The notes below the pieces were generated by a model. It was not told the origin of the DNA and made no database searches. It worked only from the letters and a program-made list of their open reading frames with translations. Of a stretch of DNA of 64,000 bases, positions 1 through 64,000 are shown piece after piece. The first letter of the stretch is position 1; each line of letters begins with the position of its first letter. Position numbers and translations under genes: made by a program. The DNA is from Streptomyces sp. JB150 (lineage in GTDB: Bacteria > Actinomycetota > Actinomycetes > Streptomycetales > Streptomycetaceae), in contig NZ_CP049780.1 of the NCBI RefSeq assembly GCF_011193355.1, positions 1,719,582 to 1,783,581 on the forward strand, in the 5' to 3' direction.

Positions 1-559
1 CGGAGACGACGGTCAGCTTGGCGCCGTCACCGAGGACGAAGTCGATGTTGGCGGCGAGCACCGCGTCACCGGTGTGGTCGATGACGACGACGGCCTCGGC
101 GAAGGCGCCCAGCTCGATCACCTGGTGGCCGAAGGCGACCCCGCCCTGGCCGTGCACGGCGATGCGGACCGGCTCGGTGAGGACGGTCTCCTTCGGCACG
201 GTCACGACGGAGGCCTTCTCGAAGGCGGAGTAGGCCTGGGCGGCGACGCGGTCCACCGGGATGCCCGCCTTGCCGAGCCGCGCGTCGTCGCGGCCGACGG
301 TCTCGACGGTGACGCCCTCGGGGGCGTCGACGGTGACCTTCACGCCGTCACCGGTGGCGACGGCGGTGCCGTCGTGCAGGCCGCGCAGGCGCTCCAGCGG
401 GGTGAACCGCCACTCCTCCTCCCGGCCGTGCGGGACCGGGAAGTCCGCGACGTCGTAGGAGGGCGGGGCGCTCATGCGGGAGACGACGGTCGACTCCGCG
501 GCGACCGCGATCGAGCCCGCGGTGGTGGAACCCACGGGGATGTTCTGGGCCTCAGCCAT
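1..559 (-). CDS. sufD: SufD, Fe-S cluster assembly protein (3' end beyond window)
   Basis: SufD is a scaffold subunit of the SufBCD complex that builds iron-sulfur clusters in the cytoplasm. Only the N-terminal 186 residues are present; the gene runs off the left edge. The start is the ATG at 559 (MAEAQNIP...), with a weak GGAAAG-type ribosome site upstream. The visible part has the SufD features GREEEWRFTPL near residue 45 and then the beta-helical core (AVVVIDHTGDAVL). It lies 61 nt downstream of sufB in the same orientation, so it should be co-transcribed with sufR and sufB. The identification is firm from the operon context and the N-terminal motif. Confidence 0.93.
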   Translation of the reverse strand, partial: MAEAQNIPVGSTTAGSIAVAAESTVVSRMSAPPSYDVADFPVPHGREEEWRFTPLERLRGLHDGTAVATGDGVKVTVDAPEGVTVETVGRDDARLGKAGIPVDRVAAQAYSAFEKASVVTVPKETVLTEPVRIAVHGQGGVAFGHQVIELGAFAEAVVVIDHTGDAVLAANIDFVLGDGAKLTVVS

Positions 560-620
560 GGCTGTCGTAGTGCTCGCTTTCCGTTGCGTAAGGGGCCTGA
601 TGGAGGTCGTCGGCCGGTGA

Positions 621-2042
621 CTAGCCGACCGCGCCTTCCATCTGCAGCTCGATCAGCCGGTTGAGCTCGAGGGCGTACTCCATGGGCAGCTCCTTGGCGA
701 TCGGCTCGACGAAGCCGCGCACGATCATCGCCATCGCCTCGTCCTCGGACAGGCCGCGGCTCATCAGGTAGAAGAGCTGGTCCTCGGAGACCTTGGAGAC
801 GGTCGCCTCGTGGCCCATGGACACGTCGTCCTCGCGGACGTCGACGTACGGGTAGGTGTCCGAGCGGGAGATCGTGTCGACCAGCAGCGCGTCGCAGAGC
901 ACGTTGGACTTGGAGCCCGGGGCGCCCTCACCGATCTCGATCAGACCGCGGTAGGAGGTCCGGCCACCGCCGCGCGCCACCGACTTGGAGACGATGTTGG
1001 ACGAGGTGTTCGGGGCCATGTGGACCATCTTGGCGCCGGCGTCCTGGTGCTGGCCCTCGCCGGCGAAGGCGATGGACAGGGTCTCGCCCTTGGCGTGCTC
1101 GCCCATCAGGTAGACGGCCGGGTACTTCATCGTCACCTTGGAGCCGATGTTGCCGTCGATCCACTCCATGGTCGCGCCCTCGTACGCCACGGCGCGCTTG
1201 GTGACCAGGTTGTAGACGTTGTTCGACCAGTTCTGGATGGTCGTGTAGCGGCAGCGGGCGTTCTTCTTGACGATGATCTCGACGACCGCGGAGTGCAGCG
1301 AGTCCGACTTGTAGATCGGGGCGGTGCAGCCCTCGACGTAGTGCACGTAGGCACCCTCGTCGACGATGATCAAGGTCCGCTCGAACTGGCCCATGTTCTC
1401 CGTGTTGATGCGGAAGTAGGCCTGCAGCGGGATCTCGACGTGGACGCCCGGCGGGACGTAGATGAAGGAGCCGCCGGACCACACGGCGGTGTTCAGCGCG
1501 GCGAACTTGTTGTCGCCGGCCGGGATGACCGTGCCGAAGTACTCCTTGAACAGCTCCGGGTGCTCCTTGAGCGCCGTGTCGGTGTCCAGGAAGATGACGC
1601 CCTGCTCCTCCAGGTCCTCGCGGATCTGGTGGTAGACGACCTCCGACTCGTACTGGGCGGCGACACCGGCGACGAGGCGCTGCTTCTCGGCCTCCGGGAT
1701 GCCCAGCTTGTCGTAGGTGTTCTTGATGTCCTCGGGCAGCTCCTCCCAGGAAGCGGCCTGCTTCTCGGTGGAGCGCACGAAGTACTTGATGTTGTCGAAG
1801 TCGATGCCCGACAGGTCCGAGCCCCAGTTCGGCATGGGCTTCTTCTCGAAGAGCTTCAGGCCCTTCAGGCGCAGCTTGGTCATCCACTCCGGCTCGGACT
1901 TCTTGCCCGAGATGTCGCGGACGACGTCCTCGTTCAGACCGCGCCGTGCAGCGGCACCGGCCTCGTCGGAGTCGGCCCAGCCGTATTCGTACTTGCCCAG
2001 GCCCTCGAGCTCAGGGTGGGCAGTCTCCGTGGGGAGAGTCAT
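621..2042 (-). CDS. sufB: SufB, Fe-S cluster assembly protein
   Basis: SufB is the main scaffold of the SufBC2D complex and builds Fe-S clusters with sulfur delivered by SufS/SufU. The 473-aa product has the usual family length and begins [22 protein letters not shown]. Family signatures are visible: [19 protein letters not shown] near residue 205, the [20 protein letters not shown] region, and a [12 protein letters not shown] segment. An in-frame extension to 2252 is open, but the ATG at 2042 is chosen because GGGAGG lies 7-8 nt upstream and the ATG overlaps the sufR stop as ATGA, implying translational coupling. Repression through SufR at the sufR promoter is the expected control. Confidence 0.96.
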
Positions 2043-2782
2043 GCGGGGTTCCTCCCGGCCGTGCTTGCAGATGCGTTCTGAGTGGTCTTGGAAGTCTTCG
2101 GGATAAACGTGGTGCAGACGCCGTCGCCGTGGGCGATCGTGGCCAGCCGCTGTACGTGTGTACCGAGCAGCTCGGCGAAAAATTCCGTCTCGGCTTCGCA
2201 CAGCTGCGGGAACCGCTCGGCGACGTGGGCGACCGGGCAGTGGTGCTGGCACAGCTGCTCGCCGGTGGGCGCGCTGCGCGCGGTAGCAGCGTACCCGTCC
2301 GCGCTCAAGGCCTTGGCCAGGGCTTCGGTCCGCTTCTCGGGGTCCGCCTGCTCGACCGCCGCGCGGTAGGCGGCGGACTGGGCGGCGATCCGGGCGCGGG
2401 CGAAGGCGGCGACCGCCTCACCGCCGCCCTCGCGCTCGGCGATCCAGCGCAGGGCGTCCATGGCGAGCTTGTCGTACGACTGGTCGAAGGCGTCCCGGCC
2501 GCAGTCGGTGAGCGCGAACACCTTGGCGGGGCGGCCCCGGGTGCGGGCGCCGTACACCCGCCGCTCGCGGGCCTCGACGACACCGTCGGCGACCAGCGCG
2601 TCCAGGTGCCGGCGGACGGCGGCCTGGGTGAGGCCGAGCCGGCCGGCGAGTTCGGCGACGGTCGACTGACCGTGGTCCAGGATCGACCGCGCGACCCGGT
2701 TGCGCGTCGAGCGCTCCCCGGTCGCGAGTTCCTCCTGCGGGGTCCCCGTGGGGGTCTCCCGAGCCGCGCCGACGTTTTTCAC
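2039..2782 (-). CDS. sufR: SufR-type iron-sulfur sensing repressor of the suf operon
   Basis: This is a DeoR/ArsR-like winged-helix regulator of 247 aa. The HTH is at about residues 30-85 ([25 protein letters not shown]). The C-terminal half has a cysteine/histidine cluster, [18 protein letters not shown], matching the Fe-S ligand region of SufR proteins. The start is set at the GTG at 2782-2780: an upstream TTG at 2818 also gives an open frame, but it coincides with the -35 box and would put promoter and operator inside the gene. With the GTG the transcript would be leaderless. It is the first gene of sufR-sufB-sufD and its stop overlaps the sufB start. The family represses suf when holding a cluster. 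Confidence 0.88.
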
Positions 2783-2818
2783 AACGCCATTGTTGCGTAA
2801 TTCCTCAGAGCGTGACAA
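2782..2818 (-). promoter_or_regulatory. sufR promoter with SufR-type operator CAAC-N6-GTTG
   Basis: Read on the minus strand, TTGTCA (2818-2813) is followed after 18 nt by AACAAT (2794-2789), and GTG starts 7 nt later at 2782, so the mRNA would be leaderless. The sequence CAAC-AATGGC-GTTG occupies 2795-2782, overlaps the -10 box and ends on the first base of the start codon. CAAC-N6-GTTG is the operator reported for cyanobacterial SufR, so autorepression by blocking RNA polymerase is inferred. Flanking bases extend the dyad imperfectly (7 of 9 pairs). Confidence 0.7.
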
Positions 2819-2854
2819 GCGGCGTCCGGATCGCCGGACGGTGCCCTACGTCAC

Positions 2855-2868
2855 TTAGGTAGGCCTAA
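2855..2868. repeat. short inverted repeat between sufR and the acetyltransferase gene
   Basis: TTAGG-TAGG-CCTAA is a perfect 5-bp dyad in the divergent spacer. It has the half-sites of an actinobacterial iron box but only 4 nt between them instead of 9. It may be an operator for either neighbour; nothing further can be read from the sequence. Confidence 0.3.
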
Positions 2869-2967
2869 GCTGACCTGCGGAAACGATCTTTGATCGATCA
2901 AACCCCAGGCCAGGGGGGTGATCAAATCGGTGGCGGCGCCGGACCCCGTCCGGGACACTCACCCACC

Positions 2968-3780
2968 ATGCCCACACCCCCTCCCACCGGCCCTCTCGTC
3001 ACCCGCGACAGCCTCCGCGCCGACCTGCTCGGCTGCGGTGTGCGCCCCGGCGAGACCCTGCTCGTGCACTCCTCGCTCAGCTCCCTCGGCTGGGTCAACG
3101 GCGGGGCGGTCGCCGTGGTCCAGGCCCTGCTCGACGCGCTCGGCCCGCGAGGCACCCTCGTCGTCCCCACCCAGACCGCGGACCTCTCCGACCCGGCCGT
3201 GTGGTCGAACCCGCCCGTTCCCGAGGAGTGGTGGCCGGCGGTCCGGGCCACCATGCCCGCGTACGACCCGCGCCTCACGCCGACCCGGGGCGTCGGCGTG
3301 ATCCCGGAGACCGTGCGCACCTGGCCCGGCGCCCTGCGCAGCGCGCACCCTCACACCTCCTTCGCGGCGCTCGGACCGCGCGCCGCGGAGATCACCGAGG
3401 GGCACGCGCCCGACTGCCGGCTCGGCGAGCGCAGCCCGCTGGCGAAGCTGGAGGCGATCGGCGCCCGCGTCCTGCTGCTCGGCGCGGGCTACGACTCCTG
3501 CACCGCCTTCCACCTGGCCGAGTACCGCATACCGGGCCCGCTCGTCGAGGTGGGCCGGCCGGGGCCCGGGGGCTGGGAGACCCTGACCGAGGTGTCGATC
3601 TCCTCGGACCGGTTCGACGAGCTGGGCCACGACTTCGAACGGGACCGCCCGGTCCTGCGCGGCACGGCGGGCGCGGCCGAGGTGCGGCTGTTCCCCGTGG
3701 CGGACGCGGTGGCCTACGCCGAGCGCTGGCTGCCGCTGCACCGGCCCCATGAGGAGGACTTCTCCCACCCGCCGGTCTGA
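2968..3780 (+). CDS. AAC(3)-family aminoglycoside N-acetyltransferase-like protein
   Basis: The 270-aa product belongs to the antibiotic N-acetyltransferase family, which transfers acetyl from acetyl-CoA to the 3-amino group of aminoglycosides. Typical features are [16 protein letters not shown] near residue 30, GTLVVPTQ near 62, the [13 protein letters not shown] block with the conserved HP near 124, and a [15 protein letters not shown] segment near 170. The first in-frame ATG (2968) is taken; the only earlier in-frame start is a TTG at 2890. No clear Shine-Dalgarno precedes the ATG. Chromosomal homologues are common in Streptomyces and often have unknown natural substrates, so resistance is not proved. 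It stands alone, divergent from sufR. Confidence 0.8.
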
Positions 3781-3797
3781 GCCGCCGCCCGCGTCCC

Positions 3798-3811
3798 TAG
3801 ACTCTGGAGAC
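3798..3811 (+). promoter_or_regulatory. -10 box of a leaderless promoter for the ABC ATPase gene
   Basis: TAGACT at 3798-3803 is separated from the ATG at 3812 by 8 nt, which puts transcription start at or next to the A of the start codon. No convincing -35 was seen. Confidence 0.5.
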
Positions 3812-4735
3812 ATGCGAAACGAGCCCGTGGTCCAGGTCCAGGCCCTGGTGAAGCGGTACGGCGACAAGACCGCGGTGGACGGCCTCGACCTGGTGGCCCG
3901 GGCCGGCGTCACCGCCGTCCTCGGGCCCAACGGGGCGGGCAAGACGACCACGGTCGAGACCTGCGAGGGGTACCGGAAGCCGGACTCCGGCACGGTGCGT
4001 GTCCTGGGCCTCGACCCGGTCCGCCAGTCCCGCGAGCTGCGCCCGCGCATCGGCGTGATGCTCCAGTCCGGCGGCGTCTACTCCGGCGCGCGGGCCGACG
4101 AGATGCTGCGCCACGTGGCCCGGCTGCACGCCCACCCCCTCGACGTGGACGCCCTCATCGAACGGCTCGGCCTCGGCTCGTGCGGCCGCACGGCGTACCG
4201 GCGGCTGTCCGGCGGGCAGCAGCAGCGGCTCGCCCTCGCGATGGCCGTCGTGGGCCGCCCCGAGCTGGTCTTCCTCGACGAACCGACCGCCGGACTCGAC
4301 CCGCAGGCCCGCCGCGCCACCTGGGACCTGGTCCGCGACCTGCGCGCCGACGGCGTCTCCGTCATCCTCACCACCCACTACATGGACGAGGCCGAACAGC
4401 TCGCCGACGACGTCGCGATCATCGACGCGGGCAAGGTCATCGCCCAGGGCTCGCCCGAGGAGCTGTGCCGCGGCGGCGCCGAGAACACCCTGCGCTTCAC
4501 CGGCCGCCCCGGCCTCGACGTCGGCTCGCTGCTCAAGGCGCTGCCCGCGGACTGCGCGGCCGCCGAGCTGACGCCCGGCTCCTACCGGGTCGTCGGCAAG
4601 GTCGATCCGCAACTGCTGGCGACGGTGACCTCCTGGTGCGCGCAGCACGGGGTGATGCCGGACCGGATCTCCGTCGAACGGCACACCCTCGAAGACGTTT
4701 TTTTGGAGCTGACCGGCAAGGAGCTGCGCTCGTGA
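3812..4735 (+). CDS. ABC exporter ATP-binding protein (DrrA-like)
   Basis: This 307-aa ATPase energises the membrane protein encoded next. Walker A is GPNGAGKTT (residues 38-46), the signature LSGGQQQR starts near 132, and Walker B LVFLDEPTAGLD is near 152, followed by the H-loop TTHYMDEAEQ. The C-terminal EDVFLELTGKEL motif is typical of DrrA-type drug or lipid exporters. The end of the gene is abnormal: codons GTT-TTT-TTG form a run of seven T just before the C-terminal motif, and the last 32 bp are repeated 92 bp downstream at the start of the permease gene. A -1 shift at the run would add residues and end on the second copy of the same C-terminus. Confidence 0.88.
   Translation: MRNEPVVQVQALVKRYGDKTAVDGLDLVARAGVTAVLGPNGAGKTTTVETCEGYRKPDSGTVRVLGLDPVRQSRELRPRIGVMLQSGGVYSGARADEMLRHVARLHAHPLDVDALIERLGLGSCGRTAYRRLSGGQQQRLALAMAVVGRPELVFLDEPTAGLDPQARRATWDLVRDLRADGVSVILTTHYMDEAEQLADDVAIIDAGKVIAQGSPEELCRGGAENTLRFTGRPGLDVGSLLKALPADCAAAELTPGSYRVVGKVDPQLLATVTSWCAQHGVMPDRISVERHTLEDVFLELTGKELRS
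4699..4705 (+). other. possible -1 slippery heptamer (T_TTT_TTG)
   Basis: The zero-frame codons GTT TTT TTG create the heptamer T TTT TTG, of the X_XXY_YYZ type used in -1 frameshifting. The -1 frame stays open to the TGA at 4825-4827. A 7-bp GC hairpin (CCGGGGG-ttgt-CCCCCGG, 4766-4783) follows, but 60 nt away, farther than the usual stimulator. Transcript slippage adding one T would give the same frame. Function is inferred only. Confidence 0.35.
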
Positions 4736-4827
4736 ACGGACCCCGCGAGAAGACCGGCCGGGGGTCCGGGGGTTGTCCCCCGGAAAAGCACAGCCTGGAG
4801 CTGACCGGCAAGGAGCTGCGCTCGTGA
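4704..4827 (+). repeat. 92-bp tandem duplication at the ATPase/permease junction
   Basis: A 32-bp block beginning TGGAGCTGACCGGCAAGG occurs at 4704-4735 and again, identical, at 4796-4827, with 60 bp of unrelated sequence between (4736-4795). In the second copy the sequence ends ...TCGTGACC, where TGA overlaps the GTG start of the permease. The ancestral arrangement was therefore probably a GTGA overlap that has been split by the insertion. Confidence 0.9.
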
Positions 4828-5597
4828 CCACGTCCACCGGGACCTACGCCCCGAAGCCCGGCGCCGCGCCGCTCCCCCGCATGATCGCCGCGCAGGCCGC
4901 GCTGGAGACGCGGATGCTCCTGCGCAACGGCGAGCAGCTGCTGCTGACGGTGATCATCCCGACCCTGCTGCTCGTCCTGTTCGGCACCGTCGACATCGTC
5001 GACACCGGCGAGGGGAAGGCCGTCGACTTCCTCGCCCCCGGCATCCTGGCGCTCGCCGTGATGTCGACCGCGTTCACCGGACAGGCCATCGCCACCGGCT
5101 TCGAACGCCGCTACGGCGTGCTGAAGCGGCTGGCGTCCTCGCCGCTGCCGCGCTGGGGCCTGATGACCGCCAAGACGGTGTCCGTGCTGGTCACCGAGGT
5201 GCTCCAGGTGCTCCTGGTGACGGCGATCGCGTTCGCGCTGGGCTGGTCGCCGCACGGCAGCCCGCTCGCCGTCCTGCTGCTGCTCGTCCTCGGCACGGCC
5301 GCGTTCTCCGGGCTGGGGCTGCTGATGGCGGGCACGCTGAAGGCGGAGGCGACGCTGGCCGCCGCCAACCTGGTGTTCCTGCTGCTGCTCGTCGGCGGCG
5401 GGGTGATCGTGCCGCTCGACAAGTTCCCGCCGGCCGCGCAGGACGCCCTCGCGCTGCTGCCCATCTCCGCACTGTCGGACGGGCTGCGCGACGTCCTGCA
5501 GCACGGCGCGGGCATGCCCTGGGGGAACCTGGGGATCCTCGCGGTATGGGCGGCCGCGGGCCTGGCGGCGGCAGGGAAGCTGTTCCGCTGGGAGTGA
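4824..5597 (+). CDS. ABC-2 type transporter permease
   Basis: The 257-aa integral membrane protein is the partner of the upstream DrrA-like ATPase. It has the ABC-2 layout with about six hydrophobic segments, including LLLTVIIPTLLLVLFGTV, ILALAVMSTAFTGQAIA, VLLLLVLGTAAFSGLGLLMAG and NLVFLLLLVGGGVIVPL, and the family FERRYGVLKRLASSPLPR loop. The GTG at 4824 is used because it overlaps the TGA of the duplicated 3' block and begins the expected N-terminus; a start at 4773 would add residues translated from the inserted sequence. The exported substrate is unknown. Confidence 0.85.
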   Translation: MTTSTGTYAPKPGAAPLPRMIAAQAALETRMLLRNGEQLLLTVIIPTLLLVLFGTVDIVDTGEGKAVDFLAPGILALAVMSTAFTGQAIATGFERRYGVLKRLASSPLPRWGLMTAKTVSVLVTEVLQVLLVTAIAFALGWSPHGSPLAVLLLLVLGTAAFSGLGLLMAGTLKAEATLAAANLVFLLLLVGGGVIVPLDKFPPAAQDALALLPISALSDGLRDVLQHGAGMPWGNLGILAVWAAAGLAAAGKLFRWE

Positions 5598-5649
5598 GCC
5601 CGGCGCGGCCGCCCGCCGGACGGCACCGGCCCACCGGAGGGGTGAGGGC

Positions 5650-6201
5650 ATGGCAGCGCGGGTGGTCTCCTGGAACGCGTTCCGGCGGCTGTTCGCGCCC
5701 GACCGCGACGGCGTCCGGGGCGCGCCCGGCCGTGACGGCGTCCGGGTCGCCCTCGACTGGCCGCGGCTGGCCGCCCTGCACCGGACGGGAGCCGTCCGTG
5801 TCGTCCGTGAGGACCATGCCCTGGACCGGCTGCCGCCGCCGTACGCGTACTACGCCCCCTGGTACGCGGACCCGGCCGGCCGCCCCACCGACTACCGGGC
5901 GGCCGACGCCCGCCCGCTGAACAGCGCCGACCTCGCCCGCACCGGTCAGGGTCTCACCGAGGAACAGCGCCACCGGGTCGGCCACTTCGAGCGCGCCCTC
6001 GCCGAGGCCCCGCTGCGGCTGTGCCTGCCCACGCTGGACCTCGGCGAGGGCCGGCGTCTGGTACTCGACGGCAACCACCGCCTCGTCGCGCTGCTGCGCC
6101 TGGTCGCGACCGGGCCGGGCGCCGCCGTCCACGAGTTCCGGGTGTCGGCGCCCCTCGATCCGAAACTGCTGCCGGACCTTCACCACTGGGTGGCAGACTG
6201 A
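5650..6201 (+). CDS. hypothetical protein with ParB/Srx-like DGNHR motif
   Basis: A 183-aa protein of unknown function. The motif RRLVLDGNHRLVALL near residue 138 resembles the nucleotide-binding DGxHR segment of the ParB/sulfiredoxin fold. The surrounding charged, Arg-rich sequence contains no membrane segment or signal peptide. The start ATG follows a good ribosome site (GGAGGGG, about 9 nt upstream). It lies 52 nt after the ABC permease and 52 nt before the TIR-like/NB-ARC/TPR gene, in the same direction, so it could be transcribed with either. The fold assignment rests on one short motif. Confidence 0.6.
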   Translation: MAARVVSWNAFRRLFAPDRDGVRGAPGRDGVRVALDWPRLAALHRTGAVRVVREDHALDRLPPPYAYYAPWYADPAGRPTDYRAADARPLNSADLARTGQGLTEEQRHRVGHFERALAEAPLRLCLPTLDLGEGRRLVLDGNHRLVALLRLVATGPGAAVHEFRVSAPLDPKLLPDLHHWVAD

Positions 6202-6253
6202 CCGGATCCGAGACAATTCCCGGGTGCCGCAGGGACGTTGAGGGGAGCGCGTC

Positions 6254-9136
6254 ATGGGGGAGACGGGCCCGGCCGAAGGGGCCGCGCGCAGCCGGCTGTG
6301 GCGACGGGGGTGGCCCTGGCTGATCGGCGTGCCCGCCGCGCTGGGCAGCTACGCGACCGCGCTCGCCACGCTCCCCGGTGACGAGTGGTGGCGCTACCCC
6401 GCGGCCGCCGCATCCGCCGTCGCGGCCGCCGGTGCCGTCGTCCTCACCGTGCCACGGGACGCCGGGCATCCGGCCCCGCAGCCGTCACCGCCGGCCGTCC
6501 CGCCGCGCCCCCGGGTGGCGGTGCGCGCCGTCTCCGGCGACGCCACGTGGGCGGCCTGGCTGACGGACGTCCTGGAGCTCTCGGGTCGCCAGGCGGTCTG
6601 GGAGCCGTGGGAGGAGCGGCCGTCGGGGCCGCGCGAGACCGCGCTGACCGTGGTGCTGGTCTCCGCCGCGACCGCCGCCTGGCCGGCGCCGCCCGTCCCC
6701 GCCGGCCCGCACCTGTACCTGTGCGTCGAGGAGTGCGCCGTCCCGGCCGGCGCGATGGAGGAGACCCTGCTGAGCCTGGCCGGACTGCCCCGGGAGGCCG
6801 CCGCGGGCCGGCTCCTGGACCGGCTCGACGCGCTCGCCCCCGTCAGTCCTCCCGTCGGCGGGCCCGCCGACGGCCCGCGGCTTCCGCCCTGCCCCGGGCT
6901 CGACGCGGCCGTGACCAACCTTCCGCCGCGCAATGTCCTGTTCACCGACCGCTCCGACGTCCTGGACCGGGTCGGCGCCCTCTTCCTCGGACCGCATCCG
7001 GTCACCGCGGCCCGCTCGTGCGCGGTGGTGGGCGTCGGCGGGGTCGGCAAGTCCCAGGTCGCCGTCGAGTACGGCCACCGCTTCGCGTCGCACTACGACA
7101 CCATCTGGTGGGTCCGGGCCGAGTCACGGGTGCAGATCCTCGACGCGCTCACCCTGCTCGCACGGCGCCTCGACGTGCCCGTGGACGACGATCCGGCCGT
7201 CACGCTCGGCGCCCTGTGGCGGGCACTCGGTGCCCGGCGGCGCTGGCTGCTGGTCTTCGACAACGCCGTGGACGCGGCCGACCTGGACGCCTGCTGGCCG
7301 CCGCTCACCAACGGGGACGTACTGATCACCTCGTACGTGCGCACCTGGCCCGGCGGCCGGATCACGGACATCGTCGCGCTGGACGTGTTCGACGAGGCGG
7401 ACGCCGTCGCCTTCCTGCGCAGACGCAGCAACGACCACCGCACCTCCGCGGCCACCGCCGGCACCGTGGCCCGCGCGCTCGGCCGCCTGCCCCTCGTGCT
7501 GGAGCAGGCCGCCGCCTACACCCAGGAGACCGGCACCACCCTCGCCGAGTTCGAGCGGGTCCTGCAGCGGCAGCCCTCGTCGGCGCCCCTGCTGTCGCAG
7601 GAGTCCTGGTACCGGCCGGAGATGACCGCGACCTGGACCATGGCGCTGGAGCGGGCCTGCGAGCAGCAGCCGCACGCCCGCTCGCTCGCCCTGCTGCTCG
7701 CCTTCCTGGCCGCCGACCGCGTCCCCCGCGCGCTGCTCACCGACCACGCCCACGCCCTGCCACCGCCGCTGCGCGACCGGCTGAGCGGCGATCTCGCGGT
7801 CAACGCCCTGCTGCGCCCCCTGCTGTCCTTCTCCCTGATCCGTGCCGACGACCACGGCGACCTCGGGGTCTCCCGGCAGATCCAGGACCATCTGCGCTCC
7901 ACCCTGGACGCTGCCGGGCACCGGTGGCATGCCGATGCCGCCGTCCTGCTGGTGGAATCCGCGTTCCCCGCGGACCCGGCCGACCCGCACCGCCGGCCGG
8001 AGTGTGCCCGGCTCCTGCCGCACGTGCTGTCGGTGGTCCGGCACGGCGGCGCGAGCGGCACTGGCGAACCGGCCGCGCTGGGCCGCCTGCTGCACCGCGC
8101 GGGCACCTACCTGCACGTCCGCGGCGACTACGGCCACGCTCTGGAACTGCTCGGGCGGTCCGTGGACGTCCAGGAGGCCGACGCGGACGGCGACCCGACC
8201 CACCTCGCCGGCACGGTGGCGGCCCTGGGCCGCACCCACTACGCGCTGGCCGCCCTCGACGACGCCCACCGCTGCGCCGACCGGGCCGTACGGCTGCTCA
8301 CCGGCCACTTCGGCCCCGACCACCCACGGGTGGCCCGCCAGCTGCTGTGGCTGAGCCGGATCGAACGCGAGCAGGGGCTCTTCGCGCAGGCCCTGGACAC
8401 CGCCCGGCGGGCCCTGGAAGTGACCACGCGCGCCCGCGGTGAGGACCACCCGGACACCGCCGCCTGTCTGATGGTGCTGGGCGACGCCCAGTGGCGCCGC
8501 GGCGACCTGGACGCGGCCCGGGACTGCTACCGGCGCGCCCTGGCGGTACGCGAGGCCACCCCGGGCACCCGTCCCGTCGACCTGGCCACCGCGCACAAGC
8601 ACCTCGCCCTCATCGCCCTCGACCGGGGGGAGCCGCGCCGGGCCCACGACGACCTGGTGCGCGCCCGCGCCCTGCTCACCGCCGCGCACGACGAGGACCA
8701 CCCGGCCGTCGCCGATGTCGACAACCACCTCGGTGAGGCGCTGCGCCGCCTCGGCCGTACGGAGGAGGCGCACACCGCGCTGCGGCACGCCCTCGCGGTC
8801 CGCGGCCCGCTCGGTGACCACCCCGACGTCGTCGGGACGCTGATCCGGCTGGGCCGGCTGCACCGCGACACGGGCGCGCTGGAGGAGTCGTACGCGTGTC
8901 TGACCGAGGCCCGCAGGATGGCCGCGGCCGCGATGGGCGCCGAGCATCCCTACGTGGCCGACGCCGAGTGCGACCTGGCCGCGACACTGGCCGCCCGGGG
9001 CGAACGGGAGCGGGCCACGGCCGTACTCGGCGACGCCGTACGGCGCTATGAGCGGGCGTACGGCCCCGGCCACCCGGTCACCGCCGACGCGCGGGCCCGG
9101 CTCGCCGCGCTCGGCGGTCCTCCGGCGGAGGCCTGA
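6254..9136 (+). CDS. membrane-anchored TIR-like / NB-ARC / TPR protein (STAND NTPase)
   Basis: This 960-aa protein has a modular, NLR-like layout. Two hydrophobic segments lie at about residues 20-40 and 48-66. A short region at about 80-185 resembles the TIR-like domain of actinobacterial TPR signalling proteins (TWAAWLTDVLELSGRQAVWEPWE) but lacks an obvious catalytic glutamate. An NB-ARC ATPase follows, with P-loop GVGGVGKSQ near 259, LLVFDN near 332 and GRLPLVLEQAA near 409. About seven kinesin-light-chain-type TPRs occupy 640-955, with recurring DHP and ALAVR segments. GAGGGGAG precedes the ATG. Relatives occur in FxsT-type peptide loci and in defence or signalling STAND proteins; no partner peptide gene was found here, so its role is open. 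Confidence 0.8.
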   Translation: MGETGPAEGAARSRLWRRGWPWLIGVPAALGSYATALATLPGDEWWRYPAAAASAVAAAGAVVLTVPRDAGHPAPQPSPPAVPPRPRVAVRAVSGDATWAAWLTDVLELSGRQAVWEPWEERPSGPRETALTVVLVSAATAAWPAPPVPAGPHLYLCVEECAVPAGAMEETLLSLAGLPREAAAGRLLDRLDALAPVSPPVGGPADGPRLPPCPGLDAAVTNLPPRNVLFTDRSDVLDRVGALFLGPHPVTAARSCAVVGVGGVGKSQVAVEYGHRFASHYDTIWWVRAESRVQILDALTLLARRLDVPVDDDPAVTLGALWRALGARRRWLLVFDNAVDAADLDACWPPLTNGDVLITSYVRTWPGGRITDIVALDVFDEADAVAFLRRRSNDHRTSAATAGTVARALGRLPLVLEQAAAYTQETGTTLAEFERVLQRQPSSAPLLSQESWYRPEMTATWTMALERACEQQPHARSLALLLAFLAADRVPRALLTDHAHALPPPLRDRLSGDLAVNALLRPLLSFSLIRADDHGDLGVSRQIQDHLRSTLDAAGHRWHADAAVLLVESAFPADPADPHRRPECARLLPHVLSVVRHGGASGTGEPAALGRLLHRAGTYLHVRGDYGHALELLGRSVDVQEADADGDPTHLAGTVAALGRTHYALAALDDAHRCADRAVRLLTGHFGPDHPRVARQLLWLSRIEREQGLFAQALDTARRALEVTTRARGEDHPDTAACLMVLGDAQWRRGDLDAARDCYRRALAVREATPGTRPVDLATAHKHLALIALDRGEPRRAHDDLVRARALLTAAHDEDHPAVADVDNHLGEALRRLGRTEEAHTALRHALAVRGPLGDHPDVVGTLIRLGRLHRDTGALEESYACLTEARRMAAAAMGAEHPYVADAECDLAATLAARGERERATAVLGDAVRRYERAYGPGHPVTADARARLAALGGPPAEA

Positions 9137-9191
9137 CCTGGGCGAACGGCCCTGCACCCGCCCCACGTGAATTCGTGCACAAGCGGCCCCC

Positions 9192-9204
9192 TACGATGGT
9201 GTCC
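9192..9204 (+). promoter_or_regulatory. -10 box of a leaderless ctaA promoter
   Basis: TACGAT at 9192-9197 lies 7 nt before the GTG at 9205, the spacing of leaderless Streptomyces genes. This favours the GTG at 9205 as the ctaA start over the ATG at 9196, which sits inside the box. Confidence 0.5.
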
Positions 9205-10203
9205 GTGCCAAAGCTGACCCGCGCCGACGCCGAAGCGGCGTTGCGCAACCCGCTCGCCTTCATCGCCGCGCGCTGGACCCCGGATCCCCGGACGGTGCAG
9301 CGGGCGGCTCTCGCCGCGCTCGTCATGTCGGTGGTCATCGTGGTCACCGGCGGCGCGGTCCGGCTCACCGGCTCCGGGCTGGGCTGCCCGACCTGGCCGA
9401 AGTGCACGGACGACTCGCTCACCGCGACGCGCGAGATGGGCCTGCACGGCGCCATCGAGTTCGGCAACCGGATGCTGACGTACGTGCTGTGCGCCGCCGT
9501 CGGCTGGGCGATCATCGCGGCGCGCTCGCAGAAGCCGGTGCGGCGCGGTCTGACCCGGCTCGGCTGGGCCCAGTTCTGGGTCGTGATGGGCAACGCGATC
9601 CTCGGCGGCATCGTCGTGCTGGTCGGGCTGAACCCGTACACGGTCGCCGCCCACTTCCTGCTGTCCTCCGCGCTGATCGCGGTCGCCACGGTGATGTGGC
9701 AGCGCACCCGCGAGGGCGACGGGGAGCCGCGGCCGCTGGTCGGCGCGTCGGTGCGGCAGCTGGTGTGGGTGCTGGTCGGGGTCACGGTGGCGCTGATCGC
9801 CGTCGGCACGGTGGTCACCGGCGCGGGCCCGCACGCGGGTGACTCCAGTGACGTGCCGCGGATGCCGGTGGACTGGGAGATGGTCACCAAGCTGCACGCC
9901 GTGCTGGCGTGGGTCGTGGTGACGCTGACGTTCGCGCTGTGGTTCGTGCTGAGGGCGGTGGACGCGCCGCGCGGTCCGCTGAACCGGACCCGGGAGCTGT
10001 TCGTCGTCCTGCTGGCGCAGGGCGTGGTCGGCTACGTGCAGTACTTCACGGACCTGCCCGAGGTCCTGGTCGGCGCCCACATGCTCGGCTCCTGTGTGGT
10101 GTGGATCGGGACGCTGCGGCTGCTGCTGTCGCTGCGGGAGCGGCCCGAGGGCTCCCCGGCGGACCTCCCGGAACAGCCGGCCCGAACGCTGGCCACGACC
10201 TGA
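9205..10203 (+). CDS. ctaA: CtaA, heme A synthase (COX15 family)
   Basis: CtaA oxidises heme O to heme A for the aa3 cytochrome oxidase. The 332-aa polytopic protein has eight predicted membrane segments in two similar halves. Signature sequences are VVTGGAVRLTGSGLGCPTWP near residue 45, with the extracellular cysteine pair C-P-T-W-P-K-C, then HFLLSSALIA, VVTGAGPHAGD and the heme-ligand histidines in KLHAVLAW and LVGAHMLGS. The start was set by the leaderless promoter; in-frame starts at 9175 (GTG) and 9196 (ATG) are also possible. Its pathway partner ctaB lies 1.7 kb away on the other strand. Confidence 0.93.
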   Translation: MPKLTRADAEAALRNPLAFIAARWTPDPRTVQRAALAALVMSVVIVVTGGAVRLTGSGLGCPTWPKCTDDSLTATREMGLHGAIEFGNRMLTYVLCAAVGWAIIAARSQKPVRRGLTRLGWAQFWVVMGNAILGGIVVLVGLNPYTVAAHFLLSSALIAVATVMWQRTREGDGEPRPLVGASVRQLVWVLVGVTVALIAVGTVVTGAGPHAGDSSDVPRMPVDWEMVTKLHAVLAWVVVTLTFALWFVLRAVDAPRGPLNRTRELFVVLLAQGVVGYVQYFTDLPEVLVGAHMLGSCVVWIGTLRLLLSLRERPEGSPADLPEQPARTLATT

Positions 10204-10247
10204 CCGCGGCCCCGAGCTGACCGCGGCCCCGACCTGACCGCGGCCAC
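10197..10247 (+). repeat. three tandem 17-bp repeats at the end of ctaA
   Basis: Units of 17 bp, GACCTGACCGCGGCCCC, occur three times at 10197, 10214 and 10231 with one to two changes. The first unit contains the ctaA stop codon and each unit carries a CCGCGG palindrome. The array lies between converging genes and may act in termination; that is a guess. Confidence 0.85.
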
Positions 10248-10297
10248 TGCCTCGCTCCGGTCACTGCCCGAGCCGAGTCCCCGGCGCGTGAGCCGGC

Positions 10298-11404
10298 TCA
10301 GTCCAGCCCGTACACCCGTCGGGCGTTCCCCGCGGCGATCATGCCCGCCACGCGCTGGGCGTCCGTGAGCGACCAGGCACCCTCGGCGACCCAGCCGCCG
10401 AGCACCCTGGCCAGGGCCTCGCGGAAGAGGCGGGCGCCCACGACGTGCAGCTCGGGCAGGCCCTTGCCGCCGCTGGAGAAGAGGATCTTGCCGAACGGGG
10501 CGAGTTCCAGTATCTCGGCGAGGACGGTGGCCGCGCGGGCGCCGGTGCGCGCCAGGGCGGCGCCGGAGTCGGCGTAGACGTGCGGGAAGACCCCGGCGAG
10601 ATGGGCGGCGTGCCGGTGGTACGGGTAGCCGTACAGCAGGACGAGGTCGGTGCCCAGGCCCGCGGTCGCCCGGACGAAGTCGGTGAGCAGCACGGGGTCC
10701 GTGCGGTCGATCCGCAGTCCCGGTTCGCCGAGCCCGGCGTGCAGCTGGAGCGGGCGGCCGGTGGCGACCGCGCTCCACAGCAGGTGCCGCAGCAGCACCG
10801 GGTCGCTCAGCTCCCCGCCGACCGGCCGTGCCGCCAGCCAGCGGCCCGCCGCGCCGCGCACCTCCCCCGGGCCGGGCGGCTCGGGCGCGAGCGCGAGGCC
10901 GTGCCGTACGCCGGCCACGGAGGTGAAGGCGACGGCGCTCGCGGCGGCGGCGTGCACCGACTCGGCGAGGTTGGCGAGAAACGACTCGACGGTGCCGGAG
11001 GTGTCCGCGACCTGCTCGGCCAGCGGCTCCAGCCGGACGATCTCCCGCGCCTCGGCGGCCGCGGCGGAGGCCAGCTCGTCGGGTCCGGTGAGGTCGCCGG
11101 GCAGTGAGGTGTCGACGAGGTAGGTGGTGATGCCGCTGCCGCGCAGCAGCCGCCGGCCGGCCTCCAGGACGCCCAGTTCCCGGCGCCGGGCGAGGTAGCG
11201 GGCGGGCGGGCAGTGCGGTTCCAGGCCGAGCAGGGGCGGGCACCAGCGCCGTACCGCGAACCCGGTCTGGGTGTCGAACAGGGTGGTGCCCGGGGCGGGC
11301 GGTCCCTCGGTGCGGGCCAGCTGGGTCTCGAAGGTGCCGAGACCCAGCTCCGTTCTCAGTACACCGTGGCAGTACTGGTCCACGAGGGACGGCGTTTCGA
11401 TCAT
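10298..11404 (-). CDS. amidohydrolase family protein
   Basis: A 368-aa metal-dependent hydrolase-like protein of the amidohydrolase-2 (PF04909-type) family. The N-terminus has DQYCHGVLR, a mid-region strand ends in GRPLQLHAGLGEPG (near residue 230, a metal-ligand histidine position), and LVLLYGYPYHRHAAHLAG and FPHVYADSGAAL follow. The C-terminal FGKILFSSGGKGLPE is also typical. The substrate cannot be deduced. The ATG at 11404 is the first start. It is convergent with ctaA and stands alone between the two heme genes. Similar proteins at this position in Streptomyces carry only a family name. Confidence 0.7.
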   Translation of the reverse strand: MIETPSLVDQYCHGVLRTELGLGTFETQLARTEGPPAPGTTLFDTQTGFAVRRWCPPLLGLEPHCPPARYLARRRELGVLEAGRRLLRGSGITTYLVDTSLPGDLTGPDELASAAAAEAREIVRLEPLAEQVADTSGTVESFLANLAESVHAAAASAVAFTSVAGVRHGLALAPEPPGPGEVRGAAGRWLAARPVGGELSDPVLLRHLLWSAVATGRPLQLHAGLGEPGLRIDRTDPVLLTDFVRATAGLGTDLVLLYGYPYHRHAAHLAGVFPHVYADSGAALARTGARAATVLAEILELAPFGKILFSSGGKGLPELHVVGARLFREALARVLGGWVAEGAWSLTDAQRVAGMIAAGNARRVYGLD

Positions 11405-11517
11405 CCGGGACTCCCGTGACTGGACCGCGTACTCCTACGAGTCCTAACGGGTGAACCGGGTGTCGGGTACCGCGCCCGCACACCCGGTGCGAACCGCCGA
11501 CGACACTCGGCCGTCGG

Positions 11518-11850
11518 TCAGGGGTTCGAGGGGCCGCCGATCTGGATGCCCGCCATCCGGGACCACTCGTACGGGCCGGTCTTGACCTTGGCGGCGAACT
11601 CTCCGTCGAAGGCCTCGTGGACGGTGATCCCGGCCTTGGCGACGGCCTGCTCGGCGATCGCGTACGAGGGGGCGACGACGTCGCCCCAGCCGCCGTCCTC
11701 GCCGACGAGGACGATGCGGGCGCCGCGCTGGCCGAGGTAGGCCACCTGGCCCTCGGCGCCGCCGTGTTCCTTGGAGAAGGCGGTGATGCGCCGGGCCAGC
11801 TTCGCCACCGTGCGCTCGGCCTTCGCGTCAACCTGCTGCGTGTCTGCCAT
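11518..11850 (-). CDS. conserved small protein of unknown function (110 aa)
   Basis: A 110-aa soluble, Ala/Gly/Val-rich protein with no motif that I recognise. It begins MADTQQVDAKAERTVAKLAR and ends EWSRMAGIQIGGPSNP. Coding is supported by third-position GC and by a TAGCAT box 7 nt before the ATG, which suggests a leaderless transcript. It lies 95 nt downstream of ctaB on the same strand; the promoter between them indicates independent expression. Whether it takes part in heme metabolism is unknown. Confidence 0.7.
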   Translation of the reverse strand: MADTQQVDAKAERTVAKLARRITAFSKEHGGAEGQVAYLGQRGARIVLVGEDGGWGDVVAPSYAIAEQAVAKAGITVHEAFDGEFAAKVKTGPYEWSRMAGIQIGGPSNP

Positions 11851-11863
11851 GGCCAGGATGCTA
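11851..11863 (-). promoter_or_regulatory. -10 box of a leaderless promoter for the 110-aa gene
   Basis: On the minus strand TAGCAT (11863-11858) is 7 nt from the ATG at 11850. No good -35 is visible. Confidence 0.5.
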
Positions 11864-11897
11864 CTCAGCGGTAGATCGACTGGCGAGGGCAGGCCGC

Positions 11898-11913
11898 TGT
11901 GACGTACGTCAGC
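11898..11913. promoter_or_regulatory. Crp-like palindrome
   Basis: TGTGACGTACGTCAGC contains the 12-bp perfect palindrome TGACGTACGTCA and resembles Streptomyces Crp targets of the form GTGAC-N4-GTCAC. It lies between ctaB and the 110-aa gene, about 35 nt upstream of the latter's -10 box. A one-mismatch relative occurs at 38077-38088 near pgk. Confidence 0.35.
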
Positions 11914-11945
11914 GTGCGGGGTGCCGGACGGCCGGTGCGGGAGCG

Positions 11946-12914
11946 TCAGCGCAGGAAGGGGTCGACCGCCACCGCGACGAAGAGCAGCGAGACGTAGGTG
12001 ATGGACCAGTGGAACAGCCGCATCTCCTTCAGCTTCGCGCCGGTGACCTCGGCCTTCGCCCGGTTCTGCAGCGCGTGCGCCTCCCACAGCCACCAGCCGC
12101 CCGCGGCCAGCGCGACCGCCGTGTAGAACCAGCCGGTGTAGCCGAGCGGGGTGAGCAGGAGCGAGACGGCGACCATGACCCAGCTGTAGATCACGATCTG
12201 CCGGGCGACGACCTTGTTGGAGGCGATGACCGGCAGCATCGGCACGCCGACGCGGGCGTAGTCCTCCTTGACCTTCATGGACAGCGGCCAGTAGTGCGGC
12301 GGGGTCCAGAAGAAGATGACCAGGAAGAGGATGACGGGCGCCCAGGACAGCGAGTCCTTCACGGCCGTCCAGCCGATCAGCACCGGCATGCAGCCGGCGA
12401 TGCCGCCCCAGACGATGTTCTGCGCGGTGCGCCGCTTGAGGATCATCGTGTAGACGACGACGTAGAAGAGGAGCGCGCCGAGGGAGAGCCAGGCCGACAG
12501 CCAGTTGACGGTGAGGCCGAACAGCAGCGTGGAGACCACCGCGAGGGTGATGCCGAAGGCCAGGCACTCGCGCGGGCTGACCATTCCGGTGACCAGCGGA
12601 CGCTGCGAGGTGCGGTCCATCAGCGCGTCGATGTCGCGGTCGATGTACATGTTCAGCGCGTTCGCGCCGCCGGCCGAGAGGTACCCGCCGATACAGGTCA
12701 GCAGCACCAGACCCATGTCCGGCACGCCCTGCTCGGCGAGGAACATCACCGGCACGGTGGTGATGAGCAGCAGCTCGATGATCCGCGGCTTGGTCAGCGC
12801 CACGAACGCCTTCACACGGGCCCCGAACGGCCGGTGGGTCGGGCTCTGGCTCGTCCCGATTACCCCCGCAGGACGGGATTCAACGGCCGTCACGCACACC
12901 CCTGACAGAGACAT
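11946..12914 (-). CDS. ctaB: CtaB, protoheme IX farnesyltransferase (heme O synthase)
   Basis: CtaB attaches a farnesyl group to protoheme IX to make heme O, the substrate of CtaA. The 322-aa protein has seven to nine membrane helices and the UbiA-family aspartate motifs: [14 protein letters not shown] near residue 95 and [15 protein letters not shown] near 225. The conserved [20 protein letters not shown] forms the first helix. The ATG at 12914 is chosen because GGAGG lies 9 nt upstream; the open frame continues to 13328 without family similarity. Divergent from tkt across a 437-bp spacer. Confidence 0.94.
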
Positions 12915-13351
12915 CCCAGCAAGCCTCCCCGTGTGAAGTCGCGGTAAAGGCTCGCGCGTACCACGCCACTGTAGACGTTGCCCATACCCCGGATCTTCGC
13001 GGGGGTGGGGTCGTGTTGGACGGCGTGCTCCGCCCCGGGGACGGGCGCCTGCCGGCGGGGCCGTCCGGGGCGCGGACCGGGCGCTCGGACACACGCTCGG
13101 ATGAGCACTGGGGCACTGTGGAACAAGCGGCGGCCGAACGGTCAGATGAGCGCTTCCGTATTCACTTGGCGAAGCCGGTACGGCCCGGTCAGGAGGCGGA
13201 TTCCCGCGAGTCCCGGCAGTCTGTAATGACTCGAAAAAATGGACGTACTCGCGGGGGTAGGCTCGACAGCGGCCGGTGGGCGCGGAGTGCACCGGCGGTC
13301 GGTGTACGCCCACACCGGCATTCGACATGTGGAGAGGAGCCCTGACCCAGG
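12915..13351. promoter_or_regulatory. 437-bp divergent spacer between ctaB and tkt
   Basis: No gene could be supported here. The plus strand has TAGGCT at 13258-13263, a plausible tkt -10 box about 90 nt before the GTG, just after an unusual A6 run at 13235-13240. On the minus side the ctaB ribosome site GGGGAGG lies at about 12924-12930. I found no clear operator. Confidence 0.4.
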
Positions 13352-15439
13352 GTGAGCACCAAGCCGACCACCACAGACCTCGAGTGGACCGAGCTGGACC
13401 AGCGGGCCGTGGACACCGCCCGCGTCCTGGCCGCCGACGCCGTACAGAAGGTTGGCAACGGCCATCCGGGTACGGCGATGAGCCTGGCGCCGGCCGCCTA
13501 CACCCTCTTCCAGAAGGTGATGCGGCACGACCCGGCGGACGCCGACTGGGTCGCCCGCGACCGGTTCGTGCTGTCCGCGGGACACTCGTCCCTGACCCTG
13601 TACACCCAGCTGTACCTGGCCGGCTTCGGCCTGGAGCTGGACGACCTGAAGGCCTTCCGGACCTGGGGCTCCAAGACCCCGGGCCACCCCGAGTACGGCC
13701 ACACCACGGGCGTGGAGACGACGACCGGTCCGCTGGGCCAGGGTGTCGCCAACGCCGTCGGCATGGCCATGGCCGCCCGCTACGAGCGCGGTCTGTTCGA
13801 CCCGGAGGCCCCCGCCGGGGAGTCCCCCTTCGACCACTACGTCTACTGCATCGCCGGTGACGGCTGCCTCCAGGAGGGCATCTCCGCCGAGGCGTCCTCG
13901 CTCGCCGGCCACCAGAAGCTCGGCAACCTGATCCTGCTGTGGGACGACAACCACATCTCGATCGAGGGCGACACCGAGACGGCCGTCTCCGAGGACACCG
14001 TGGGGCGCTACGAGGCCTACGGCTGGCACGTCCAGCGCGTCGAGCCGCAGGCCAACGGCGACCTGGACCCCAAGGCGATCTACGCCGCGATCCAGGAGGC
14101 CAAGAAGGTCACGGACAAGCCGTCCTTCATCGCCATGCGCTCGATCATCGCCTGGCCCGCCCCGAACGCGCAGAACACCGAGGCCGCGCACGGCTCGGCG
14201 CTGGGCGACGAGGAGGTCGCGGCCACCAAGCGCGTCCTCGGCTTCGACCCGGAGAAGACCTTCGAGGTCGCCGACGAGGTCATCGAGCACACCCGCAAGG
14301 CCCTGGAGCGGGGCCGCCAGGCCAAGGCCGAGTGGGAGAAGTCCTTCCAGGAGTGGCGCAACAGCAACCCGGAGCGCGCGGCCGAGTTCGACCGCATCGC
14401 CAAGGGTGAGCTGCCGGCCGGCTGGGAGGATAAGATCCCGGTCTTCGAGCCCGGCAAGGGCGTCGCCACCCGTGCCGCCTCCGGCAAGGTGCTCCAGGCG
14501 CTGGGCGAGGTCATCCCCGAGCTGTGGGGCGGCTCCGCCGACCTGGCCGGTTCGAACAACACGACGATCGACAAGACGTCGTCGTTCCTCCCGGAGGGCA
14601 ACCCGCTGCCGGAGGCGAACCCGTACGGCCGCACGATCCACTTCGGCATCCGCGAGCACGCCATGGCCGCGGAGATGAACGGCATCGCGCTGCACGGCAA
14701 CACCCGCGTCTACGGCGGCACCTTCCTGGTGTTCTCCGACTACATGCGCAACGCCGTGCGCCTGTCCGCGCTGATGCACCTGCCGGTGACGTACGTGTGG
14801 ACGCACGACTCCATCGGCCTCGGCGAGGACGGCCCGACCCACCAGCCGGTCGAGCACCTGGCCGCGCTGCGCGCCATCCCGGGCCTGAACGTGGTCCGCC
14901 CGGCCGACGCCAACGAGACCGCCATCGCCTGGCGCGAGATCCTCAAGCGGTACACGAAGGAGTTCGGCAAGGGGCAGCCGCACGGTCTGGCGCTGACCCG
15001 TCAGGGCGTGCCGACGTTCGAGCCGAACGAGGACGCGGCCAGGGGCGGCTACGTGCTGTTCGAGGCCGAAGGCGGCGAGCCGCAGGTCATCCTGATCGCG
15101 ACCGGTTCCGAGGTGCACGTGGCCGTCGAGGCGCGCGAGGCGCTCCAGGCCGAGGGCGTGCCGACCCGCGTGGTGTCGATGCCGTCCGTCGAGTGGTTCG
15201 AGGAGCAGGACCAGGGGTACCGGGACAGCGTCCTGCCGCCGCACGTGAAGGCGCGTGTCGCGGTCGAGGCCGGTATCGGTCTGACCTGGCACAAGTACGT
15301 CGGTGACGCGGGCCGGATCGTCTCCCTGGAGCACTTCGGTGCCTCCGCCGACGGCAAGGTCCTCTTCCGCGAGTACGGCTTCACCGCGGACAACGTGGCC
15401 GCCGTGGCCCGGGAATCGCTCGCCGCCGCCCAGCGCTGA
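13352..15439 (+). CDS. tkt: transketolase
   Basis: Transketolase transfers two-carbon units between sugar phosphates in the non-oxidative pentose phosphate pathway, using thiamine diphosphate. The 695-aa length is standard. The TPP motif begins [16 protein letters not shown] near residue 165, [13 protein letters not shown] lies near 35, and the pyrimidine-domain signature [19 protein letters not shown] is near 485. The GTG start follows GAGAGGAG about 11 nt upstream. It is the first gene of tkt-tal-zwf-opcA-pgl, with 34 nt to tal, and probably drives the operon from the promoter in the preceding spacer. Confidence 0.97.
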
Positions 15440-15473
15440 CGCTCATATACGACACGTAGGAGATGCAATTCCC

Positions 15474-16592
15474 ATGACAGACGCACTCAAGCGCCTCTCC
15501 GAGGAAGGCGTCGCGATCTGGCTGGACGACCTGTCGCGCAAGCGGATCACCTCCGGCAACCTCGCGGAGTTGATCGACCAGCAGCACGTCGTGGGCGTCA
15601 CCACCAACCCGACCATCTTCCAGAAGGCGATCAGCAGCGGCGACGGCTACGACCAGCAGCTGTCCGACCTCGCCGCCCGCGAGGTGACGGTCGAAGAGGC
15701 CATCCGCATGATCACCACGGCGGACGTCCGGGACGCCGCCGACATCCTGCGCCCGGTCTACGACGCGACCGGCGGCCAGGACGGCCGGGTGTCGATCGAG
15801 GTCGACCCGCGCCTCGCGCACAACACCAAGGCGACCGTCGCCGAGGCCAAGCAGCTGGCCTGGCTGGTGGACCGCCCCAACACGCTGATCAAGATCCCGG
15901 CGACCGAGGCGGGCCTGCCCGCGATCACCGAAGTGATCGGCAACGGCATCAGCGTCAACGTCACGCTGATCTTCTCGCTGGAGCGCTACCGCAAGGTCAT
16001 GGACGCCTACCTCTCCGGCCTGGAGAAGGCGAAGGAGAAGGGTCTCGACCTCTCGCAGATCCACTCCGTGGCGTCCTTCTTCGTGTCCCGCGTGGACACC
16101 GAGATCGACAAGCGGCTCGACGCGCTCGGCACCGACGAGGCCAAGGCGCTGCGCGGCAAGGCCGCCCTCGCCAACGCCCGGCTCGCCTACCAGGCGTACG
16201 AGGAGGTCTTCTCCTCCGACCGCTGGAGCAAGCTGGAGAGCGCCGGCGCCAACAAGCAGCGTCCGCTGTGGGCGTCGACCGGTGTGAAGGACCCGGCGTA
16301 CAAGGACACGCTGTACGTGGACGAGCTGGTCGCCCCGAACACCGTGAACACCATGCCGGAGGCCACCCTGCTGGCCACCGAGGACCACGGGCAGATCACC
16401 GGCGACACCGTCGCGGGCACCTACGAGCAGGCCCGCGCCGACCTGGACGCGATCGCGGAGCTCGGGATCTCGTACGACGAGGTGGTGCAGCTCCTGGAGG
16501 ACGAGGGCGTCGAGAAGTTCGAGGCGTCCTGGAACGACCTGCTGGCGTCGACCGAGGCCGAGCTGAAGCGCCTCGCCCCCGCGGAGGGCTGA
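15474..16592 (+). CDS. tal: transaldolase
   Basis: Transaldolase moves the dihydroxyacetone unit from sedoheptulose 7-phosphate to glyceraldehyde 3-phosphate. The 372-aa product is the long actinobacterial form. [15 protein letters not shown] lies near residue 38, and the Schiff-base lysine is K140 in [31 protein letters not shown] near 265 is also diagnostic. TAGGAG precedes the ATG by about 10 nt. Its stop is 4 nt before the zwf start. Confidence 0.97.
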
Positions 16593-16596
16593 CCCC

Positions 16597-18132
16597 TTGT
16601 CTCCCTCTGTCACAGGAGCGAACCCGCTTCGTGACCCCGCAGACCGACGGCTCCCGCGCATCGCGGGGCCGTCGGGCCTGGTCATCTTCGGCGTCACGGG
16701 CGATCTGTCACGCAAGAAGCTGATGCCCGCCGTCTACGACCTCGCCAACCGGGGTCTGCTGCCGCCGGGCTTCTCGCTGGTGGGCTTCGCCCGCCGCGAG
16801 TGGCAGCACGAGGACTTCGCGCAGGAGGTCCACGACGCCGTCAAGGAACACGCCCGCACCCCCTTCCGCGAGGAGGTCTGGCAGCAGCTCATCCAGGGCA
16901 TGCGGTTCGTCCAGGGCACCTTCGACGACGACGAGGCGTTCGAGAAGCTGCGCGCCACGATCGAGGAACTGGACAAGGCCCAGGGCACCGGCGGCAACTT
17001 CGCCTTCTATCTGTCCGTGCCGCCGCGCTCCTTCCCGGTGGTCATCCAGCAGCTGAAGAAGCACGGCCTGGCCGACCAGACCGGCGGCTCCTGGCGGCGC
17101 GCGGTCATCGAGAAGCCGTTCGGTCACGACCTGAGGTCGGCGGAGGAGCTGAACAAGGTCGTCCACGAGGTGTTCGCGCCGGACCAGGTGTTCCGGATCG
17201 ACCACTACCTGGGCAAGGAGACCGTCCAGAACATCCTGGCGCTGCGGTTCGCGAACACGATGTTCGAGCCGATCTGGAACCGGTCGTTCGTGGACCATGT
17301 GCAGATCACGATGGCCGAGGACATCGGCATCGGCGGCCGGGCCGGCTACTACGACGGCATCGGCGCCGCCCGGGACGTCATCCAGAACCACCTGCTGCAG
17401 CTGCTCGCGCTGACCGCGATGGAGGAGCCCGCCTCCTTCGACGCGGACGCGCTGGCCGCCGAGAAGACCAAGGTGCTCGGCGCGGTGCGGCTGCCGAAGG
17501 ACCTGGGCCGTGACACCGTGCGCGCCCAGTACACGGCGGGCTGGCAGGGCGGCGCGCAGGTGCGCGGCTACCTGGAGGAGGAGGGCATCGACCCCGGCTC
17601 CAGGACCGACACCTACGCGGCCGTCAAGCTGGGCATCGACAACCGCCGCTGGGCGGGCGTCCCCTTCTACCTGCGCACCGGCAAGCGCCTGGGCCGCCGG
17701 GTGACGGAGATCGCGGTCGTCTTCCAGCGCGCCCCGCACTCCCCCTTCGACACCACGGCGACGGAGGAACTGGGCTCGAACGCGATCGTGATCCGCGTCC
17801 AGCCCGACGAGGGCGTCACGGTCCGGTTCGGCTCGAAGGTGCCGGGCACGTCGATGGAGATCCGGGACGTGTCGATGGACTTCGCCTACGGCGAGTCCTT
17901 CACCGAGTCCAGCCCGGAGGCGTACGAGCGGCTGATCCTGGACGTGCTGCTCGGCGACTCGAACCTCTTCCCGCGCACCGAGGAGGTCGAGCTGTCCTGG
18001 AAGATCCTCGACCCGATCGAGGAGTACTGGGACCACAACGGCAAGCCGGCCCAGTACCCGGCCGGCACCTGGGGTCCCGTCGAGGCCGACGAGATGCTGG
18101 AGCGAGACGGACGGAGCTGGCGCCGGCCATGA
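16597..18132 (+). CDS. zwf: glucose-6-phosphate 1-dehydrogenase
   Basis: Zwf oxidises glucose 6-phosphate to 6-phosphogluconolactone and makes NAD(P)H, opening the oxidative pentose phosphate branch. The 511-aa protein has the dinucleotide motif FGVTGDLSRKKLMPA near residue 30, EKPFGHDL near 172 and the substrate signature RIDHYLGKE near 201. The start is a TTG, supported by GGAGGG 8 nt upstream inside the end of tal; no ATG or GTG lies in frame near it. The stop overlaps the opcA ATG (ATGA). Confidence 0.96.
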   Translation: MSPSVTGANPLRDPADRRLPRIAGPSGLVIFGVTGDLSRKKLMPAVYDLANRGLLPPGFSLVGFARREWQHEDFAQEVHDAVKEHARTPFREEVWQQLIQGMRFVQGTFDDDEAFEKLRATIEELDKAQGTGGNFAFYLSVPPRSFPVVIQQLKKHGLADQTGGSWRRAVIEKPFGHDLRSAEELNKVVHEVFAPDQVFRIDHYLGKETVQNILALRFANTMFEPIWNRSFVDHVQITMAEDIGIGGRAGYYDGIGAARDVIQNHLLQLLALTAMEEPASFDADALAAEKTKVLGAVRLPKDLGRDTVRAQYTAGWQGGAQVRGYLEEEGIDPGSRTDTYAAVKLGIDNRRWAGVPFYLRTGKRLGRRVTEIAVVFQRAPHSPFDTTATEELGSNAIVIRVQPDEGVTVRFGSKVPGTSMEIRDVSMDFAYGESFTESSPEAYERLILDVLLGDSNLFPRTEEVELSWKILDPIEEYWDHNGKPAQYPAGTWGPVEADEMLERDGRSWRRP

Positions 18133-19295
18133 AGATAGACCTCACGGACACCACCTCCAGCAAGATCAACAAGGCGCTGGTGCAGGGGCGCCGGGCCATC
18201 GGCACCCCCGCCGTCGGCATGGTGCTCACGCTGGTCATCGTCACCGACGAGGAGAACGCGTACGACGCCCTGAAGGCCGCGAACGACGCCTCGCGCGAGC
18301 ACCCCTCGCGCACCCTCGTGGTCATCAAGCGGGTCTCGCGCACCCCGCGCGACCGCACCCAGTCCCGCCTGGACGCCGAGGTGCGGGTCGGCGCGGACGC
18401 CGGCACGGGCGAGACGGTGGTGCTCCGCCTGTACGGAGACGTGGCCGACCACGCCCAGTCGGTGGTGCTGCCGCTGCTGCTGCCCGACGCCCCCGTGGTC
18501 GTGTGGTGGCCGGTCAACGCGCCCCTGGACCCGGCGAACGACCCGCTGGGCGCGCTGGGCCAGCGCCGGGTCACCGACACCTACGCGGCCGAGGACCCGG
18601 TGCGGGACCTCACCGCCCGCGCGCAGACCTACACCCCCGGCGACACGGACCTGTCGTGGACCCGCATCACGCCCTGGCGTTCGATGCTGGCCGCGGCGCT
18701 GGACCAGGTCGTGTGCGAGGTGCAGGGCGTCGAGGTCGAGGGCGAGGAGTTCAACCCGAGCTGTGAACTGCTGGCGATGTGGCTCGCGGACCGGCTGGGC
18801 GTGCCGGTGCGGCGCTCGGTGTCGGCCGGGCCCGGTCTGACCGCGGTCCGCATGGACACCGACTGCGGCCCGATCGTCCTGGACCGCGCCGACGGTTCGC
18901 TGGCGACCCTGTCCATCAAGGGCCAGCCGGCCCGCGCGGTGGCGCTGAAGCGGCGTGAGACGGCCGAGCTGATCGCGGAGGAGCTGCGGCGGCTGGACCC
19001 GGACGACACGTACGCGTCGGCGCTGCGGTTCGGGGTGGAGCGGCTGACGGCGGCGGGCGCGGAGCAGCCGGAGTCCTCCGAGGAGCCCGAGCCTTCCAGG
19101 AAGCCGAAGTCCTCCAAGGACCCGGAGTCTTCCCAGACGCCGGAGCCCTCCGAGGAGCCGGAGGCGGAGGACGGGGCCGACCCGGTCGCGACCGACGCAC
19201 CGGTGGCGGTCCCCGAACCCGTCGAGGAGGCCGCGAAGGCCCCCGCGAAGAAGGCCACCCGCAAGGCTCCGGCGAAGAAGGCGGCGGCGAAGTGA
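18129..19295 (+). CDS. opcA: OpcA, glucose-6-phosphate dehydrogenase assembly protein, with repeat tail
   Basis: OpcA is an allosteric or assembly factor needed for full activity of actinobacterial Zwf. The 388-aa product begins MKIDLTDTTSSKINKALVQGRRA and keeps the family core to about residue 312 (PVVVWWPVNAPLDPANDPLGALGQRRVTD, in part). The remaining 75 residues are low-complexity: an acidic six-residue repeat of the type P-E-S-S-x-x, then a basic AKKA tail resembling histone H1. Family members are usually shorter, so this tail is an expansion. Start and stop overlap zwf and pgl by 4 nt each, giving tight coupling. Confidence 0.93.
   Translation: MKIDLTDTTSSKINKALVQGRRAIGTPAVGMVLTLVIVTDEENAYDALKAANDASREHPSRTLVVIKRVSRTPRDRTQSRLDAEVRVGADAGTGETVVLRLYGDVADHAQSVVLPLLLPDAPVVVWWPVNAPLDPANDPLGALGQRRVTDTYAAEDPVRDLTARAQTYTPGDTDLSWTRITPWRSMLAAALDQVVCEVQGVEVEGEEFNPSCELLAMWLADRLGVPVRRSVSAGPGLTAVRMDTDCGPIVLDRADGSLATLSIKGQPARAVALKRRETAELIAEELRRLDPDDTYASALRFGVERLTAAGAEQPESSEEPEPSRKPKSSKDPESSQTPEPSEEPEAEDGADPVATDAPVAVPEPVEEAAKAPAKKATRKAPAKKAAAK
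19068..19163 (+). repeat. 18-bp tandem repeats in opcA coding hexapeptide repeats
   Basis: About five units of 18 bp encode PESSEE, PEPSRK, PKSSKD, PESSQT and PEPSEE in succession, starting at residue 314 of OpcA. The period is a multiple of three, so changes in copy number keep the frame. Confidence 0.8.
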
Positions 19296-20074
19296 GCACT
19301 CCGCAGCTGGTCGTGCACCGCGACAAGGAGCTGATGGCGCAGGCCGCGGCGGCCCGGCTGATCACGAGGATCGTGGACGCGCAGGCCTCGCGCGGCTCGG
19401 CGTCGGTGGTCCTCACCGGCGGCCGCAACGGCAACGGCGTGCTGGCCGCCCTGGCCGCCGCGCCCGCGCGGGACGCGGTCGACTGGTCGCGGCTGGACCT
19501 GTGGTGGGGTGACGAGCGGTTCCTGCCCGAGGGCGACCCGGACCGCAATGTCACCCAGGCCCGCGAGGCCCTGCTGGACTCCGTGCCGCTGGACCCGGAG
19601 CGGGTCCACGCGATGCCCGCCTCGGACGGCCCGTACGGCTCCGACGTGGACGCGGCGGCCGCCGCCTACGCCGAGGAGCTGGCCCGCGCGGCCGGCCCGA
19701 AAAACCACGGCGGGGTCCCGGCGTTCGACGTGCTGATGCTCGGCGTCGGCCCGGACACGCACGTGGCCTCGCTCTTCCCGGAGCTGCCCGCGGTGCGCGA
19801 GACCGAGCGCACGGTGGTCGGCGTGCGCGGCGCGCCCAAGCCCCCGCCGACCCGTGTCACCCTCACCCTCCCGGCGATCCGGGCGGCCCGCGAGGTGTGG
19901 CTGCTGGCGGCCGGTGAGGACAAGGCACAGGCCGCGGCCATCGCCCTGTCCGGCGCGGGCGAGGTGCAGGCCCCGGCCGCGGGCGCCCGGGGCCGCTCCC
20001 GCACCCTGTGGCTCCTGGACGCGGCGGCGGCCTCCCGGCTGCCGCGCGCCCTGTACCCACCGGCGACGCCGTGA
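19292..20074 (+). CDS. pgl: 6-phosphogluconolactonase
   Basis: Pgl (DevB type) hydrolyses 6-phosphogluconolactone made by Zwf. The 260-aa protein has the NagB/Pgl fold signatures VVLTGGRNGNGVLAAL near residue 36, WWGDERFLPEGDPDRN near 71, and DVLMLGVGPDTHVASLFP near 147. The GTG start overlaps the opcA stop (GTGA). It is the last gene of the pentose phosphate operon; a very strong hairpin follows 17 nt after its stop. Confidence 0.95.
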   Translation: MSTPQLVVHRDKELMAQAAAARLITRIVDAQASRGSASVVLTGGRNGNGVLAALAAAPARDAVDWSRLDLWWGDERFLPEGDPDRNVTQAREALLDSVPLDPERVHAMPASDGPYGSDVDAAAAAYAEELARAAGPKNHGGVPAFDVLMLGVGPDTHVASLFPELPAVRETERTVVGVRGAPKPPPTRVTLTLPAIRAAREVWLLAAGEDKAQAAAIALSGAGEVQAPAAGARGRSRTLWLLDAAAASRLPRALYPPATP

Positions 20075-20091
20075 TCGGCTGAAACGGAGCT

Positions 20092-20144
20092 GACACGGAA
20101 AGGGGCGGCGGAGATCCGGGATCTCCGCCGCCCCTTTCCGTGTC
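20092..20144. terminator. bidirectional terminator, 26-bp perfect hairpin
   Basis: Arms 20092-20117 and 20119-20144 are exact reverse complements, centred on a single G. It lies between the converging pgl (plus) and sugar permease (minus) genes. The outer sequence is GACACGGAAAGGGG, so AAAG/CTTT gives short U-containing segments on either strand. Termination of both transcripts is the obvious role. Confidence 0.88.
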
Positions 20145-20147
20145 GGG

Positions 20148-20987
20148 CTATTTCACCGACCCGGCCATCACGCCCTGCACGAAGTGCCGCTGGAAGGCGA
20201 AGAAGACCGCCACCGGGACCACCAGGGAGAGGAAGGCGCCGGGCGCCAGGACATCGATGTTGCTGCCGAACTGGCGGATCTGCGACTGGAGTTCGACGGT
20301 GAGCGGCTGGGCGCTGCTGTCGGCGAACAGCAGGGCGACCAGCATGTCGTTCCACACCCACAGGAACTGGAAGATGGCGAGGCTGGCGATGGCCGGGCGG
20401 CCGACGGGCAGGACCAGGCGGGTGAAGATGCGCCACTCGCTGCCGCCGTCCATGCGGGCGGCCTCCAGCATCTCCTTCGGGATCTCCGCGAAGTAGTTGC
20501 GCAGCAGGAACACGGCGAACGGCAGGCCGTAGGCGACGTGGAAGAGGACGACGCCGGGGATCGTGCCGAACAGGCCCAGCTGCCCGAAGAGTTTGGCGAC
20601 CGGCAGCAGGCCGATCTGCACGGGGACCACCAGCAGCGCCACCACCAGCAGGAACAGCGGCTCGCGCAGTGGGAAGTCCAGCCAGGCGAAGGCGTATCCG
20701 GCGAGTGCCGCGATGACGACGACCAGGGCGGTCGCCGGGACGGAGATCAGGACCGTGTTCCAGAAGGCCTGGGTGATGCCCGAGTTGTCCAGCAGCGCGG
20801 AGTAGTTGTCGAAGGAGAGCTGCCCGGGGCTGGTGAAGACCGTCCACCAGCCGCCGGTCGCGGTGTCCTCGGCGGAGCGCAGCGAGGAGAGGAACAGGCC
20901 GGCGAGCGGTGTCATCCACACCAGGCCGGTCACCACGAGGAAGGCCTGGACGAGCCCGTTGCCCAGCCCGCGCCGGATGGCGTTCAT
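20148..20987 (-). CDS. carbohydrate ABC transporter permease (MalG/AglG type)
   Basis: A 279-aa inner-membrane permease of a CUT1 sugar importer with six membrane spans. The ATPase-contact EAA loop is EAARMDGGSEWRIFTRLVLP near residue 180. The N-terminal helix VQAFLVVTGLVWMTPLAGLFL and the C-terminus FFAFQRHFVQGVMAGSVK are typical MalG features. The start ATG at 20987 overlaps the upstream permease stop (ATGA) and has GGAG before it. No ATPase is encoded here; CUT1 importers in Streptomyces commonly share the MsiK ATPase encoded elsewhere. Confidence 0.92.
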   Translation of the reverse strand: MNAIRRGLGNGLVQAFLVVTGLVWMTPLAGLFLSSLRSAEDTATGGWWTVFTSPGQLSFDNYSALLDNSGITQAFWNTVLISVPATALVVVIAALAGYAFAWLDFPLREPLFLLVVALLVVPVQIGLLPVAKLFGQLGLFGTIPGVVLFHVAYGLPFAVFLLRNYFAEIPKEMLEAARMDGGSEWRIFTRLVLPVGRPAIASLAIFQFLWVWNDMLVALLFADSSAQPLTVELQSQIRQFGSNIDVLAPGAFLSLVVPVAVFFAFQRHFVQGVMAGSVK

Positions 20988-22342
20988 CGCTGACTCCTTC
21001 GGAAACGGCGGACGTTGAAGACCATCGCCGGGACGACCAGCAGCAGGAGCAGGACGCCCAGCGCGCTGCCGAGGCCCTGGTTGTTGCCGCCGCCGAACGA
21101 CACCAGCCACATCTGGGTCGCGAGCACGGTCGCGTCCTCCTGCACCGGTCCGGGCGCGATGATGTAGACGAGGTCGAAGACCTTCATCACGTTGATGACG
21201 AGGGTCACGAAGACGACCGTCAGGACGGGTGCGAGCAGGGGCACCGTGATGCGGCGGAAGATCTGCCACTCGTTGGCGCCGTCCATCCGTGCCGCCTCCA
21301 GCGCGTCCCGGGGCAGCGTGGACAGGCCCGCGCCGATCAGCACCATCGCGAAGCCCGTCCAGATCCACAGGTACGCCCCGATGATGGCGGGCGTGACGAG
21401 CGCGGGGCCGAGCCAGGAGACGCCCTCGTAGGGCGGGGCGAAGTTCGAGGCGGGCAGCCTGACGGTGTAGGAGCCGTCGGTGAGGCCGCCGAAGCGGAAC
21501 GAGCCGTCGGACGCCGTGGTCGTGGCGGCGACCACCTCGCCGCCGCGCACCGCCTCGACCCTCATCTCCGGCAGGCCGCTCTCGCGCGGGTCGACCCTGC
21601 CCTGCTCCCCTCCCCCGCCGGGCGTGAAGTCCAGGTAGACGACGCCGCGCAGTTCGCCGGGGGCGGCCGTGCGCGCGGCCGCGGCGCGGGCGGGTTCGGC
21701 GCCGCCGGGCAGGTCCTTGGGCTGGACGCCGACCAGGCCGAGCGCCACCGTGTCGCCCGGTGCGGCGGCGGTGCTCGTGCGGTAGGCGCCGTCCGCCTCC
21801 CTGGTCAGGCCCTGGCCGTCGCGGGCGCGGGCCGTGGGATAGGAGGAGGTGCCGGTGAAGGCGTCGTGGACGGAGACCACGGCCGCGTTCAGCACGCCCT
21901 TGTCGGGATCCTCGTCGTAGGCGAGCCGGAAGATGATGCCGGCGGCGAGGAAGGAGACCGCCATCGGCATGAACAGCAGCAGCTTGAACGCGGTGGCCCA
22001 GCGGACCTTCTCGACGAGGACGGCGAGGATCAGTCCGAGGCCGGTCAGCAGGGTCGGCGCGACCACGACCCAGATCGCGGTGTTGCGGATGGCCTTGAGG
22101 GTGGCGGGGTCACGGAACATCTCGGCGTAGTTCTCGCCGCCGACGAACCGGGTCCCGCCGGCGTCGAAGAAGCTGCGGCCGACCGAGAACAGCACCGGGT
22201 AGACGACGAGGGCGCCCAGCAGGAGCAGCGCGGGGAAGACGAAGAGCAAGGCGATGATCCGGCCCCGGCGCCGCGGGCGCCGACGGGTGTCGGCGGCCGC
22301 GGCGGCCGGCGGGCTCGCCTCTTTCACGAGGGTGGCGGTCAT
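20984..22342 (-). CDS. carbohydrate ABC transporter permease (MalF type) with Cna-B-like insertion
   Basis: A 452-aa MalF-type permease, about 150 residues longer than usual. Helices 1-3 (residues 28-140) are followed by an extracellular loop of about 170 residues (141-310). Within it, residues 231-299 (LRGVVYLDF, MRVEAVRGGEV, ASDGSFRFGGLTDGSYTVRL) look like a Cna-B/carboxypeptidase-regulatory beta-sandwich. Transmembrane parts resume at LGPALVTPAIIGAYLWIW, and the EAA loop is EAARMDGANEWQIFRRITVP. The loop sits where E. coli MalF carries its P2 domain that contacts the binding protein. It starts 1 nt after the binding-protein stop. Confidence 0.9.
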   Translation of the reverse strand: MTATLVKEASPPAAAAADTRRRPRRRGRIIALLFVFPALLLLGALVVYPVLFSVGRSFFDAGGTRFVGGENYAEMFRDPATLKAIRNTAIWVVVAPTLLTGLGLILAVLVEKVRWATAFKLLLFMPMAVSFLAAGIIFRLAYDEDPDKGVLNAAVVSVHDAFTGTSSYPTARARDGQGLTREADGAYRTSTAAAPGDTVALGLVGVQPKDLPGGAEPARAAAARTAAPGELRGVVYLDFTPGGGGEQGRVDPRESGLPEMRVEAVRGGEVVAATTTASDGSFRFGGLTDGSYTVRLPASNFAPPYEGVSWLGPALVTPAIIGAYLWIWTGFAMVLIGAGLSTLPRDALEAARMDGANEWQIFRRITVPLLAPVLTVVFVTLVINVMKVFDLVYIIAPGPVQEDATVLATQMWLVSFGGGNNQGLGSALGVLLLLLVVPAMVFNVRRFRRSQR

Positions 22343-22343
22343 G

Positions 22344-23669
22344 TCAGCCCCGGTACGCCTTCGCCGCCGCGGCCTCCAGCCGCTCCGCGGTGGCCTTCGG
22401 GTCGGACGGGTCGCGCAGGAAGTCCTGGAGGATCTTCCACTCGCCCGCGCCCTTGGTGCCGCCGAAGGCGGCGGGGGCCTGGTCGGACATGTCGAAGCGG
22501 ACCGAGTCGCCGGCCGCGACGAGGGACCGGGCGATGGCGCGGGTGACGTCGTCGCCGTAAGAGGCGAGGTCGAGCTTCTTGTGGGGCGAGAGGAAGCCGC
22601 CGGCCTCGGCCCACACGGCCGCGGCCTCGGGGGTGGCCAGGTACTCCAGGAGCGCCATGGCGGCCTTGCGGTTCTTGCCGTCCTTCAGGACGACGGCCGC
22701 GTCGCCGCCGCTGACGACGGGCGGCTTGCCGCCGCCGACCGCCGGGAACGGGAAGAAGTCCGCGTCCTCGCCGATCGCCTTGCCGAACTGGTCCTTGGCG
22801 ACACCGGCGACGAAGTCGCCCTCGTAGACCATGCCCGCCTCGGGCTTCGGGCCGAAGACCTTCTCGACCGAGCCGGGGAAGTCGGTGTTGAGGGCGCCCT
22901 TCTGGCCGCCCGCGACGAGCTGCTTGTGCTTGAAGAGCGTGCCGAGCGTCTCCAGCGCCTTCACCACGCTCGCGTCGCTCCACTTCAGCTCGTGCGCGGC
23001 CAGGGCGTCGTATTTCTCGGGGCCGGCCTGGGAGAGGTAGACGTTCTCGAACCAGTCGGTGAGGGTCCAGCCGTCCTGTCCGGCGACCGAGAAGGCGGCG
23101 AGCCCGGAGTCGGAGACGGTCCGCCCGGCCTTCAGCATCTCGTCGTACGTCTTCGGCGGCTTCACGCCCGCCTGGGCGAGGGCGTCGGGGCTGTACCAGA
23201 CGGTCGACTTGTGGGCGGCCTTGAAGTAGAGGCCGTACAGCTTGCCGTCGACGCTGCCGTACTTCTTCCAGACGGGGGCGAAGCCCGCGTCGACGGCCTG
23301 CTCGGTCTTCTCGGACAGCGGCGTGAGCCAGCCCTGCTCGGCGAACTGCTGGAGCACGCCGACCTGCGGGACCATCACGACGTCGGGGGCGTTGCCGCCC
23401 TCGATCTTGCTGCCGACGACGGTGGAGACGTTGTCGCCGGTGGAGACGAACTGGGTCTTGGCGCCGGTCTTCTCGGTGAAGGCGTCGAGCACCTTCTGGA
23501 AGTTCTTCTGCTCGGTGCCGGACCAGACACCGGCCACGGTGACGGTCTGGCCGCTGAGCGCCTGGTCGCCGCCGCCGGCCGTGACGGGACCGCCGCCGCA
23601 GGCGGTCGCGCCGAGGGCCAGGGCGAGGGCGGTACAGGTGGTGAGCAGGGTGGTACGTCGTCGCATCAT
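22344..23669 (-). CDS. carbohydrate ABC transporter substrate-binding lipoprotein
   Basis: A 441-aa extracellular sugar-binding protein for the two downstream permeases. The N-terminus MMRRRTTLLTTCTALALALGATACGGG is a lipoprotein signal with cleavage before the cysteine in ATAC (about residue 23). Mature motifs include VTVAGVWSGTEQKNFQKVL, DVVMVPQVGVLQQFAEQGWL and GKLYGLYFKAAHKSTVWY, typical of alpha-glucoside/AglE-like binding proteins. The alpha-glucosidase upstream supports an alpha-glucoside substrate. Two adjacent ATGs (23669, 23666) are possible starts. Confidence 0.92.
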   Translation of the reverse strand: MMRRRTTLLTTCTALALALGATACGGGPVTAGGGDQALSGQTVTVAGVWSGTEQKNFQKVLDAFTEKTGAKTQFVSTGDNVSTVVGSKIEGGNAPDVVMVPQVGVLQQFAEQGWLTPLSEKTEQAVDAGFAPVWKKYGSVDGKLYGLYFKAAHKSTVWYSPDALAQAGVKPPKTYDEMLKAGRTVSDSGLAAFSVAGQDGWTLTDWFENVYLSQAGPEKYDALAAHELKWSDASVVKALETLGTLFKHKQLVAGGQKGALNTDFPGSVEKVFGPKPEAGMVYEGDFVAGVAKDQFGKAIGEDADFFPFPAVGGGKPPVVSGGDAAVVLKDGKNRKAAMALLEYLATPEAAAVWAEAGGFLSPHKKLDLASYGDDVTRAIARSLVAAGDSVRFDMSDQAPAAFGGTKGAGEWKILQDFLRDPSDPKATAERLEAAAAKAYRG

Positions 23670-23710
23670 CGTCGATGTCCCTTCGCAGGTGCCTCGGGAG
23701 GAGGCGCAGA

Positions 23711-23815
23711 GGTGTCTCCAGAGAGACGGGGGTGTCTCGGGGAGACAGGGGGTGTCTCGGGAGAGACAGGGGGTGTCCCAGCCAGAGACGGGGGTCTCCG
23801 GAGACTGGGGGTGTC

Positions 23816-23830
<15 letters not shown>
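23711..23830. repeat. six tandem palindromic units GTCTC-N-GAGAC
   Basis: Between the alpha-glucosidase stop and the binding-protein start, GTCTC...GAGAC pairs occur six times with a 19-21 bp spacing (GTCTC at 23714, 23734, 23754, 23775 [GTCCC], 23794, 23813; GAGAC 23723 to 23827). Units are joined by GGGGGT. Each can form a small hairpin and the whole array can pair in several registers. The last unit overlaps the glucosidase stop codon. It probably shapes mRNA stability or ratio between the two genes; this is inferred. Confidence 0.85.
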
Positions 23831-25453
<1,623 letters not shown>

Positions 25454-25490
25454 GAATGCATGTTAGGTAGGCGTGTCATCGGCGTGTCAA
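25454..25490 (-). promoter_or_regulatory. promoter of the alpha-glucosidase/importer operon
   Basis: On the minus strand TTGACA (25490-25485) is followed after 19 nt by TAACAT (25465-25460), 6 nt before the ATG at 25453, so the transcript would be leaderless. The -10 region is part of TACCTAACA (25469-25461), a half-site matching the palindromes at 25573 and 26923. Confidence 0.6.
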
Positions 25491-25572
25491 CGAAAAGAAC
25501 GTGAGATACCGGCCAGTTGGCACGACAAAGCCGGGTGAAAGCGGACAGACTGACGACAGTTGAGATATCCGT

Positions 25573-25589
25573 GTTACCTAACAGGTAAC
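25573..25589. promoter_or_regulatory. operator-like perfect palindrome GTTACCT-AAC-AGGTAAC
   Basis: This 17-bp perfect palindrome lies 120-136 bp upstream of the alpha-glucosidase start and just beyond the stop of the orphan binding protein. Its core TACCTAACAGGTA is the reverse complement of the core at 26924-26936 beside the PadR gene. A single regulator acting on both loci is inferred. Confidence 0.6.
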
Positions 25590-25592
25590 TAG

Positions 25593-26867
25593 CTAGCGAT
25601 GGGAGACGGCCGCCAGCTCGCGCGCCAGCCGGCGCACCGCCGCCTCGGGCGTCAGCCGCCCGGTCAGCGCGTCCTGCACGGCCGCCTGCACCACCAGGCT
25701 GACCTGGTCGTAGTGCGGGCTCTTCGGGCGCGGCGCGGCCCGCAGCACGCTCTCGCGCAGGGTCGGCAGATACGGGTGGGCGCGCACCAGCGCGGGATCG
25801 TCGTAGAGCGCGGCCCTGACCGGTGGCAGCGCGCCGCGGGTGAGGACCTGGCGCTGCACGGGTTCGCTGGTGAGGTAGGCGATCAGGTGCGCCGCGGTGT
25901 CGGGATGCCGGGCATGGCTGCTCACCGCCAGGTTGGAGCCGCCGAGGACACTGGTCCCGGGCCCGTCCGGCCCCGGCAGCGGTACCGCCCCGACCTTCCC
26001 GGCGACCCGGGAGCCCGGAGCGGAGGCGGAGACGTAGGCGTACGGCCAGTTGCGCAGGAAGAGCAGCCGCCCGTCCTGGAAGGCCTGCCGGGACTCCTCC
26101 TCCTTGTACGCCAGCGCCGCCCTCGGGATCCAGCCGTCGCGCACCCCGCGGGCGAGGAACCCGATGCCCTCGCGGGCCGCCGCGGAGTCCACGGTGACGC
26201 GGGCGCCCTCGTCGCCGAGGATCGTGCCGCCCGCCGAGTAGACCGCCTCGGCGGCGTTCACGGTCAGGCCCTCGTAGGGCAGGAACTGGCCGGCGTACCC
26301 GTCGAGTCCGTGCCGGGGCGCGAGGGTCTTCGCGTACCGCTCCAGCTCCGCCCAGGTGCGCGGCGGCGGGACGCCCTCCGTGGCGAGGACGTCCTTGCGG
26401 TACAGCAGCAGGCCCGCGTTGGTGACGTAGGGGACGGCGTACAGCCGCCCGTCGTAGGTCGCGGTGCCGACCACCGGCCGCAGGAAGGCGCCCAGGTCGA
26501 AGCGGTCGCGCGGCAGCGGGCGGATCCAGCCGGCCGCGGCGAACTCGGAGGTCCAGTTGACGTCGATGTTGAGGACGTCGAACCGGCCGCGGCCGCCGGC
26601 GCGCAGGTCGGTGGCCATCTGGGCGCGGGTCTCGTCGGCCGAGTCGGGCAGTTCGACGAGGGTGACGCGCTCGCCGGGGTGGGCGCGGTTCCAGCCCTCC
26701 AGCAGGGGGCCGAGATAGCCGGTGAGGTCGCCGGCGGTGGCGAGCGTGAGCGGTCCGCGCCCGGCGTCGCCGCGGGCCTGGCCCGCCTGGGCGCCGGAGG
26801 TGGCGTAACCGGTCAGCAGGACCACGAGAACGAGGAGGCCCCTACCCGCGGCACTCATCCACCGCAT
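25593..26867 (-). CDS. orphan extracellular solute-binding protein, lipobox cysteine replaced
   Basis: A 424-aa sugar-type solute-binding protein (family 1) with no permease beside it. The ATG at 26867 follows GGGAGG by 6 nt. The signal reads GLLVLVVLLTGYATSGAQA: the lipobox position LLTG is followed by Tyr21 (TAC) where a cysteine (TGC) would be expected, so the protein is probably secreted or held by the uncleaved helix. The mature part has DVLNIDVNWTSEFAAAGWI, YAVPYVTNAGLLLYRKDVL and FLRNWPYAYVSAS, typical of trehalose/maltose binding proteins. It diverges from the PadR gene and shares the palindrome between them. Confidence 0.85.
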   Translation of the reverse strand: MRWMSAAGRGLLVLVVLLTGYATSGAQAGQARGDAGRGPLTLATAGDLTGYLGPLLEGWNRAHPGERVTLVELPDSADETRAQMATDLRAGGRGRFDVLNIDVNWTSEFAAAGWIRPLPRDRFDLGAFLRPVVGTATYDGRLYAVPYVTNAGLLLYRKDVLATEGVPPPRTWAELERYAKTLAPRHGLDGYAGQFLPYEGLTVNAAEAVYSAGGTILGDEGARVTVDSAAAREGIGFLARGVRDGWIPRAALAYKEEESRQAFQDGRLLFLRNWPYAYVSASAPGSRVAGKVGAVPLPGPDGPGTSVLGGSNLAVSSHARHPDTAAHLIAYLTSEPVQRQVLTRGALPPVRAALYDDPALVRAHPYLPTLRESVLRAAPRPKSPHYDQVSLVVQAAVQDALTGRLTPEAAVRRLARELAAVSHR

Positions 26868-26922
26868 AGGTTCCTCCCTGTACACCGGCCACGGGCACCC
26901 TCGCCCGGGTCAGAGGCCATGT

Positions 26923-26937
26923 ATACCTGTTAGGTAT
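26923..26937. promoter_or_regulatory. operator-like perfect palindrome ATACCT-GTT-AGGTAT
   Basis: A 15-bp perfect palindrome in the divergent spacer between the orphan binding-protein gene (minus) and the PadR gene (plus), 60 bp before the PadR GTG. The core is identical to the palindrome at 25573-25589. PadR regulators usually bind dyads near their own gene, so it is a good candidate PadR operator. Confidence 0.65.
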
Positions 26938-26996
26938 GGGCGATACTAGGGCCTGGCCCACATTACGCACATGGCGAGGACAGGAGGACTGCACGA

Positions 26997-27512
26997 GTGC
27001 GCCTGCCCCTCCTGGCACTCCTCGCGCGCGGCCCGGCCCACGGCTACGAGCTGAAGCAGGACCTTGAGCAACTGCTGGGGTCCGCGTACCCTCAGCCGAA
27101 CGTCGGCCAGATCTACGTCACCCTCGGCCGCCTGGAGAAACAGGGACTGATCGAGGGCGAGGACGTCGAACAGTCGAGCCGGCCCAACAAGAAGGTCTAC
27201 CACCTCACCGACACCGGGCGTGACGCGCTGCGCGCCTGGTTCGAGGAGCCCGAGGACGAGCCGCGGGTGCGGGACGAGTTCTTCATGAAACTGGCCCTCG
27301 CCCCGCAGACCGGTCTCGCCGACCAGATCGCCCTGATCAACAAGCAGCGGCGCCAGTATCTGAACACCATGCGGCAGCTGTCGAAGCTGGCCGCCGCCGA
27401 AGACCGCGACAACCGCATCGCCCAGCTGCTGATCGAGGGCGCGATGCTGCATCTCCAGGCCGACCTCGACTGGCTGGAGAGGTGCCAGGAAGAGCTGGAG
27501 GAGCTGGAGTGA
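26997..27512 (+). CDS. PadR family transcriptional regulator
   Basis: A 171-aa winged-helix regulator. The PadR motif HGYELKQDLEQLLG is near residue 16, QIYVTLGRLEKQGLIEGE forms the recognition helix and wing (near 39), and YHLTDTGRDALRAWF follows near 70. The C-terminal part is helical and probably dimerises (ADLDWLERCQEELEELE). The GTG start has GGAGG 9 nt upstream. The stop overlaps the GTG of the ABC ATPase (GTGA), so it is the first gene of a four-gene operon whose transporter it probably controls. Confidence 0.9.
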   Translation: MRLPLLALLARGPAHGYELKQDLEQLLGSAYPQPNVGQIYVTLGRLEKQGLIEGEDVEQSSRPNKKVYHLTDTGRDALRAWFEEPEDEPRVRDEFFMKLALAPQTGLADQIALINKQRRQYLNTMRQLSKLAAAEDRDNRIAQLLIEGAMLHLQADLDWLERCQEELEELE

Positions 27513-28261
27513 GTGACGGTTCCCCTCCTGTGCTGCGCGCCGAGGGCCTGGTGAAGACCCACCGCGGCGAGGGCGCGCCCGTGCACGCCGTGCGCGGGGT
27601 CGACCTGGCGGTGCGGCGCGGCGAGTTCGTGGCGATCACCGGCCCCTCGGGCGCCGGGAAGTCGACACTGCTGCATCTGCTCGGCGGGCTCCAGCGGCCC
27701 GACGCCGGCTCCATCCGGCTGGACGGCGAGTCCACGGACGCCTGGAGCGAGGCCCGGTGGGCGGTCGAGCGGCGCAGGCGCATCGGGATCGTCTTCCAGT
27801 TCTTCAACCTGGTGTCGAACCTGTCCGTCGCCGACAACGTCGAGCTGCCCGCCCTGCTCGCCGGGGTCCCGCCGCGGCGGGCCCGCGCCGAGCGCGAGGA
27901 GCTGCTGGCCGAGCTGGGCCTCGCGGGCAAGGAGCGCAGCATGCCCGGGGAGCTGTCCGGCGGCGAGCAGCAGCGGGTCGCGCTGGCCCGCGCCCTGGTC
28001 AACCACCCGCCGGTGCTGCTCGCCGACGAGCCCGCGGGCAGCCTCGACAGCAAGGGCACGCGCGAGGTGATGCGGCTGCTGTCCCGCTTCCACCAGCGCG
28101 GCCAGACGATTCTGCTGGTCACGCACGACGCCCGGCTGGCGAGCGCCGCGGACCGGGTGATCAGCTTCTTCGACGGGCGGATCGCCGACGACGCGCACCT
28201 CGACGCCGGCCCCCGGCCGCGCCGCTCCGGGACATCCGGCGTGCTGGAGCTGAAGGACTGA
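27509..28261 (+). CDS. ABC transporter ATP-binding protein (LolD/MacB type)
   Basis: A 250-aa ATPase for the FtsX-like permease downstream. Walker A GPSGAGKST is at residues 45-53, the signature LSGGEQQR near 149, and Walker B VLLADEPAGSLDS near 168. The FQFFNLV segment after the Q-loop is characteristic of MacB/LolD ATPases, which act on lipoproteins, peptides or drugs rather than importing. The GTG start overlaps the PadR stop. The stop is 1 nt before the repeat microprotein. Confidence 0.92.
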   Translation: MSDGSPPVLRAEGLVKTHRGEGAPVHAVRGVDLAVRRGEFVAITGPSGAGKSTLLHLLGGLQRPDAGSIRLDGESTDAWSEARWAVERRRRIGIVFQFFNLVSNLSVADNVELPALLAGVPPRRARAEREELLAELGLAGKERSMPGELSGGEQQRVALARALVNHPPVLLADEPAGSLDSKGTREVMRLLSRFHQRGQTILLVTHDARLASAADRVISFFDGRIADDAHLDAGPRPRRSGTSGVLELKD

Positions 28262-28262
28262 C

Positions 28263-28478
28263 ATGCCGGGGGCTGACATGCCGGGGACGGACGTGCCGGG
28301 CACTGACACGGCGGGCGCTGAGGCGGCGGGCGCCGACCTGCCGGGGGCCGTCATGCCGGGCGCTGAGACGGCGGGCACCTACCTGCCGGGGGCCGACACG
28401 CCAGGGACCGACCTGCCGGAGACCGACCTGCCGGGGGCCGACGTGCCGGTGTACGACCCCTGCGTCCGCGAGGGCTGA
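28263..28478 (+). CDS. 71-aa microprotein made of pentapeptide-like repeats
   Basis: The ORF starts with ATG 1 nt after the ATPase stop and ends 4 nt before the permease GTG. Residues 4-63 are about twelve five-residue units such as ADMPG, TDVPG, ADLPG, AVMPG and TDLPG, encoded by a 15-bp tandem repeat. The A-D-L pattern recalls pentapeptide-repeat proteins, but the frequent Pro-Gly suggests an unstructured or elastin-like chain. It ends VYDPCVREG with one cysteine. It has no signal peptide. Tight packing supports translation, although the repeat is open in other frames too, so it could also be a non-coding expansion between genes. Confidence 0.5.
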   Translation: MPGADMPGTDVPGTDTAGAEAAGADLPGAVMPGAETAGTYLPGADTPGTDLPETDLPGADVPVYDPCVREG

Positions 28479-28482
28479 GGCC

Positions 28483-30768
28483 GTGCGAGCCACCCTGCGC
28501 TGGGCGCACTCCGATCTGCGCACGCACCGCGGTGAGGCGGTCTTCCTGGCCCTCGCCACCGCGGGCATCGTCGTCTCGCTGCTGCTGGCCACGGCCCTGT
28601 TCGGGTACGCCACCAACCCCTGGCAGCGGGTGTTCACCCAGGCACGCGGCGCCCATGTGTGGCTCCATGTCGACGAGTCCGCCGACACCGGCGCGCTGGC
28701 CGCCCTGGACGGCGTCGAGTCCGTCGCCGGCCCCTACCGCACCGACTCCGCCACCGTCGCCTCACGCGGCAGCCGCGCCTCCGTCGAACTGCGCGGCAGC
28801 CCCGCAGAGACGCCCCCCGTGGGCCGGCCGCTGCTCACCGCGGGACGCTGGCTCGACCCGGCCGCGCCGGACGGCGTGGTCCTGGAGAGCAGCCTCGCCC
28901 GTGCCCTGCTCGCCGAGCCGGGCGACCCGCTGACCCTGCCCGGGACCGGGCGGCGGCTGACCGTCGTCGGCGTCGCCGACAGCGCCGAGCCGCGCTACCG
29001 GCCGGGCGAGCGGCCGGGCCTGGTCTGGGCCCTGCCGGCCGCGCTGCCCGGCGAGGACGCCCAGGTGATCGGGTTGCGGCTCACGGACCCGTCGGACACC
29101 GGGTACGCCGTGCAGCGCGCCGTGACCGTGCTGGGCGCCGGGGCGATCGGCGAGGTCTCCACCTGGCAGCAGGCCCGCGCCGAGGCGCAGGGCGACACCC
29201 GGCTGCTCGGGCAGGTGCTGGGGCTCTTCGGGCTCGGCGCGCTGATCGCCGCCGGGTTCGCCGTGCACGGCGCCATCGGCACCCGCATCCGCGGTCATCT
29301 GCGGGACATCTCCGTGCTGAAGGCGATCGGCTTCACCCCCGGCCAGGTCGTCCGGGTCTTCCTCCTCCAGCACCTGGCGTACGCCGTGCTGGGCGCCGTG
29401 GCCGCGGCGGCGCTCACCGAGACGCTGGGCAGCCGGTTCCCGGGGCGGCTCGGGGACGCGGTCGCCGTGTGGCAGGGACTGCCCGGCCACACCGCCGCGC
29501 TCGTCGCGATACCGGTCGGCGCGGTGCTGTTCATCGGTGCCACCACCGGGCTCGCCGCGTGGCGGGCGGGACGCGTGCCGCCGGTCCCGGTGCCGCGGCC
29601 GTCGGCGCTGCCGGGCGGGCGGCTGTCCGGCCCGGCGCGCCGGGCCCTCGGGACGCGGGTGCCGCCCGCGCTGGTGCTGGGCTGGCACCGGGCGTTCGCC
29701 CGGTGGCCGCGCTCGCTGGGCACGGTGGCGCGGCTCGCCCTGCCGCTGCTGCTGATCGTGGTCGCGATGAGCGCCTGGACCACCATCGACCGGTTCCACC
29801 GCAGCCCCGAGCGGATCGGCCTGCCCGCCGCGCTCACCGTGCGCGCGGACGCCGCGCTGAGCGACCGGGACGCCCGCGCGCTGCTGGAACGCGACCCGCG
29901 GGTCACCGCCGCCTACCCCGGTGTTGAGGTGGCCGCCCTGGTCCCCGGCCAGACCGCGACCATCGCCCTGCGGGGCCTCGGCACCCGCGCCGAGCCCTAC
30001 CCGTACACCCTGGCCGAGGGCCGCGCCGCGCACGGACCCGACGAGGCGGTGGCCGGACAGGGGCTGCTCGACCTGCTGGACGTGCGGGTCGGCGACTGGG
30101 TGCGGATGACCGTCGGCGACCGGCCGCAGATCCTGCACATCGTGGGCCGCAGCATCGAGCCGGAGAACGCCGGCCGGGTCGTCTCCACCTCGCTCGACAC
30201 GCTCCGCGAGAACGACCCCGCGCTGCGCCCGAGCCTCTACCAGCTGCGGCTGGCCCCCGGCGCCGACCCCGACGAGGTCGCCGACCGGCTCGCCGCGGAC
30301 GGGCGAGGCCGGTTGGACGTGCACACCGTCACCAACCCGGCCGACGGTCTCTCCGCGCTGCGCGGCGTCGTCCTCGGGCTGGTCGCCGTCCTCGCCCTCA
30401 TCGGGCTGATCGAACTGCTGACCGCGATCGGCGGCACCGTCCGCGAGGGCGAGCGCGATCTGCTCGCCCTGAAGGCGATCGGGCTGTCCCCGCGCCAGAT
30501 CACCGCGATCACCGTGACCGCGACCGGCTGCACCTCCCTCGCCGCGGTCGTCCTCGGCACGGCCCTCGGGCTGCCGCTCGCGCGCTGGCTGATCGACGCC
30601 CAGGGCAGATCCAGCGGCATCGGCGCCGGCATCGCGCAGGGCCCCTCCCCCTGGCTGCTGGTGCTGCTCGGCACGGCCGCCGTACTGGGCGCGGCGGCGC
30701 TCGCCGCCCTGCCCGCGTCCCGCGCGGCCCGCCGCCGCCTCGCGGACACGCTGAGCGCGGTGGCCTGA
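28483..30768 (+). CDS. FtsX/MacB-like ABC transporter permease
   Basis: A 761-aa membrane protein with two copies of the FtsX-like domain. A helix near residues 20-45 (VFLALATAGIVVSLLLATALFG) is followed by a large extracellular region, then three helices with the motif DISVLKAIGFTPGQVVRVFLLQH near 270. A second extracellular region precedes a second helix bundle with DLLALKAIGLSPRQITAI near 660. This duplicated layout matches exporters paired with LolD-like ATPases. The GTG start lies 4 nt after the repeat ORF; the frame is open far upstream, but the family N-terminus (RWAHSDLRTHRGEAV) begins here. Confidence 0.87.
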   Translation: MRATLRWAHSDLRTHRGEAVFLALATAGIVVSLLLATALFGYATNPWQRVFTQARGAHVWLHVDESADTGALAALDGVESVAGPYRTDSATVASRGSRASVELRGSPAETPPVGRPLLTAGRWLDPAAPDGVVLESSLARALLAEPGDPLTLPGTGRRLTVVGVADSAEPRYRPGERPGLVWALPAALPGEDAQVIGLRLTDPSDTGYAVQRAVTVLGAGAIGEVSTWQQARAEAQGDTRLLGQVLGLFGLGALIAAGFAVHGAIGTRIRGHLRDISVLKAIGFTPGQVVRVFLLQHLAYAVLGAVAAAALTETLGSRFPGRLGDAVAVWQGLPGHTAALVAIPVGAVLFIGATTGLAAWRAGRVPPVPVPRPSALPGGRLSGPARRALGTRVPPALVLGWHRAFARWPRSLGTVARLALPLLLIVVAMSAWTTIDRFHRSPERIGLPAALTVRADAALSDRDARALLERDPRVTAAYPGVEVAALVPGQTATIALRGLGTRAEPYPYTLAEGRAAHGPDEAVAGQGLLDLLDVRVGDWVRMTVGDRPQILHIVGRSIEPENAGRVVSTSLDTLRENDPALRPSLYQLRLAPGADPDEVADRLAADGRGRLDVHTVTNPADGLSALRGVVLGLVAVLALIGLIELLTAIGGTVREGERDLLALKAIGLSPRQITAITVTATGCTSLAAVVLGTALGLPLARWLIDAQGRSSGIGAGIAQGPSPWLLVLLGTAAVLGAAALAALPASRAARRRLADTLSAVA

Positions 30769-30798
30769 CCGGAGGTCCACAGCGCGCCCCCGCAGCGG

Positions 30799-30822
30799 GC
30801 CCGGCCCGCGCGGGCTCCGGGC
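30799..30822. terminator. GC-rich nested hairpin between converging genes
   Basis: GCCCGG (30799-30804) pairs with CCGGGC (30817-30822) around the palindrome CCCGCGCGGG. It lies between the permease stop (30768) and the stop of the minus-strand membrane protein (30849). No U-tract, so termination is tentative. Confidence 0.4.
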
Positions 30823-30848
30823 GCGGGCGGGCTCGGCCGGGTCCGGGC

Positions 30849-31862
30849 TCAGCCGGAGTGCGGCCCGGGGCCGTAGGGGCTGCCGCCGTACGGGCCGGGC
30901 GGCGGAGGCGCGTACGGGTTCCCCCCTGACCACGGGGGCGCGTACGGGTGGCCGGGCGGCGGTCCGTACAGGTTCCCGGGCGGCCGCCCGTACGGGTTGC
31001 CGTGCTGCTGCGGGGCGTACGGCGGTGCGTACGGCGTGTTGCCGTACGGGTTCCCCTGCCGCGGGGCGTGCGGCGGAGCCGTCGGCGGCACGGGCGGCAC
31101 CGGGGGCGGCGGGCCCGGGACGGGGGGCAGGGTGGCCGGGTGGGCGGCCAGACGGATGCCGTAGCGCTGCTTGAGGCGGCCCATCTCCAGCGCGGCGATG
31201 GCGGTGACCGTCAGCGGGGCGCCCAGGATGAACACGACGCCCATGGTGAGGCTCAGGCCGTGCAGGTCGCCGGTCGCCAGGTCGGGGATCGCCATCAGCC
31301 ACGTCGTCACCGTGGCCAGCAGCGGCGGCAGACAGCGGTGGACACCCGCGGTGCCGAAGAAGTTGCCGGACACGTGCACCGCCCCGCGGATCACGACGGC
31401 GGTCAGCCACAGCGCCACCGGCGCGAGCAGCAGGACGAGGAAGCCGGCGCCGCCCGCCAGCCGCCACACGAGAACGGTGAGGACGATCGTGCCGACGAAC
31501 GCGAGCAGCAGCTTCAGCGAGTTGAGCAGCGGCACCCGCATCGCCCGCACCGTGCCGCCGCGCCGCCAGACGTAGAGCATCACGGCGACCGTCAGCGGGG
31601 TGATGAACAGCAGCACCGCGGACGCCGTGAGCATGTTCTCCAGCACCTCGTCGAAGCCGAACCCGCCCTCGACGACGGTGTAGACGCCGACCGCGGCGAT
31701 CGTTCCGGCGATCAGCCGCACCCGCTTGAGCGTGTCCACGGCCGGGTCCAGCGACTCCGGGATCCAGGCCGGGTGGAAGACCGCCCGTGCCACCTCCTTC
31801 GGCCGCAGCAAATCCTGCGGCGTCAGGGTGCCGCCCGTCCAACTCCCTTGCGTCGTCCTCAC
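30849..31862 (-). CDS. membrane protein with Pro/Gly/Tyr-rich tail
   Basis: A 337-aa protein of unknown function. About six hydrophobic segments lie between residues 48 and 230 (for example LIAGTIAAVGVYTVVEGGF, LLLAFVGTIVLTVLVWRLAG, LSLTMGVVFILGAPLTVTAIAAL), resembling Yip1-like membrane proteins. The last 95 residues are Pro/Gly/Tyr-rich with repeated NPYG, PPYAP and GPPPGHPY elements, as in many actinobacterial cytoplasmic tails. The GTG start at 31862 has GGGGGAG 6 nt upstream. It lies upstream of no co-directional neighbour except pgi, 86 nt away on the same strand ahead of it. Confidence 0.7.
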   Translation of the reverse strand: MRTTQGSWTGGTLTPQDLLRPKEVARAVFHPAWIPESLDPAVDTLKRVRLIAGTIAAVGVYTVVEGGFGFDEVLENMLTASAVLLFITPLTVAVMLYVWRRGGTVRAMRVPLLNSLKLLLAFVGTIVLTVLVWRLAGGAGFLVLLLAPVALWLTAVVIRGAVHVSGNFFGTAGVHRCLPPLLATVTTWLMAIPDLATGDLHGLSLTMGVVFILGAPLTVTAIAALEMGRLKQRYGIRLAAHPATLPPVPGPPPPVPPVPPTAPPHAPRQGNPYGNTPYAPPYAPQQHGNPYGRPPGNLYGPPPGHPYAPPWSGGNPYAPPPPGPYGGSPYGPGPHSG

Positions 31863-31908
31863 GTTGTGCTCCCCCGAGCGATCGTGTCCATGATCGCCGG
31901 GGAGTCTA

Positions 31909-31943
31909 CGGGAAGCGGCGGCCCGCGCGCCCGCCGCTTCCCG
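31909..31943 (-). terminator. terminator downstream of pgi
   Basis: CGGGAAGCGGCGG (31909-31921) and CCGCCGCTTCCCG (31931-31943) form a 13-bp perfect stem with a 9-nt loop, beginning 12 nt past the pgi stop. No long U-tract, as is common in Streptomyces. Confidence 0.75.
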
Positions 31944-31955
31944 TCACCGCGGCCG

Positions 31956-33611
31956 TCAGCTCCGGCCGCGCAGCTTCCGGTACGTGGCGACCAGGGCCTT
32001 GGTCGACGGGTCCAGGCCCGGCACCCCGGCCCCCTCGGTCAGCGCCGGCTCGACCCGCTTGGCGAGGACCTTGCCCAGCTCGACGCCCCACTGGTCGAAG
32101 GAGTCGATGTTCCACACGGCGCCCTGCACGAACACCTTGTGCTCGTAGAGGGCGACGAGCTGGCCGAGCACCGACGGGGTCAGCTCACGCGCGAGGATCG
32201 TGGTCGTCGGGTGGTCGCCCTTGAACGTCTTGTGCGCGACCAGCTCCTCCGGCACGCCCTCGGCGCGCACCTCGTCGGGCGTCTTGCCGAACGCCAGCGC
32301 CTGTGTCTGGGCGAAGAAGTTGGCCATCAGCAGGTCGTGCTGCGCCTTCAGCTCGTCGCTCAGCTCGGCGACCGGCTCCGCGAACCCGATGAAGTCCGCC
32401 GGGACGAGCTTGGTGCCCTGGTGGATGAGCTGGTAGTAGGCGTGCTGGCCGTTGGTGCCGGGCGTGCCCCAGACCACCGGGCCGGTCTGCCAGTCGACCT
32501 CCCGCCCGTCACGGTCGACGTACTTGCCGTTGGACTCCATGTCCAGCTGCTGGAGATAGGCCGTGAACTTCGACAGGTAGTGGCTGTACGGCAGGACGGC
32601 GTGCGACTGGGCGTCGTGGAAGTTGTTGTACCAGATGCCCAGCAGGCCCAGGATCAGCGGGGCGTTGGCCTCCGGGGGCGCGGTGCGGAAGTGCTCGTCG
32701 ACCGTGCGGAAGCCGTCCAGCATCTCCCGGAACCGGTCCGGGCCGATGGCGATCATCAGCGACAGGCCGATCGCCGAGTCGTACGAGTAGCGGCCGCCGA
32801 CCCAGTCCCAAAACTCGAACATGTTCGCCGTGTCGATGCCGAACCCGGTGACCCGCTCGGCGTTCGTGGACAGCGCCACGAAGTGCTGCGCCACCGCCTC
32901 CTGCCCGGCGTCCAGCTCGCGCAGCAGCCAGTCGCGGGCCGAGGTGGCGTTGGTGACCGTCTCGATCGTGGTGAAGGTCTTCGAGGCGACGATGAACAGC
33001 GTCTCCGCCGCGTCCAGGTCCCGGATCGCCTCGTGCAGGTCGGCGCCGTCCACGTTGGAGACGAAACGCACCGTCAGATCGCGCGCCGTGTAGCTGCGCA
33101 GCGCCTCGTACGCCATCGCGGGCCCGAGGTCGGAGCCGCCGATGCCGATGTTGACGACGTTGCGGATCCGCTTGCCCGTGTGACCCGTCCACTCGCCCGA
33201 GCGGACCCGCTCGGCGAACGCGGCCATCCTGTCGAGCACCGCGTGCACACCGGGCACGACGTTCTCGCCGTCGACCTCGACCACCGCGTCGGCCGGGGCG
33301 CGCAGCGCGGTGTGCAGCACCGCCCGCCGCTCCGTCGTGTTGATCTTCTCGCCGCGGAACATCGCGTCCCGCAGCCCGAACACATCGGTAGCGGCGGCCA
33401 GTTCGCGCAGCAGCCGCAGGGTCTCGTCGGTGACGAGGTGCTTGGAGTAGTCGATGTGCAGGTCACCGACCTGGAGCGTGTATTCGCTGCCGCGCCCGGG
33501 GTCGGCGGCGAACAGCTCACGCAGCCGCACCTCGCCGAGCTCCTCGCGGTGCCTGGCCAGAGCGGTCCACTCGGGCGTCTGGTTGAGCCTGGTACGGCCC
33601 TTCGCGTTCAT
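31956..33611 (-). CDS. pgi: glucose-6-phosphate isomerase
   Basis: Pgi interconverts glucose 6-phosphate and fructose 6-phosphate, linking glycolysis with the pentose phosphate genes upstream. The 551-aa length is standard. Diagnostic segments are [20 protein letters not shown] near residue 148, the [17 protein letters not shown] phosphate-binding stretch near 208, and [19 protein letters not shown] near 272. The ATG at 33611 gives the family N-terminus [15 protein letters not shown]; an open extension to 33710 lacks similarity. Confidence 0.96.
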
Positions 33612-33663
33612 GTCCGACGTCAGCCTTCTGTCGTGCCTGTTCCAGCCGTCCCAACCTAATTGA

Positions 33664-34932
33664 TCAGCGCGGGGCGTGAGCCGCCGTCGCGGCGTCGTCC
33701 GGCGCGGCAACGGGTACGTCCGCCGCGCGCACCGGTATCAGCGCGGTGACGGAGAGGGCGAAGAAGGCGGCGGCGAGCAGCGCGGGGGTGTGGAGGCCCC
33801 AGGCGGTGGCGACGGCTCCGCCGAGCAGGGCGCCCAGCGGCGCCCCGGCGACGGCGAGGGTGCGGAAGGCCGAGCCGACCCGGCCCAGCATTCCGGCGGG
33901 GCTGCGCTGCTGCATCAGTGTCGTGGTGTTGACGTTCCACACCATGCCCATGCAGCCGAAGACGGCCATGGCGGCCACCACGGCGACCACACTGCGCACC
34001 GAGCCGATCACGACGAGCGCGCCGATCTGCGCGGTCCCGGCGAGCAGCACCGCTCTCAGGCGTCCCATGCGGGCGACGAGCCGGCCGTTGACCGCCGCCC
34101 CGGCGAGGTTGCCGGCGGTGTACGCGGTGACCGCCGCCGCGTATCCCGCGGTGCCCGCGTCCAGCCGGCCGGTCACGAGGACCACCAGGGTGGCGATGAG
34201 GGCGCCCATGCCGATGTTGCACAGGGTCGTGGCGGCGCACAGTCCCCGCAGCACGCGGTCGTGCCACAGGGCGCGCAGTCCGTCCGCGATCTCCCGGCGC
34301 AGGGTGCTGCCCGCGGGGCTGGGTCCGCGCTCGGGCGCGGTGGTGCGCAGCGAGGCCACCAGGGCAGCCGCGACCAGGAAGGTCGCGGCGTCGGCCGCGA
34401 ACGGCACGGCGGCCCCGGCCGTCAGCAGCAGCGGCGCGGCGGGCGCGCCGAGCAGGCCGCCCGCGACGCGCTGGCCGGTCATCAGGCGCGCGTTGGCGCC
34501 GTCGAGCGCCGCGGGGCCGACGAGGGCGGGCAGCAGGGCCGTGGCGGCGTTGTCGAAGAGGGTCTGGAGGGTGGTGAGGGCGACGGCCAGGGCGATCAGC
34601 AGGGCGATCGAGGCGTGCCCGAGGGCGACGGCGACCGCGAACGCGGCGACCAGCAGCCCGCGTACCGCGTCCACCGTCCACATCGCGCGCCGCTGGTCCA
34701 CACGGTCGGCGACGGCGCCGCCGAGCAGTCCGAAGACCAGCCAGGGCAGATAGCCGCAGGCGGTCACCGAAACGACCAGCAGCGGCCGGTCCGTCAGTGT
34801 CACGGCGAGCAGCGGCAGGGCGGCCGTGCGCAGGGAGTCCCCGAAGGAGGAGAGCACGGCGGCGCTCCACAGCCGCCCGAACCCCCCGCGCCAGGCGGGC
34901 GCACGCACACCGACCGTCTCAGCCGTCGTCAC
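33664..34932 (-). CDS. MFS transporter
   Basis: A 422-aa major facilitator protein with twelve predicted membrane helices. The loop between helices 2 and 3 reads [18 protein letters not shown], a form of the MFS motif A found in enterobactin/macrolide-type exporters. The C-terminal tail is cytoplasmic and Ala-rich. The GTG start at 34932 follows GGGGGAG. The substrate is unknown. It precedes pgi by 52 nt on the same strand, so readthrough into pgi is possible. Confidence 0.85.
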
Positions 34933-35047
34933 GACTCCCCCTCACGATTCGCCGGATGAGCCAACCGTAGAGGGCGGCACTGACAATCGGTCGGCGAGCG
35001 GCCGCGCGGCGCCCCGTCCCGGCGGCGGGCTTCGCGGCCCGGCCGGG

Positions 35048-35087
35048 AAAAACAGCTCCGGCCAGGCACCTTTCGGTACCCGGCCGG
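35048..35087 (-). terminator. Rho-independent terminator after the RbpA-family gene
   Basis: Read on the minus strand, CCGGCCGGGTACC and GGTGCCTGGCCGG pair over 13 positions (two G-U) around a GAAA tetraloop, followed by AGCTGTTTTT. It begins 10 nt after the stop codon. This is the most canonical terminator in the window. Confidence 0.85.
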
Positions 35088-35097
35088 TCGTCATGTC

Positions 35098-35433
35098 CTA
35101 GATCTCGCCCCGCAGTTTGGCGAGCGCCTCGGCGAGGATGGCCTCGCCGTCCGCGTCGCTGCGCCGCTCCCGGACGTACGCGAGGTGCGTCTTGTAGGGC
35201 TCGGTGCGCGGCGGGGCCGGCGGGTTGTCCCGGTCCTGTCCGGCGGGGAAGCCGCAGCGCGGGCAGTCCCAGGTGTCGGGAACCTGCGCGTCACTGGCGA
35301 AGCTCGGCTGCGTCTCGTGCCCGTTGGAGCACCAGAAGGAGATGCGCAGACGCGGCGCGGACTCGCCGCGCTCGGCCTCGCCCATCGGCCCCGCCCCGAC
35401 CCGGCTTCCTCGGATCGCGTTGCCACTTGCCAC
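35098..35433 (-). CDS. RbpA-family RNA polymerase-binding protein
   Basis: RbpA proteins bind actinobacterial RNA polymerase and sigma factor and stabilise open promoter complexes. This 111-aa member has the zinc-binding core FWCSNGHETQPSF and WDCPRCGFPAG (residues 33-63) and the C-terminal helix with the YKTHLAYVRERRSDADGEA sigma-interaction-like region. It is shorter and more divergent than the main RbpA, so it is probably the paralogue rather than RbpA itself. The GTG start at 35433 has GGGAG 8 nt upstream. A 227-bp leader with inverted repeats precedes it. Confidence 0.82.
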   Translation of the reverse strand: MASGNAIRGSRVGAGPMGEAERGESAPRLRISFWCSNGHETQPSFASDAQVPDTWDCPRCGFPAGQDRDNPPAPPRTEPYKTHLAYVRERRSDADGEAILAEALAKLRGEI

Positions 35434-35660
35434 GGTCGTAACTCCCTGCGTGATGGTGCCGCGAAGCGCGTCGGCGTTTCGCTTCGCTGCGAGCGCCCCA
35501 GTCTACGTAAGGCCCAACGCGCGTCCAGTGATTGGAGTTACAGACCCCCCACACAGACGCACGCCCCATGATAGGCCGCGCGCGAAGGCGCGTACCGTAC
35601 ATGGGGCGTTACGTGCGACATCGTGCTGACCCGCGGGCGGCGCCGGCCGGTCGGCGAAGG
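35434..35660. repeat. leader with two inverted repeats between secG and the RbpA-family gene
   Basis: GCGAAGCG (35461-35468) pairs with CGCTTCGC (35480-35487), and ACGCCCCATG (35561-35570) pairs with CATGGGGCGT (35600-35609) around a 29-nt loop that itself can fold (GCGCGC...GCGC). They lie 28-176 nt upstream of the start, in the likely 5' leader or promoter. The second may also serve as a secG terminator. No gene is visible here. Confidence 0.6.
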
Positions 35661-35894
35661 TCAGCCGACCTTCATCAGGATGCCGAGCACGACGATGCAG
35701 GCGAACCAGAGCAGACCGACCACGACGGTGATGCGGTCGAGGTTGCGCTCGGCGACCGAGGAGCCGCCGACGGTGGACTGCATGCCGCCACCGAACATGT
35801 CGGAGAGGCCGCCGCCCTTCCCCTTGTGCATCAGCACCAGCAGCATCAGCAGCAGGCTGAAGACGATCAGGGCGATCGAGAACCCCATAACCAC
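35661..35894 (-). CDS. secG: SecG, preprotein translocase subunit
   Basis: SecG is the small subunit of the SecYEG translocon. The 77-aa protein has two membrane helices (FSIALIVFSLLLMLLVLM and ITVVVGLLWFACIVVLGIL) separated by the conserved loop KGKGGGLSDMFGG. The GTG at 35894 is taken as start; an ATG two codons later is an alternative. It lies 96 nt after tpiA on the same strand, the usual actinobacterial arrangement of glycolytic genes with secG. Confidence 0.93.
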   Translation of the reverse strand: MVMGFSIALIVFSLLLMLLVLMHKGKGGGLSDMFGGGMQSTVGGSSVAERNLDRITVVVGLLWFACIVVLGILMKVG

Positions 35895-35990
35895 GGCTGG
35901 ACCAACTTCCTCGGCTTCGGATGGACGACGGGGGCCGACAGACTACTGCCGGCCCCCGCAAGGGTACGACGGAACGCCGCTACCGCATAC

Positions 35991-36767
35991 TCACTGGTCG
36001 CGGAAGCGCACGATCTTGACGAACTCGTCGGCGTCCAGCGAGGCGCCGCCGACCAGCGCGCCGTCGATGTCGGCCTGCGCCATGATCTCGGCGACGTTGC
36101 CGGACTTGACGGAGCCGCCGTACTGGACGCGGACCTTGTCGGCCACGTCCTGCGAGTACAGCTCGGCGATCTTGCCGCGGATGGCGGCGCAGACCTCCTG
36201 GGCGTCCTCGGCGCCGCAGACCTTGCCGGTGCCGATGGCCCATACCGGCTCGTAGGCGATCACGAGGGTCTCGGCCTGATCGGCCGGGACGTCCTTCAGA
36301 CCGCCCTCGACCTGGGCCAGGGTGTGCGGGACGGCGTTGCCGGCCTCGCGGACGTCCAGCTCCTCGCCGACGCACATGATCGGGGTGAGGCCGTGCTTGA
36401 AGGCGGCCTTGACCTTGGCGTTGACGATCTCGTCGGTCTCGCCGTGGTACTGGCGGCGCTCGGAGTGGCCGACCGCCACGTAGGTGCACTTCAGCTTGGC
36501 CAGCATCGGGCCGGAGATCTCGCCGGTGTAGGCGCCGGAGTCGTGCGCCGAGATGTCCTGGGCGCCGTACTTGATCTTCAGCTTGTCGCCGTCGACCAGG
36601 GTCTGCACGGAGCGCAGGTCGGTGAAGGGCGGCAGGACGGCGACCTCGACGGCCTCGTAGTCCTTGTCCGCGAGGGCGAAGGCGAGCTTCTGGACGTGCG
36701 CGATGGCCTCGAGGTGGTTGAGGTTCATCTTCCAGTTGCCCGCCATCAGCGGCGTGCGAGTGGTCAT
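35991..36767 (-). CDS. tpiA: triosephosphate isomerase
   Basis: TpiA interconverts dihydroxyacetone phosphate and glyceraldehyde 3-phosphate. The 258-aa TIM barrel keeps the catalytic residues Lys13 (AGNWKMN), His101 (VGHSERR) and Glu173 ([11 protein letters not shown]), and the phosphate-binding YGGSVK. The ATG lies 6 nt after the pgk stop, indicating a pgk-tpiA-secG operon. Confidence 0.97.
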
Positions 36768-36773
36768 GCGGGG

Positions 36774-37985
36774 TCAGTCCTCCAGTGCGGCGAGGCCGGG
36801 GAGCGTCTTGCCCTCGAGGTATTCGAGGGAGGCGCCGCCGCCGGTCGAGATGTGGCCGAATGCGTTCTCGTCGAAGCCCAGGGTGCGGACGGCCGCGGCG
36901 GAGTCGCCGCCGCCGACCACGGTGAAGCCCGGGGCGTCGACGAGGGCCTGGGCGACCGCCTTGGTGCCCTCGGCGTAGTCGGGGTGCTCGAAGACGCCCA
37001 TGGGGCCGTTCCAGAAGACGGTGGCCGCGTCGGCGAGCTTCGAGGCGTAGAGCTTGCGGGTCTCGGGGCCGATGTCCAGGCCCTCCTGGTCGGCGGGGAT
37101 GGCGTCCGCGGCGACGGTGGTGGGGTTGGCCGGGGCCTTGGTCTTCAGGTCCGGGAACTCGGACGAGACCAGCACGTCGACCGGCAGGACCAGCTCGACG
37201 CCGTTCTTCTCGGCGCGCTCCATGTACTCCTTCACGACCGGGATCTGGTCCTCCTGCAGGAGGGAGATGCCGACCTCGTGGCCCTTGGCCTTGAGGAAGG
37301 TGTAGGCCATGCCGCCGCCGATGAGGAGGCGGTCGGCCTTGCCGAGGAGCTGGTCGATGACGGCGAGCTTGTCGGAGACCTTGGCGCCGCCGAGGGCGAC
37401 GACGTACGGGCGCTGGACGTCCTCGGTGAGCTTCTTCAGGACGCCGACCTCGGTGGCGATGAGGTACCCGGCGTAGTGCGGGAGCTTCTTCGGCAGGTCG
37501 AACACCGAGGCGTGCTTGCGGTGCACGGCGCCGAACCCGTCGCCCACGTAGACGTCGGCGAGGACGGCGAGCTGGTCGGCGAAGGCGGCGCGCTCGGCGT
37601 CGTCCTTGGCCGTCTCGCCCGCGTTGAAGCGCAGGTTCTCGATGACGGCGACCTGGCCGTCGGCGAGGCCCGCGACGACGCCCTGGGCGGACTCGCCGAC
37701 GGTGTCGGTGGCGAAGGCGACGTCCGCGCCGAGGAGTTCCCCGAGCCGGGCGGCGGCCGGGGCCAGCGAGAAGGCGGGGTCCGGGGCACCCTTGGGGCGG
37801 CCGAGGTGCGAGGCGACGACCACGCGGGCGCCCGCCTCGGCGAGGGCCTTGACGGTGGGCAGCACCGCGCGGATACGGCCGTCGTCGGTGATGGTGGTGC
37901 CGTCCAGCGGCACGTTGAGGTCGGCGCGGACGAAGACCCGCTTGCCCGCGACCCCGTCGGCGAGGAGTTCGTCGATCGTCTTCAT
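36774..37985 (-). CDS. pgk: phosphoglycerate kinase
   Basis: Pgk makes ATP from 1,3-bisphosphoglycerate. The 403-aa protein has the N-terminal signature [25 protein letters not shown] near residue 60, the nucleotide-binding [12 protein letters not shown] near 192, and the C-terminal [12 protein letters not shown] near 360. The ATG at 37985 follows CAGGAG. It is the first gene of pgk-tpiA-secG; a TAGGAT box 69-74 nt upstream could be its -10. Confidence 0.97.
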
Positions 37986-38012
37986 GTCAGGGGACTCCTG
38001 AGGAGGCTCGTT

Positions 38013-38059
38013 CTGCTCGTGACCGGATGGCTCGTGACCGATGACCAGGCCTGATCCTA
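38013..38059 (-). promoter_or_regulatory. pgk upstream region: possible -10 and duplicated 11-mer
   Basis: On the minus strand TAGGAT lies at 38059-38054, without a convincing -35. Downstream, CGGTCACGAGC occurs twice (38037-38013 interval), giving a direct repeat in the leader. A palindrome TGACGTGCGTCA (one mismatch) lies just upstream at 38088-38077. Confidence 0.35.
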
Positions 38060-38088
38060 GAGAGGGCGGCCGGCCGTGACGTGCGTCA

Positions 38089-38126
38089 GGGCCCGGGCCG
38101 CGCGTCCTCGCGCCTGGCCCGAGCCC
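38089..38126 (-). terminator. terminator downstream of gap
   Basis: Read on the minus strand, GGGCTCGGGCC and GGCCCGGGCCC pair over 11 positions (one G-U), with an inner GCGCG-AGGA-CGCGC stem. It starts 33 nt after the gap stop and separates gap from the pgk promoter. Confidence 0.7.
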
Positions 38127-38158
38127 TGTGCTCACGTCAAGGTGCCTGCTTCAGCCGG

Positions 38159-39214
<1,056 letters not shown>

Positions 39215-39372
39215 CTATTTGGGATGTCCCCGACCGCCTCCGACCCTACCTCCCCGGAGCCTCCGGAGTGACATCGAGACGGCCCATACACGGCACGCCG
39301 GCCCGTACCCGCCAGTAGGGGTACGGACCGGCTCAACTGTGGCGCGTCGCGCTCAGGTGCGCCCGCCTGTTT

Positions 39373-42327
39373 TCAGTCGTCCAGCGCGGCGAGCGCGCGG
39401 CCCAGCAGCCGGGTACGGTCGGCCGCCGCGGTGACGTGCTCCAGACCGAAGCCCAGCAGCACGGTGTCGTCCGTGGTGACCGCGCCGTACGTCTGGAACA
39501 GTTCCCCGGAAAGGCCCCAGTCCTTCACGACGGCGGGGCTTCCGGCGGGCGGGCCGGGGGTGCTCCAGGCGCCCAGCGACGTCTCGAAGCCGTCCACCGG
39601 GCCCGTCGTGCCGCCGACGACGACGGTGGCGTTGTCGGCGAGGACGCCGTGGCCGCCGGTGCCGGGGTCGGTGATGTAGCTCAGGGACAGCTCGACCGTC
39701 TTCCCGGCGTACGCCGAGAGGTCGAAGGAGACCTCCTGCCAGCCGGCCGAGGCGCCGGTGAGGCTGTGCCAGGACCCGCTGGTGCCGGTGGGCGCGCACC
39801 CGCCGTCGCCGGGTGTCAGGTACCGCTTGAGCGCGGGGTGCGCCTGGACCAGGTACCCGGCCTCGCACTCGGCGGGCACCGCCGTGGAGGTGGCGCCGCC
39901 GGCCTCCGGGAGGGTGGTCCAGTCGTCCCCGCCGGCGGTCCGGGCCTCCAGCACCGCGTGGTCGTAGCCCTGCTCGGTGTCCCACAGCAGGCGGGTGCGC
40001 AGCGTGGGCTTGTCGGCGGCGCCGACACCGGTGAGGTCCACGGTGCGGGTGAGGCGGTTCCAGGCGTAGTCGGAGTGCGTGACCGCGGCCATCGAGGAGC
40101 CCTCGTACGGGCCGTACGGGTTCACCGTGCCCGGGTACCGGCCCGCGCCCTCGCTCTCGAACTGCGGGAAGGTCCGCGGGGGCAGCGTGTCGGAGGTGAC
40201 GCCGAAGGAGCCGGCCGCGTTCAGCGGGTTGCCGGGGGCGTCGCCGAGCGGTGCCGTGAGGTCCGCGAGCGCGCCGGCGCCCTCGAAGCCGGTGGCCTTC
40301 GGCAGGCTCGTACGGCTGTACGCGCCCAGGTAGTACTGGCTGAAGTCGTTCGACAGGGTGCCGCCGCCGAGGTCGACGGAGCCGCCGGCCGTCTCGCCCG
40401 CCTCGATCAGCTTGCCGCCCTCGTTGAGGTAGGCGCGCAGCTCCAGCTGGGTGGCGTTACCGGGGCGCACGGCGCCCGTGTAGTGGACGACCTTCCCGAA
40501 GTGGCCGAGGACGCCGAGCGCGTCGGGCGCGCCCCGCTGCGCCACGTCCCAGACGACGGCCTTCTCGCCGTTGGCCCTCAGCGCGTCGACGTAGGCCCGG
40601 GCGTGGGTGGCGGGCTGTCCCTCCTCGGCGACGACGAGGACGTCCGCGCGGGGGCGTTCTGCGACGGTGTAGGTGAAGTGCTCGCTCTCGGTGGGCCTGC
40701 CGGAGCGGGTCTCGCCGGTGAACCAGACCTCGACCTTGTCGCCGGGCGCGCCGTCGGCGACCTTCGCGCGGTACTCGTCGAAGTACAGGTTGTCCTCGCC
40801 GCCGTAGGTCTCGCCGCCCTTCCAGGGGCGCAGGGCCATGTCGTGGACGCGGCCGCCGTTGACGCGGTACCTCAGCTCCTTGTCCCGCACCGATTTGCGG
40901 ACGACGACGGAGACCTCCTGGTCGGCGCCGCGCGAGTAGGAGGTGGTGAACGCGGCCGGGGTGAAGTCGGGGGCGGTCATGCCGACCGCGGACTTCGGCC
41001 GGTCGGGGCGGGCCGCGGACTCGGCGACGGAGAGCGCGAACGGGACGTTCTTCTCGAACTCCTGCCGGATCAGCTTCTCGTCGTCCGGGAAGGTGAAGAT
41101 CGACGCGCAGTCCTCGGGCTTCCAGGCGTCGGCCGGGTCCACGTTCGACGCCGACTGGCAGGTCGACATCTCGGGGGTGAACATCGCCGTGCCGTTGACG
41201 TTGGCCGCGTGGCCGTCCGCCTCGCCGTTGGTGGTGTACAGCTCGGAGGAGACCTGCGGGTGGTAGCCGGGGATCGCCGGCTTCTCGGGGGTGCCGGCGA
41301 GCGCCTTGTAGAGGACGTCGTCGGGGGTGCCGGTGGCGACCTGCCAGCCGACGCCGTAGAGGATCAGCTCGGCGGCGGAGTGGTAGTTGATGCCGTACTC
41401 GAAGCCGATGCGCTTCTGGAGGGCGTCGAGGGCCTTGGTCTCGGGCTCTGAGTTCGGGCCGGGGCCGCGGTAGGTCTGGCTGGTGGGGTGGGGGGAGGAA
41501 CCCTCGTCGTCGTAGCCCCACTTGTAGGCGAAGTTGCGGTTGAGGTCGACGCCGTCGCCGATGGTGATGGCGCCGTCGCCGTTGTTGTCGCGCAGGTTCT
41601 TGCGCCACTGGCGGTCGCCGCCGGCGGCGTGGGTGAAGTCGTAGCCGTCGGGGTTGGCGGAGATGACGAACCACAGTTCGGTGGTGTCGACGATCCTCTT
41701 GACGCGTTTGTCGGTGCGGTAGTTGTCCAGGTAGTGGTGCATCAGCCGGCGGGTCATCTCCGGCGTGATCCACTCGCGGGCGTGCTGGTTGGACAGGTAC
41801 AGCACGGAGGGCCTGGCGCCGTCCTTGGTCTTCTTCGCGTTCCTGGTGAGCTTCAGGGCGAGGATGTCCTGCCCCTTGCGCGTCGTGCCGATGGAGACCA
41901 CCTTGGTCAGGCCGGGGTGGTCCCGGCCGGCCTTCAGGATCTCCTCCTTCAGGCCGCCCGGTCCGCTGTACGGGCGGTAGACGCCGTCCCCGGCGGCGTC
42001 CACGCGGGCGCGCGCCCCGGCGGAGAGCGTGTGCTCGCGCAGGTCGACGCCCTTCTTCTCCAGCTGCGCGGCCTGCTTGTCGGTGAGGTAGACCTCGACG
42101 GAGGCGGTGCCCCGGTCGGGGGCCTGCTCGCCGAGTTCGTGGGCGTCCTGCCCGGCCGCGAGGAGCAGCGGGATCTGCTGCCGGGTGACCTCGGCACGGA
42201 AGACCTTGACTTCCTCGGCGTCTGGCTGCGAGGAAGTGCCGTGCTGTGCCTGGGCGATGGGTGCGATGCTCGCTCCGCCGATCAGGAGCGTGCCGATGGC
42301 GAGGATCGATCTCGCTCTGCGTCTCAT
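39373..42327 (-). CDS. secreted M14 zinc carboxypeptidase
   Basis: A 984-aa exported metallocarboxypeptidase. A Sec signal peptide (ILAIGTLLIGGASIAPIAQA, cleavage near residue 27) is followed by a propeptide-like region. The catalytic domain spans about 115-430, with Zn ligands in NQHAREWITPE (H-x-x-E) and INYHSAAE, and the catalytic glutamate in FTPEMS. DGVDLNRNFAYKWG gives the substrate-binding Asn-Arg. The C-terminal 550 residues hold an immune-inhibitor-A-like jelly-roll with SYITDPGTGGHGVLADN. The ATG at 42327 with GGGGGG upstream is the start. It stands alone; the role is nutrient or cell-wall protein degradation. Confidence 0.92.
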   Translation of the reverse strand: MRRRARSILAIGTLLIGGASIAPIAQAQHGTSSQPDAEEVKVFRAEVTRQQIPLLLAAGQDAHELGEQAPDRGTASVEVYLTDKQAAQLEKKGVDLREHTLSAGARARVDAAGDGVYRPYSGPGGLKEEILKAGRDHPGLTKVVSIGTTRKGQDILALKLTRNAKKTKDGARPSVLYLSNQHAREWITPEMTRRLMHHYLDNYRTDKRVKRIVDTTELWFVISANPDGYDFTHAAGGDRQWRKNLRDNNGDGAITIGDGVDLNRNFAYKWGYDDEGSSPHPTSQTYRGPGPNSEPETKALDALQKRIGFEYGINYHSAAELILYGVGWQVATGTPDDVLYKALAGTPEKPAIPGYHPQVSSELYTTNGEADGHAANVNGTAMFTPEMSTCQSASNVDPADAWKPEDCASIFTFPDDEKLIRQEFEKNVPFALSVAESAARPDRPKSAVGMTAPDFTPAAFTTSYSRGADQEVSVVVRKSVRDKELRYRVNGGRVHDMALRPWKGGETYGGEDNLYFDEYRAKVADGAPGDKVEVWFTGETRSGRPTESEHFTYTVAERPRADVLVVAEEGQPATHARAYVDALRANGEKAVVWDVAQRGAPDALGVLGHFGKVVHYTGAVRPGNATQLELRAYLNEGGKLIEAGETAGGSVDLGGGTLSNDFSQYYLGAYSRTSLPKATGFEGAGALADLTAPLGDAPGNPLNAAGSFGVTSDTLPPRTFPQFESEGAGRYPGTVNPYGPYEGSSMAAVTHSDYAWNRLTRTVDLTGVGAADKPTLRTRLLWDTEQGYDHAVLEARTAGGDDWTTLPEAGGATSTAVPAECEAGYLVQAHPALKRYLTPGDGGCAPTGTSGSWHSLTGASAGWQEVSFDLSAYAGKTVELSLSYITDPGTGGHGVLADNATVVVGGTTGPVDGFETSLGAWSTPGPPAGSPAVVKDWGLSGELFQTYGAVTTDDTVLLGFGLEHVTAAADRTRLLGRALAALDD

Positions 42328-42430
42328 GAACCCCCCTGCTGGTGGTTCGTCACGGCGACGAATAGGTGCCAGGCTCATGACAGATCATGATCGAGTCAAG
42401 GGTGCCTCCGGCAGGGGACGCGGACGCGAA

Positions 42431-42472
42431 CACGCCGGTGCCGACGCCCGTTCGGGCGTCGGCACCGGCGTG
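42431..42472. terminator. 20-bp perfect hairpin downstream of whiA
   Basis: Arms 42431-42450 and 42453-42472 are exact reverse complements (CACGCCGGTGCC... and its partner) with a 2-nt centre. It begins 21 nt past the whiA stop and ends the uvrC-rapZ-yvcK-whiA transcript. The carboxypeptidase start lies on its other side, so it also insulates that gene. Confidence 0.88.
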
Positions 42473-42493
42473 CGTACCGAGGTTGACGACGTG

Positions 42494-43483
42494 TCAGCCC
42501 GCGAGGTTGTCGGCCAGCTCCTCGGTGAGGTTGGCCTCCGTGCCCGGGATGCCCAGGTCGGCGGCGCGCTTGTCGGCCATCGCCAGCAGCCGGCGGATAC
42601 GGCCCGCCACGGCGTCCTTGGTGAGCGGCGGGTCGGCGAGCGCGCCCAGCTCCTCCAGGGAGGCCTGCTTGTGCTCCATGCGCAGCCGGCCGGCGGCCGC
42701 CAGGTGCTCGGGGACGTCGTCGCCCAGGATCTCCAGCGCGCGCTGCACGCGGGCACCGGCGGCGACGGCCGCGCGCGCGGAGCGGCGCAGGTTGGCGTCG
42801 TCGAAGTTGGCCAGGCGGTTGGCGGTGGCCCGCACCTCCCGGCGCATCCGGCGCTCCTCCCAGGCCAGTACCGACTCATGGGCGCCGAGCCGGGTGAGCA
42901 GGGCGCCGATCGCGTCGCCGTCGCGGACCACCACGCGGTCCACGCCACGCACCTCGCGGGCCTTGGCCGCGATGGACAGCCGGCGCGCGGCGCCGACGAG
43001 CGCGAGCGCCGCCTCGGGGCCCGGGCAGGTCACCTCCAGGGAGGAGGAGCGGCCGGGCTCGGTGAGCGAGCCGTGCGCCAGGAAGGCGCCCCGCCAGGCC
43101 GCCTCCGCGTCGCAGGTGGCCCCCGAGACCACCTGCGGGGGAAGCCCGCGGATCGGGCGGCCCCGGCCGTCCACCAGCCCGGTCTGCCGGGCCAGCTGGT
43201 CACCGCCCGCGACCACCCGCACCACGTACCGCGAGCCGCGCCGCAGCCCGCCGGGGGCCATCACGATCAGCTCCGAGCCGTGCCCGAAGATCTCCAGGAT
43301 GTCCCGCTTGAGCCGGCGGGCCGCCATCGCGGTGTCCAGCTCCGCCTCGATCACGATGCGCCCGCTCACCAGATGGAGGCCGCCGGCGAACCGCAGAACG
43401 GCGGAGACCTCCGCCTTCCTGCAGCAGGTCCGGGTGACGGGGAGCCGGGAGATCTCGTCCTTCACCGCTGCCGTCATCGCCAT
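42494..43483 (-). CDS. whiA: WhiA, sporulation transcriptional regulator
   Basis: WhiA is a DNA-binding regulator that acts with WhiB to start sporulation septation in Streptomyces. The 329-aa protein begins [20 protein letters not shown], has two LAGLIDADG-like halves (residues 20-215) and a C-terminal sigma70-region-4-like HTH at about 240-310 ([22 protein letters not shown] in part). It overlaps the yvcK stop by 10 nt. An additional promoter inside the upstream genes is likely from what is known of whiA, but none was identified in the sequence. Confidence 0.97.
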
Positions 43484-44541
43484 GGGCCGATCCTTCCATG
43501 CATCCGAAAAATACGGTCGTACGCGGCGGCCAGCAGCTCGGGATCGTGCCGCGGAGTTCCGTCCCTCCGGGCCACCGGCGCCAGCTCGACCGCGGCCCCG
43601 AAACGCTTGGCGGCGTCGGTCAGCGAGTCGCGGTCGGGCACGGCGGCCTCGTCGGCCAGCACCACGTCCAGGGCGAGTTTAGGGGCGTGTCGTCCCAAAA
43701 CCTCCAAATGACGCTGCGGGGAGAAGCCGTCGGTTTCCCCGGGCTGCGGAGCCAGGTTCAGGGAGAGCACCCGGCGCGCCTTGGTCTCGGTGAGGGCGTC
43801 CAGCAGCTCGGGCACGAGCAGATGAGGGATGACCGAGGAGAACCAGGAGCCGGGGCCGAGCACCACCCAGTCCGCGTCCCGCACGGCCTCGACGGCCTCC
43901 GGGACGGCGGGCGGGTCGTGCGGGACGAGGTGCACGGACTGCACCTCGCCGGGGGTGAGGGCGACCGTGGCCTGGCCGCGGACGGTGTCGACGTCCTCGG
44001 GCCGGTCCGGGTCGTGGCCCTTGACCAGGGCCTGCAGCTCCAGCGGCACGGCGGACATGGGCAGCACCCGGCCCTGCGCGCCGAGCAGCCTGCCGACCAG
44101 GTCGAGTGCCTGGACGTGGTCGCCGAGCTGTTCCCACAGGGCGACGATGAGCAGGTTGCCGACCGCGTGGCCGTGCATCTCGCCGCCGGACTGGAAGCGG
44201 TGCTGGATGACCCGGGCCCAGGTCTGGCCCCAGTCGTCGTCGCCGCACAGGGCGGCCAGCGCCTTGCGCAGGTCGCCGGGCGGCAGCACGCCCAGCTCGT
44301 CGCGCAGCCGTCCACTGGAGCCGCCGTCGTCGGCGACGGTGACCACGGCGGTGAGGTCGCCGGTGATCCGGCGCAGCGCGGCGAGCGAGGCGGACAGGCC
44401 CATGCCGCCGCCGAGGGCGACCACCTTGGGCTGGGCGGCCCGCCGGCGCGCCCGGCCGCCGCGGGGCTCGGCGGACCGGCCGCCGCGCCCCTCGGGGAGC
44501 GCCCGGCGCAGCCTGCTCAGCCGCGGAGTACGTCCGGTCAT
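43474..44541 (-). CDS. yvcK: YvcK/GlmR-type UDP-sugar-binding protein
   Basis: Members of this family bind UDP-GlcNAc and link central carbon metabolism with cell-wall precursor synthesis. The 355-aa protein has [18 protein letters not shown] near residue 41, [18 protein letters not shown] near 67 and [17 protein letters not shown] near 230. About 37 Arg-rich residues precede the core. The ATG at 44541 overlaps the rapZ stop (ATGA). The whiA-yvcK-rapZ set is widely conserved in Gram-positive bacteria. Confidence 0.93.
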
Positions 44542-45668
44542 TCGCGTCCCATGTCCCGGTGCACGACCACCGTCTCCACGCCCTCGGCCGCGAGCCGCGC
44601 GGCCAGTCTCTCCGACATGGCCACCGAGCGGTGCTTGCCGCCGGTACAGCCGACCGCGATGGTCACATAGCGCTTGCCCTCGCGGCGGTAGCCGGCCGCG
44701 ATCAGCTGGAGCAGTTCCGCGTACCGGTCCAGGAACTCCTTGGCGCCGGGCTGGTTGAAGACGTAGCCCGACACCTCCTCGTTCAGGCCGGTGAACGGGC
44801 GCAGCTCCGGGACCCAGTGCGGGTTGGGCAGGAAGCGGCAGTCGACGACGAGGTCGGCGTCCACGGGCAGGCCGTACTTGTACCCGAAGGACATCACGGT
44901 GGCCCGCAGCTCGGGCTCCTCCTCGCCGGCGAACTGGGCGTCCATCTTGGCGCGCAGCTCGTGCACGTTGAGGCTGGAGGTGTCGATCACCAGGTCGGCG
45001 TCGCCGCGCAGCTCGCGCAGCAGCTCGCGCTCGGCGGCGATGCCGTCGACGATCCGGCCGTCGCCCTGGAGCGGGTGCGGGCGGCGCACCGACTCGAAGC
45101 GGCGCACCAGCGCCTCGTCGGAGGACTCCAGGAAGACGATCCGCCGGGTGACGCCGCGCGTGTCGAGGTCGGCCAGGGATTCGCGCAGATTGTCGAAGAA
45201 GCGCCGGCCGCGCACGTCGACGACGACCGCGATCCGCGCCACGTTCCCCTGCGAGCGGGCGCCCAGCTCCACCATGGTGGGGATCAGGGCGGGCGGCAGG
45301 TTGTCGACGACGAACCAGCCGAGGTCCTCCAGGCACTTCGCGGCCGTTGAGCGCCCGGCGCCGGACATGCCGGAGATGATCACCAGCTCGGGGATGGCCG
45401 CCTCGGGGACGCCGGTGGTCTCCGTGCCGTTGGTCATCTGGGGTCCGTTGCCGTGGCTCGCGGTGCCGTGGGCCGCGGTGTTCTGCGCTCCGGTGCCCTG
45501 GACTCCGGTGCCCTGCACTCCGTTGCTCTGGATTCCGTTGCTCTGGGATTGCGGGTGGGGCCGGTCCGCGCCGGCCGTCCCGGGGGTTTCCTGCGCGGGG
45601 GCCTGGGCGTCCGGCTCGCCGGTCGCGCGTTCGGGCCCCGCTGTGGGGTGTGTCTCGTGCTCGGTCAT
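44538..45668 (-). CDS. rapZ: RapZ, nucleotide-binding protein with repeat-rich N-terminal extension
   Basis: RapZ is a P-loop protein that in E. coli controls GlmS via small RNAs; its role in actinobacteria is less defined. The core starts near residue 92: Walker [11 protein letters not shown] at 99-108, then VVDNLPPAL, and the C-terminal [13 protein letters not shown] signature near 345. The first 90 residues are a low-complexity extension; residues 42-80 are pentapeptides such as [20 protein letters not shown], encoded by 15-bp repeats. Orthologues begin close to the core, so the extension is unusual. It overlaps uvrC and yvcK by ATGA junctions. Confidence 0.93.
45427..45550 (-). repeat. 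15-bp repeats encoding the RapZ N-terminal pentapeptides
   Basis: Around eight degenerate 15-bp units of the form AGGGCACCGGAGTCC (minus strand) occur in a row in frame with rapZ. The units near 45500-45540 are most alike. Confidence 0.75.
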
Positions 45669-47833
45669 GTCTCCTGCCCCCGTCGCTCGTCCGGGGCGCC
45701 CGTGGGCACGGGCTCCCCTGGGGCATCCGCCGTCGTCTCGGGTGCCCCGTCTTCCACGTCATCCATGATCTCTCCCGTCGCCGTGTTGACGGCGGGCGCG
45801 GCCGGAGCCGCCTGGGCCAGGGCCGCGGCGATCGTCTCGGCCGTCTTGCGGCCTATGCCGGGAACCTCGCAGATCTGGTCGATTGTCGCGGATCGCAGCT
45901 TCTTCACCGAACCGAAGTGCTTGATCAGTGCCTGCTTGCGTGTCGCGCCGAGGCCGGGGACGTCGTCCAGCGGGCTGGAGCGGATGCGCTTGGCGCGCTT
46001 GCTGCGCTGATAGGTGATCGCGAAGCGGTGAGCCTCGTCGCGGACGCGCTGGAGCAGATACAGGCCCTCGCTGGTGCGGGGCAGGACCACCGGGTCGTCC
46101 TCGCCGGGCAGCCAGACCTCCTCCAGGCGCTTGGCGAGGCCGCAGACGGCGATGTCGTCGATGCCCAGCTCGTCCAGGGCCCGCTGGGCCGCCGCGACCT
46201 GCGGCTTGCCGCCGTCGACCACGACGAGCTGGGGCGGGTAGGCGAAGCGCTTGGGACGGCCGTCGTCCTCGGTGAGGGCGCCGGGGCCGTCGAGGACGTC
46301 GGTCCGCGCGGGGGTGCCGGTCCCGGTGAGGGTGCCCGGCGTGGTGCGGGTGCCCGGGATGGTGCGGGCGGGTTCCGCGTCGGTGCCGCCCGCGAGGCCG
46401 GGCGCGCCGTCCTCGGCCCACTCGCCCGTCCTCTCCTTCTCCGCCAGATAGCGGCGGAAGCGGCGGGTGATCACCTCGTGCATGGAGCGGACGTCGTCCT
46501 GCCCGGCGAAGCCCTTGATCTGGAAGCGGCGGTACTCGCTCTTGCGCTGGAGGCCGTCCTCGAAGACCACCATGGAGGCCACCACGTCCTCGCCCTGCAG
46601 GTGCGAGATGTCGTAGCACTCGATCCGCAGCGGGGCGCTGTCCAGGCCGAGGGCGTCGGCGATCTCCTCCAGCGCGCGCGAGCGGGTGGTCAGGTCGGAG
46701 GCGCGCTTGGTCTTGTGCAGCATCAGCGTCTGCTGGGCGTTGCGCTGCACGGTCTCCATGAGGGCCTTCTTGTCGCCGCGCTGCGGGATGCGCAGCGAGA
46801 CGCCGGAGCCGCGCCGCTCGGTGAGCCACTGCTGCACGGGGTCGACCGGGTCGGGCAGCGCGGGGACCAGCACCTCGCGCGGGACGGCGTCGCCGGTCTC
46901 CTCGCCGTACAACTGCTGGAGGGCGTGCTCGACCAGGGCGCCGGTGGTGATCTCCTCGACCTTGTCGGTGACCCAGCCGCGCTGGCCGCGGACCCGGCCG
47001 CCGCGCACGTGGAAGATCTGCACCGCCGCTTCCAGCTCGTCCTCGGCGACCGCGATCAGGTCGGCGTCGGTCGCGTCCGCGAGCACGACCGCGTTCTTCT
47101 CCATGGCCTTCTTCAGGGCCTCGATGTCGTCGCGCAGCCGGGCCGCCCGCTCGTACTCCAGCTCCTCGGCGGCCTCCGTCATCTGCTTCTCCAGACGGCG
47201 CAGGTAGGTGCCGGTGCGGCCGGCCATGAAGTCGCAGAACTCGTCCGCCAGGTCCCAGTGGTCCTCGGCGGAGATCCGGCCGACGCACGGCGCGGAGCAC
47301 TTGCCGATGTAGCCCAGCAGGCACGGGCGGTCGGTGCGGGCGGCGTTCTTGAAGACGCCGGCCGAGCAGGTGCGCACCGGGAAGACGCGCAGCAGCAGGT
47401 CGACGGTGTCGCGGATGGCCCACGCGTGCGCGTACGGCCCGAAGTAGCGCACGCCCTTCTTCTTGTGGCCGCGCATCACCTGCACGCGCGGGAACTGCTC
47501 GTTCATCGTCACCGCGAGATACGGGTAGCTCTTGTCGTCGCGGTACTTGACGTTGAAGCGGGGGTCGAACTCCTTGATCCAGGAGTACTCCAGCTGCAGT
47601 GCCTCGACCTCCGTGGACACCACCGTCCACTCCACGGACGCGGCCGTGGTCACCATGGAGCGGGTGCGCGGGTGGAGGTTCGCCAGGTCCTGGAAGTAGT
47701 TCGCCAGGCGCTGGCGCAGGCTCTTCGCCTTTCCGACGTAGATCACCCGGCGGTGCTCGTCCCGGAATTTGTACACCCCCGGGCAGTCCGGGACGTCTCC
47801 CGGCCTGGGGCGGTAGCTGGAGGGGTCGGCCAT
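45665..47833 (-). CDS. uvrC: UvrC, excinuclease ABC subunit C
   Basis: UvrC makes both incisions in nucleotide excision repair. The 722-aa protein has the GIY-YIG domain at the N-terminus (GVYKFRD...[14 protein letters not shown]), a UVR helix region near 210-240, the RNase-H-like endonuclease domain ([10 protein letters not shown] near 510) and tandem HhH motifs ([13 protein letters not shown] and [13 protein letters not shown], 620-665). A Thr/Gly/Pro-rich linker with repeated PGT units (about 460-500) and a Pro/Glu-rich tail make it longer than usual. The ATG sits 7 nt after TAGGGT, so it is probably leaderless and heads the operon. Confidence 0.97.
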
Positions 47834-47846
47834 GTCTCACACCCTA
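47834..47846 (-). promoter_or_regulatory. -10 box of a leaderless uvrC promoter
   Basis: On the minus strand TAGGGT (47846-47841) lies 7 nt before the ATG at 47833. No LexA-type box was found next to it. Confidence 0.55.
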
Positions 47847-47975
47847 CTGGCGAGGACTGACACTCCGGCGCCCGTGCCCGGCGGCCGCGGGGCCCGGACG
47901 TGACGTACCGGACAGCCCTCGTGCCGGACAGGGTCGAACCTCGGCCAGGAGTGTGCCGCGGTGGGGCGCCAGGTG

Positions 47976-48004
47976 TTGTCGGGGCCTGGTCAACACGCTT
48001 CAAT
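47976..48004 (+). promoter_or_regulatory. promoter for the HTH protein gene
   Basis: TTGTCG (47976-47981) and TTCAAT (47999-48004) are 17 nt apart in the 301-bp divergent spacer between uvrC and the HTH gene. The leader would be about 125 nt. The rest of the spacer shows no gene. Confidence 0.4.
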
Positions 48005-48134
48005 GCGGGGGAACTCGGGGCCGTGCACCACGGCGTACGGATGTGACGACCCCTCCACGCCTGCGGGGGTGGCCCCGGCTCGGAATCCCACGAACGGTCC
48101 GACCAGCCGTTGTGAGCCACAGAAAGGCCCCTGC

Positions 48135-49088
48135 ATGCCGCACGTCACACAGCACGCGGACGCCGCCGACGTCGCCGCCGCGGACCTGGACACGGCCCTG
48201 CGAGGCGGCCCCTTCCACGTCGCGCTGCGCGCCGCGATCGCCGCCCGGGGACTGCCCCTGCAACGAGTGCAGCACCATCTGTCGCGGTACGGCGTGAGAG
48301 TCGGCGTCACCAGCCTGAGCTACTGGCAGCAGGGCGCCCGCCGGCCGCAGCGCCCGGAGTCGCTGCGCGCCGTCCGCGCCCTGGAGGAGATACTCCAGCT
48401 GCCCGACGAGTCGTTGATCCGGCTGCTCGCGCAGGGCGACGAGCGCTCCGCGCGGCGGACGGCCGGCCGCTCCTACCGGTCCCTCGTCGAGGCCACGGAC
48501 GTGCTGGACCGGCTGCTGGCCGAGCTGGGCACCCAGCCCGACGGCGGGCTGCACATGCTCGGCCACCACGAGCGGGTGCGGATCGGGGCGCGCCGCGAGC
48601 TGGCGGGGCGCGAGTCGCACCACATCGTGCGCGCCCACCAGGACGGGGTGGACCGCTTCGTCGCCGTGCACCACGGCGACCCGGGGTGCGCGCCGGACCG
48701 CATGACGGTGCATCCCCTGGACAACTGCCGCACCGGGCGCGTGCGCTGGGACCGGGACACCGGGGTGCTCGTCGCCGAGCTGCTGTTCGACACGCGGCTG
48801 CGGGCCGGTGACACCTTCCTGTTCCGCTACGGCGTCGAGGACGGCACCGCGGGGGTGTCACGCGAGTACGCGCGCGGGTTCGGTCCGGCGGGCGGGCAGT
48901 ACGCGCTCCAGGTGCGGTTCGACGAGCGTGCCCTGCCGCTGCGCTGCCACCGGTTCACCCAGCACTCGGCGGCGGCACCGCGCAGCGGCCGCCAGGAACT
49001 GGCCCTGACCGGCCGGCACCGTTCCGTGCACCTCGTGGAGCCCCGGGTGCGGTCGGGGATCGTGGGGATCGCCTGGGACTGGGAGTGA
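48135..49088 (+). CDS. HTH (XRE-like) domain protein of unknown function
   Basis: A 317-aa protein. Residues 25-95 resemble an XRE-type DNA-binding domain (PLQRVQHHLSRYG, GVTSLSYWQQGARRPQRPES). The remainder is a mostly beta, Arg-rich domain with no recognised family, including a stretch HPLDNCRTGRVRWDRDTGVL near residue 195. The ATG at 48135 follows GAAAGG; the frame is open farther upstream but lacks regulatory-gene features. It stands between uvrC (divergent) and the Rieske gene (convergent). It is conserved next to uvrC in Streptomyces as far as I recall; function is unknown. Confidence 0.72.
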   Translation: MPHVTQHADAADVAAADLDTALRGGPFHVALRAAIAARGLPLQRVQHHLSRYGVRVGVTSLSYWQQGARRPQRPESLRAVRALEEILQLPDESLIRLLAQGDERSARRTAGRSYRSLVEATDVLDRLLAELGTQPDGGLHMLGHHERVRIGARRELAGRESHHIVRAHQDGVDRFVAVHHGDPGCAPDRMTVHPLDNCRTGRVRWDRDTGVLVAELLFDTRLRAGDTFLFRYGVEDGTAGVSREYARGFGPAGGQYALQVRFDERALPLRCHRFTQHSAAAPRSGRQELALTGRHRSVHLVEPRVRSGIVGIAWDWE

Positions 49089-49119
49089 GGGGAGTGAGGG
49101 CCCTGCGGCCGCTCGGGCG

Positions 49120-49545
49120 TCAGTCCCTCGGGCCCGCCACGATCCTGCCGTCCTCGCTGTGGACGGCCAGCTCGGTCAGCGGCACCGTGGCCGGCGGCTG
49201 AAGCACCTCGCCGGTGGCGGCGTCGAACTCGCTGCCGTGGCAGAAGCACGTCAGCCGGGTCCCTGTGAGCTTGGTGATGGGGCACCCCGCGTGCGTGCAG
49301 ATCGAGCTGTACGCCTTCAGGGCGCCCTGGTCGTCCCGGCTGACCACCACGTTGTGGTCGCGGTACAGGCGGGCGGCGCCCTTCACGACCTCGCTGTCCG
49401 CGCCGAGCTCGACCGGCGCGGTGGGAGCGGCCGGGGCGCCGCCGGAGTCCTCCGGGGAGCAGGCGGCGAGGCCGAGCCCGGCCACGGGGGCGAGTGCGGC
49501 CCCGCGCAGGACGGCGCGGCGGCTCGCGGAGGGGCGGGCGGGCAT
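49120..49545 (-). CDS. Tat-exported Rieske [2Fe-2S] lipoprotein
   Basis: A 141-aa ferredoxin-like protein. The signal SRRAVLRGAALAPVAGLGLAAC has the twin arginine of Tat substrates and a lipobox ending at Cys29, so it is likely anchored outside the membrane. The cluster ligands are C-T-H-A-G-C (near residue 87) and C-F-C-H-G-S-E-F (near 103), the two-Cys, two-His Rieske pattern. It is a stand-alone Rieske domain; its redox partner is unknown. The ATG at 49545 has GGGAGATC upstream. Confidence 0.9.
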   Translation of the reverse strand: MPARPSASRRAVLRGAALAPVAGLGLAACSPEDSGGAPAAPTAPVELGADSEVVKGAARLYRDHNVVVSRDDQGALKAYSSICTHAGCPITKLTGTRLTCFCHGSEFDAATGEVLQPPATVPLTELAVHSEDGRIVAGPRD

Positions 49546-49608
49546 GGGATCTCCCTGGGTCGGGGCCGGTCCGGGGGCATGCCGACGATAACGGGGCCTG
49601 CGGGGACG

Positions 49609-49677
49609 GGCCGGGCGGGGGTGGCGGGCGCGGCCGGGCGGGGGTGGCGGGCGCGGCCGGGCGGGGGTGGCGGGCGG
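49609..49677. repeat. three tandem 23-bp repeats
   Basis: GGCCGGGCGGGGGTGGCGGG-type 23-bp units occur at 49609, 49632 and 49655, between the Rieske gene and the LacI gene. Each G-rich unit has runs of three to five G, so G-quadruplex formation is possible. Confidence 0.85.
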
Positions 49678-49707
49678 GGATGGCGGCATCGGACGGGCAC
49701 GCTCGCG

Positions 49708-49753
49708 CGGCGCCGGACGTAAACGTTTGCGCAAGCGTTTACGTCCGGCGCCG
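49708..49753. promoter_or_regulatory. 46-bp near-perfect palindrome, LacI-family operator
   Basis: Arms 49708-49730 and 49731-49753 match at 22 of 23 positions. The centre ACGTTTGCGCAAGCGT is a LacI/GalR-type site with a CG-step dyad. It overlaps the -35 (TTTACG, 49738-49743) of a promoter whose -10 is TACCTT (49761-49766), 17 nt away, upstream of the LacI gene. Autoregulation is inferred. The length is well beyond a usual 18-20-bp operator. Confidence 0.8.
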
Positions 49754-49766
49754 GATGGGATACCTT
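49738..49766 (+). promoter_or_regulatory. promoter of the LacI regulator / sugar kinase operon
   Basis: TTTACG-N17-TACCTT, with the ATG 34 nt downstream of the -10 and GGAGG in the leader. The operator palindrome covers the -35. Confidence 0.6.
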
Positions 49767-49799
49767 GCGGCGCGGAACGCCGGAAGAGGAGGGCCGCTC

Positions 49800-50879
49800 A
49801 TGCCGACCATGGCCGACGTCGCGCGCAGCGCCGGGGTCTCCGTGGCGACCGTCTCGCACGTGCTGAACGGGACGCGGCCGGTGCTGCCGCACACCCGGCA
49901 GGCCGTCCTCGACGCGATCGACGCGCTCGGCTACACCCCGAACACCCTCGCCCGCTCCCTGGTGACCGCGCGGACCCGGTCCATCGGGCTCGCGGTGTCG
50001 GCGATCAGCAACCCGTACTTCACGGAGATCCTGCAAGGCGTCGAGGCCGCCGCCCTGGAGCACGGCTACGGCCTGCTCATCGCCGATCCGCACGACGACC
50101 CCCGGCACGAGCGCACGGTCGTCCAGCTGCTGCACGAGCGGCGGGTGGACGGCATGATCGTCGCCCCGTCCGCGGACCCGCGCGAGCTGGTCGCGTACCT
50201 GCGCCGGCACCACGTGCCCGCCGTGCTCCTGGACCGTGTGGTCGACGACCGCGCGGAGGGCGCCCAGGCCTTCGACCAGGTCTGCGCGGACAGCGTGGAG
50301 CCGATGACCCGGCTGGTCACGCATCTCGCCGGGCTCGGGCACCGCCGGATCGGCCTGGTCGCGGGCCGGCCGGGGCTGAGCACGACGAGCGAGCGGATCA
50401 CCGGGTACCGGCAGGGTCTGGCGGCGGCGGGGCTGCCCTTCGAGGAGCGGTTCCTGGCGCACGGCGACTCGGAGGCGGCGGGCGGCGAGCGGGCCACCGC
50501 GGCCCTGCTGTCCCTGGCCGTGCCGCCGACGGCGCTCGTCACCGCCAACAACGCGATGACCATCGGCGCCCTGCGCGCGCTGCGCGAGCGGGGCCTCACC
50601 GTGCCCGGCGACCTCGCGCTCGCCTGCTTCGACGACTTCGCCTGGGCGGACCTCTTCTCGCCCCGGCTCACCGCGATCGCCCAGCCCAGCAGGGAACTGG
50701 GCGCCGAGGCGGTCCGGGTGCTCCTGGAACGCCTCGCCGAGCCGGACCGGCCCGCCCGGACCGTGCGGCTGCCCTGCACGTTCGTCCACCGCACCTCGTG
50801 CGGCTGCCCGGAACCGCCGCCCCGGCGGCCGGACCCGTCCGAAGGGCTCGCGCAGCCCGAGAAAGGAGCCGACTCGTGA
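49800..50879 (+). CDS. LacI family transcriptional regulator
   Basis: A 359-aa LacI/GalR repressor. The HTH is at the N-terminus (TMADVARSAGVSVATVSHVLNG, in part), followed by the hinge helix region YTPNTLARSLVT and the periplasmic-binding-like sensor domain (IGLAVSAISNPYF near 62, GHRRIGLVAG near 180, LACFDDFAWADLF near 280). The C-terminal 35 residues are Pro-rich with CGCPEPPPRR. GGAGGG precedes the ATG. The stop overlaps the kinase GTG (GTGA), so it probably responds to the kinase substrate, likely a hexose. Confidence 0.93.
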   Translation: MPTMADVARSAGVSVATVSHVLNGTRPVLPHTRQAVLDAIDALGYTPNTLARSLVTARTRSIGLAVSAISNPYFTEILQGVEAAALEHGYGLLIADPHDDPRHERTVVQLLHERRVDGMIVAPSADPRELVAYLRRHHVPAVLLDRVVDDRAEGAQAFDQVCADSVEPMTRLVTHLAGLGHRRIGLVAGRPGLSTTSERITGYRQGLAAAGLPFEERFLAHGDSEAAGGERATAALLSLAVPPTALVTANNAMTIGALRALRERGLTVPGDLALACFDDFAWADLFSPRLTAIAQPSRELGAEAVRVLLERLAEPDRPARTVRLPCTFVHRTSCGCPEPPPRRPDPSEGLAQPEKGADS

Positions 50880-51784
50880 TCGTCGTCGCCGGTGAGGCCC
50901 TGATCGACTTGGTGCCGCAGGGGCCGGGGGCCCTGGCGAGCCTGCGCCCCGCGCTCGGCGGCGGCCCGTACAACACGGCCGTCGCCCTCGGCCGGCTCGG
51001 CTGCCCCACCGCCTTCTGCTCCCGCGTCTCGTCCGACGCCTTCGGGGAGGCATTGCTGGACGGGCTGCGCGCGGCCGGAGTGGACGTGTCGGGCGTGGCC
51101 CGCGGCGCCGAGCCGACCACGCTGGCGGTCGCCACGATCGACGCGCACGGCTCGGCCGCGTACTCCTTCTACGTCGAGGGCACCGCCGACCGGCTGTTCA
51201 CGGCGCCCGACGCGCTCCCGGCGGGGACCCGCGCGGTGTCGTTCGGCACCTGCTCGCTGGTGCTGGAGCCGGGCGCGAGCGCGTACGAGGAGCTGATGCG
51301 GACCGCCGCCGGGCAGGGTGTGTTCACCGCGCTCGACCCGAACGTCCGCGCGGGGCTGATCCCGGACGCGGACGCCTACCGGGCCCGGTTCCTGACGTGG
51401 CTGCCTTCGGTGACCCTGCTGAAGCTGTCCGAGGAGGACGCGCGGTGGCTGGGCGGCGGCCCGCGCGAGTGGCTGGCGGCCGGGCCCTCGGCCGTCGTGA
51501 TCACCCGTGGCGGGGACGGGCTGACCGCCTTCACGCGCGACGGTGCCGAGCACTCCGTGCCGGGCGAGAAGGTCGACGTGGTGGACACCATCGGCGCCGG
51601 GGACACCGTCAACGCGGCGTTGCTGCACGGTCTGGCGGCCCGGGACGCCCTCTCCCCCGCCGCCCTCGCCGGCCTGGACGCCGACGGCTGGACCGGGCTT
51701 CTGCGGTTCGCGGCACGCGCGGCGGCGGTCACCTGCTCCCGGGCGGGCGCGGAACCGCCGTACGCGCACGAGCTGGAGGGGTGA
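50876..51784 (+). CDS. PfkB-family sugar kinase (fructokinase-like)
   Basis: A 302-aa ribokinase-family kinase that phosphorylates a sugar with ATP. GGGPYNTAVALGRLG lies near residue 28 (PfkB signature 1) and DTIGAGDTVNAALLHGL near 238, containing the catalytic Asp in GAGD (signature 2). The N-terminus VIVVAGEALIDLVPQ resembles fructokinases. The GTG start has AAAGGAG 9 nt upstream. No transporter lies next to it. Substrate is uncertain. Confidence 0.9.
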   Translation: MIVVAGEALIDLVPQGPGALASLRPALGGGPYNTAVALGRLGCPTAFCSRVSSDAFGEALLDGLRAAGVDVSGVARGAEPTTLAVATIDAHGSAAYSFYVEGTADRLFTAPDALPAGTRAVSFGTCSLVLEPGASAYEELMRTAAGQGVFTALDPNVRAGLIPDADAYRARFLTWLPSVTLLKLSEEDARWLGGGPREWLAAGPSAVVITRGGDGLTAFTRDGAEHSVPGEKVDVVDTIGAGDTVNAALLHGLAARDALSPAALAGLDADGWTGLLRFAARAAAVTCSRAGAEPPYAHELEG

Positions 51785-52373
51785 CGTACGGCGGCGCCGC
51801 GCGGGACGAGCCGGGCGGCGCCGGACGGGACGGGGTCGAGGGGCGGGCTGGGACCGGGCGGGGCCGGGCGGGCCGGGTGGCGGATGGGACCGGGTGGCGG
51901 GTGGCACGGGGCGGTGCCGCGCGGGACGGAGTCGAGCGGCCGGGCAGGACCGGACGGAGCCGGGCCGAACCAGGCGACGGTGGGACCACACGACACCGCG
52001 CGGGACGGAGTCGAGCAGCCGGGCAGGACCGGACGGAGCCGGGCGCAACCAGGCGACGGTGGGACCACACGACACCGCGCGGGACGGAGTCGAGCAGCCG
52101 GGCAGGACCGGACGGAGCCGGGCGCAACCAGGCGACGGTGGGACCACACGACACCGCGCGGGACGGAGTCGAGCGACCGGACAGGACCGGACGGAGCCGG
52201 GCGCGACCAGGCGGCGGGTGGGACCGTGCAGGGCTCGCGGGACCGGGGCGGCACCGGACCGGGCGGGGCCGAGCGAAACCGGGCCGCACCGGGCCGCACC
52301 GGGCGGCACCGGTCCGAGCGACACCGGGCCGCACCGGGCGGCGCCGGGCGGTGGGAGATCAGGGCCGGAGGGC
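51785..52373. repeat. 79-bp minisatellite in a 589-bp spacer without a supported gene
   Basis: Four units of exactly 79 bp start at 51919, 51998, 52077 and 52156; the middle two are nearly identical and the outer ones diverge. Each unit starts GCGCGGGACGGAGTCGAGC. A typical unit has 17 A but only 2 T. Flanking sequence is built of related shorter GGGCGGCACCGG-type repeats. The region contains no stop codon in any of the six frames through the array, so long open frames here are not evidence of genes. I see no RNA gene or promoter. Confidence 0.9.
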
Positions 52374-53237
52374 TCAGCTCGCCCGGCTCACGGCCCGCAG
52401 GCCTCCCGGATGGCGGCCGTCGAGGCGGTCCAGGGCGGCGGCCGTGGCCTCGTCGGCCGGGAGGTGGACGACGATCCGCTGGCCGTCGTCCGGCAGGGCC
52501 AGCGTCTCGTGCAGCAGCCGCAGCTGCCCGGCCTCGGGGTGCTCGACGCGCCGGGTGCCGACCCGTCGCGGGGCCATCGCCAGATCGGCGAACCGGTCGG
52601 CGAACTCGGCCCCGGCCGTCACCGTCAGCTCCTCGGCCAGCTCGGCGGCGTAGGGGTCGCGCAGGGGCACGTCGTGCCGGAGGTGGGCGACCAGGTTGTC
52701 GGCCTCGCGCTCCCAGTCGGGGTAGGCGGCCCGCGCGCGGGGGTCGGTGAAGACATGGCGGAGCAGGTTGGGGCGCTCGCCGTCGAGCACGCCGATCGGG
52801 CCGAACAGCCGTGCGTAGCCGGTGGTGTGGGCGAGGATGTCGCCGATCCAGTTGACCACCACGGCCGGGGTGGGCTCCAGACGGTCGAGGACGGCGCGCA
52901 CGGCGGGGCGCGGGGTGCGGCTGAGCGGCGGGGCCGCGGCGCAGACCAGCGGGTCGCCGCCGTCCGCCTCCTTGGTGAGGCGGCGCAGCACCATCCGGTC
53001 CCGCAGGGACAGGTTCAGCGCGTCGGCGAGGGCGCCGAGGACCTGCGCGGAGGGGTTGCGGTCGCGGCCCTGCTCGAGCCGGGTCAGGTACTCGACGCTG
53101 ATGCCGGCGAGCGTGGCCAGTTCCGCGCGGCGCAGTCCGGGGGTACGGCGGCGGGAGCCCGGGGGCAGGCCGACCTCCTCCGGGGTCACGGCCTCGCGCC
53201 AGGACCGCAGATAGGTGCCCAACTCGTTGTCGTTCAC
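52374..53237 (-). CDS. XRE family regulator with MmyB-like ligand domain
   Basis: A 287-aa regulator. The N-terminal HTH (TPGLRRAELATLAGISVEYLTRLEQGRD, in parts, residues 32-60) is followed by a C-terminal MmyB-like ligand-binding region (VNWIGDILAHTTGYARLFGP near 128, RHDVPLRDPYAAELAEEL near 190, VEHPEAGQLRLLHETLALP near 230). This two-domain family is common in actinobacteria and usually represses a neighbouring enzyme gene. It diverges from the YceI gene. The GTG start lies 6 nt after TACGTT, consistent with a leaderless transcript. Confidence 0.9.
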   Translation of the reverse strand: MNDNELGTYLRSWREAVTPEEVGLPPGSRRRTPGLRRAELATLAGISVEYLTRLEQGRDRNPSAQVLGALADALNLSLRDRMVLRRLTKEADGGDPLVCAAAPPLSRTPRPAVRAVLDRLEPTPAVVVNWIGDILAHTTGYARLFGPIGVLDGERPNLLRHVFTDPRARAAYPDWEREADNLVAHLRHDVPLRDPYAAELAEELTVTAGAEFADRFADLAMAPRRVGTRRVEHPEAGQLRLLHETLALPDDGQRIVVHLPADEATAAALDRLDGRHPGGLRAVSRAS

Positions 53238-53249
53238 TCAGCGAACGTA
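53238..53249 (-). promoter_or_regulatory. -10 box of a leaderless promoter for the XRE gene
   Basis: TACGTT (minus, 53249-53244) is 6 nt from the GTG at 53237. The 100-bp divergent spacer to the YceI gene must also contain that gene's promoter. Confidence 0.45.
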
Positions 53250-53337
53250 CCAACGCGCGCCCGCGCGAGGGTGGCCCTGCCACTACCAGGCTTCGCCCGG
53301 TCTCCCTGCCCCGCCCGGCGGCCCTCAGGGTGGAGGC

Positions 53338-53907
53338 ATGACGACACGTGACGACTTCTCGAACTCGCTGACCGTGACCCCGCTGCCCCTGTCCCCCGGT
53401 GACTGGGAGCTGGACCCGCTGCACTCGGCCGTCAACTTCACCATCCGGCATCTGGGCATCGCCAAGGTGCGCGGGCGGTTCACCGAGGTGAAGGCCGCCC
53501 TGTCCGTCGGTGAGACGGCCGACGACGTGCGGGTGACCGCCGAGATCGCCCTGGCCTCCATCGACACCGGCATCGCCGAGCGGGACGCGCATGTCCGCGC
53601 GTCCGATCTGCTCGACGTGGAGAAGCGTCCCACGATGACCTTCCGCTCGACCCGGGTGTCGGGCGAGGGCGAGGACTGGACGATGGAGGGCGAGCTGACG
53701 ATCGGGGACGTGACGCGTCCCGTGACGCTCGCTGTGGAGTTCGGCGGGCTGGTCGACGTGCCGGTCGACGGCAGCCGGCACGCCGGGTTCGAGGCGACGG
53801 GCGAGATCCGGCGCAGCGATTTCGGCCTGGACTTCGCGCCGGGGCTGCTCGGTGACGTGGTGAAGATCCAGCTCGACATGCAGTTCGTGGAGCCCAGGGC
53901 AGCCTGA
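53338..53907 (+). CDS. YceI family protein
   Basis: A 189-aa lipocalin-like protein of the YceI family, which bind polyisoprenoids or similar lipids; the function of cytoplasmic members is unclear. Family motifs are WELDPLHSAVNFTIRHLGIAK (residues 22-42, in parts), DLLDVEKRPTMTFRSTRV near 88 and LTIGDVTRPVTLAVEFGG near 120. No signal peptide. The ATG at 53338 follows GGTGGAGG. It is divergent from the XRE gene, a likely regulator. Confidence 0.93.
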   Translation: MTTRDDFSNSLTVTPLPLSPGDWELDPLHSAVNFTIRHLGIAKVRGRFTEVKAALSVGETADDVRVTAEIALASIDTGIAERDAHVRASDLLDVEKRPTMTFRSTRVSGEGEDWTMEGELTIGDVTRPVTLAVEFGGLVDVPVDGSRHAGFEATGEIRRSDFGLDFAPGLLGDVVKIQLDMQFVEPRAA

Positions 53908-53937
53908 GACGCGGACAGCGGCTTCGGACGAACGCGG

Positions 53938-53985
53938 ACGCGCGGTGCCCTGGGGGGAACGGGGGTCCCCCGGGGCACCGCGCGT
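53938..53985. terminator. terminator between yceI-like gene and uvrA
   Basis: ACGCGCGGTGCCC (53938-53950) pairs perfectly with GGGCACCGCGCGT (53973-53985); the loop contains an extra GGGGG-T-CCCCC stem. It lies between converging stops, serving both. Confidence 0.82.
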
Positions 53986-54007
53986 CGGTGCTCTGGCCGG
54001 CCGCGGA

Positions 54008-57049
<3,042 letters not shown>

Positions 57050-57104
57050 GCCGGTCCGCACCTTTCTTGAGAGAAGTGACAGGGGCGAGGCCCCCGTCTT
57101 TCCC

Positions 57105-57168
57105 AGACTAGGGGGAGCCACTGACAGCGCCGGTTCGGATTCCCCGGTTGCTTAACTGCTTAACAACC
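57105..57168. promoter_or_regulatory. uvrA upstream region: -10 candidate and TGCTTAAC direct repeat
   Basis: TAGTCT (minus, 57110-57105) is a plausible uvrA -10, giving a leader of about 50 nt. Upstream, TGCTTAAC occurs twice in tandem (57149-57164) inside GGTTG...CAACC (57146-57168). The A/T-rich repeat is unusual for this genome and could be a regulator site. No GAAC-N4-GTTC box was found. Confidence 0.4.
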
Positions 57169-57245
57169 CCCGGCCATCCAGCATGCCCGACGCCGCCACC
57201 GACCATATAGCACGTGCTTTCGATTTATGGTCTCGGTCCGCCACC

Positions 57246-57281
57246 TTCACCCGAAGGAGTGGCGCGGCTAGGGTCGGGCCC
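57246..57281 (+). promoter_or_regulatory. leaderless promoter of the mycothiol-type enzyme gene
   Basis: TTCACC (57246-57251), 17-nt spacer, TAGGGT (57269-57274), then 7 nt to the ATG at 57282. All spacings are ideal. Confidence 0.6.
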
Positions 57282-57968
57282 ATGACTGATCACGCGCGTG
57301 ACCTGGTGTCTGTACGGGAGGCGACCGATCGGCTGCTCAGCGCAGCCGCCAAGCTGGACAACGCGGACGTGACGCAACCGTCACGGCTGCCCGGCTGGAG
57401 CCGGGGCCATGTCCTCGCCCACCTCGCCCGCAACGCGGACGCCCTCGTGAACGTACTGGAGGGGCGTCCCATGTACGTCTCCACCGAGGCCCGGGACGCC
57501 GACATCGAGCGGGACGCCCCGCGCCCCCTGGACGCGCAGCTCGCCGACGTCCGCGCGAGCGCCGAGCGCTTCCAGCGGACCGGGGCGGCGCCCGCCGACT
57601 GGTCGCGGACCGTGGAGCTGCGCAACGGGGTCACCGACTCGGCGTCCCGGGTCCCGTTCCGGCGCTGGGTCGAGGTCGAGCTGCACCACGTGGACCTCGG
57701 CGTCGGCTACGAGCTGGAGGACCTGCCGGCGGAGTTCACCGAGCGGGAGATCGACTTCCTCGCCGACCGTTTCACCGGGCACCCCGACGTGCCGCCGACC
57801 CGGCTGACGGACGGCACGCGCGCGTGGAGCACCGGCCGTGCGGCGGACGCGCCCGAGGTCACCGTGCGGGGCACCCCGGCGGACCTGCTGGGCTGGCTCG
57901 CCGGCCGCCGCGACGGCTCGGGGCTGACCGTGGAGGGCGGGCCGCTGCCGTCCCTGCCGCCGCTGTAG
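57282..57968 (+). CDS. maleylpyruvate isomerase family / mycothiol-dependent-type enzyme
   Basis: A 228-aa DinB-like four-helix protein of the actinobacterial family named after mycothiol-dependent maleylpyruvate isomerase. The N-terminal helix DLVSVREATDRLLSAAAKL is followed by LPGWSRGHVLAHLARNADAL (metal ligand His in HVLAHLARN) and VEVELHHVDLGVGYE near 125, giving the usual three-histidine pattern. The C-terminal part (TVRGTPADLLGWLAGRRDG) is the sterol-carrier-like extension. The reaction it performs is unknown. Divergent from uvrA; the MBL gene follows 117 nt later. Confidence 0.87.
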   Translation: MTDHARDLVSVREATDRLLSAAAKLDNADVTQPSRLPGWSRGHVLAHLARNADALVNVLEGRPMYVSTEARDADIERDAPRPLDAQLADVRASAERFQRTGAAPADWSRTVELRNGVTDSASRVPFRRWVEVELHHVDLGVGYELEDLPAEFTEREIDFLADRFTGHPDVPPTRLTDGTRAWSTGRAADAPEVTVRGTPADLLGWLAGRRDGSGLTVEGGPLPSLPPL

Positions 57969-58072
57969 CCGCTGCGGCCGCCTGCCGCTTCTGCTGCCGT
58001 GACAGGGCTTCCGCCGCCGTGGCGGAGCTTTCACCGCCGTGGGCGCGACCTGCTCCGGGCAGATCGCGCACC

Positions 58073-58085
58073 TAGACTGACGGCC
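58073..58085 (+). promoter_or_regulatory. -10 box of a leaderless promoter for the MBL gene
   Basis: TAGACT (58073-58078) is 7 nt from the ATG at 58086, identical in form to the box at 3798. Confidence 0.55.
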
Positions 58086-58742
58086 ATGACGTACAGCGGA
58101 CAGGTGACGGTCGGCGGCCCGGCGGACGTGCACGAGCTCAAGGACCTGATGATCACCAAGATCGCGGTCGGCCCGATGGACAACAACGCCTATCTGCTGC
58201 GCTGCCGGGCCACCGACGAACAGCTGCTGATCGACGCGGCCCACGAGGCCCCCACGCTGCTCGGCATGATCGGTGACGACGGCATCGCGTCCGTCGTCAC
58301 CACGCACCGGCACGCCGACCACTGGCAGGCGCTCGCCGAGGTCGTCGCGGCCACCGGCGCCCGGACGTACGCCGGCCGCGAGGACGCCGAGGGCATCCCT
58401 GTGCCGACCGACGTGCCGGTCGACGACGGCGACGTCATCCGCGTGGGGCGCGTGGAACTCACCGCGCGCCATCTGGTCGGCCACACGCCCGGGTCGATCG
58501 TCCTCGTCTACGACGATCCGCACGGCCACCCCCATGTGTTCACCGGGGACTGCCTCTTCCCCGGCGGTGTGGGCAACACCCGCAAGGATCCCGAGGCGTT
58601 CGCCAGCCTGATGCACGACGTGGAGACCAAGATCTTCGACGTCCTGCCCGACGAGACCTGGGTCTACCCGGGGCACGGCAACGACACCACCCTGGGCGCG
58701 GAGCGTCCGCATCTGCCGGAGTGGCGCGCGCGGGGGTGGTGA
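58086..58742 (+). CDS. MBL-fold metallo-hydrolase (glyoxalase II-like)
   Basis: A 218-aa metallo-beta-lactamase-fold hydrolase. The metal motif is TTHRHADHW (H-x-H-x-D-H, near residue 77), followed by HLVGHTPGSI near 133, FTGDCLFPGG near 155, and YPGHGNDT near 196. Length and motif order match glyoxalase-II-like thioester hydrolases; a mycothiol thioester is a reasonable substrate guess given the upstream gene. The 296 bp after it (58743-59038) contain no supported gene; the reading frame of the next gene is merely open there. Confidence 0.9.
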   Translation: MTYSGQVTVGGPADVHELKDLMITKIAVGPMDNNAYLLRCRATDEQLLIDAAHEAPTLLGMIGDDGIASVVTTHRHADHWQALAEVVAATGARTYAGREDAEGIPVPTDVPVDDGDVIRVGRVELTARHLVGHTPGSIVLVYDDPHGHPHVFTGDCLFPGGVGNTRKDPEAFASLMHDVETKIFDVLPDETWVYPGHGNDTTLGAERPHLPEWRARGW

Positions 58743-59038
58743 ACCCGGCGAGGCCGGCGCACGGAACTCGACGCGCGCCCCGTGTGAACGCTTCGCACAC
58801 ACCGGCGCCCCGCGCGCGCTCCCGGCGCACGGGATCGCGCGGTCCACTGGGGACAGCCCCGCGCGGGACGACGGTGTCCGCGCGGCAGGGGCCGCCGGTC
58901 CTCACCCCCGCCCTCGACCGGCGGCCCAAGGCCGCGCGCGGCGGACCGCGTTCACATGACCGCAACACCCGTTCCCACTATGCGGACATCGACTGGCGTG
59001 ACCTCGACAAACTCGGCCGGCGCTGCCACTCTCCCGCC

Positions 59039-59923
59039 ATGCGATCTGTCCTCCGCGCGCCGCGCCGCGCCGTCGCCGCCGTCACCGTAGCCCTGTTCGC
59101 CGCCGCCGTCGGCTGCGCACCGCAGCCGGAGGAGAACGCGGCCGCCGAGCCGTCCGGGGCGGCCGGGGAGAGCTGCGCCGAGGGCGGGCTGGCCACCAAG
59201 ACCGCCGGGAAGCTGACGATCGCCACCGACGAGCCCGCGTACGAGCCGTGGTTCCAGGACGACGACCCGGCCAACGGGAAGGGCTTCGAGTCCGCGGTGG
59301 CCTACGCCGTCGCCGGGCGGCTCGGCTACGGCAAGAGCGCCGTGGTCTGGCAGCGGGTGCCCTTCAACAAGGCGTTCGCACCCGGCGAGAAGACCTTCGA
59401 CTTCGACATCAACCAGGTCTCCGTCAGCGACGAGCGCAAGAAGGCCGTGGACTTCTCGTCCGGCTACTACGACGTGCGCCAGGCCGTCATCGCGCTGAAG
59501 GGCTCGAAGGCCGCGAAGGCGAAGAGCGTCGCCGACCTCAAGGGCGTCAGGCTGGGCGCCCAGGTCGGCACCACCAGCCTCGACTACATCAACGACGTGG
59601 TGCGGCCCGAGCGGGAGCCCGCCGTCTACGCCAAGAACGACCAGGCGAAGTCCGCCCTGAAGAACGGTCAGGTCGACGCCATCGTGACCGACCTGCCCAC
59701 CGCCTTCTACATCACGGCCGCCGAGGTGACCGAGGCCGAGATCGTCGGCCAGTTCGAGAACCAGGGCTCCACACAGGAGCAGTTCGGGCTCGTCCTGGAC
59801 AAGGGCAGCGCGCTCACCGCGTGCGTCACCGACGCCGTGGACGCCCTCCGCGCGGACGGCACCCTGGCGAAGCTGGAGCAGCGGTGGCTCTCCGACGCCG
59901 TCGACGCCCCGGTGCTGAAGTGA
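59039..59923 (+). CDS. polar amino-acid ABC transporter substrate-binding lipoprotein
   Basis: A 294-aa family-3 solute-binding protein. The signal AVTVALFAAAVGC ends at the lipobox cysteine (about residue 26). The mature part begins with a Glu/Ala linker, then GKLTIATDEPAYEPWF, KTFDFDINQVSVSDERKKAVDFS and KNGQVDAIVTDLPTAFYI, the ligand pocket motifs of amino-acid binding proteins. The ATG at 59039 starts the signal peptide. It heads a coupled operon with permease (GTG overlap with the stop) and ATPase. Confidence 0.92.
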   Translation: MRSVLRAPRRAVAAVTVALFAAAVGCAPQPEENAAAEPSGAAGESCAEGGLATKTAGKLTIATDEPAYEPWFQDDDPANGKGFESAVAYAVAGRLGYGKSAVVWQRVPFNKAFAPGEKTFDFDINQVSVSDERKKAVDFSSGYYDVRQAVIALKGSKAAKAKSVADLKGVRLGAQVGTTSLDYINDVVRPEREPAVYAKNDQAKSALKNGQVDAIVTDLPTAFYITAAEVTEAEIVGQFENQGSTQEQFGLVLDKGSALTACVTDAVDALRADGTLAKLEQRWLSDAVDAPVLK

Positions 59924-60797
59924 CCGTCACGAAGGACGCCGAGGACACGCGCGACCCGTACGTCCCCTCGGCGCGGCGGCTGGAGCGCGAGCGGTACAAG
60001 CGGGCCCGCGCGCGCCGCGCCACCGCGATCGCGGCCGTGTCGACGCTGGTCACCGGCGCGGTGCTGTACCTGGTCGTGGTCAGCGCGCCCGGCTGGCCGC
60101 GCACCAGGGAGACGTTCTTCGACGGGGAGTACGCGCGCGAGGCGCTCCCGAAGGTGCTGGAAGGGCTGTGGCTCAACGTCCGGCTGTTGCTGGTGTGCGG
60201 GGCCGCCGTGCTGGTCCTCGGCATGCTCATCGCCGTCGCGCGGACCCTGCGCGGCCCGGTCTTCTTCCCGCTGCGCGCGCTGGCCGCCGCGTACACGGAC
60301 TTCTTCCGCGGACTGCCGCTGATCATCAACCTGATGATCGTGGTCCTGGGCGTCCCGGCGCTGCGGCTGCAGGGCGTGACGGTCGATCCGGTGCTGCTGG
60401 GCGGTACGGCGCTGACGCTGACGTACTCGGCGTACGTCGCGGAGGTGTTCCGCGCGGGGATCGAGTCCGTGCACCCCTCCCAGCGCGCCGCGGCCCGCTC
60501 GCTGGGCCTGACCAACCGGCAGGCGCTGCGGCACGTGGTGCTGCCGCAGGCGGTGCGCCGGCAGGTGCCGCCGCTGCTGAACGACCTGGTGTCGCTCCAG
60601 AAGGACACCGGCCTGGTGTCGATCGGCGGCGCGGTGGACGCCGTGCGGGCCGCGGACATCATCGTGGGCCGCAGCCTCAACTACACGCCGTACATCGTCG
60701 CCGGGCTGGTCTTCGTGGCGCTGACCATTCCGATGACCCGGCTCACGGACTGGGTGACGGCCCGGATGGACCGCCGGCGGGCCCAGGGAGGAATCAC

Positions 60798-60801
<4 letters not shown>
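59920..60801 (+). CDS. polar amino-acid ABC transporter permease
   Basis: A 293-aa HisM/GlnP-type permease with an N-terminal cytoplasmic stretch (Arg-rich) and about five to six helices. FFRGLPLIINLMIVVLG near residue 128 is the family signature, and SLGLTNRQALRHVVLPQAVRRQVPPLLN near 190 holds the EAA-type ATPase-contact loop. The GTG overlaps the binding-protein stop, and its own stop overlaps the ATPase ATG (ATGA). Confidence 0.93.
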
Positions 60802-61562
<761 letters not shown>

Positions 61563-61682
61563 GAACGCGCGTACAAGACTCCGCGCGCCCCGTGGCTCCG
61601 CGTGCCCCCGTGCCTCCGCGCGCCCCTGTCTCCCGCCGCGCGCCTCTTATCCGTCCGCGCGCCCCTACGCCTCCGCTCCCCC
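61563..61682. repeat. degenerate CTCCGCGCGCCCC repeats in a convergent spacer
   Basis: Elements of 13-17 bp such as CTCCGCGCGCCCC, CTCCGCGTGCCCC and CCTACGCCTCCGC recur six to seven times in 120 bp, between the ATPase and aroQ stops. No gene; no simple strong hairpin. Confidence 0.7.
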
Positions 61683-62156
61683 CTACGCCTCCGCGCGCGC
61701 GGTTCCCAGCAGGGCGGCGACGCGCTCCACGCCGAAGACGTACCCCTGGACGCCGCATCCGGCGATGACGCCGTCGGCGCGCAGGGAGACGTAGGAGTGG
61801 TGCCGGAACGACTCCCGCTGGTGGATGTTGGAGATGTGGACCTCCACCACCGGCATGCCGTCGCAGGCGTTCAGCGCGTCCAGCAGCGCGACGGAGGTGT
61901 GCGTGTAGGCGCCGGGGTTGATGACGATCCCGCAGTGGTTCTCGCGCGCCTCGTGGATCCAGTCGACCAGCCGGCCCTCGTGGTTCGACTGGCGCAGGTC
62001 CACCGTGCCGCCGTGCGCGGCCGCCGCCTTGGCGCACAGCGCCTCGACGTCGGCGAGCGTCTGGGAGCCGTAGATCTCCGGCTGGCGCTGTCCGAGGAGG
62101 TTCAGGTTCGGGCCGTTGAGAATCATGATCGGCGCGTTGGCCAGGGTGCGGGGCAC
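61683..62156 (-). CDS. aroQ: type II 3-dehydroquinate dehydratase
   Basis: AroQ removes water from 3-dehydroquinate in the shikimate pathway. The 157-aa dodecameric-type enzyme has [20 protein letters not shown] at residues 10-29, with the catalytic tyrosine in EIYG and the flexible-loop arginine in [33 protein letters not shown] and [15 protein letters not shown] follow, the last with the catalytic His. The GTG at 62156 has GGAGG 5-6 nt upstream. No other aro genes are nearby. Confidence 0.96.
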
Positions 62157-62246
62157 TGTTCCTCCGGTCCGTTCGGGGGGTCGCGGTCCGGCGGGACCGC
62201 TGCTCGCCCCCGGTTTATCACGGTGCGCCGACGGCTCGGGCGGCCC

Positions 62247-62258
62247 TACCCTGCCGGG
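62247..62258 (+). promoter_or_regulatory. -10 box of a leaderless promoter for the LD-carboxypeptidase gene
   Basis: TACCCT (62247-62252) is 6 nt before the ATG at 62259. Confidence 0.5.
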
Positions 62259-63305
62259 ATGATCACACCCGTGTACCCGCCCAAACCGTCCCCCGGCGAC
62301 CGGATAGCCGTCATCTCGCCGTCCAGCGGGCTGCCCGGTCTCTTTCCGCTCCCCCACGAGCTGGGGCTGGAGCGGCTGCGCACCGAGTACGGGCTGGAGC
62401 CGGTGGAGTACCCGGCGACCCGGAAGACGGGCTCGACGCCGCGGGAGCGGGCCGACGACATCCACGCGGCCTTCGCCGACCCGGACGTCAAGGCGGTGAT
62501 CGCCTCCATCGGCGGCGACGACCAGATCACCGTGCTGCCGTACCTGGACCGGGAGTTGATCCGGGCCAGCCCGAAGCCGTTCTTCGGGTCGAGCGACAAC
62601 ACCAATCTGCTGGCCTACCTGCGGAACAGCGGCATCGTCGGCTACCACGGCGCGTGCGTGATGGTCGAGCTGGGCCGGCCCGGCGCGATGGATCCGCGCA
62701 CGGCCGACTCGCTGCGGGCGGCGCTGTTCACGTCCGGGCCGTACGAACTGCGCCCCGCGGAGCGCTGGAACGACGTCGACCGCGACTGGGCGGACCCGGC
62801 GACCTTCGACACGCCGCCGCGCACCCGGCCCTCCGACGGCTGGACCTGGGTGAACGCCGACCGCGTCGTCGAGGGCCGCGGCTGGGGCGGCAACCTGGAG
62901 ATCCTCGGCTGGCTGCTGATGGCCGACCGCGAGATCGCCCGCGACCCGGCGGAGTACGCCGGCGACGTGCTGTTCCTGGAGACCTCCGAGGAACTGCCCA
63001 GCGCCGCGGAGGTGTTCCGCACCCTGCGCAACATGGGCGAGCGCGGGCTGCTGCGGCAGTTCTCCGCCCTGCTGATGGCCCGCGCGAAGACCTGGTCCTT
63101 CACCCACCCCAACAGCCCCGCGAAGGCGGCCCGTTATGCCGCCGACCAGCGCGAGGCCGTCCTGCGCGCCATGCGCACGTATGCCCCCGACACCCCGATC
63201 GTCTTCGACGTGGAGTGCGGCCACACCGACCCCCAGGTGGTGCTCCCCTACGGCGGCACCATCCGTGTCGACGGCCCGGCCCGGCGCATTACGGTCACGT
63301 ACTGA
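62259..63305 (+). CDS. S66 family LD-carboxypeptidase / MccF-like peptidase
   Basis: A 348-aa cytoplasmic serine peptidase of family S66. The N-terminal [12 protein letters not shown], the nucleophile region [13 protein letters not shown] (Ser near residue 110), [13 protein letters not shown] (catalytic Glu near 245) and [16 protein letters not shown] (His near 317) form the Ser-Glu-His set. S66 enzymes either trim the LD-bond of recycled peptidoglycan peptides or cleave microcin-C-like peptide-nucleotides; both are possible. The gene is divergent from aroQ. Confidence 0.9.
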
Positions 63306-63367
63306 CGACGACCGGCCACCTCCACGCGCCCCCGTAACTGCCGGTCACTGTGGGTAGTTGACGGTCC

Positions 63368-64000
63368 ATGCACGACGTACGCACCGTAAGGGCGCCCTCC
63401 ATGCTGCGGCTCGCGATGGCCGCCCTGGCCGGCACCGCCATCGAGTTCTACGACTTCTTCGTCTACGGGACAGCGGCGGCGCTGGTCCTGGGACCGCTGT
63501 TCTTCCCGACCGTCTCGCCGCTGGCGGGCACCCTGGCCGCGTTCGCGACGTTCGGCGTGGGATTCGTGGCCCGGCCCCTGGGGTCGGTGCTGTTCGGGCA
63601 CATCGGGGACCGGCACGGCCGCCGGCCGGTCCTCGTCGTCTCGCTGCTGCTGACGGGCGCCTCGACGGTCGCGGTCGGCTGCCTGCCGACGTACGACGTG
63701 ATCGGGGTCGCCGCTCCCCTGCTGCTGGTCACCCTGCGCTTCCTCCAGGGGCTGGGGCTCGGCGGGGAGTGGGGCGGGGCCGTGCTGCTGACCGTCGAGC
63801 ACGCGCCGCCCGAGCGGCGCGCCCTGTGGTCGAGCTTCCCGCAGGTGGGTCCGTCGGTGGGCTTCCTGCTCGCCAACGGCTCGATGCTGACGCTGTCGGC
63901 GACCCTGTCCGAGGCGCAGTTCGCCCAGTGGGGGTGGCGGGTGCCGTTCTGGGCGGCCGGGGTGCTCGCCGCGGCGGGCCTGTGGCTGCGCTCGTCGCTG
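63368..64000 (+). CDS. MHS-family MFS transporter (5' part, runs off the right edge)
   Basis: The first 211 residues of a metabolite:H+ symporter. The family signature GTAIEFYDFFVYGTAAALV is near residue 22, GHIGDRHGRRP (MFS motif A) near 85, and RFLQGLGLGGEWGGA near 127. LWSSFPQVGPSVGFLLANG follows. Such transporters carry substrates like proline/betaine, citrate or shikimate. The ATG at 63368 lies 7 nt after TAGTTG (63355-63360), a weak leaderless-type box. The missing 3' half is outside the window. Confidence 0.88.
   Translation, partial: MHDVRTVRAPSMLRLAMAALAGTAIEFYDFFVYGTAAALVLGPLFFPTVSPLAGTLAAFATFGVGFVARPLGSVLFGHIGDRHGRRPVLVVSLLLTGASTVAVGCLPTYDVIGVAAPLLLVTLRFLQGLGLGGEWGGAVLLTVEHAPPERRALWSSFPQVGPSVGFLLANGSMLTLSATLSEAQFAQWGWRVPFWAAGVLAAAGLWLRSSL

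Follow-up and report, generated by a model that had tools for sequence, protein, structure and literature searches.

How can ribosomes pass from one gene to the next when additional DNA lies between a stop codon and the start codon that would otherwise overlap it? This question is raised by a junction in the window (the whole stretch of 64,000 nucleotides analysed here) from Streptomyces sp. JB150 (G000), in which the genes for two subunits of an ABC-2 exporter – a DrrA-like ATPase and a DrrB-like permease – are separated by a tandem duplication that begins within the first gene. Coupling of drrA and drrB is known from S. peucetius. The reading that we favor, and hold with good confidence, is that the junction contains a single unit of a repeat dispersed in Streptomyces, and that a mini-ORF relays ribosomes from the ATPase to the permease.

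Organization of the junction

The ATPase gene ends in a 32-bp sequence (4704-4735) that is found again at 4796-4827, an offset of 92 bp that leaves 60 bp between the copies; if the preceding base (T in one, C in the other) is counted, the copies extend to 33 bp and differ at one position (4703-4735 vs. 4795-4827). In both copies an AAGGAG motif stands eight bases 5' of a GTG that overlaps a TGA. The mini-ORF starts on the ATPase stop codon and stops on the permease start codon, overlaps its neighbors by four nucleotides at both ends, and occupies the -1 frame of the ATPase (Table 1). The best NCBIfam match of the ATPase (TIGR01188, drrA) and the TIGR00025 match of the permease both score below the family cut-off.

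The predicted RNA fold of positions 4750-4790 is a strong stem-loop (-19.5 kcal/mol), and near-copies of the core of the palindromic element are present at two further places in the 7.3-Mb genome. A known structured RNA was rejected, since a search of 4600-4950 against Rfam gave no match up to E = 1; a terminator on the gene strand was likewise rejected, the one match being on the other strand.

Table 1. Features of the ATPase-permease junction in G000 (window coordinates).
Feature	Position	Strand	Basis or occurrence
Gene for the DrrA-like ABC-2 exporter ATPase, 307 aa, C-terminus LELTGKELRS and stop	3812..4735	+	ORF; PF00005; TIGR01188 drrA
T7 run in GTT-TTT-TTG, its last bases shared with repeat copy 1	4698..4704	+	sequence; 1 of 131 genomes
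Single tandem unit X-S-E, 92 bp	4703..4794	+	relatives have one to three
X copy 1, gene end with AAGGAG (4718-4723) and GTGA overlap (4732-4735)	4703..4735	+	
Relay mini-ORF, 31 codons, VNGPREKTGRGSGGCPPEKHSLELTGKELRS and stop	4732..4827	+	in-frame, same-position counterparts in relatives
Spacer S of 20 nt, evolving fast and free of codon-position constraint	4736..4755	+	
Palindromic element E, dispersed, 39 nt, ends CACAGC	4756..4794	+	
X copy 2, AAGGAG (4810-4815) and GTGA overlap (4824-4827)	4795..4827	+	
Gene for the DrrB-like ABC-2 exporter permease, 257 aa, GTG at 4824	4824..5597	+	PF12698, PF01061, TIGR00025

Ribosomes finishing the ATPase would, on the relay reading, reinitiate on the mini-ORF at the GTG at 4732, read through the hairpin, and then reinitiate on the permease. 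We propose that the insertion thereby does not uncouple the two subunits. A study in Haloferax and E. coli (PMC10666635) reports that gaps of ~20 nt almost abolish coupling, and that the final 15 nt of an upstream gene are enough for it; by analogy, a 60-nt gap would plausibly uncouple the two genes, and 33 bp copied from the gene end would plausibly restore the coupling.

The junction in related genomes

Most relatives have no unit. Across the genus, a hand count found at least 56 of 392 genomes with an alignment running from copy 1 across the insert. Junctions were then compared in a set of 93 genomes chosen to be rich in carriers, of which 92 were parsed (G292 was left out). Between ATPase and permease, 57 of the 92 carry mini-ORFs, one to three in tandem, although that of G094 is unrelated in sequence to the element. 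Three units are found in G219 and G381, two in G077, G081, G360, G353, G373 and G372, and three plus a degenerate one in G402. The typical mini-ORF is 96 nt long (55 of 69); four are 93 nt, four are 120 nt, and single cases measure 123, 66, 45, 189, 168 and 54 nt, the last two being from incomplete assemblies with shifted frames (G453 and G302, 55% and 88% complete, respectively). Four genomes (G095, G024, G071 and G208) have the copy 1 start codon in the permease frame, resulting in a fusion, and in the other 31 genomes the genes overlap directly.

Stop/start overlaps leading from the ATPase reach the permease frame in all 92 genomes. In G302 and G453 the permease is reached only via an internal ATG after a shifted start; in G402 one frameshifted mini-ORF runs into the frame of the next unit and still ends on a start codon. 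The Shine-Dalgarno core is present in every first copy (131 of 131) and every last copy (54 of 54).

A separate observation concerns L108 (G208), L011 and L013, where the N-terminus of the permease corresponds to a former mini-ORF or to a shifted reading of copy 2 (MSQAQLGADRQGAA): judged from sequence, these permeases have apparently gained new N-terminal coding sequence born of the repeat.

The T7 run is not required for the -1 frame

The initial annotation described the duplicated gene end with its 60 bp of intervening DNA, the T7 run in GTT-TTT-TTG, and a -1 frame that stays open up to a TGA (4825-4827) overlapping the permease GTG (4824-4826); all of these descriptions are accurate. From them it drew the idea of a -1 slip at T7, programmed or as a rescue, that gives an extended ATPase whose C-terminus is unchanged. 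The sequence does offer T TTT TTG as an in-frame heptamer of slippery type; a slip there is conceivable in G000 and would lead into the frame of the mini-ORF, and thus to the same TGA. However, T7 is unique to G000 among 131 genomes, the longest run elsewhere being T5, and relatives without any slippery run keep the phase as well. The same phase rule is found at tldD/tldE and two further junctions (see below) without a T7 context, copy 1 there being preceded by CATT/CATC, GTTC/CTTC or CTTC. Programmed -1 frameshifting of the dnaX type shares the in-frame heptamer, but here the heptamer is not conserved, the stem is far downstream (some 50-60 nt 3' of it), and the frame already belongs to an ORF that has a start codon: given a GTG and a Shine-Dalgarno motif of the mini-ORF itself, no slip is needed to enter it. 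Slippage is thus a reading to which we give hardly any credence.

Alignment of orthologous junctions confirms that the duplication and its phase recur, but not that the slippery run is conserved. The view that coupling is preserved through the phase of the duplication accordingly survives in part: phase matters and coupling can persist, but slippage as the means of it finds no support. That the phase is a one-in-three coincidence, as the initial annotation also allowed, is unlikely because it recurs over several length variants at this and three other junctions.

The codons around T7 are indeed rare. The phenylalanine codon at the start of copy 1 is TTT in 50 of 131 genomes; of the other phenylalanine codons that these genomes have in the part of the gene just before it, 1 of 279 is TTT. 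Whether the unit is present or not, the Val-Phe-Leu codons at this place are unusually rich in T (TTT in 32 of 57 genomes with it and 18 of 74 without), and they lie right next to the start of the duplication. This cluster of rare codons (GTT/TTT/TTG; window positions 4694-4708) lies ~30 nt 5' of the coupled start and is perhaps an unstructured stretch for ribosome standby.

The frame is kept, the peptide apparently not

Indels are multiples of three or, as judged by eye, compensate one another, as in G103 (+2/-2) and G381 (-1/+1). G247 has lost the palindrome and kept the phase; in G238 the palindrome is scrambled and the frame intact. In four further genomes (G097, G322, G274 and G290; loci L008, L074, L081 and L086) the palindrome's inner G-run has been swapped for another stem, with the outer stem and the reading frame unchanged.

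Read from the sequence, the three frames through X lead to a relay, a fusion and an early stop, respectively: a random change should thus break the chain in about one case in three. Over the four junctions there are ~17 separate length changes, counted by hand with independence judged by eye, and none in the better assemblies is broken (p ~0.001, a rough value that assumes one frame in three breaks). Genomes cannot be counted as events, because they share ancestry.

The mini-ORF peptide matches no Pfam or NCBIfam family, the entropy of the spacer differs little from one codon position to another (1.31, 1.40 and 1.24), and copy 2 of X tolerates replacements such as L to P; for these reasons a coding function of the peptide was rejected. 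The peptide would then be a by-product, and the frame that which selection appears to keep.

A dispersed element with putative fixed ends

The element links three further overlapping gene pairs, and the frame, where it relays, reads ..RGSGG-C/R-PPG-R/K-HS. At a pair that we take, from sequence resemblance, to be tldD/tldE, a relay is present in 32 of 33 loci, with lengths of 90, 87, 99 and 114; L198 and L209 belong to one genome, this junction has more carriers than the 30 loci retrieved for it, and the chain is broken in L234 (G453). All three loci of a pair whose first product ends NIRRLRREVRR have a relay. For the pair ending WLLRRTRRKQGGWA, one of three loci relays, one relays and then fuses, and one fuses.

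A scan for exact matches to the element pattern, with each species represented by one genome, gave 82 stretches, 80 from Streptomyces and one each from Streptosporangium and Streptomonospora. For 80 of the 82 loci (88 copies, 87 testable) the DNA following CACAGC was compared to that upstream: in 64 of the 87 it is a gapless near-copy (score of at least 14, which random anchors reach in 1 of 261 cases), and in the remaining 23 no duplication was found. Thirty of the 64 are, by hand count, the ATPase site described here. A looser set comprises 123 copies, 94 with duplication, but since it includes loci picked for repeats only its list of sites matters. The context of the first copy was compiled over 14 sites (grouped by script, two clusters mended by hand): T is found at -2 in 13, at -3 in 12 and at both in 11, mostly as CTTC, against a background frequency of 1.8% for TT among dinucleotides. 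Some other sites have longer units, of 130-149 bp.

The element is also found at the ends of several genes and at the 3' end of tRNA-Lys. In L204, L240, L271 and L317 it lies 3' of the tRNA-Lys gene and is followed by a repeat of the last 37 bp of the tRNA; L317 has two units. In L189 (G104:C1:7466728-7467258) seven matches to a variant palindrome stand in a row with a period of 82.

A further copy, in L002 (G000, C1:4109831-4109856) and L328-L357, lies between two genes, presumably NUDIX and MarP-like, the second starting VNVLDILLLV. In eight of 30 loci at this site everything between TTC and CAGC is missing, the leader of the second gene with it, within a 3-nt microhomology (CAC). Simple insertion as the origin of copies that have no duplication found no clear support at this one compared site: the left part is old leader sequence, and the comparison therefore reads better as a precise deletion.

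Together, the duplication, the TTC context and the deletion suggest a cut-and-join system with fixed ends, and the element may be mobile; the C or CAC shared by both ends allows microhomology as an alternative route. A more specific model, which we advance tentatively and think somewhat doubtful, is that a single-strand (HUH-like) element has the 39-nt palindrome as its smallest mobile end and carries along all DNA from an upstream CTTC up to the palindrome. Reinsertion at that CTTC would duplicate the upstream gene end and so rebuild whichever overlapping junction or tRNA 3' end is entered: a self-repairing insertion, with the mini-ORF relaying ribosomes.

Gain, loss and selection

The spacers of carriers resemble each other (46% vs. 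31% for shuffled letters; 47 genomes), which favors a unit that is old, has often been lost cleanly and has been exchanged between strains; repeated gain is possible. A unit of this kind might alternatively be a neutral tandem repeat, in which the palindrome provokes duplication and loss, the frame is retained by descent only, and the permease starts de novo. Copy 2 of X has its own Shine-Dalgarno motif, and de novo initiation could thus suffice. The state is in addition very labile: on a tree of 131 ATPase-plus-permease sequences, made by a quick method, unit presence changes at least 38 times, against a shuffled mean of 43.6 (22 of 500 shuffles were as low as 38). Copies within a genome are also closer to each other than copies from different genomes (2.6 vs. 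4.8 differences of 29; none of 5,000 permutations as low; 54 genomes). A neutral repeat is nonetheless at odds with the length variants and compensated indels, which keep relay or fusion at four junctions, L234 excepted, whereas at two sites where the genes are not coupled the unit lengths (137, 138 and 140; 134, 149 and 169; few values) are not tied to one phase. We consider this explanation unlikely.

The palindrome could instead act chiefly on the mRNA, as a stabilizer or attenuator of the kind proposed for REPs, with the mini-ORF serving only to avert harm. The strong stem-loop and the placement of the element at gene ends, at several sites, are as expected of such a role, but the scrambled, swapped and deleted palindromes described above persist with the frame intact, and most relatives lack the unit altogether; we judge a primary role in the mRNA to be quite improbable. 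Under the relay reading, dozens of related species amount to a natural experiment on translational coupling, with four junctions, one to three relays, fusions and clean absences. Ribosome handover through chains of mini-ORFs, and the survival of tiny repeats in tight operons, thereby become testable.

Comparison with known systems

A literature search that covered few subscription journals, and is weak to that extent, returned no account of the element, or of relay repeats that copy the host gene end, in Streptomyces. The four-nucleotide overlaps with an upstream Shine-Dalgarno motif are like those of ATGA/GTGA termination-reinitiation, as PMC6728339 and PMC10666635 present it; in contrast to the usual coupled pairs, the overlap is doubled here and a mini-ORF without family lies between two subunits.

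Short dispersed palindromes, sometimes in tandem arrays, are shared with REPs and BIMEs, with their RAYTs, and with IS200/IS605 elements, and the logic of the cut sites – after the host TTC and after the fixed end of the element – resembles the single-strand transposition of IS608. The consensus of the element begins GGCCGGGGG, however, and does not have the GT(A/G)G head of REPs (PMC2817692); nor do the accessible parts of that paper describe a flanking duplication of gene ends. Y1_Tnp (PF01797) has no match in G000, for which a resident Y1 transposase was thus rejected, or in four of seven other genomes tested, and four of the seven Y1 loci in other genomes (L321-L324) contain no exact element string. 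A transposase may have been lost, or may act in trans.

The closest relatives in kind are the MIRUs of mycobacteria, whose description is said to go back to Supply et al. in 1997. They are generally described as invariant inserted units. According to a 2025 review (PMC12548453), start codons are where they insert, the ORF inside them being coupled with a spacing of -4 and the effect on the gene probably small. MIRUs are interspersed, 40-100 bp long and variable in tandem copy number; the units here are 92 bp, one to three in number, and also contain a small ORF that overlaps the neighboring genes by 4 nt. None of the 82 stretches with the element pattern, from the scan of one genome per species, is from Mycobacterium. 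Unlike that of MIRUs, the coupling end copies the host's own gene end and so differs from site to site, the palindrome being the common part, and units are found at the 3' end of a tRNA and at uncoupled gene ends as well. The Streptomyces element is for this reason – it is not an invariant unit – not filed as a MIRU: rather, it extends the MIRU idea beyond mycobacteria, with a different design in which the host sequence is copied.
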